Origin: a virus
DNA: 23,571 nucleotides
Direction: 5' to 3' (one strand)
Virus record (IMG/VR): IMGVR_UViG_3300025030_000420
Location: 1 to 23,571 of that record
The position numbers were made by a program, and so were the translations under genes. Shown here piece after piece: positions 1 through 23,571 of this stretch. Numbering within the stretch: the first letter of the stretch is position 1; each line of letters starts with the position of its first letter. The notes under the pieces are model-generated. The model was not told the DNA's origin. It saw only the letters and a list, made by a program, of their open reading frames with translations, and searched no databases.

Positions 1-1082
1 CTGTAATTACCAGCCGCAACCGGTGTCCCGCTGACCTCTGCCGACTCCACCGAACCTCCGGCGTTGATGGCCTTCAGTATGAATCCATAAGTAGTCCCGT
101 TAACAAGACCTGTCTGTGTGTGAGGCAGAGTGACCGTACTGTATGCACCGAAACTGCCGCCGGATACGCGGTATTTCAGCTCGTAGGAGGTCGCGCCGGT
201 GCCGCCGGATGTCAGGGCGATCACGTTCTGGCCGTCGCCTGCGGTCACACTGATAACGGGCTGGGTGGGGGCGGCTTGGACCCCTAAAAGAGAAGGAGCG
301 GTGATTACCGGCTGAACGGAGACTGCCGGCAAGTCGAATGCTCCTGACGATATTCCGGCAAGCTCAGGTGCTGCGACCACCGGCTGGGTCTGTACAGGAG
401 GCAGGCTGAACATGCCACCCTGGACGCCAGAGAGCATCGGAGCGGCAACTACCGGCTGAACGGAGACTGCCGGCAAGGCGAATGCTCCTGTCGATATCCC
501 GGCAAGCGCCGGGGCTGCGACCACCGGCTGGATCTGTACCGGAGGCAGGCTGAACATGCCACCCTGGACGCCAGAGAGCATCGGCGCGGCAACTACCGGC
601 TGAACGGAGACTGCCGGCAAGGCGAATGCTCCTGTCGATATCCCGGCAAGCGAAGGGGCTGCGACCACCGGCTGGATCTGTACCGGAGGCAGGCTGAACA
701 TGCCGCCCTGGATCCCGGAGAGGAGCGGCGCGGCAACTACTGGTTGCACGGAGACTGCCGGCAGGGTAAACGCTCCTGTCGATACACCTACAAGAGAAGG
801 CGGCGCAACGACCGGCTGCAGCGACACTGCTGGGAGTGCAAACGAACCGGGCGGAGCATCCGGAGCGACGCCCCAGTCGGCGTAGACCACGTACTGAGGC
901 TCCCAGCCCGCCGCCAGCACGGCGTCAATCTGCGCCTGCAGTACGGGGCCGGGCATGCCGCCGACGGTGTATCCTCCCAGGGGAGGGTGCATGATCCCCT
1001 TAGCCATATTCTGCGCCGGGGTCGATGCGGCGCCGATGTCGTCTGTCAGTTCGGAGAGCCGTGTGACGTTTCTTTTCGCCAT
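1..1082 (-). CDS. Second tail fibre/adhesin-like protein, partial (runs off left edge)
   Basis: This reading frame opens at ATG 1082 and stays open to base 1, giving about 360 residues with no stop, so the C-terminus lies outside the window. Residues 1-77 form a unique N-terminal region (MAKRNVTRLSEL at the start). Next come eight 24-residue repeats (positions 276-851). Last is a segment of about 85 residues that reads like a fibronectin type III domain: an ATSYELKYRVSGG strand pair, then GLVNGTTYGFILKAIN. The start follows a GGAG six bases upstream and directly abuts the stop of a 14-codon leader (TAGATG), which suggests translational coupling. Its place after a tail fibre gene points to a virion surface or receptor-binding role; that role is inferred. 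I do not recognise the repeat family. It could also be a tail-tip decoration rather than a true fibre. Confidence 0.8.
   Translation of the reverse strand, partial: MAKRNVTRLSELTDDIGAASTPAQNMAKGIMHPPLGGYTVGGMPGPVLQAQIDAVLAAGWEPQYVVYADWGVAPDAPPGSFALPAVSLQPVVAPPSLVGVSTGAFTLPAVSVQPVVAAPLLSGIQGGMFSLPPVQIQPVVAAPSLAGISTGAFALPAVSVQPVVAAPMLSGVQGGMFSLPPVQIQPVVAAPALAGISTGAFALPAVSVQPVVAAPMLSGVQGGMFSLPPVQTQPVVAAPELAGISSGAFDLPAVSVQPVITAPSLLGVQAAPTQPVISVTAGDGQNVIALTSGGTGATSYELKYRVSGGSFGAYSTVTLPHTQTGLVNGTTYGFILKAINAGGSVESAEVSGTPVAAGNY
276..851 (-). repeat. Eight tandem 72-nt (24-aa) coding repeats
   Basis: The array is exactly 576 nt, eight units of 72 nt, in frame inside the partial fibre gene. Each unit follows G-x-F-x-L-P-x-V-x-x-Q-P-V-[VI]-x-x-P-x-L-x-G-[VI]-[SQ]. 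Two unit types alternate for most of the array: one begins TGAF-LPAVSV and ends LSGVQ, the other begins GGMF-LPPVQ and ends LAGIS. The higher-order repeat is therefore 144 nt; near-identical DNA recurs at about 409, 553 and 697. The outer units are the most diverged. This pattern fits growth by recombination in two-unit steps. Alternating hydrophobic residues with fixed Gly and Pro suggest a repeated beta-structured shaft; that is inference. Confidence 0.92.
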
Positions 1083-1127
1083 CTAGGACTCCGTGGCGTA
1101 GCTGTGGCCGTTCAGGGCGACGCTCAT
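1083..1127 (-). pseudogene. 14-codon leader, remnant of a tail fibre N-terminus
   Basis: ATG 1127 follows a full AGGAGGT Shine-Dalgarno and encodes MSVALNGHSYATES before TAG. The start of the tail fibre at 2616 is MSVTLNGRSYTNAS, so this is a duplicated and truncated copy of that gene start with its ribosome binding site. The stop is immediately followed by the ATG of the second fibre gene. The remnant may therefore serve as a coupling leader that brings ribosomes to the downstream start. Whether the peptide is made is unknown. Confidence 0.7.
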
Positions 1128-1231
1128 TTACAGTACCTCCTCAAAGGGCGAATGCGCAGGAATTGCGGTCCAGATAAGGGTTCTCCAGCGGGCTCAGCTC
1201 GCGGAAGGCAGGTCACGCCGAGGCGGCGCTG
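1087..1231 (-). repeat. Diverged copy of the 2578-2783 gene junction, with internal deletion
   Basis: Read on the plus strand, 1087-1231 matches 2578-2783 almost base for base. It covers the start of the tail fibre gene, its ribosome binding site, and the 3' end of the distal tail gene. About 70 bases present in the parent (roughly 2692-2762) are missing between GCGGAAGG and GGTCACGCC. The copy begins within ten bases of the stop codon of the 69-aa gene and ends at the start of the second fibre gene. It marks an old duplication at this junction. Confidence 0.9.
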
Positions 1232-1239
1232 CTCCCCCA

Positions 1240-1449
1240 CTACCAACCTACCGCAGCAACGTAAGCCGAGCCACCTTCCACTTCAGCGACAAATTGCTCT
1301 TTCTGGCTTTGTGAGTAAGCACAGCGGTGAGGCACCTCAGAGATAACTTCTCCGTCTCTCTTGATGCGGTTCAACCACTTGACGTTGATGGTGGATGCCT
1401 CGATGCATACTTCCACGGATGCCAATACCTTTTCTTCTGTTAGCGCCAT
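1240..1449 (-). CDS. Small fibre-adjacent phage protein (69 aa)
   Basis: This 69-aa protein starts MALTEEKVLASVEVC and follows the tail fibre by 12 bases, with AGGAGG five bases before the ATG. Its plan is an N-terminal strand-rich half, an IKRDGEVISE turn and a HRCAYS segment. This resembles the small proteins found next to fibre genes in many siphophages, whose function is not established. No membrane segment, signal peptide or catalytic motif is visible. GC here is about 42-53% in the lines counted, clearly below the rest of the window, so this gene and the 3' end of the fibre may share a separate origin. Fibre assembly or chaperone work is possible but unproven. Confidence 0.7.
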   Translation of the reverse strand: MALTEEKVLASVEVCIEASTINVKWLNRIKRDGEVISEVPHRCAYSQSQKEQFVAEVEGGSAYVAAVGW

Positions 1450-1461
1450 TTTTTCCTCCTG

Positions 1462-2616
1462 TTAAACGCAGTATGTAAAGGAGCCTCTGATTGTTGTGTT
1501 GTCGGCTAGGTCGGCTTCAGCCAGTGCCGCGGGCGTAATTGCGGCGGCAGATGCCGCATACAGTGGAGCTTGAGTCGCGCTAGCGTCGGCATATCCAGAG
1601 ATTACAGTCTTGGCTACAGCGAGATTGCCGAAATATCCCACTGAAACGGCAGCACGGGCACTGGAAACAGCCCCGACAGTGAAAGGGAGATTTTTTAGGG
1701 CGCAATTGCCTGTGATGGCACCTTTGGCACTTAACGTGATATAGAACGTGCAAAATACCTGACGACCAATTTTGGTATAGGTTCCTTGGTTTATCGTGTA
1801 TGTCTGACCGCTCTCGCTGGTCATGCCCCCCAATACAGGTGTCCAAGTTCCCTCCTCATAATCGTCTAGAGTGTTCGCATCGGCAGAGGGCACCTGCGTT
1901 GCGGGGAAGGTGATGCCGTCAGAAGTTTGCAGCCTTGCACCCGCAGCACTTGGTGTTACCCCCACGCCTACCCGTCCCGCACTGTCTATCGTCACCCTCG
2001 CGGTGTCTGCTGTGTAGAGATACAGGGTAAGGTAGTCCCCGTAAAAACTCCGCATGGGGATGGAGTAGCCCTGCTCGTGATACAGGCAGACCGCCGTTCG
2101 GTTGGTGGCTACTTTTTCCCTCGTCAGGTAGCTGATCCCCCTCAGCGAGTCTCCAATATAGATCCCGGTGGTGCCTGTCGCGTCGGCATCCCCCACCAGC
2201 TTGTTCCTGACGACAAATGCCGTTGATGCCGATGGAGCAGATGTCATTAAACCTGCGGTGAGAGCACCAGGCAGCACCATTGACGTATCGGTTCTGACAA
2301 CCGGTACCTGGTTCGCCCCCGGCGTCTGCGAGGCTGCGAAGCCGCCGAGGGTGGCGGCGTTGCCTCCTGCGTTCGCGGCGGCGGTGTAACTGGCGGCTGC
2401 GGCCGCGCTGTTGGCGGATGCGGTGGCGCTGCTGGCGGCTGCGGCCGCGGACGCGGTAGCGGCGGCCGCCTTTGCCGAGACGGTGGTCGCATCGGGGGCG
2501 ATTATGGCCGCCTGCGCCAGCAGGTCCTCGGCGAACTGCTCGGGGAAAATGCCGAGATAGCCGTAGCCGGTAAACGAGGCATTGGTGTAGCTGCGGCCGT
2601 TCAGGGTGACGCTCAT
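1462..2616 (-). CDS. Tail fibre protein
   Basis: The 384-aa product has the composite build of a siphophage tail fibre. Residues 1-40 are a conserved attachment-like N-terminus (MSVTLNGRSY, then LGIFPEQFAEDLL). Residues 44-85 are almost pure Ala/Ser/Thr and probably form a trimeric helical shaft. A fibre-type linker follows near residues 90-107 (LGGFAASQTPGANQVPV). Residues 200-260 contain VTIDSAGRVGVGV and DDYEEGTWTP, which often precede C-terminal fibre domains. Residues 260-384 form the beta-rich tip with TYTKIGRQVFCTFYI. The start overlaps the upstream stop as ATGA and has GAGGAGGT before it. Part of the tip-coding DNA (about 1680-1800) drops to 42-48% GC, suggesting that the tip was swapped in. 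A receptor-binding role is inferred. Confidence 0.85.
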   Translation of the reverse strand: MSVTLNGRSYTNASFTGYGYLGIFPEQFAEDLLAQAAIIAPDATTVSAKAAAATASAAAAASSATASANSAAAAASYTAAANAGGNAATLGGFAASQTPGANQVPVVRTDTSMVLPGALTAGLMTSAPSASTAFVVRNKLVGDADATGTTGIYIGDSLRGISYLTREKVATNRTAVCLYHEQGYSIPMRSFYGDYLTLYLYTADTARVTIDSAGRVGVGVTPSAAGARLQTSDGITFPATQVPSADANTLDDYEEGTWTPVLGGMTSESGQTYTINQGTYTKIGRQVFCTFYITLSAKGAITGNCALKNLPFTVGAVSSARAAVSVGYFGNLAVAKTVISGYADASATQAPLYAASAAAITPAALAEADLADNTTIRGSFTYCV

Positions 2617-3482
2617 AGTACCTCCTCAAGGGCGAATGCGACGGAATTGCGGTTCAGATAAGGGTTCTCCAGCGGGCTCAGCTCGCGGAAGGAGGCCAGG
2701 AAAGAGCGCTGCTTCAGCGCCTGGTAGGCGTCGTCGGGGTCGTAGACGAAAAAGAGCTCGCCGGTCACGCCGAGGCGGCGCTGCATCTCCATCCACCAGC
2801 CGGCCCCGACCGCCTCGGTCAGGTCCAGCTTGCCGGTGACGGTCCGGTACAGGCTCTTCCGGTCGTAGTACCTGACCCCGCCCAGGCTCTTGACGGCGGC
2901 GGAGGGGTCGACCCACTGGACGCCGCTGCCGAAGTCGAAACCGTAGGGGGACTGCCAGCCGGGGGCGAGCATGAGCCGCGCCAGCTCGAAGTAGCCGTCC
3001 GGGTTTGCCGGGTCGGAAAAGGTGACCTTGAAGGCGCGGCAGACCACGGGGGCGGGAAAGACGTGGTGGAAGTCGAGCGGTTCTCCGGCGAGGTCTTCGG
3101 TCGTTATGGCTCCTCCGGTCCAGGCTGCGGGATGCCCCCAGGGGAGCGAGCCGGGAGGGTAGAAGGGGGGCCAGAGGGGAAGCACGCCGGTGTCGGCGAC
3201 TTGGACGGTCCTCCCCGCGTCGCTGTAGAGCTGCAGGCGGACGGTGGCTGCGGAGGTCGCGTTGTGCCGCAGGACGGCGAAGATGCGGATGTCCCGGTCG
3301 GTGCCGAAATCGCCGAGGATGACGGTGGATCCCGACGCGAGATCGGCCGATCTGGCCAGGGAGGACATCCGGCTGTCGGAGTTGTCCTGCAGCTGCGTGA
3401 GCGGCAGCGCGGAGAGCCATGAGCCCCCGGACAGCGTGGCGGCGAGGGTCCTGTCAGGGTAGGCGAAGATGCAGTTTCCCAT
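2613..3482 (-). CDS. Distal minor tail protein (289 aa)
   Basis: The 289-aa protein starts MGNCIFAYPDRTL and lies between the hub and the fibre, three bases after the hub stop. It looks all-beta. Residues 40-170 alternate hydrophobic strands with Gly/Pro turns (STVILGDFGTDRDIRIF, VRLQLYSDAG) and a Trp/Pro-rich loop near 103-120, resembling discoidin-like jelly-roll modules of tail-tip proteins. The C-terminal part (RSFLASFRELSPLENPY) matches the general build of phage proteins that link hub to fibres. Only a GGGG-type weak ribosome site precedes the ATG, so translation probably depends on coupling to the hub gene. I know no firm family name. Carbohydrate contact is possible but inferred. Confidence 0.7.
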   Translation of the reverse strand: MGNCIFAYPDRTLAATLSGGSWLSALPLTQLQDNSDSRMSSLARSADLASGSTVILGDFGTDRDIRIFAVLRHNATSAATVRLQLYSDAGRTVQVADTGVLPLWPPFYPPGSLPWGHPAAWTGGAITTEDLAGEPLDFHHVFPAPVVCRAFKVTFSDPANPDGYFELARLMLAPGWQSPYGFDFGSGVQWVDPSAAVKSLGGVRYYDRKSLYRTVTGKLDLTEAVGAGWWMEMQRRLGVTGELFFVYDPDDAYQALKQRSFLASFRELSPLENPYLNRNSVAFALEEVL

Positions 3483-3485
3483 TGG

Positions 3486-5864
3486 TTAACCCCAGAGTGT
3501 AAGTGTGACCCGACCCAGCGCCCAGTCGACGGAGACGCCGGTGACCCGGAACAGCTTTCCGGAGGAGTAGCCGTAGCGCGGGGAGACGATGCGGACTACC
3601 TTGCCCGGATCGATGTATTCGAGCGTCTGTGCAGTGACGGTGACCTGCAAAGTGTCGCGCCGCACCTTGTGGAGCGCGAGCAGACGCGCGGCCTCGCTCT
3701 GCGCCGCCACGGGATCTATCAGCAGGGTGTCGACGTTGAGCTCCGGCGCGAGGAGGTGGGCGGTCTGCACGGAGGCGTCTGCCGTGGAGACCGTGCGGTA
3801 GGCCGCTCCTATCCACTGCACCCGCTCATTGCCCGGGCTGATCATGTAGCGGCTGGTTCCTACGCTGTCGGCTGTGACAAATGAGCCATTGCCGTAGCTG
3901 GCCGAGTCGGGCCAGGTCCAGGCCGGGTAATTGCGGGTGCTCCAGGACACCCCATCGGTGGAGAGGTAGCAGGCGTACTGCCCGATCAGCATGAACAACC
4001 CGCTTCCGTATGCGGAGGCCGTCCCCACCTTTCCGGGGATGGGGCGCTGGGTCCAGGTGACGCCGTCCGTAGAGGTGGCGATCGTGTCGCCGTCAAACAA
4101 GGTGGCGATGAATATCCCGTTTCCGGCAACGACCCCCCCCCACGGGGTGGCTACCGGGAGGGTGCGCTGGGTCCAGGTGGCGCCGCCGTCTGTAGAGGTC
4201 ACCCCGATGCCGCCGTTGGCGATCGTGACGAACGTCCCGTTGGCGTAGACCACATCCAGCCAGTCTGCACTGACGGGCATGGCGCGCTGGGTCCAGGTGA
4301 TCCCGTCGGGAGAGGTGTACGCCGTGCTGGTATCGTTGGCGACGATGACAAAGACGCCTGCTCCGAAGGCGATGGTAGCCGATGAGCTGTTGACCTGCGG
4401 CAGGGTGCGAACGGTCCAGTGGATCCCGTCGGGAGAGGTAAGGATCTGGTCGGAATTGACCGACGTCACCACGAACATGCCGTTTCCGTACGCAATCGAC
4501 CACCCCCGGAGGCACCACCCGGGCACCTCCCGGAAGTACCAGTAGATCCCGTCGGGAGAGGTGACTACCCCCCCTTGCAGGGACCCGTAGGAAACCGAGA
4601 CGAACACGCCGTTACCGTAGGCGAGCGCGTGCCACTGGGCTGAGTTGTCGAGGGTAGCCTGTTCCCAATGCGAGTAATCCCGCGCCGTCTGCGCGCTTCC
4701 CGCGATGTCGCTGGTCTGCACGGTGTAGTTTTTGGCGTAGTTGAGGTTCACCTGACGGACCGGGATGCCCCGCCCGGCGTCGTTGGAGGCGAGCCGCTCC
4801 AGGGTGAGGTACTCGTTTTCCGTCAGGGTTATCTCGGGCGTGCCGGAGGGGGCGGTGAGCTGCTGCATCCGCAGCACCCGGTCCGCGTCGAAACCGTACC
4901 ACGCGCCGACGCTCCCGAGCACCTGGTCCAGGGCGGCCATGACGGTCCCCTCTTCGGCGATGTAGATGCCGACCTCTGCGGAGTTGGCCGCGTCCAGCGC
5001 CGTCACGTCGGCCGCGCTGATCTCTCCGGAGGAGATGACGCGCAGCGCGATCCGCCTGGCGACCTGGGCGGCGCTGCGGTCCGCCGCCGTGCTCCCCTCT
5101 ACGGCGTCGGCGGTGATCTGCCCCACCGGAGACGCTCCCAGGCGGAAACAGCCGAGGGAGGGACAGACGCGGTACGTGCCGGGGGTGGGGGCTTCGGCCT
5201 CCATGGCGGCCTGGTCGGCGTAGTCCGAGCCCTTGGCGAGTTTCACTCCCTTGTCATAGGCGGCGGGGATGGAGACGGTGGAAGTGTGCACCTGGTAGAT
5301 GAGCTTGGAGGTATTCACCAGCACCGGAGTGACGTTATAGACGGTGCCGTAGGTGAGCGGCTTGGGCTTTCCCTTGATGTCGGCGCTCCCCTCGATGCCG
5401 AAGGGGAGCGCGTTGTTCCCGGCGTACTTGGTCGACTGGACCGGCGCATCGAACGCCATCTGCGGGTCCTTGACCCGGACCGTGATCTCGTCGTTGGTGA
5501 ATTCCGGCTGCTCCATGCTGCAGCTTGCCAAAAGGACGATGGCGCCCAGCGCGGTGATTTTTTTGAACACGATGTTTCTCCCGTCAAAGCCGTAGTCGAG
5601 GAGCGGATCGAGGAGACCGTCGCCGTTGATCAGGCGCAGTTCCCCGAAGCCTACCTGTGATTTCCCGGAGGTCCTCCCAGGGCGGAACATGTCGACCTGG
5701 TAGTTTCCCGGCTGCAGCACCCGCGGCGCATAATACTGGTTGGCGGGGGTGCCGCCCGGGGAGGAAGTGTAGCCGAGCGTCGAGTAGTAGAGGGTCCTCA
5801 CTCCGGGGAGCGACGGATCATAGACTGTCATCTCGACCAGGTATTGCTCCTTGGACGCGCTCAT
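3486..5864 (-). CDS. Tail hub/baseplate protein with inserted seven-repeat propeller-like domain
   Basis: The 792-aa product follows the tape measure directly (ATGA overlap), where siphophages encode the tail hub. Residues 1-400 read as hub: a beta-rich N-terminus (MTVYDPSLPGVRTLYYST), NGDGLLDPLLDYGFDGR near 80-96, then mixed domains. Residues about 408-676 are seven repeats of 35-45 residues, each with a YGNGxF-V-type strand and an SPDGxxWTxR-type strand; these look like BNR/sialidase-type propeller blades. Hub-like sequence resumes with AAYRTVSTADASVQTAHLLAPEL and closes with IDPGKVVRIVSPRYGYSSGKLFRVTGV. The propeller therefore sits inside the hub rather than at an end. The hydrophobic ALGAIVLLASC near residue 105 is internal and is not a lipoprotein signal. 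Host-surface or glycan binding by the propeller is inferred. Confidence 0.8.
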   Translation of the reverse strand: MSASKEQYLVEMTVYDPSLPGVRTLYYSTLGYTSSPGGTPANQYYAPRVLQPGNYQVDMFRPGRTSGKSQVGFGELRLINGDGLLDPLLDYGFDGRNIVFKKITALGAIVLLASCSMEQPEFTNDEITVRVKDPQMAFDAPVQSTKYAGNNALPFGIEGSADIKGKPKPLTYGTVYNVTPVLVNTSKLIYQVHTSTVSIPAAYDKGVKLAKGSDYADQAAMEAEAPTPGTYRVCPSLGCFRLGASPVGQITADAVEGSTAADRSAAQVARRIALRVISSGEISAADVTALDAANSAEVGIYIAEEGTVMAALDQVLGSVGAWYGFDADRVLRMQQLTAPSGTPEITLTENEYLTLERLASNDAGRGIPVRQVNLNYAKNYTVQTSDIAGSAQTARDYSHWEQATLDNSAQWHALAYGNGVFVSVSYGSLQGGVVTSPDGIYWYFREVPGWCLRGWSIAYGNGMFVVTSVNSDQILTSPDGIHWTVRTLPQVNSSSATIAFGAGVFVIVANDTSTAYTSPDGITWTQRAMPVSADWLDVVYANGTFVTIANGGIGVTSTDGGATWTQRTLPVATPWGGVVAGNGIFIATLFDGDTIATSTDGVTWTQRPIPGKVGTASAYGSGLFMLIGQYACYLSTDGVSWSTRNYPAWTWPDSASYGNGSFVTADSVGTSRYMISPGNERVQWIGAAYRTVSTADASVQTAHLLAPELNVDTLLIDPVAAQSEAARLLALHKVRRDTLQVTVTAQTLEYIDPGKVVRIVSPRYGYSSGKLFRVTGVSVDWALGRVTLTLWG
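3837..4643 (-). repeat. Seven coding repeats of about 120 nt (propeller blades)
   Basis: Seven in-frame units encode the blades within the hub gene. Blade cores start near residues 409, 454, 495, 534, 574, 615 and 652. Conserved parts are (Y/F)GxGxF followed by about 15 residues and SxDGxxW(T/S)xR. The DNA also repeats: on the plus strand, CGCTGGGTCCAGGTG or close variants recur at about 4045, 4165 and 4285. Blades 3-5 are the most alike, suggesting recent duplication. Blade 7 lacks the SxDGxxW motif and ends in SPGNERVQW as it merges back into the hub. Confidence 0.8.
4133..4141 (-). repeat. G9 homopolymer inside the propeller coding sequence
   Basis: Nine consecutive C on the plus strand read as G9 in the coding strand, across the Trp575-Gly-Gly codons of blade 5. 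A one-base slip here would frameshift the hub gene. The frame is intact as given. Confidence 0.9.
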
Positions 5865-8800
5865 CTGGAGTTCGCCCTCCGCAGCGCGCTCTCCACCTCG
5901 GCAAACTGCCGCTTCATCCCGGTAAGCTCCGCGACGACCGTCTGGTTCGCAGCGGTCTGATGACTCAGCAGGGCGCGCAGTTCCACGTTGCTCTTGCGCA
6001 ACTCCTCGTTGTTCTTACGCAGCTCCTCATTGTTCTGGGTAGCCTGCTGGCGCAGGCCGCGCAGTTCGGCGACCACGTCGCCCTCCTCCCCGGTTGCACT
6101 CTTGCCGACGACGGCGCGGGTCTTGCCTTCGGGGGTGTCGACGGAAGCGGGGTAGCTGTAGACGCCATCGTCGAAACGGGGGGCCTCGAGGCCGTTGGCC
6201 GCGGCAATGGATTGGGACACCCTCTCCAGCATGGAGGTGACGTAGCTGAAATCCTCCTGGTAGCCGATGCTGCTCGCGTAGTAGCCGCGCGAGGCGTCCA
6301 GGTAGGCGTTGGCGTCGCCGGAAAGCGCCGCTATGGCCTCCGCGTTCCCCTGGGCGGCCAGCGCCGCGTTCATGGCGAAGCGGGTGGAGGTGGTGTTGTA
6401 GAGCGCCTCGGGGGAGAGGGTCGGGTCGCTCATGGTCAGGTCCAGGATGGTGCCGCGCAGATCCTCGATCTGGTCGATCGCCTTTTTGGCCGAGTCGCCG
6501 ATGACGCCGAAGGCGTCGGAGAGCCCCAGCAGGGTCCGGTACAGGGGGGAGGTCATGTCGGTCGACTCCACCAGAGCGCGGTACTGGGACACGGTGCGGG
6601 GGATGGTGTCCAGCTGGTCGGAGAGGGCGGACGATATTTCGCGGTGCGCGGCGGCCAGACGGATCACGCCGTACTCGTCGTCGCTGTTGACCACCTTGTT
6701 GTATTTGTCCACGGCGCTCCGGAATTTCTCCAGCCCGCCGAAGGAGTCGATTATAGACGAGGCGAGGTCGCCGTTTGCGATGCTCGCTTCCAGCATGACG
6801 CCGTTCGTCACTCGCGCCGCTTCCTGGAGCGCCTGCAGGCCGATGGTGACCCGCATGAGCGCCGCATAGGATGTTTCGCCGAAACGGGTGGCGGCGGCGA
6901 GCTGAGCCTGGGCCTCGGGGCCGCCCAGCTGCTCGGCCATGGCGATGGAGAGTTTGCCGAACCACTCCTCGATCGCCTTGGTCGCTTCCTCTTCCGACTT
7001 GCCGCGCAGGTCGAGCTTGGTGGCTGCGAGGGAGAGGGAAGAAAGGTCGATGCTGAGCCCGCCCAGCGCCGCACCTGCGGTGTTGACGGATTGGGCGATG
7101 CTGTCGGCGATTTCGTTGAAGGATGCCATCAGCGCGTCGTCTATGGCAGTAAGCTTGGTCGTGGTCTTATCGCTGTGGAACAGGCCTCCGTCCTTCTTCA
7201 CCGTGGTGTATTGAGACGCCGACAGGGCACCGTCCTGGTAGCCGAGCTGGAGACCCGCTCCTTTCAGCGAGACCTTCCCCCCAATTACTTTATTGGCGAG
7301 GGAACCGAGCCCCATGGACTGGAGCCAATTCGCAACGCCGTAGGCTATGCTGTCGGTCAGGTTGTCCATGGAGTTGGGCTGGAGGGTCCAACGGTGGCCA
7401 GCGATAGTTGATTTGAGCAACGAATCCCCGCCGCTCAAAGCTCCCCGCACGTCGCCCTTCGCCCAATCCACCGCGTCGTCCCAGAAGGATGTTCCCTTGG
7501 GCATGCCCACCCCTGCAATCCGGGCGGCGGTGAGCCCGTTATTGGTGGCGATGAGGACCAGATCCTTCAGGGAGCCGGATACCTGGTGGAAATTTTCTGC
7601 CAGGTTCTGCACGGCGAGGGTGTTCTCGCGGGTCGCCTTAAGTTGGGCTTCGCCTGCGCGGGCCAAGGCATTGTTCGGTATGACGGTTCCGGCCGAGCCC
7701 ATCCGGATCAGCTCCGGCCCCTGTTCGCCTACCAGGTAGGAGCCGCCGGCGACGACGGGGCCGCCCAGGGCGCGAGGCTCGTACTCGGTCGCCTCGATCT
7801 TGGAGATCTGCGCTAGGGTAGCGATGCCTACACCTACGGCGGCGATGGAGCCGCCGATCGGGCCGAGCTGCGCGTAGGCCTGGACGATGGCGAGCGCCGC
7901 CGCGATGACCGCTTGCCCCATCATCATCGCCTTGCCGGCCTCGAACTGGTCGCGGTTTCCCTGCATCAGGGCGTCGCCGATCTGCCCCAGGGCGTTGGCG
8001 GTTATCGAGGCGTTGTCCTGCCAGCGGTTTCTCTCCGCCTGGACCGACTCCTGGACGTACTTCTCCTCCAATAGCCGTATCCGCTCGATCTGCGCGGCCC
8101 TGAGTTCGGTCCCCTCCTCCATCGCGGCGAGTTTGGCCTTTTCCAGCTCCATCTGGCGGGCGTAGCTGCGCTCGGCCGCCGCCGTTTCGCGCTCCCAGGG
8201 GGAGACGCGGTCCACGGCTATCTCGTCGCGCAGGGCGATGTTGTCCTGCATGAGAGAGGCGAATTCCTTGGCGGCGGCCTCGGCGCGCTCCGCGTTCTGC
8301 CTCTGCTGCCCCTCCCATGCGGAGGTCATGTTGGCCTGCAGGTCCAGGGCGTCCTTCATCTGCCTGGAGAGGTTGAGGTTCGCCTTTATCACCTCGCCCG
8401 CTGCGCGCAGCTCCTGCGCGTATTTGGGGGTGGCGGCGACCGCCTTCTCCACGGCGGCGTCCACGTCCTGCAGCCTCTTCTCGTGCTCGTCCAGGAGGGG
8501 GTTGGTCTGGCGGATCTGGGAGTTGAAATTTTCCATGGCCGAGCTGTACAGGCGCAGTTCCTCCGCGGCTGCGGCGACCTGTTTGGCCTCCTCGGCGGCG
8601 TCGGTGCCTCCCGCCCCGCCAGCGGCCCCTGGGGGTGCAGCCACAGTGCCTCTGGCCCTCTGCGTCGTGGACAGGTATTGGCCCGCCTTGTCCAGCATCC
8701 GCCCCATGGGGTCCTTCATGGCGTTCAGTTCCTCGCGGATGGCGATGGCGGTCCCCTTGACGACCTCCAGGTTCCCCTTGAACTTCTCCACATAGACGCC

Positions 8801-10207
8801 GGAGAACATCCCCTGCAGCGTCTTGCCCGCCGCGTCGAAGTCCCCCGTGAGCGCCTGGAAAGCGGCCTTTCCCACCGACGCGATAGCGGAACCGACGGCG
8901 CCGACCGCGTCGAGCATGACGAGCCCGAAGGACATGGCCATGTTCACGGCTGCGTTCAAGAGGTTTATCAGGTGGCGGAACTCGTCGGCGATCACCGGAA
9001 GCACAGAGGAAAGGAGCAGCCCCCAGCCGTCCAGCATCTTGACGGTGAGCCCCCCTATGCCGGAGAGAACGACCCACATCGGACCCCGCACGAGGTCCAC
9101 CACCGTGCCGATCACCCCCTTGGCCGCGAGCCAGGTCTTGCGGATGGCGTCGGAGACGCCGGAACTGTTTTTCAGGTCATCGGCCAGGGAGCTGACCATG
9201 GGGACGATATCGGCGAATGCCTCCTTAAAGCCCTCGCGGGTAACCTTGTTGACCGCGGTTTCCAGCGAGGAGCTGGCCGCGGACCAGGTCTTGTTGATGG
9301 ATTCGCTGGCGGCGTTGACGCCCACCAGGTAGGGAGAGAGCCGCTCCAGGGTGTCGCCGTGTTGATTGCCGAGCTGCACCAGCTCCTTGAGCCCCCCCTT
9401 GTAGTCGCCCTGGCGCTTGATCTGGGTATCGATGATGCGGGCCAGCTGCGAATGCTGGTTCACCTCTCCGGTCAGGAGGGCGCGCATCTCCTGCCGCGCC
9501 TGGATCTCCTGATCCTGGCCGGCCGTGTACATGGCGATGGCGTTGGAGAGGCTGGTAAAGGTTTCGACCTGCTTCCGGTTGTTCACGTCCAGCACGGTCC
9601 CCTGCATGGTCATGGTCTGCAGCATGGCCGTGAGCCCCTTGTTGTTGGCGAAGCTGTTGGCGTCGATCTCTTCCAGCTTTTCCGCCATCACCTCCGCGTA
9701 GGCCGCGGACCGCTGGAAGGTGATGGCTATGGAGTTGCCGTTTCCGGCCTGCATCTGGGTGAGCTGCGCGGCGATCTGGAGCACCGACACGGCGAAGGCG
9801 TCCACCACGGAGATGCCCCCCTTCATCAGGGAGAAGAAGGCCGCGAAGGGGGCGGCGATCAGTGCGGCGGCCATGGTCAGGTTCATCACCCTCATGGTGA
9901 CGGACATGATCCCTGTTTCCAGTTGCGACATCCCCAGAAAGGCCCGGTTGCCGTGGCCGTGCATCAAGTCGCCCATCCGGCGGCCGGCTTTTTCCATCTT
10001 GTCGAGCTCGCCTGCCGCGCGGCCCGTGGCGTTGCCGACGCCCCCCACGGCCTTTTCCACCCGGGCATGATTGGCTGCGGCCTGGGCCGTGGCGGAGGTG
10101 ACCTTGCGTCCCATGGAGTCGGCGGCGCCTTCGAGCTTCTGCATCGCCTGGGCGGTCTGCTCCACGCCGGTGGCCTTGATGTGGATAGCGATGTCTTTCA
10201 GGGCCAT
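5861..10207 (-). CDS. Tail tape measure protein
   Basis: At 1448 aa this is the longest gene and sits right after the G/GT chaperones, the standard place for the tape measure. It starts MALKDIAIHIKATGVEQT after a GAGG ribosome site. The build is typical: an N-terminal helical region with repeated Ala-rich heptads, hydrophobic segments near residues 103-150, 365-440 and around an Ala/Gly-rich stretch (AVIAAALAIVQAYAQLGPIGG), and long coiled-coil arms. The last 65 residues are a coiled coil with an obvious 7-residue repeat (NNEELRK, NNEELRK, SNVELRA). The protein sets tail length and is thought to leave the tail during DNA entry; the hydrophobic parts may help cross the host envelope. Using about 1.5 angstrom per residue (the lambda relation), the tail would be near 200 nm; this is an estimate only. 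Confidence 0.93.
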   Translation of the reverse strand: MALKDIAIHIKATGVEQTAQAMQKLEGAADSMGRKVTSATAQAAANHARVEKAVGGVGNATGRAAGELDKMEKAGRRMGDLMHGHGNRAFLGMSQLETGIMSVTMRVMNLTMAAALIAAPFAAFFSLMKGGISVVDAFAVSVLQIAAQLTQMQAGNGNSIAITFQRSAAYAEVMAEKLEEIDANSFANNKGLTAMLQTMTMQGTVLDVNNRKQVETFTSLSNAIAMYTAGQDQEIQARQEMRALLTGEVNQHSQLARIIDTQIKRQGDYKGGLKELVQLGNQHGDTLERLSPYLVGVNAASESINKTWSAASSSLETAVNKVTREGFKEAFADIVPMVSSLADDLKNSSGVSDAIRKTWLAAKGVIGTVVDLVRGPMWVVLSGIGGLTVKMLDGWGLLLSSVLPVIADEFRHLINLLNAAVNMAMSFGLVMLDAVGAVGSAIASVGKAAFQALTGDFDAAGKTLQGMFSGVYVEKFKGNLEVVKGTAIAIREELNAMKDPMGRMLDKAGQYLSTTQRARGTVAAPPGAAGGAGGTDAAEEAKQVAAAAEELRLYSSAMENFNSQIRQTNPLLDEHEKRLQDVDAAVEKAVAATPKYAQELRAAGEVIKANLNLSRQMKDALDLQANMTSAWEGQQRQNAERAEAAAKEFASLMQDNIALRDEIAVDRVSPWERETAAAERSYARQMELEKAKLAAMEEGTELRAAQIERIRLLEEKYVQESVQAERNRWQDNASITANALGQIGDALMQGNRDQFEAGKAMMMGQAVIAAALAIVQAYAQLGPIGGSIAAVGVGIATLAQISKIEATEYEPRALGGPVVAGGSYLVGEQGPELIRMGSAGTVIPNNALARAGEAQLKATRENTLAVQNLAENFHQVSGSLKDLVLIATNNGLTAARIAGVGMPKGTSFWDDAVDWAKGDVRGALSGGDSLLKSTIAGHRWTLQPNSMDNLTDSIAYGVANWLQSMGLGSLANKVIGGKVSLKGAGLQLGYQDGALSASQYTTVKKDGGLFHSDKTTTKLTAIDDALMASFNEIADSIAQSVNTAGAALGGLSIDLSSLSLAATKLDLRGKSEEEATKAIEEWFGKLSIAMAEQLGGPEAQAQLAAATRFGETSYAALMRVTIGLQALQEAARVTNGVMLEASIANGDLASSIIDSFGGLEKFRSAVDKYNKVVNSDDEYGVIRLAAAHREISSALSDQLDTIPRTVSQYRALVESTDMTSPLYRTLLGLSDAFGVIGDSAKKAIDQIEDLRGTILDLTMSDPTLSPEALYNTTSTRFAMNAALAAQGNAEAIAALSGDANAYLDASRGYYASSIGYQEDFSYVTSMLERVSQSIAAANGLEAPRFDDGVYSYPASVDTPEGKTRAVVGKSATGEEGDVVAELRGLRQQATQNNEELRKNNEELRKSNVELRALLSHQTAANQTVVAELTGMKRQFAEVESALRRANSR

Positions 10208-10220
10208 CTGTTACCTCGCT

Positions 10221-10658
10221 TCAGTTGGGGCAGGTGGCGCAGGTCCTGTCCAGTAGCGCGCCGAACATCTTGCGGCATTGTTCCACCTTCGCTCCGCCGC
10301 AGTACTCGCCCACCCCCTGATGTTGCATGGCGGGGGCGGTACCGCCGCTCTTGTGGCTTTTTCGCTCGCCATAGCCCACGCGCCAGCGCCGGTCCATGGC
10401 TTTCAATGTTTCTATCTCCCACGGGGTGGGGCGGTTGCCTGTGAGGTGGACCCAGGACAGTATCTCCAGGTTGGAGAGCGGCTCGGGGAAAGAGCTTCCT
10501 CCCCCCAGGCCCGCTATGACACAAAACTTTCTCGCGTCGTTCAGATCGGTGAACCAGTCGACCAGGTGGGAGCTGAGCGGGTCGAGGTCCATTTCCCCGA
10601 GGTCCCTGCCGCGTCCCAGCGCTTCGGCCTGTTCTGCCAGATCCTCCTTCAGTTCTGC
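10221..10658 (-). CDS. Tail assembly chaperone T domain, made by -1 frameshift as GT fusion (10221..11125)
   Basis: This frame is -1 relative to the upstream G-like gene and is open from the slippery site to TGA 10223-10221. It encodes about 145 residues beginning AELKEDLAEQAEAL and continuing MDLDPLSSHLVDWFTDL. The first in-frame ATG (10592) has no good Shine-Dalgarno, and coding-like sequence extends upstream of it into the G overlap, so entry by frameshift is much more likely than separate initiation. The GT fusion would be 301 aa. In lambda, gpGT binds tape measure and tube subunits during tail assembly and is absent from the virion. The C-terminus is Cys-rich (four Cys, ending CATC), suggesting possible metal binding, which is not a feature I associate with lambda gpT. 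Confidence 0.85.
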   Translation of the reverse strand, partial: AELKEDLAEQAEALGRGRDLGEMDLDPLSSHLVDWFTDLNDARKFCVIAGLGGGSSFPEPLSNLEILSWVHLTGNRPTPWEIETLKAMDRRWRVGYGERKSHKSGGTAPAMQHQGVGEYCGGAKVEQCRKMFGALLDRTCATCPN

Positions 10659-11125
10659 AAAAAATCCGTCCTGTCACCGATCTGATCGTCAACCTGCTCC
10701 TTCATCCAGGGGAGCAGCTCGAAAGCCGCCTGAACGTTCTCGGGGGTGACCTCGATCCATTCCCCCTCATTTATTTCGATCTTCCCGGGGTGGTGCTGCA
10801 GGATCGAGCCATCCTCGCCGACCGTCTCGGTGCGCCAGCTCTTGGTACACCCGACCAGGATTTCGAGACCCTCGGCCTCGATCATTTCCGCCGTGATCTT
10901 CGGTCTCTTGCCACGGGCCTTTGACGCCAGCTCGATGCGGTGATTGGACTGGCGCCGCAGGATGTTTTTGCAGACCTTGGAATCGGAGCCGTGAACGGTC
11001 ACGAAAACGCGGGAGCTGGTGCCGTCGCCATTGTCGAACAGCGGGACACCGGTAGCAGGGTTCAACAGCGGGAACTCGAGGCCGGATTCGGCCTTCTCTG
11101 TGGGGGAAAATTTGCCTAAAGCCAT
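10649..11125 (-). CDS. Tail assembly chaperone (gpG-like)
   Basis: The 158-aa protein starts MALGKFSPTEKAESG after GAGGAG and lies between the tail tube and the tape measure, as lambda G does. Residues 20-60 contain a strand-rich region (LNPATGVPLF, RVFVTVHGSDS). Residues 75-125 read TAEMIEAEGLEILVGCTKSW and resemble the DNA- or tube-like small domains of tail chaperones. The C-terminal helix (ENVQAAFELLPWMKEQVDDQIG) is common in this family. Its last codons hold the slippery run T TTT TTG, four codons before the TGA at 10651-10649. G without a shift makes the short chaperone and a shift makes GT. The ratio between them should matter for tail assembly, as in lambda. Confidence 0.85.
   Translation of the reverse strand: MALGKFSPTEKAESGLEFPLLNPATGVPLFDNGDGTSSRVFVTVHGSDSKVCKNILRRQSNHRIELASKARGKRPKITAEMIEAEGLEILVGCTKSWRTETVGEDGSILQHHPGKIEINEGEWIEVTPENVQAAFELLPWMKEQVDDQIGDRTDFLQN
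10658..10664 (-). promoter_or_regulatory. Programmed -1 frameshift site T TTT TTG
   Basis: On the coding strand the G frame reads GAT TTT TTG CAG AAC TGA. The heptamer T TTT TTG fits X XXY YYZ exactly, so both tRNAs can re-pair with TTT after slipping back one base. The new frame (GCA GAA CTG AAG) stays open to the end of T. No clear downstream pseudoknot was found by eye. An AGGA lies a few bases upstream and an AAGGAGG about eight bases downstream of the site. Confidence 0.85.
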
Positions 11126-11153
11126 TTTGTTACTCCTCTGTCATTGGATTTAA

Positions 11154-11172
11154 GGGGCGCAGGTTGCGCCCC
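11154..11172 (-). other. Perfect 8-bp hairpin upstream of the G gene
   Basis: GGGGCGCA and TGCGCCCC pair perfectly around a three-base loop. It lies about 30 bases before the G start codon, and the following RNA (UUAAAUCC) is not a U-tract. It is more likely an mRNA stability or spacing element than a terminator. Confidence 0.6.
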
Positions 11173-11183
11173 CATGGGTTGAG

Positions 11184-11238
11184 AAAAAAGGCGGTTATGA
11201 GGCTTGCCTCCAGCTCCCGAGGATGAGGGAGCTCCGCC
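11184..11238 (-). terminator. Branched stem-loop ending in six T, after the tail tube gene
   Basis: Read on the minus strand, GGCGG (11238-11234) can pair with CCGCC (11194-11190), enclosing a strong inner hairpin AGCTCCC/GGGAGCT (11233-11227 with 11218-11212). The outer CCGCC is followed at once by TTTTTT (11189-11184). This has the parts of a leaky intrinsic terminator, but as a branched stem it is not the classic form. It would lower transcription of the chaperone and tape measure relative to the tail tube. Most of the non-coding 11126-11288 stretch is this and the next hairpin; the rest (11240-11288) is low-complexity GTGAAGGG-like sequence. Confidence 0.45.
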
Positions 11239-11288
11239 AAAAACCGTGAAGGGGAAAGGGTGAAGAGTGAAGGGTCAAAGCCCCTTTT

Positions 11289-12239
11289 CTACTTCACGAA
11301 CTGCAACTGGAACTCGTCGTCGCCGCTGTTCATGGCGAGCTGGAAGTCCAGGTCCGCCACGGCGATGCCGTTGCGGTCGCCGGAGCCGACCTTGGTGTAG
11401 ACGCACTTGGGAGCGGAGATGCTGAACTTGTTGTAGTCGCCGCTGCCCGCGATCGGGCCGAGGGAGAAGATGCCGGCCGCTCCCGATTCCCATTTCCCCA
11501 TGAAATCGTAGGCGGCGGGAAGGACCATCTCCGGGTCGAGCTTGCCGGTCGGTTTGCGGTCGGTGAGCATGGCGGAGAGGTAGCCGGTGGCGGCGGACGC
11601 GCTGGAGCGCATCTGGATCTCGTTACCCATGTCGATGCTGAAGGTCTCGAAGATCGCGGCATAGCTGTCGATGGTGAGCGCCGCGTTCAGCATGACCGGG
11701 GGGATGGTGCTCTCCAGGGTGGGGGAGATCATGGCGAGCGCCGGGGCGCCGTCGTAGACGCCGGAAAACTTGAACTCGGCGAAGATGGGCTCGCCGATCT
11801 TGCCGCTGAAACTGACCGTGCCGCGGCATCCTTTCAGCTTTCGCACCGCGCCGTCGTCGTACATCCAGAGGGTGAGCGACGGGACGCCGGTGGAGGCGGG
11901 GAGGTAGGTGACCGTTTCGGATCCGGCCGTGGTGACGACGGTCTCGGCGAAGCCACAGGCGCGCAGGTACATGCCGAGCGCGGGCTTGACGGTGGCGCTG
12001 TAGGCTGAGCCCGTGCCTTTCAGTTCGCACTTGAAGCTGATGGTCCCCATCTTCTGCCCGGGGATGGCCTGCATTTTGGAGAGGGTGTTGCTCCTGACGT
12101 TGTCCCGGTTGTACTGCTTGAAGTCGGCGTCGAACTGCGGATCGATGGCGACGATGCCGGCGTCGGATACGGTGATCGTCTCGGCGGTCCCCTCGACGGC
12201 CTCGATCTTGCCGGCGATTACTCTGCGGCGTGTCAGCAT
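11289..12239 (-). CDS. Major tail tube protein
   Basis: The 316-aa product starts MLTRRRVIAGKIEAVEGTAE, a start typical of siphophage tube proteins in which an arginine-rich start leads into EAVEGT. It is all-beta throughout, with segments such as MGTISFKCELKGTG, FAEFKFSGVYDG and FSISAPKCVY, and a closing strand DDEFQLQFVK. Length and place (just before G/GT and the tape measure) match the tube protein (lambda V position). GGAGGTAAGTAACC places a strong ribosome site before the ATG, inside the end of the preceding 47-aa ORF. It polymerises into the hexameric ring stack of the tail. Being needed in many copies fits the possible terminator downstream. Confidence 0.88.
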   Translation of the reverse strand: MLTRRRVIAGKIEAVEGTAETITVSDAGIVAIDPQFDADFKQYNRDNVRSNTLSKMQAIPGQKMGTISFKCELKGTGSAYSATVKPALGMYLRACGFAETVVTTAGSETVTYLPASTGVPSLTLWMYDDGAVRKLKGCRGTVSFSGKIGEPIFAEFKFSGVYDGAPALAMISPTLESTIPPVMLNAALTIDSYAAIFETFSIDMGNEIQMRSSASAATGYLSAMLTDRKPTGKLDPEMVLPAAYDFMGKWESGAAGIFSLGPIAGSGDYNKFSISAPKCVYTKVGSGDRNGIAVADLDFQLAMNSGDDEFQLQFVK

Positions 12240-12241
12240 GG

Positions 12242-12385
12242 TTACTTACCTCCTTTGGTTTCGGCCGCGAGAGCCGCAGGTTCCGCCGTCTCTTCGGCAG
12301 GAGAGACGGCAGGTTTCTCATCGCCGATGATCTTGGTCTCGGCGGCGTCGTTGGTGGTGATGGTGAGTCCGGGTTTCTCTGTCAT
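12242..12385 (-). CDS. Small acidic hypothetical protein (47 aa)
   Basis: A 47-codon ORF with ATG at 12385, preceded by GAGAGGTG with seven-base spacing, and TAA at 12244-12242. It encodes MTEKPGLTITTNDAAETK followed by an Ala/Glu/Pro-rich tail ending in KGGK. Its last codons (AAA GGA GGT AAG) form the ribosome binding site of the tail tube gene, and the TAA lies two bases before the tube ATG, so translation of the two is likely coupled. There is no Cys, Trp, Tyr or Phe, and it is probably disordered. Function unknown. It may act mainly as a translational coupler. Confidence 0.6.
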   Translation of the reverse strand: MTEKPGLTITTNDAAETKIIGDEKPAVSPAEETAEPAALAAETKGGK

Positions 12386-12408
12386 AAAAGCACCTCTCTG
12401 AGTGAGCC

Positions 12409-12891
12409 CTAGCGGGTCCCCTTGATTTTTTCGACGCTGCGCATGGTCCCCAAACCGAGCAGGCCGGACAACAGCACGATCAGATCGCCCATCGGGATTT
12501 CCGGAATGGGGGGGACGGTGCTCTCCAGGCCGAACATGAGCGCGCCGACCTGGCAGATCCAGGGGAGCAGAGGCTTGACCAGAAAGGTGAGTCCGAGACC
12601 CGCGACGCAGATCCAGCCGACGGCGGGACGCCAGCCGGACTTGAAGAGAGAGCCGCTGGACTGGTCGATTTTGTTGAGATCCACCTGTCCCTGCATCTGG
12701 GCGAGGTCGTAATCGGCGGCGGCCTTTTGGGCGGCGGCCTCCATCACCATGAGCTGCATCTCGATCTCGGTTTTCTGCTCGGCGCTTAGCTCGGGGCCCT
12801 TGATGGCGCTGCGGATGTCCTTGGCAAGGGAGCCGACCCCTTCGGCGACGCCCTTGATGCCGCCGGCTAGGAGCTGGTCGAGGATGGCCAT
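12409..12891 (-). CDS. Three-TM holin-like protein
   Basis: The 160-aa protein has a helical, charged N-terminal half (residues 1-80, SAEQKTEIEMQLMVMEAAAQ) and three hydrophobic segments near 88-105, 108-122 and 134-150 (WRPAVGWICVAGLGLTFLV, PWICQVGALMFGL, MGDLIVLLSGLLGLGTM). It ends in a basic tail. This matches the 3TM holin family known from gene transfer agents and prophages (GTA_holin_3TM). A longer reading frame exists upstream, but ATG 12891 has GGAGGT exactly six bases before it, while ATG 12897 has no spacing, so the former is chosen. It lies directly after the muramidase gene, which supports a membrane-permeabilising role in lysis. Confidence 0.8.
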   Translation of the reverse strand: MAILDQLLAGGIKGVAEGVGSLAKDIRSAIKGPELSAEQKTEIEMQLMVMEAAAQKAAADYDLAQMQGQVDLNKIDQSSGSLFKSGWRPAVGWICVAGLGLTFLVKPLLPWICQVGALMFGLESTVPPIPEIPMGDLIVLLSGLLGLGTMRSVEKIKGTR

Positions 12892-12893
12892 GG

Positions 12894-13400
12894 TCATACC
12901 TCCGCTTCGTAGACGCGCGAGAGCCAGGAGCGCATGAACTTCTCCTGGGCGGGCTTTGCCTTGACGATGTCGCGGTAAAGGGCGAACTGCAGACCGTTCA
13001 GGGCCTTGTACAGTGTGCGCGGCGACTTGTGGTTGTTGATGGCCGCGATGGTTACCGGGCCGATGTTGCCGTCGACGGTGATGTCGGGCGCGGGATGGTT
13101 GGTCAGGTTGATCGCTTCCTGGACGAGGCGGGCCACGGTGCCGGAGCCGCAATTGACGCCGGTGTCGAAGATCTCTTCCGCGATCACCTGGTTCTGGATG
13201 TCGGAGAGGCGCAGCGGGTTCCAGAAGTCGCGCTCGTAGATCTGCGCCGCCCGGTCCAGGGTGAGGTGCTTGATGTCTTCGCCCGGATAGGAGCGCTTGG
13301 AGATGCCGTACCTGGTCTCGCCGCCGGCGTCATCGGGATCGTTGACGTAGCCGCCCTCGACGCCGAAAAGCTTTTCAAGTGCAGGTCTGATTTGTGCCAT
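12894..13400 (-). CDS. Endolysin, GH108-type N-acetylmuramidase
   Basis: The 168-aa protein has the hallmark of glycosyl hydrolase family 108: EGGYVNDPDDAGGETRYGIS (residues 15-34), with Glu15 as the predicted catalytic acid. The C-terminal part (VDGNIGPVTIAAINNHK, near residues 109-125) is the peptidoglycan-binding domain usually paired with it. It cleaves the glycan backbone of peptidoglycan. No signal peptide is visible, so release should depend on the holin gene that follows. AAGGAG precedes the ATG at eight-base spacing. It sits between the neck genes and the tail tube rather than at the end of the tail genes. Confidence 0.9.
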   Translation of the reverse strand: MAQIRPALEKLFGVEGGYVNDPDDAGGETRYGISKRSYPGEDIKHLTLDRAAQIYERDFWNPLRLSDIQNQVIAEEIFDTGVNCGSGTVARLVQEAINLTNHPAPDITVDGNIGPVTIAAINNHKSPRTLYKALNGLQFALYRDIVKAKPAQEKFMRSWLSRVYEAEV

Positions 13401-13415
13401 GGTGAAGCTCCTTGT

Positions 13416-13733
13416 TTAATGAATCAGACTTTTCAGGTCTTCGGGGGGTACCCCCTGTTTCGACGCCATGACCAGCAGGATCTTCTTGACGACGGAGAGA
13501 TCTTCGGTCAGCCTGTCCAGTGTCGCGTCGCCGGATTTGGAGCATTTCTCGCAGTCGGCCTTCGTGATGTACCCTTCGGCGCGCTTCGCGAAGGCTGCGA
13601 AATCCTTCTTGGTGACGTAGTCGTCGGAGGCCGTCACCTTTTTGAAAAAGTAGCCGGCAACGAGGCTGATCGCCTCGCGGGCCAGCAGGGTGACCATGAT
13701 CAGGATGGCGCTTTCGGTGGCGGCGAAGTTCAA
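13416..13733 (-). CDS. One-TM protein of the lysis block (105 aa, TTG start)
   Basis: The longest frame opens at ATG 13832, but that part overlaps the gpU-like gene out of frame. TTG 13733 has CAGGAG eight bases upstream and lies 18 bases after the previous stop, so it is the likely start. The 105-aa protein has one hydrophobic segment (residues 9-30, ILIMVTLLAREAISLVAGYFF), then a soluble part with YVTKKDF, a CEKC pair (61-64) and a C-terminal helix (LTEDLSVVKKILLVMAS). It precedes the muramidase by 15 bases. An accessory lysis role (antiholin or spanin-like) is possible, but no lipobox or known family is recognised. Confidence 0.6.
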   Translation of the reverse strand: MNFAATESAILIMVTLLAREAISLVAGYFFKKVTASDDYVTKKDFAAFAKRAEGYITKADCEKCSKSGDATLDRLTEDLSVVKKILLVMASKQGVPPEDLKSLIH

Positions 13734-13750
13734 AGGATCGGTCTCCTGGT

Positions 13751-14191
13751 TTACATCGCCCAGCGGGCGGTGCGGTAGGTGATGGTGAGGGCGATCTGGG
13801 CGCTCCCGATGAAGTCGCCCGCCTGGATGCATTTGACGGCCTTGCTCGGGTCGTCGATGCGGATGACCTGGGGGACGCCTAGCGGACCGGCCGGGTTGTT
13901 TTCGGCTGTCGCCAAAGCTGCGTAGACTTTGGCGACCAGCGAGCGGATGGTCCGCTGCGCCGTGCGGTCCGCCACGTAGAGGACGATGTTGGCCATGAGA
14001 TCGTGGTCCATCTGCACGGCGCCCGCTGCCGTGGACTCCGATTTCGGGGTGAAGACGGTGCCCGCGGGGAGCTCGGCGTCGCTGTAGGGGATGACCCGTC
14101 CGTCGGTGGCCGTGACGATATCGGGGATCGCCTGCAGCAGATCGACCAGCGCATCCACTATGGTTTGTTCAACAGTCGGCTCTAAGGTCAT
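13751..14191 (-). CDS. gpU-like tail terminator/minor tail protein
   Basis: The protein is about 146 aa. ATG 14191 is preferred to ATG 14197 because GAGGAG stands exactly six bases before the former and touches the latter. Residues 1-30 are a helix (TVEQTIVDALVDLLQAIPDI). The middle is strand-rich (MANIVLYVADRT) and the end (SAQIALTITYRTARWAM) recalls the last strand of lambda gpU (a YVITYE-type ending). Position after the gpFII-like gene fits a ring that caps the tail tube where it meets the head. Alternatively it is a neck protein of the gpZ type. No separate Z homologue is evident. Confidence 0.55.
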   Translation of the reverse strand: MTLEPTVEQTIVDALVDLLQAIPDIVTATDGRVIPYSDAELPAGTVFTPKSESTAAGAVQMDHDLMANIVLYVADRTAQRTIRSLVAKVYAALATAENNPAGPLGVPQVIRIDDPSKAVKCIQAGDFIGSAQIALTITYRTARWAM

Positions 14192-14201
14192 TGCCATCTC
14201 C

Positions 14202-14525
14202 TCAGGGGTCCTTGGTCAGGACGAGCCTGGTGAGACCCATGCCGTCCGGTTCCACGCCGATCACCTCGAAGTCGCCGAGGAAGGCGCCGTTTTTCTTCAC
14301 GGTAATGCGGCTGCCGTGGGCGATGTCCAGGACTGCGACGTCCGCGTCGGCCATGCTGCAGGCCGGGGCGCTGGTCTCGATGTGGCCTTCGTAGACGCTT
14401 TCCAGGCGAAAGGGGGCGTCGTAGATGACCGGCGCTTCTTGGCCCGGGGCAAGGATTGCCACATGCTCAGCAAACCGGTTGAACGCCGCGCTGTTGGCCC
14501 TGGCTATGCGGTCGGAGAAGGTCAC
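14202..14525 (-). CDS. gpFII-like head-tail joining protein
   Basis: A 107-aa protein beginning MTFSDRIARANSAAFNRFAEH. The start is GTG 14525, with GGAGG about eight bases upstream and only three bases after the previous stop. An N-terminal helix is followed by a compact beta barrel (APVIYDAPFRLESVYEG, GSRITVKKNGAFLGDFEVIGVEPDG), closely resembling the lambda FII layout. In lambda, FII binds the gpW-sealed portal and makes the surface on which the tail docks. The gpW-like gene (19770-20015) should be its partner here. Confidence 0.75.
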   Translation of the reverse strand: MTFSDRIARANSAAFNRFAEHVAILAPGQEAPVIYDAPFRLESVYEGHIETSAPACSMADADVAVLDIAHGSRITVKKNGAFLGDFEVIGVEPDGMGLTRLVLTKDP

Positions 14526-14528
14526 CTG

Positions 14529-14912
14529 CTACGCCTCCAACTCAGCGAGGCGGGTCTGAAATGCTGCGGTGAGACGGGCCGAAAAATCGGCATCGACCGG
14601 TTCGCTTTCAGGAAGGAGATCGTGTATTTCTTCCCTGGTCGCGGCTTCCGCTATTTTGGCGAGCAGGTCGTTTTGTGCCTGGAGTTCCAGATCCTTCTGC
14701 TTTTGGGCTTCCAGCGCGGCGGCGGTGGGGCCCGGCGGCGGAGGAGGTGCGACCTGCGCTGCGACAGCGTCAACGGCAACTCCTAACTCCTTGAGGCGAG
14801 AGGCTTCGACAGGATCGCAGTCAAAGGTATCTTCCTCGGTGCCAGGGATGTAAACGCCGCCGTTGTAGTCGATCCGGCCAAGGGCTTTGAGTTTTACAAG
14901 TTCTTTTGCCAT
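14529..14912 (-). CDS. FI-position phage protein (127 aa)
   Basis: Residues 1-50 (MAKELVKLKALGRIDYNGGVYIPG, then EASRLKELGVA) match a small domain common in phage genes just after the capsid gene (DUF7210-type, from memory). A Pro run (residues 56-60) links it to a helical, charged C-terminal half (QKQKDLELQAQNDLL) that may be coiled coil. CGGAGG precedes the ATG. Its place between capsid and FII-like genes is that of lambda FI, which helps load terminase-bound DNA onto proheads, but sequence similarity to FI is not claimed. Function unknown. Confidence 0.65.
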   Translation of the reverse strand: MAKELVKLKALGRIDYNGGVYIPGTEEDTFDCDPVEASRLKELGVAVDAVAAQVAPPPPPGPTAAALEAQKQKDLELQAQNDLLAKIAEAATREEIHDLLPESEPVDADFSARLTAAFQTRLAELEA

Positions 14913-14922
14913 GTAGACCTCC

Positions 14923-14953
14923 GGCTGGAGGCGCGGTTACCACGCCTCCAGCC
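14923..14953 (-). other. Perfect 11-bp hairpin after the major capsid gene
   Basis: GGCTGGAGGCG pairs with CGCCTCCAGCC around a nine-base loop, 23 bases after the capsid stop. It is followed by the GGAGGTCTAC ribosome site and ATG of the next gene, not by a U-tract. It may protect the abundant capsid mRNA from 3' decay or limit read-through. Confidence 0.65.
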
Positions 14954-14975
14954 TGTTTGAATAGACTGCTCCCCT

Positions 14976-16169
14976 TTAGGCGAGCACCTTGACGGAGACG
15001 AAAGCATCGGGCTGCTTCATGGTGGGAAGCGGCGCGGCCTGAACCATGAGCCAGCGGACACCGGGGTCTTTGGTGGTCCAGGATTTGGGGAAACGGGAGA
15101 CGGCGGCCTGCCCGCCCTCGATCGCCTCCATGTCCTGAATCACGGCGTACTGGGTGCGGTTGGCGGAGCGGGTCGTGCCGAGCCAAGCCTTCTTGACCGG
15201 GACCATGGGGGTAAGGACGCCGGTCGTTTCGTCCTCGTACCACTCGTCGTAGCAGTAGACGTCGACGAACAGACCGGGGTAGCGCAGGCGGCCGATGTAG
15301 GTGAGGCCGTCCGGCAGCTCGGCCGGCTTGATCTCGCCCATGTCCACGGCACGCATGTCCATGAACTTCTGTACCTTTGCGTGGTTCAGGAATGCGGGGC
15401 ACGCCGCGGTGCTGTCGAGGACCAGTACATTGGGAGACAGCCCGGAGTCCTTGCGGATCACCTGAGACAACGCCGCCAGTTTGGCGAGCGGATCGCTCAG
15501 CGCGTTGTCCCACAAATCGTTGCCGGCCAGGGTAACCTTGTGACTGGCGGCCATCTGGAAATCGACTTCCACGGATTTGTCGTCGCTCTCGCTCTTGATG
15601 GTCATGGTAAGCTTGCCGAGGTCCAGAGCCTGTGCTGCCATCCACTCCTCGCGGCGGTCGATCTGGTCCATGAGCTCCGCCAGGTCTTTGCCGAGCTGGA
15701 CCTGGGCACGGTCCTCGATGGTCTGGTTACCGGAATAAATGACCTGCCCCGGCTGGCGCTTCAGGAGGTCCGCCGCAGTGGTGACCATTTTCGGCTTGAT
15801 GTAGCCGGGCTTGAGCGTCTGGGTGGTGAAGCCGGCGCGGGTGACGACTTTGCCTTCCATGAGCGGAGAGACGATCGGGGCCATCTTGCGGCCGCCTTTC
15901 ACGATATCGACGTCGAGGGCGTCGGTGTCGGACGGCGTGTCGGCGGGGAAAAAGGTGTCGCGCAGCCAGCGACCGGGACGTGTCATCTGCTCGACGGCTT
16001 CGAGCATGGTGCGGGTGTCGAAGATGTCGATCAGTCCGGCGAAGCCCAGAAGCGGCAGGCACCCGAAGCCTGCGCCGGGATCGGCGGCGATGGCCTGCCC
16101 GGCGGGGAAAGCGAGGACCGCGACGATCAGCAGCAGGCCCCAGGTAAGGAAGGTGTACGTTTTTCTCAT
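14976..16169 (-). CDS. Major capsid protein, gpE family, with signal-peptide-like N-terminus
   Basis: Residues about 48-397 match the lambda gpE type of capsid: FDTRTMLEAVEQM near the start of the core, VVTRAGFTTQTLKPGYIKPK near 110-128, a YSGNQTIEDRAQVQL-type region, and the closing RFPKSWTTKDPGVRWLMVQAAPL. Upstream of the core is an unusual extension. Residues 1-28 look like a Sec signal peptide: MRK, a hydrophobic stretch (FLTWGLLLIVAVLAF) and AIA at 26-28 before ADPG. A second hydrophobic run follows at 35-50. AAGGAGG with nine-base spacing precedes ATG 16169, so this start looks real. It lies just downstream of the decoration gene, as in lambda. The extension may be removed by the S49 protease, or it may tether early proheads; both ideas are inference. 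Confidence 0.88.
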   Translation of the reverse strand: MRKTYTFLTWGLLLIVAVLAFPAGQAIAADPGAGFGCLPLLGFAGLIDIFDTRTMLEAVEQMTRPGRWLRDTFFPADTPSDTDALDVDIVKGGRKMAPIVSPLMEGKVVTRAGFTTQTLKPGYIKPKMVTTAADLLKRQPGQVIYSGNQTIEDRAQVQLGKDLAELMDQIDRREEWMAAQALDLGKLTMTIKSESDDKSVEVDFQMAASHKVTLAGNDLWDNALSDPLAKLAALSQVIRKDSGLSPNVLVLDSTAACPAFLNHAKVQKFMDMRAVDMGEIKPAELPDGLTYIGRLRYPGLFVDVYCYDEWYEDETTGVLTPMVPVKKAWLGTTRSANRTQYAVIQDMEAIEGGQAAVSRFPKSWTTKDPGVRWLMVQAAPLPTMKQPDAFVSVKVLA

Positions 16170-16205
16170 GTTGTTTTTCCTCCTTAAGGAAATGGGTGCG
16201 GCGGC

Positions 16206-16832
16206 TTACGCCACGCTCTTCAGGTAGATGTTGAGGTCGCGCAGTGCGGCCCTGTGGGTGTCTGCGGTGTCGGCTCCGCCGTAGGTGAGGGCGGCCTGGT
16301 TGAAGGCGCCGGTGATGTAGGCGACAGCGGTTTTGTCGGCGGCGCTGGCGTCGCAGCCTTCGGCGAGGATGGCGACGGGGGTCTGCGAACCGTTGACCGC
16401 AGCGCTGTCGCAGAGGATGTGCTTGCCGGATCCGGCGGCGATGGTGATGGTGAAGGTGTCGCCGACGATGAAGTCGGCCGCGCCGTCGTTGAGGGTGAAG
16501 CCGATGCAGCTATTCTCATAGGCCACACCTACGCTCGCGTCTGCCAGACGGCCCGTTTTGGAACCGACGACGCTGAAAACGCCGCCGTTGGCAGCCGCAA
16601 CGGTGCAGGTCAAGGTGAAGGTCTCGACGATGGCACCAGATTTGCCGACCACGAGGGTGCAGGTGCCGTCACCGGTGTTCCCTGCGCCTGCGGCGCCGGT
16701 GGCGGGTACGGCGACGGTGATCTTGCCGAGCAGGGCGCCGCGGCTCAGGTTCTGACCGGACAGGATGGTGAGGATGTCAGTCACCAGGGGGTAATCTCCG
16801 GCGAGGAGTTTGTCGGGGGTAAAAGTTTCCAT
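16206..16832 (-). CDS. gpD-like head decoration protein with inserted beta domain
   Basis: The ends match the lambda D family: LSRGALLGKI near residues 29-38, then GSQTPVAILAEGCDASAADKT (148-168) and YITGAFNQAALTYGG (172-186). Decoration proteins of this family are usually near 110-140 aa, but this one is 208 aa because residues about 47-134 form an insertion. The insertion is Gly/Thr-rich and strand-like (GTCTLVVGKSG, TFTLTCTVAAANGG, SCIGFTLNDGAADFIVGDTFTITIA) and would face outwards from the capsid. GGAGG precedes the ATG. Similar insertions occur in other phage decoration proteins. Surface display or binding is inferred. The protein trimerises on the expanded head and stabilises it. Confidence 0.85.
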   Translation of the reverse strand: METFTPDKLLAGDYPLVTDILTILSGQNLSRGALLGKITVAVPATGAAGAGNTGDGTCTLVVGKSGAIVETFTLTCTVAAANGGVFSVVGSKTGRLADASVGVAYENSCIGFTLNDGAADFIVGDTFTITIAAGSGKHILCDSAAVNGSQTPVAILAEGCDASAADKTAVAYITGAFNQAALTYGGADTADTHRAALRDLNIYLKSVA

Positions 16833-16881
16833 ATCTGCTTCCTCCGTTAGGGTGATGGTTTTGATGTCGGGTTAGGTGCCG

Positions 16882-16901
16882 GGGCGAATGTTGATCCGCC
16901 C
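16882..16901 (-). other. Hairpin between scaffold/protease and decoration genes
   Basis: On the minus strand an 8-bp stem (one G-U pair) closes a CAAC tetraloop within the 77-base gap after the S49 gene. There is no following U-tract. It lies about 50 bases upstream of the decoration start and may separate the expression of low-copy protease from high-copy capsid genes. Confidence 0.4.
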
Positions 16902-16909
16902 TTTACGGC

Positions 16910-17326
16910 TTATTTGCGGCTGCCGCCTGCGGCGATGGCGCTGACAACGCTGGCGCGCTCGGCTGCCGCACCGGTTTCAAGCTTTGCGGCTTTGACCCCT
17001 GTGGGAGCTGCGGCCTGCAGACCGGCGAGGATGGCCGCGCGGCTCTCTTCGTCGAAGGTGGATCCGGCGCTTTCCGCTGAGAGGGTGATGCCGAGGGTCG
17101 TCACGTCTTCGGCGCTGAGCCCCTTGGCGGCGATGGCCCCGAGCTTGGCGCCGACTGCCTCGCCCATTGTTGCTGCGACCAGACCGACCATGCGGGTCTG
17201 CTCGGCTGTTACTGCTGCTGCCTGGGCGGACGCGGCGTCGGCCTGGGCGATCATCCCGGCGCGGGCTTCGGCTTCAATCTGCGCCACCAGCTCCGGGTGC
17301 TCCATTCTCAGCTGAGAAATATCCAT
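16910..17326 (-). CDS. Nested scaffold protein (Nu3-like), in frame within the S49 gene
   Basis: ATG 17326 is residue 297 of the protease frame and has its own strong AAAGGAGAG site six bases upstream. The 138-aa product starts MDISQLRMEHPEL and is a highly helical, Ala/Glu/Gln-rich protein (LVAQIEAEARAGMIAQADAASAQ), then Ala/Gly-rich sequence to the shared C-terminus. This is the same arrangement as lambda C/Nu3, in which the scaffold is translated from an internal start so that it outnumbers the protease. The short linker before it (KKRSMLHASTPQKEST) is a plausible boundary between domains. Confidence 0.85.
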   Translation of the reverse strand: MDISQLRMEHPELVAQIEAEARAGMIAQADAASAQAAAVTAEQTRMVGLVAATMGEAVGAKLGAIAAKGLSAEDVTTLGITLSAESAGSTFDEESRAAILAGLQAAAPTGVKAAKLETGAAAERASVVSAIAAGGSRK

Positions 17327-18214
17327 CGTGCTCTCCTTTTGCGGTGTACTGGCGTGCAGCATTGACCTCTTCTTGGACTTTCCGGCGGCGGCTATGGCCT
17401 TGGCCGCCGGTGCGACTTCATCGGCAAGGCCGATCTGTACGGCTTTTTTCCCCTCGAACATGCCGGCCTCGGTGTCGCGCACGGCCTGGACGGTCATGCC
17501 GCGGTTGCGGGCGACCGTCTCGACGAACATCTCGCGGGTCTCGTCCACCGACTGCTGCAGTAGGGAGAGGGCCTCGCTTCCCAGGGGGGCGTGCGGGGAG
17601 TAGTCCGCCTTGCGGGCCCCGGCGAAAACGTGGGTGACTGTGATGCCGGCGGCCTCCTCGGCGCGGGAAAAATCGGCATGGCAGGCGATGACGCCGACGC
17701 TGCCGACTGCGCCGGTGCGGGGGACCACGATACGGCTGCAGGCGCTGGCCAGCAGGTAACCGGCGCTGTAGGCCATCTCGTTGACCACTGCGGTGATCGG
17801 CTTGATCCCCCTGCTCTGGTAGATGTGGTCGGCAAAATCGAAGCAGCCGGAAACGTCGCCGCCTGGAGTGTCGAAATCCATCACGACGCTTTGAACGGCG
17901 TCGTCGGCCATGGCCATGTCGAATGCTTTCCAGATCTCGGCGTAGGTGGTGGGGCCGCCGCTGGGAAACTCGGAGGCAAGGCAGCGGTGCATGAGCGGGC
18001 CGTAGACGCCGATGACCGCGGTGTTGTTCTGCATCACCTGGTAGCCTGCCCGGGCGCGCTCGGAATCGCTCACCACGACGGCTTCGGACTTCGGGAGACC
18101 GGAGAGGTCCAGGTTGAGGCGCGGGCCGAGTATGTGCAGGATAACGCCGAGCTTGGCCTCGCTTATCATCAGCGGCCTGTTGAATAGCAGTCCGGCTATG
18201 TGCATGTTTCTCAT
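16910..18214 (-). CDS. S49 (SppA/gpC-type) capsid maturation protease
   Basis: The 434-aa protein carries an S49 peptidase domain at residues 1-275: DFDTPGGDVSG (113-123), the nucleophile Ser150 in NEMAYSAGY, and the likely general base Lys202 in GARKADYSP. This is the SppA 36K/lambda gpC type of Ser-Lys protease. Residues 276-434 are Lys-rich and then helical (a scaffold region) and are also made separately from an internal start. Its start overlaps the portal stop and has AGGAGG. In lambda, gpC sits in the prohead, cleaves scaffold and portal, and then breaks itself down. Position and architecture agree with that role. Confidence 0.9.
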   Translation of the reverse strand: MRNMHIAGLLFNRPLMISEAKLGVILHILGPRLNLDLSGLPKSEAVVVSDSERARAGYQVMQNNTAVIGVYGPLMHRCLASEFPSGGPTTYAEIWKAFDMAMADDAVQSVVMDFDTPGGDVSGCFDFADHIYQSRGIKPITAVVNEMAYSAGYLLASACSRIVVPRTGAVGSVGVIACHADFSRAEEAAGITVTHVFAGARKADYSPHAPLGSEALSLLQQSVDETREMFVETVARNRGMTVQAVRDTEAGMFEGKKAVQIGLADEVAPAAKAIAAAGKSKKRSMLHASTPQKESTMDISQLRMEHPELVAQIEAEARAGMIAQADAASAQAAAVTAEQTRMVGLVAATMGEAVGAKLGAIAAKGLSAEDVTTLGITLSAESAGSTFDEESRAAILAGLQAAAPTGVKAAKLETGAAAERASVVSAIAAGGSRK

Positions 18215-19773
18215 GCTGCTTCCTCCTGCGCGGGTTCGGGCGCTTTTTTCGGTACGGTCGGCTTCTGGGCGGAGCCATCAGGCAGGCCCAACTCCTTGGC
18301 CTTGTTGATCTCGCGGCTTCGCTGCGCGTACTGCGCTTCCCAGTCCTTGCCTCTTTTGGCCGCGATGTCGGCGTCGGTGGTGATGTTGGCGTTCTTTCCC
18401 ATGATGGCCGCGACCATCTCCTTGACAGGGTCGAGGTTGGTCCGCTCCGGGACGATCCAGGAGGCGGCGCAGTACTCGGCGCGGTGCGTGTAGAAATCGG
18501 GCGCGCTCTTGGGGAGCTTGACCCGGCCGCGCAGGAATGCTTCCTCGAAGACCATCTCCCAGATGACCTGGCAGAAGTAGGTGACCATCCAGTCCTGGTA
18601 CATGCCGAAGACGCGCCAGGCCTCCTCGAGGGCGGCGCGGGCAGAGCTGTAGTTGGTTTTTGAAAAGTCCTTGGCGATGACCTCGTAGGGCATGCCGGCG
18701 GCGGCCCCTGCGCCGCGCAGTATGGTCTCGACGAAGACGCCGAAGGAGTTGCCGGGGCGCGGGTTGGAGAGCAGGTTCGGCTTTTCGCCCGGGTTGCCGT
18801 ACATGATGCTGGGGCCGACTTCCTGGTAGCGGGTCGGGTCGGTCTCGGTCGACGCGCTGCCGTGCTCCTCCACCGCGTCGTAGGGCGAAGTCTTCTCGAT
18901 GAAGACGGGGAAGCTCGCGGCCATGATGGCGCCGACCAGCTCGAAGTCGAGGTAGTCGGACATGTCGCGGAAGAACTTCATGGCCGGGGCGATGATGCTC
19001 ACGCCGCGCACGGACTCGGGCGCCTTCTTATGGAAGCGGTGGAACACCAGCGGGCGGTGTCCGGCCATGGGGGGGATCTCGCGGTAATGGCGCAGGTCGA
19101 GCGAGCTGGTGAAGCGTCCGTCCTCCGGGTCGGCGATGAAGTAACCGGTGGGCTGGCCCCGCTCGCCCAGGCGGATCCCGTCGCGGATGTTCCTGGTCGC
19201 GGAAAGCCCCATGGGGGTGCGCAGGCGCACCGGGTCCAGGATCTGCAGCGCCAGGGAGTAGCGGCGCGAAGGGTCGTCGATCATGAGGGGGAGGTTCAGG
19301 AATTCCCCGTTGACCAGGAGAGAGTAGATGTTCTGGAACTGGATGCCGTAGAAATTGCAGGTTGCGGTCTCGGCGCTGGGGGCGGAGGCGTCGGCGGTTT
19401 TCGCGAACTGTTCGAACTCCCACTCCATGGTCTCGGCTATGCCCTGCGAGCGGTCCTCGCTGATGCCTAAGCGCTTCCAGTTCGGCTTGGACTGGGGCCA
19501 GAGGCCGGTGCCGACGGAGTTGATGGCGATGGAGTCGATGAGCCCCGCGCCGTGGGCATTGTTGGCGGCGATGTCGTTGGCGCGGTCGGCGATCTTCTCG
19601 CGCTGGCGGCCCTCCTCGGGCCAGGTGAGGCGGCGGGGGGACCAGTTGGAGAGGGTGCCGGAAGCGCCGCCGCCGGTGCGGCCGATGGCTGCGGCGCTCT
19701 TGGCGGGGCGAGCGATCTCCTGGGCGCGGGAGGCGGAATAGGTGCGGGCTATGCGGCAGTTGTGGTCGCTCAT
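18211..19773 (-). CDS. Portal protein (lambda gpB family)
   Basis: The frame is open from ATG 19848, but those first 25 codons lie in the gpW-like gene. ATG 19773 overlaps its stop (ATGA) and has GGGGAGG about 12 bases upstream. The 520-aa protein (MSDHNCRIARTYSASRAQEI) has lambda-family portal features: GLIDSIAINSVGTGLWPQ near residues 75-95, DPVRLRTPMG, VSIIAPAMKFFRDMSDYLDFEL and SSARAALEEAWRVFGMYQDW. It forms the dodecameric ring through which DNA enters and leaves. It is followed directly by the S49 protease, as in lambda. The C-terminus is a Lys/Pro/Glu-rich tail. Confidence 0.92.
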   Translation of the reverse strand: MSDHNCRIARTYSASRAQEIARPAKSAAAIGRTGGGASGTLSNWSPRRLTWPEEGRQREKIADRANDIAANNAHGAGLIDSIAINSVGTGLWPQSKPNWKRLGISEDRSQGIAETMEWEFEQFAKTADASAPSAETATCNFYGIQFQNIYSLLVNGEFLNLPLMIDDPSRRYSLALQILDPVRLRTPMGLSATRNIRDGIRLGERGQPTGYFIADPEDGRFTSSLDLRHYREIPPMAGHRPLVFHRFHKKAPESVRGVSIIAPAMKFFRDMSDYLDFELVGAIMAASFPVFIEKTSPYDAVEEHGSASTETDPTRYQEVGPSIMYGNPGEKPNLLSNPRPGNSFGVFVETILRGAGAAAGMPYEVIAKDFSKTNYSSARAALEEAWRVFGMYQDWMVTYFCQVIWEMVFEEAFLRGRVKLPKSAPDFYTHRAEYCAASWIVPERTNLDPVKEMVAAIMGKNANITTDADIAAKRGKDWEAQYAQRSREINKAKELGLPDGSAQKPTVPKKAPEPAQEEAA

Positions 19774-20015
19774 GATCGGCGGGGCCTCCCCGGAAGAAAC
19801 TGCGGGCCGTGCCCGACGCTGAGCCTGACCCGCTCCGCCTGGAGCCACTCAAGCTGCTTGCGCAGCTCGGGGAGATCCTCGGAGGTGACTTCACGGTCGG
19901 TGCCGCCGGTGTTGAGGCGGACGCGCTTGCCGCCGGCGACATCCAGCATCGCCTGCTTGAAGGCGGCGATCTGGGTGTCGAGCTCTGCGGATGTGAACAG
20001 CGGGGTGATTGCCAT
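19770..20015 (-). CDS. gpW-like head-tail connector protein
   Basis: The core is TSAELDTQIAAFKQAMLDVAGGKRVRL, then a TDREVTSEDLPELRKQLEWLQ segment: two helices around a short hairpin, as in lambda gpW and related portal-adjacent proteins. Starting at ATG 20015 (MAITPLF) gives 81 aa. ATG 20024 and 20051 and TTG 20084 are also in frame, but none of the four has a Shine-Dalgarno; the leader is pyrimidine-rich. If TTG 20084 were used, the N-terminus would read STL-STL-STS from a 9-bp repeat. It lies between the terminase block and the portal, as lambda W does. It would plug the portal after packaging and bind the FII-like protein. Confidence 0.7.
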   Translation of the reverse strand: MAITPLFTSAELDTQIAAFKQAMLDVAGGKRVRLNTGGTDREVTSEDLPELRKQLEWLQAERVRLSVGHGPQFLPGRPRRS

Positions 20016-20048
20016 GGGCGGCATGGTAGGGGCAAAAAGGGGTAATGT

Positions 20049-20084
20049 CATGGACGATGTGGACAATGTGGACAATGTGGACAA
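20049..20084 (-). repeat. Three tandem TTGTCCACA 9-mers plus one degenerate unit
   Basis: On the minus strand TTGTCCACA occurs three times head to tail (20084-20058), followed by TCGTCCATG. The unit differs by one base from the DnaA box TTATCCACA and equals the box used by high-GC actinobacteria. It lies upstream of, or at the 5' end of, the gpW-like gene, depending on the true start. DnaA binding is only a hypothesis; simple in-frame repeat expansion is the alternative. Confidence 0.9.
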
Positions 20085-20092
20085 CTTTTTTT

Positions 20093-20140
20093 ACTAGATG
20101 TGGTGGTTTTGGCGGAGAGTTGAACTAGATGTGGTGGTTT
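20093..20140 (-). promoter_or_regulatory. Two 17-bp direct repeats, 31 bp apart (possible operator)
   Basis: ACTAGATGTGGTGGTTT occurs on the plus strand at 20093-20109 and again, identical, at 20124-20140. The repeats are in the same direction, and the start-to-start distance of 31 bp is three helical turns. They lie in the non-coding gap after a small HTH gene. Spacing on one face of the helix suggests a protein binding pair; no matching -35/-10 pair was convincing. Confidence 0.6.
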
Positions 20141-20190
20141 GTGAGGGGCGGTTAACCTTGGAGGGCGGCGGGTAGGGGGGGGGAGTGGTG

Positions 20191-20210
20191 GCCCCTCCGG
20201 GCGGAGGGGC
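20191..20210 (-). other. 8-bp GC hairpin after the HTH gene
   Basis: GCCCCTCC and GGAGGGGC pair perfectly with a four-base loop, 14 bases beyond the HTH stop. A G9/C9 run (20175-20183) follows instead of a U-tract, so it is not a classic intrinsic terminator. It could pause transcription or define a 3' end. The rest of 20141-20224 shows no gene. Confidence 0.55.
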
Positions 20211-20224
20211 TGTTGGGGACGACT

Positions 20225-20434
20225 TTACTTGTTGGGGTCCACGACTGCTCCTGCTTCGAATTGCTTCACTATGGGGAGCGGTACCCACATGCCTCTGCTG
20301 CCGCCGAACCGGAAGGCGGTGAGCTTGCCGGCATCGATCAGGTTGTAGACGTGCTGCCGGGATACCCCCCAGCGCCTGGCTATCGCTGCGATCTTGATCA
20401 TCTCATCTTTCCTGTAGGTCTGCGGCGCCTGCAT
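20225..20434 (-). CDS. Small excisionase-type HTH DNA-binding protein
   Basis: ATG 20434 is chosen because AGGAGGGG stands six bases upstream; the longer frame from ATG 20452 lacks a site. The 69-aa protein carries a MerR/excisionase-type winged helix-turn-helix: IAAIARRWGVSRQHVYNLIDAGKLTAFRFGG (residues 15-45), then a wing GMWVPLPIVKQFE. Such proteins bind DNA as excision factors or small regulators. The location, between terminase and connector and next to direct repeats, suggests a local regulator or a DNA-packaging accessory rather than excisionase, since no integrase is nearby. The true target is unknown. Confidence 0.75.
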   Translation of the reverse strand: MQAPQTYRKDEMIKIAAIARRWGVSRQHVYNLIDAGKLTAFRFGGSRGMWVPLPIVKQFEAGAVVDPNK

Positions 20435-20466
20435 AATTCTCCCCTCCTGCATTGCATGTCCTGCTG

Positions 20467-22362
20467 TTAACGTCGATTTTTGAACCAGCTCGGCAGCTGA
20501 CCGGCCTGGGCGGCGACTTTCGGGGCGGCCGGCTGGACTCTCTTCTCTTTGCGGGGTATCCGCAGCTTGATCATCTCTCTGTGGGCCAGGGCGTAGACGT
20601 CGCAGTCCCAGTAGTCGATGCGCTGGCTTTTTTTGCTGTGCTGCCAGTCGCCGTGGGCGTCCTTGGTCTCGCCGGTGTAGTGCTTGGCGAAGGCTTCGTC
20701 TATGTCGGAGTTGTAGCTCATGGCCTGGGGATCGTCCGGCTCGTAGCCGAGGCGGCGTTCCAGGTCGTCCTTGAAGACGTCAACACGGACGTTGACGCGC
20801 TTCAGGCCGCCGGGGATCTTTTTGTTGGTGCCGGGATAGGTGGTGATCTCCTTGTAGGAGAGCAGGTCGCCGTTGCGGCCGTGCATCCCCTTGAGGGGGG
20901 TCATGATGCGGTTGCGGCTGCACCACTCGTAGACCTCGACGGTGCGGCTGTGCTTCTGGTAACCCTTTCTGGTGCCGCCGGAGTCGATGACGCCGCTGAC
21001 AATGCGGTATTCGCGGCCCTCGTGGTCTTTAAACTGAGCGTCTTCTGCGGTACCGGCGATAAGGCCTTCCAGGTCGGCGAACGTCTCGACTATGCCGTGG
21101 CGGATCTGCTGCACGCGAACCTGAGGAGCGTAGCTGTAGGAAACCACTTTGTAATAGAAACTTGCCTGCTGGGTGTCGACGATGAGCGCGAGTCTCGCTG
21201 TATCGGGCGGAACCAGGTTGCGTGGGCGCTTGGAACGGAACTTGAGCAGGTGGTTGTCAGCTATGGCGCCAAGTACCTGGGGATCGTACTTCTTGGCGCG
21301 GTAGGAGTTGTCCAGCTCGATCTGGTCGGCAATGTCTCCGGAGCGGGCCTTGACGATGGCTGCGGCATACTCGGACAGGGAGATGTCGGGACAGATGAAG
21401 GCGTCGATGGTGAAGCCGACCGATACGGGGCGAGCTACTTCTGTGCGGGGAACCCAGTCCCCCAGACGGACGGCGCGGTCGCGGTCCATGTCGTTCCAGT
21501 GGGCGCCGCAGCCTGTGCAGATGTAGCGGGCGGATTTGTCGTTCAGGAGCTGCTTGGGATCCACTTCGGGCTGCAACGAGTTGGACTTACCGTCGCTCAG
21601 GAGATCCAGCTGGCCGGGCCAAGTGAGGTTGTCTTCGGTCATCTGCTGCCGCTTGCCGCAGAAGGGGCACTCCGCCTGGTAGTCTAGCTGCTCCATGCAG
21701 GCGTCATAGGCTTTACTGATCAGGGAGCCCGCGCCGGCGGGGGAGGAGCATTTGATCTTCTTGGGACGCCGGAAGGTGGTGGCACGCTTCTCCATCAGGT
21801 TCAGGGCGTGGGTCTCCTTGCCGGCGAGATCCTCGTTTTTGTCGACTTCGTCGGCAAAGACGTCGTCGGCGGGGAAACTCGATATCTCGGAGGGGGAGGA
21901 GCCCCATACGGGATAGATGACGGTGCCGTCCCGGAAGGCGATGCGGCTTGCGGTGGTGTCGTCGGGGTTCAGGCTCAGTTTCTTGGCGACGGGGGCGCAA
22001 GCGCGGTAGAGCGGGATCAGGCGGTCCTTGGCGATCTTCTTGGCGAGGTTCTCCTTGGGGAGCATGACGTACTTCACGTTGCCGCCGCGGTAGACTATGG
22101 CGTACAGGTGCATGTTAAGGCAGGCGTTGGACTTGCCGCTCTGCGGGACGCCGCAGATGACGATCTCCTGTACCCAGGGGAGGTTGTAGCTGTCCATGAT
22201 CCGGACCAGGTAGGGGGTGATGGTGTTGTCCCAGTCGCCCTGGTGCGCGCCGAGGGTGACCTTGCGGTGCTTTTCGGCGAACTCGGAGACCTTCAGCGGC
22301 TCTTTCTGCCGCCAGATCTCCAGTTCTCCCGGGTACCATTCATGTGCAAGGTTGTCGCTCAC
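20467..22362 (-). CDS. terL: Terminase large subunit, GpA family
   Basis: The 631-aa protein starts at GTG 22362, overlapping the small-subunit stop (GTGA). The packaging ATPase occupies the N-terminal half: Walker A GVPQSGKS (71-78), Walker B DDVFADEVD (166-174) and the coupling motif KIKCSSPAG (202-210). Two CxxC pairs, CPFC (232-235) and CTGC (282-285), form the zinc site typical of the GpA family. The nuclease half has acidic residues in IVDTQ (Asp396) and VIDSGG (Asp460). It cuts concatemers and pumps DNA into the prohead through the portal. The GpA type with a Nu1-like partner suggests cohesive-end packaging, but no cos site was identified in this window. Confidence 0.95.
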   Translation of the reverse strand: MSDNLAHEWYPGELEIWRQKEPLKVSEFAEKHRKVTLGAHQGDWDNTITPYLVRIMDSYNLPWVQEIVICGVPQSGKSNACLNMHLYAIVYRGGNVKYVMLPKENLAKKIAKDRLIPLYRACAPVAKKLSLNPDDTTASRIAFRDGTVIYPVWGSSPSEISSFPADDVFADEVDKNEDLAGKETHALNLMEKRATTFRRPKKIKCSSPAGAGSLISKAYDACMEQLDYQAECPFCGKRQQMTEDNLTWPGQLDLLSDGKSNSLQPEVDPKQLLNDKSARYICTGCGAHWNDMDRDRAVRLGDWVPRTEVARPVSVGFTIDAFICPDISLSEYAAAIVKARSGDIADQIELDNSYRAKKYDPQVLGAIADNHLLKFRSKRPRNLVPPDTARLALIVDTQQASFYYKVVSYSYAPQVRVQQIRHGIVETFADLEGLIAGTAEDAQFKDHEGREYRIVSGVIDSGGTRKGYQKHSRTVEVYEWCSRNRIMTPLKGMHGRNGDLLSYKEITTYPGTNKKIPGGLKRVNVRVDVFKDDLERRLGYEPDDPQAMSYNSDIDEAFAKHYTGETKDAHGDWQHSKKSQRIDYWDCDVYALAHREMIKLRIPRKEKRVQPAAPKVAAQAGQLPSWFKNRR

Positions 22363-23066
22363 TCTGTTTCTGCTCCGAATCGGGTGGACTGCGCGTAGCG
22401 ATCGAGCCAGGCGTCAAGTTTCTTATCGTAGCGCTCCTGCAGGTCGGGGATGACCGCCTGCAGGTTAATGTCCTCCATGTCAAGCCCCTGGCCGCGCAGG
22501 TAGTCGGAGACGAGGTCTACCAGGTCGTCGCAGATGCGCGGGCCGAAGTTGCCCAGGTCTTTCTTCAGGAAGGAAGCGGCGGCGGCGCAGCGGTGCTCGA
22601 CCTCGGAGCGCAGGATGTAGTTCTTGCGGGTGATCTCGTTGGCCAGGGTGAGCTTGTCTGCCTGCTCTTTGAGGTAGCGTTTTTTATGGTCGTCGTCGCC
22701 GTCAGCGGGGAGGGCGGGACGGGCCGGATTGTCCCAGGTGGCGCTCGCGTAGGCGGCGATCTCCTTGAGGAGGTAGCTACCGTCTTTTTGCTGCTTGGGG
22801 AAGCCGGCGGAGTGGGCGTGGTTGCGCACGGTCTTGCCGGAGACGCGGTAACCTTCCTTGATTACCCACGATGCGGCCTGTTCCAGGTTTTTGAAGCGCT
22901 CGCCGCTTTCGGTCTGGTCCTGCTCGGCCTGAAACAGGTCGAGGGCGCGCTTGGCCGCGCTGTAGGCCTTGATGGTCGCGGTGGTGCTTTCCGTTGCCAT
23001 GGCTTCCGTGGCGCGGGTCAGGTTCGCTTTGAGGGTATTCAGGGTGGTCTCGATCTGCTCGGTCAT
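22359..23066 (-). CDS. terS: Terminase small subunit (Nu1-like)
   Basis: The 235-aa protein lies directly before the large subunit with a 4-base overlap. Residues 56-110 look like a winged helix DNA-binding domain (LEQAASWVIKEGYRVSGKTV, a turn, then DGSYLLKEIAAYASATW), as used by lambda Nu1 to bind the packaging site. Residues 125-165 are a charged helix (HKKRYLKEQADKLTLANEI) that probably dimerises. The C-terminal end (LQERYDKKLDAWLDRYAQ) likely touches the large subunit. A helical N-terminal arm of about 50 residues precedes the HTH, making it longer than Nu1 (181 aa). GAGG precedes the ATG. Confidence 0.8.
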   Translation of the reverse strand: MTEQIETTLNTLKANLTRATEAMATESTTATIKAYSAAKRALDLFQAEQDQTESGERFKNLEQAASWVIKEGYRVSGKTVRNHAHSAGFPKQQKDGSYLLKEIAAYASATWDNPARPALPADGDDDHKKRYLKEQADKLTLANEITRKNYILRSEVEHRCAAAASFLKKDLGNFGPRICDDLVDLVSDYLRGQGLDMEDINLQAVIPDLQERYDKKLDAWLDRYAQSTRFGAETE

Positions 23067-23085
23067 GCTTTGCCTCGCCGGTGCG

Positions 23086-23283
23086 TCAAAAGGGTAGTGT
23101 CGGGTTCTGCTCTGCTTCTTCCTTGGCTCGATGCCGCTTTTCCTGCTCCTTGGATAGGCCGGAGGGCTGGTGCTCGGTGCAGGGTCCCAGCCGCTGGTCG
23201 TCGACGCGGTGGATGGTGTTGCGCCGGCAGGTGGAGCAGTACACGGAGACCTGCTTGGTGTTTCGGGTGTAGTGCTGGGTCAT
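23086..23283 (-). CDS. Small Cys/His phage protein (65 aa)
   Basis: A 65-aa protein overlapping the upstream stop (ATGA). Cys16, Cys19, His25, Cys35 and His38 (VYCSTC, IHRV, GPCTEH) form a probable zinc-binding fold; the rest is a charged helix (LSKEQEKRHRAKEEAEQ). Small zinc proteins of this build are frequent just before terminase genes in siphophages; their function is not known to me. A nucleic-acid-binding role is plausible. Confidence 0.65.
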   Translation of the reverse strand: MTQHYTRNTKQVSVYCSTCRRNTIHRVDDQRLGPCTEHQPSGLSKEQEKRHRAKEEAEQNPTLPF

Positions 23284-23571
23284 TTGGGAACGTCCTCTGC
23301 CGGAGAGGTGCAGTAATAGCCCCGCTCCTTGTTGTTTCCGACAACCTTCTCGCGCGCCAGATCCACGTCGGCACCACGTCCGGAGAGGATGCGGTGCAGG
23401 GTCTCGGAGCTGTGTTTAGCGTCCCAGGTCTCCGCAGCGGCGTGCTGGAGGTTGCCCTTGAGCAGGGCTCGCCCGATCTCGATCACCTCGGAGAGGAGAT
23501 GCCACCACTGGCGCCAGAGGGTGTTCTGCGTGAAGCGGGTAGGCTCGAACTGGTACAGCTCTTTCAAAAAG
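23280..23571 (-). CDS. MazG-like nucleotide pyrophosphohydrolase, possibly 5' partial
   Basis: The frame is open to the right edge; TTG 23567 is the first in-window start, and the true start may lie outside. Within 95 residues, HLLSEVIEIGRALLKGN (24-40) and AAAETWDAKHS (43-53) match the acidic helix pair of MazG-like enzymes, with Glu and Asp able to bind magnesium. VGNNKERGYY (75-84) matches their conserved C-terminal motif. Such enzymes hydrolyse nucleoside triphosphates and occur in phages as house-cleaning or alarmone-lowering factors. The EVxE and ExxD spacing is slightly irregular, so activity is uncertain. Confidence 0.6.
   Translation of the reverse strand, partial: FLKELYQFEPTRFTQNTLWRQWWHLLSEVIEIGRALLKGNLQHAAAETWDAKHSSETLHRILSGRGADVDLAREKVVGNNKERGYYCTSPAEDVPK

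Follow-up and report, generated by a model that had tools for sequence, protein, structure and literature searches.

The window, by which we mean the whole 23,571-nucleotide stretch of IMG/VR virus record IMGVR_UViG_3300025030_000420 that was analysed, carries a set of tail genes on its minus strand, and in it the gene for a tail hub sits between the tape measure gene and a tail gene of family phrog_8610:

5861..10207, minus strand: tape measure protein (phrog_1538, E 2e-13), context for the hub call
3486..5864, minus strand: tail hub open reading frame with inserted propeller, 792 aa (phrog_8917; Foldseek match to T5 pb3; BFVD matches to EBPR gp72 and the Sansa hub)
4695..5864, minus strand: N-terminal part of the hub, aa 1-390 (phrog_8917 4-409; alignment to insert-less hubs)
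3834..4694, minus strand: inserted seven-bladed Asp-box/s-Asp-box propeller, aa ~391-677 (alignment, repeats and model), a net gain of ~286 aa over the median hub
3486..3833, minus strand: C-terminal part of the hub, aa 678-792 (second stretch of phrog_8917; alignment)
2613..3482, minus strand: tail-tip gene after the hub (phrog_8610)
1462..2616, minus strand: candidate fibre gene (weak phrogs; gene order places it where locus L094 has its propeller-bearing fibre gene)

The open reading frame at 3486-5864 is a siphophage tail hub of the gp27/pb3 type, as given by its sequence family, predicted fold and place among the genes. The match to phrog_8917 (E 1.2e-108) falls into two stretches that are confined to the flanks of the insert. 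The predicted hub model matches T5 pb3 (7zqp_b) in Foldseek with E 1.1e-10 and TM 0.41/0.45, and in the BFVD viral library it is matched by two hubs that have no insert, EBPR gp72 and the Sansa hub, the latter with a TMt of 0.81. Sequence searches of the PDB returned no match for the hub and nothing useful for the insert, and the structure searches listed almost only propeller matches, with hardly any for hub sub-domains. Hub proteins open and close the tail tube and are under strong constraint. The bacterial hits of this hub family are from Pseudomonadota and Thermodesulfobacteriota. Elsewhere in the window, a piece that runs from the end of the 289-aa gene into the start of the 384-aa gene has an upstream duplicate with in-frame stops (1094-1232 and 2583-2784, ~90% identity), and a truncated reading frame at 1-~1150 (minus strand) contains tandem GxFxLPAVxVQPVVAAPxLxG repeats and a stretch that by eye resembles FN3.

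Seven units of 37-42 aa, with the motifs [YF]GxGxF and S-x-D-G-x-x-W, lie between aa ~391 and 677 of the hub. Together with a strand close to the N-terminal end of the insert, they are placed as follows:

4653..4664, minus strand: aa 401-404 within HWEQATL, the strand that completes blade 7 as its fourth (predicted strand 401-404 with 654-658, 661-665 and 670-675)
4509..4634, minus strand: repeat 1, aa 411-452 (repeat alignment)
4386..4508, minus strand: repeat 2, aa 453-493 (repeat alignment)
4263..4385, minus strand: repeat 3, aa 494-534 (repeat alignment)
4146..4262, minus strand: repeat 4, aa 535-573, with the full Asp-box STDGGATW (repeat alignment and motif)
4032..4145, minus strand: repeat 5, aa 574-611 (repeat alignment)
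3918..4031, minus strand: repeat 6, aa 612-649 (repeat alignment)
3834..3917, minus strand: repeat 7, first three strands, aa 650-677 (repeat alignment and predicted strands)

The mean pairwise local alignment score of the units is 60.4 versus 20.6 ± 1.0 for shuffled sequences (500 shuffles, z ~41), which bears out the seven repeats that the initial annotation had reported inside the hub reading frame. TRF detected no DNA array of the repeat-unit period; the repeats have diverged at the DNA level and are therefore old. The same annotation had placed the domain at 3837-4643 (aa 408-676), and whereas the location holds, the boundaries were slightly off, since the insert is longer (~aa 391-677, 3834-4694). 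Its junctions shift as well: HWEQATL (aa 399-405) belongs to the propeller and not to the hub, and hub sequence resumes at about ERVQWIG (aa 679), before AAYRTV.

For folding, alignments A7 and A10 were used, and A4-A6, in which the last blade or the hub junction was out of register, were left out. A first AlphaFold2 model had six full blades and part of a seventh but lacked the strand that closes it, an omission probably due to trimming of the propeller rows. In a second model, with insert-bearing relatives in the alignment, there are seven sets of four strands (mean pLDDT 86.7), and blade 7 is formed by the usual 1+3 closure from the strands listed above. This blade takes its fourth strand from the N-terminal end of the insert and its remaining three from the C-terminal end, and both ends therefore exit from one blade. 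With VIA-align, the insert superimposes on the seven-bladed protein Vgb over 281 residues (Z 31.4, rmsd 2.9 Å), at a sequence identity of 12-14%, and it matches a designed seven-bladed protein with Z 26.6. The initial annotation had proposed a closed seven-bladed propeller and had named structure prediction as the check and another fold as the contrary outcome; the predicted structure is a closed propeller and matches solved seven-bladed propellers over the whole domain. As modelled, a closed seven-bladed β-propeller is therefore a well supported description of the insert.

The insert appears to belong with the Asp-box/s-Asp-box propellers (BNR, DUF6242, Ycf48), with which it shares S-x-D-x-x-x-W hairpins, one per blade (PMC2716378). 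Six of the seven blades carry an Asp-box, one of them full and five in the short form that has been described for this family (PMC2716378). Unlike those families, the window insert scores under the Pfam cut-offs, with DUF6242 at 28.4 bits against 29 and BNR_2 also below its threshold. An insert at the same site in L068, whose hub is 63% identical to that of the window, passes BNR (38.3 against 27), alone among six hub proteins scanned. No propeller with an established sugar ligand was found to match it.

Where the window hub has ~290 residues, 26 aligned relatives have 11-13. A terminal fusion of the propeller was considered and ruled out by the hub sequence on both flanks; the internal insertion inferred at the outset is confirmed by the comparison with hub homologues, in which those lacking the insert join the flanks directly, most by ~16 residues, and the repeats are not part of the core hub. 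It is thus well supported that the propeller is inserted into a hub loop that is empty in most homologues. An extra domain in a core tail-tip protein that relatives lack is also the feature by which Dit and Tal proteins are called evolved.

A census of ~123 non-redundant hub open reading frames, in which four inter-block gaps were measured, revealed three loops that hold such inserts. At site 1, the loop filled in the window, the gap is either at most 32 residues (median 16) or 296-316, with nothing between; at site 2, a loop near the C-terminus, it is up to 9 or 295-323; and at site 3, in the N-terminal half, it is up to 66 or, in L148, 322. The last two loops are empty in the window hub:

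3597..3632, minus strand: site 2 loop, aa ~745-756, insertion site of Kelch domains in relatives
5178..5246, minus strand: site 3 loop, aa ~207-229, insertion site of L148

Asp-box propellers occupy site 1 in 11 of the ~123 hubs (the window, L030, L068, L069, L070, L079, L085, L156, L176, L177 and the truncated L071), Kelch-type inserts occupy site 2 in 10 (L072, L073, L081, L084, L087, L105, L118, L157, L158 and L159), and a single hub (L148) has an Asp-box-like propeller at site 3, proportions that are no estimate of natural frequencies because the loci came from motif scans that had in part been constructed with insert-bearing hubs, a non-random sample in which close relatives are counted. 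The Kelch assignment comes from Pfam for L072 (E 1e-26) and L073 (1e-29) and from the repeat pattern by eye for the other eight, three of which (L084, L087 and L158) have degenerate repeats; that of L148 is a sequence call with DUF6242 below its cut-off. None of the ~123 hubs has two inserts. In the hub phylogeny, the carriers at site 1 form one clade (SH-aLRT 96) and so do those at site 2 (92); each group needs a single change, which is most simply read as one gain at each site. The hub family has recruited propellers repeatedly. Other additions were also seen in the family: three distant relatives (L182, L183 and L184) have, roughly where the third loop lies, a different β-rich insert with FxWSxDGGxTW repeats, and the hubs of L004, L017, L095 and L102 have ~400 extra N-terminal residues, which in EBPR gp72 (L004) are GxFxLxGQ-type repeats.

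Several observations indicate that the inserts diverge fast and patchily. Across the census their lengths are near-constant while their sequences diverge faster than the hub. Insert identity is lower than hub identity in all 28 site-1 Asp-box pairs (means 39 versus 56%) and in 41 of the 45 site-2 Kelch pairs (34 versus 48%). The hubs of L072 and L073 are 95% identical and their inserts 51%, and at the DNA level the two are near-identical on both sides with no collinear match across the insert. Genome G008 contains three related prophages with propeller-bearing hubs (L175, L176 and L177); its prophages C4 and C12 share 83% nucleotide identity over the tape measure gene and the N-terminal part of the hub and 90% beyond the propeller on the 3' side, with no collinear nucleotide match across the propeller region. 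Between the insert sequences of the near-copies C12 and C14 there are ~24 synonymous changes and one nonsynonymous change (~0.11 synonymous changes per site); as nearly all are synonymous, the insert is kept by selection and constrained on this short scale.

It is tempting to see the hub as a general socket, in which at least three loops take interchangeable Asp-box or Kelch cassettes, one per hub, that are exchanged between phages and with fibre genes and act as a host-range switch. Other phage proteins frequently contain related propellers, often made of seven repeats. L094 has an insert-less hub, and there a propeller is borne by the gene two places downstream, which has a weak Collar match; this fibre-gene propeller is 57% identical to the hub insert of L069. 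Given the single clade at site 1 and the correlation between insert and hub identity (r 0.72), fast vertical divergence explains the data at that site as well as exchange does. A single clade of hub inserts is neither supported nor rejected (p-AU 0.12) in a poorly resolved tree of inserts and free-standing propellers. Despite their 51% identity, the inserts of L072 and L073 are sisters in the Kelch tree, so that support reaches only to very fast or piecemeal change and not to exchange with a distant donor. We hold the socket idea as tentative, and rather doubtful in its full form. Separately, a 2053-aa phage protein (L046, 1917-8078) was seen to carry ~28 repeats of Asp-box type, which may make up four consecutive propellers.

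Three other roles for the propeller have to be weighed. It could be an assembly or docking platform for another tail-tip protein, for example a side fibre, without host contact. Protein-binding platforms are frequent among propellers, and the Asp-box assembly factor Ycf48 is among the matches; yet the majority of the family's hubs lack the domain, and the inserts of L072 and L073, half different at 95% hub identity, do not resemble a conserved partner surface, so we consider this unlikely. Sialidase propellers have six blades, against seven here, and a FRIP-like motif was absent from all hub inserts checked, although this counts only against a sialidase. An enzymatic role in cleaving a polymer of the host surface, be it as a sialidase, a lyase or another depolymerase, nevertheless has two points in its favour, namely that glycosidases often have Asp-box propellers (PMC2716378) and that the top structural match, Vgb, is a lyase; with the low identity to Vgb already given, we regard it as improbable. 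That the propeller is an ornament which the hub tolerates and which adheres weakly and non-specifically, or that it is a neutral insertion, is very improbable, for although decorating domains are frequent on hubs and tube proteins (PMC7291167, PMC10721106), the near-copies show almost no amino-acid change, insert length is near-constant and two propeller families were taken up at different loops.

Our preferred reading, to which we give a probability of about 0.62, is that this is an 'evolved hub', a gp27/pb3-type hub with a complete seven-bladed Asp-box-type propeller in the loop that precedes its C-terminal part, most likely an accessory module for binding the host surface. As modelled, the insert closes on itself, with the hub chain continuing from the same blade where both ends exit. 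Known hubs of the gp27/pb3 type are trimers, and three propellers would be expected at the tail tip. The fold, the insertion and its absence in relatives are computed results; exposure at the tip, the binding of a ligand and an effect on adsorption are suggested by precedents (PMC7291167, PMC10688798, PMC4901313), from which a surface sugar would be the default guess for the ligand. The initial annotation had also put the propeller on the side of the tip, where it could bind a host surface glycan; this is conjecture, which the fast and patchy divergence of the inserts and the occurrence of an insert relative in a fibre gene strengthen. Since another fibre candidate lies downstream, the main role in receptor binding need not fall to the propeller.

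Hub insertions (T5, lambda) and propellers as receptor-binding domains are already known, separately. The closest parallel may be the evolved Dit and Tal proteins of Lactobacillus, lactococcal and streptococcal phages, which are likewise conserved tail-tip proteins with a binding-type domain in one loop, and have insert-less relatives (PMC7291167, PMC10688798); their inserts are CBMs in phages of Gram-positive hosts, whereas here they are propellers, with three loops as alternative sites. T5 pb3 and lambda gpJ share the hub fold and have domains inserted in hub loops, an hdII insertion and a plug in T5 and a β-sandwich in HDIV in lambda, but these are of plug, Ig/FNIII or OB type and none is a propeller (PMC10038345, PMC10721106, PMC11101478). 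The phi11 receptor-binding protein Gp45 and phiKZ gp131C are tail-apparatus propellers with a suspected receptor-binding role, and Gp45 resembles the present insert in that its last blade is closed by an N-terminal strand (PMC4901313); they are, however, receptor-binding or peripheral baseplate proteins and not inserts of a central hub, and Gp45 has five blades instead of seven. A propeller inside a siphophage hub was found neither in the open-licence papers searched nor among the top BFVD matches. No record among 50,697 isolate phages covers at least 80% of the window hub protein, so that it is chiefly in uncultured phages and prophages that the arrangement can be seen, and a viral scan with the L030 hub gave no match.

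Propellers in different loops of a kept hub show which loops tolerate large domains. By analogy with the known systems, add-on parts in hub loops probably help the virus to grip its host, and this hub family offers natural pairs with and without an insert for asking whether hub-borne domains affect adsorption.
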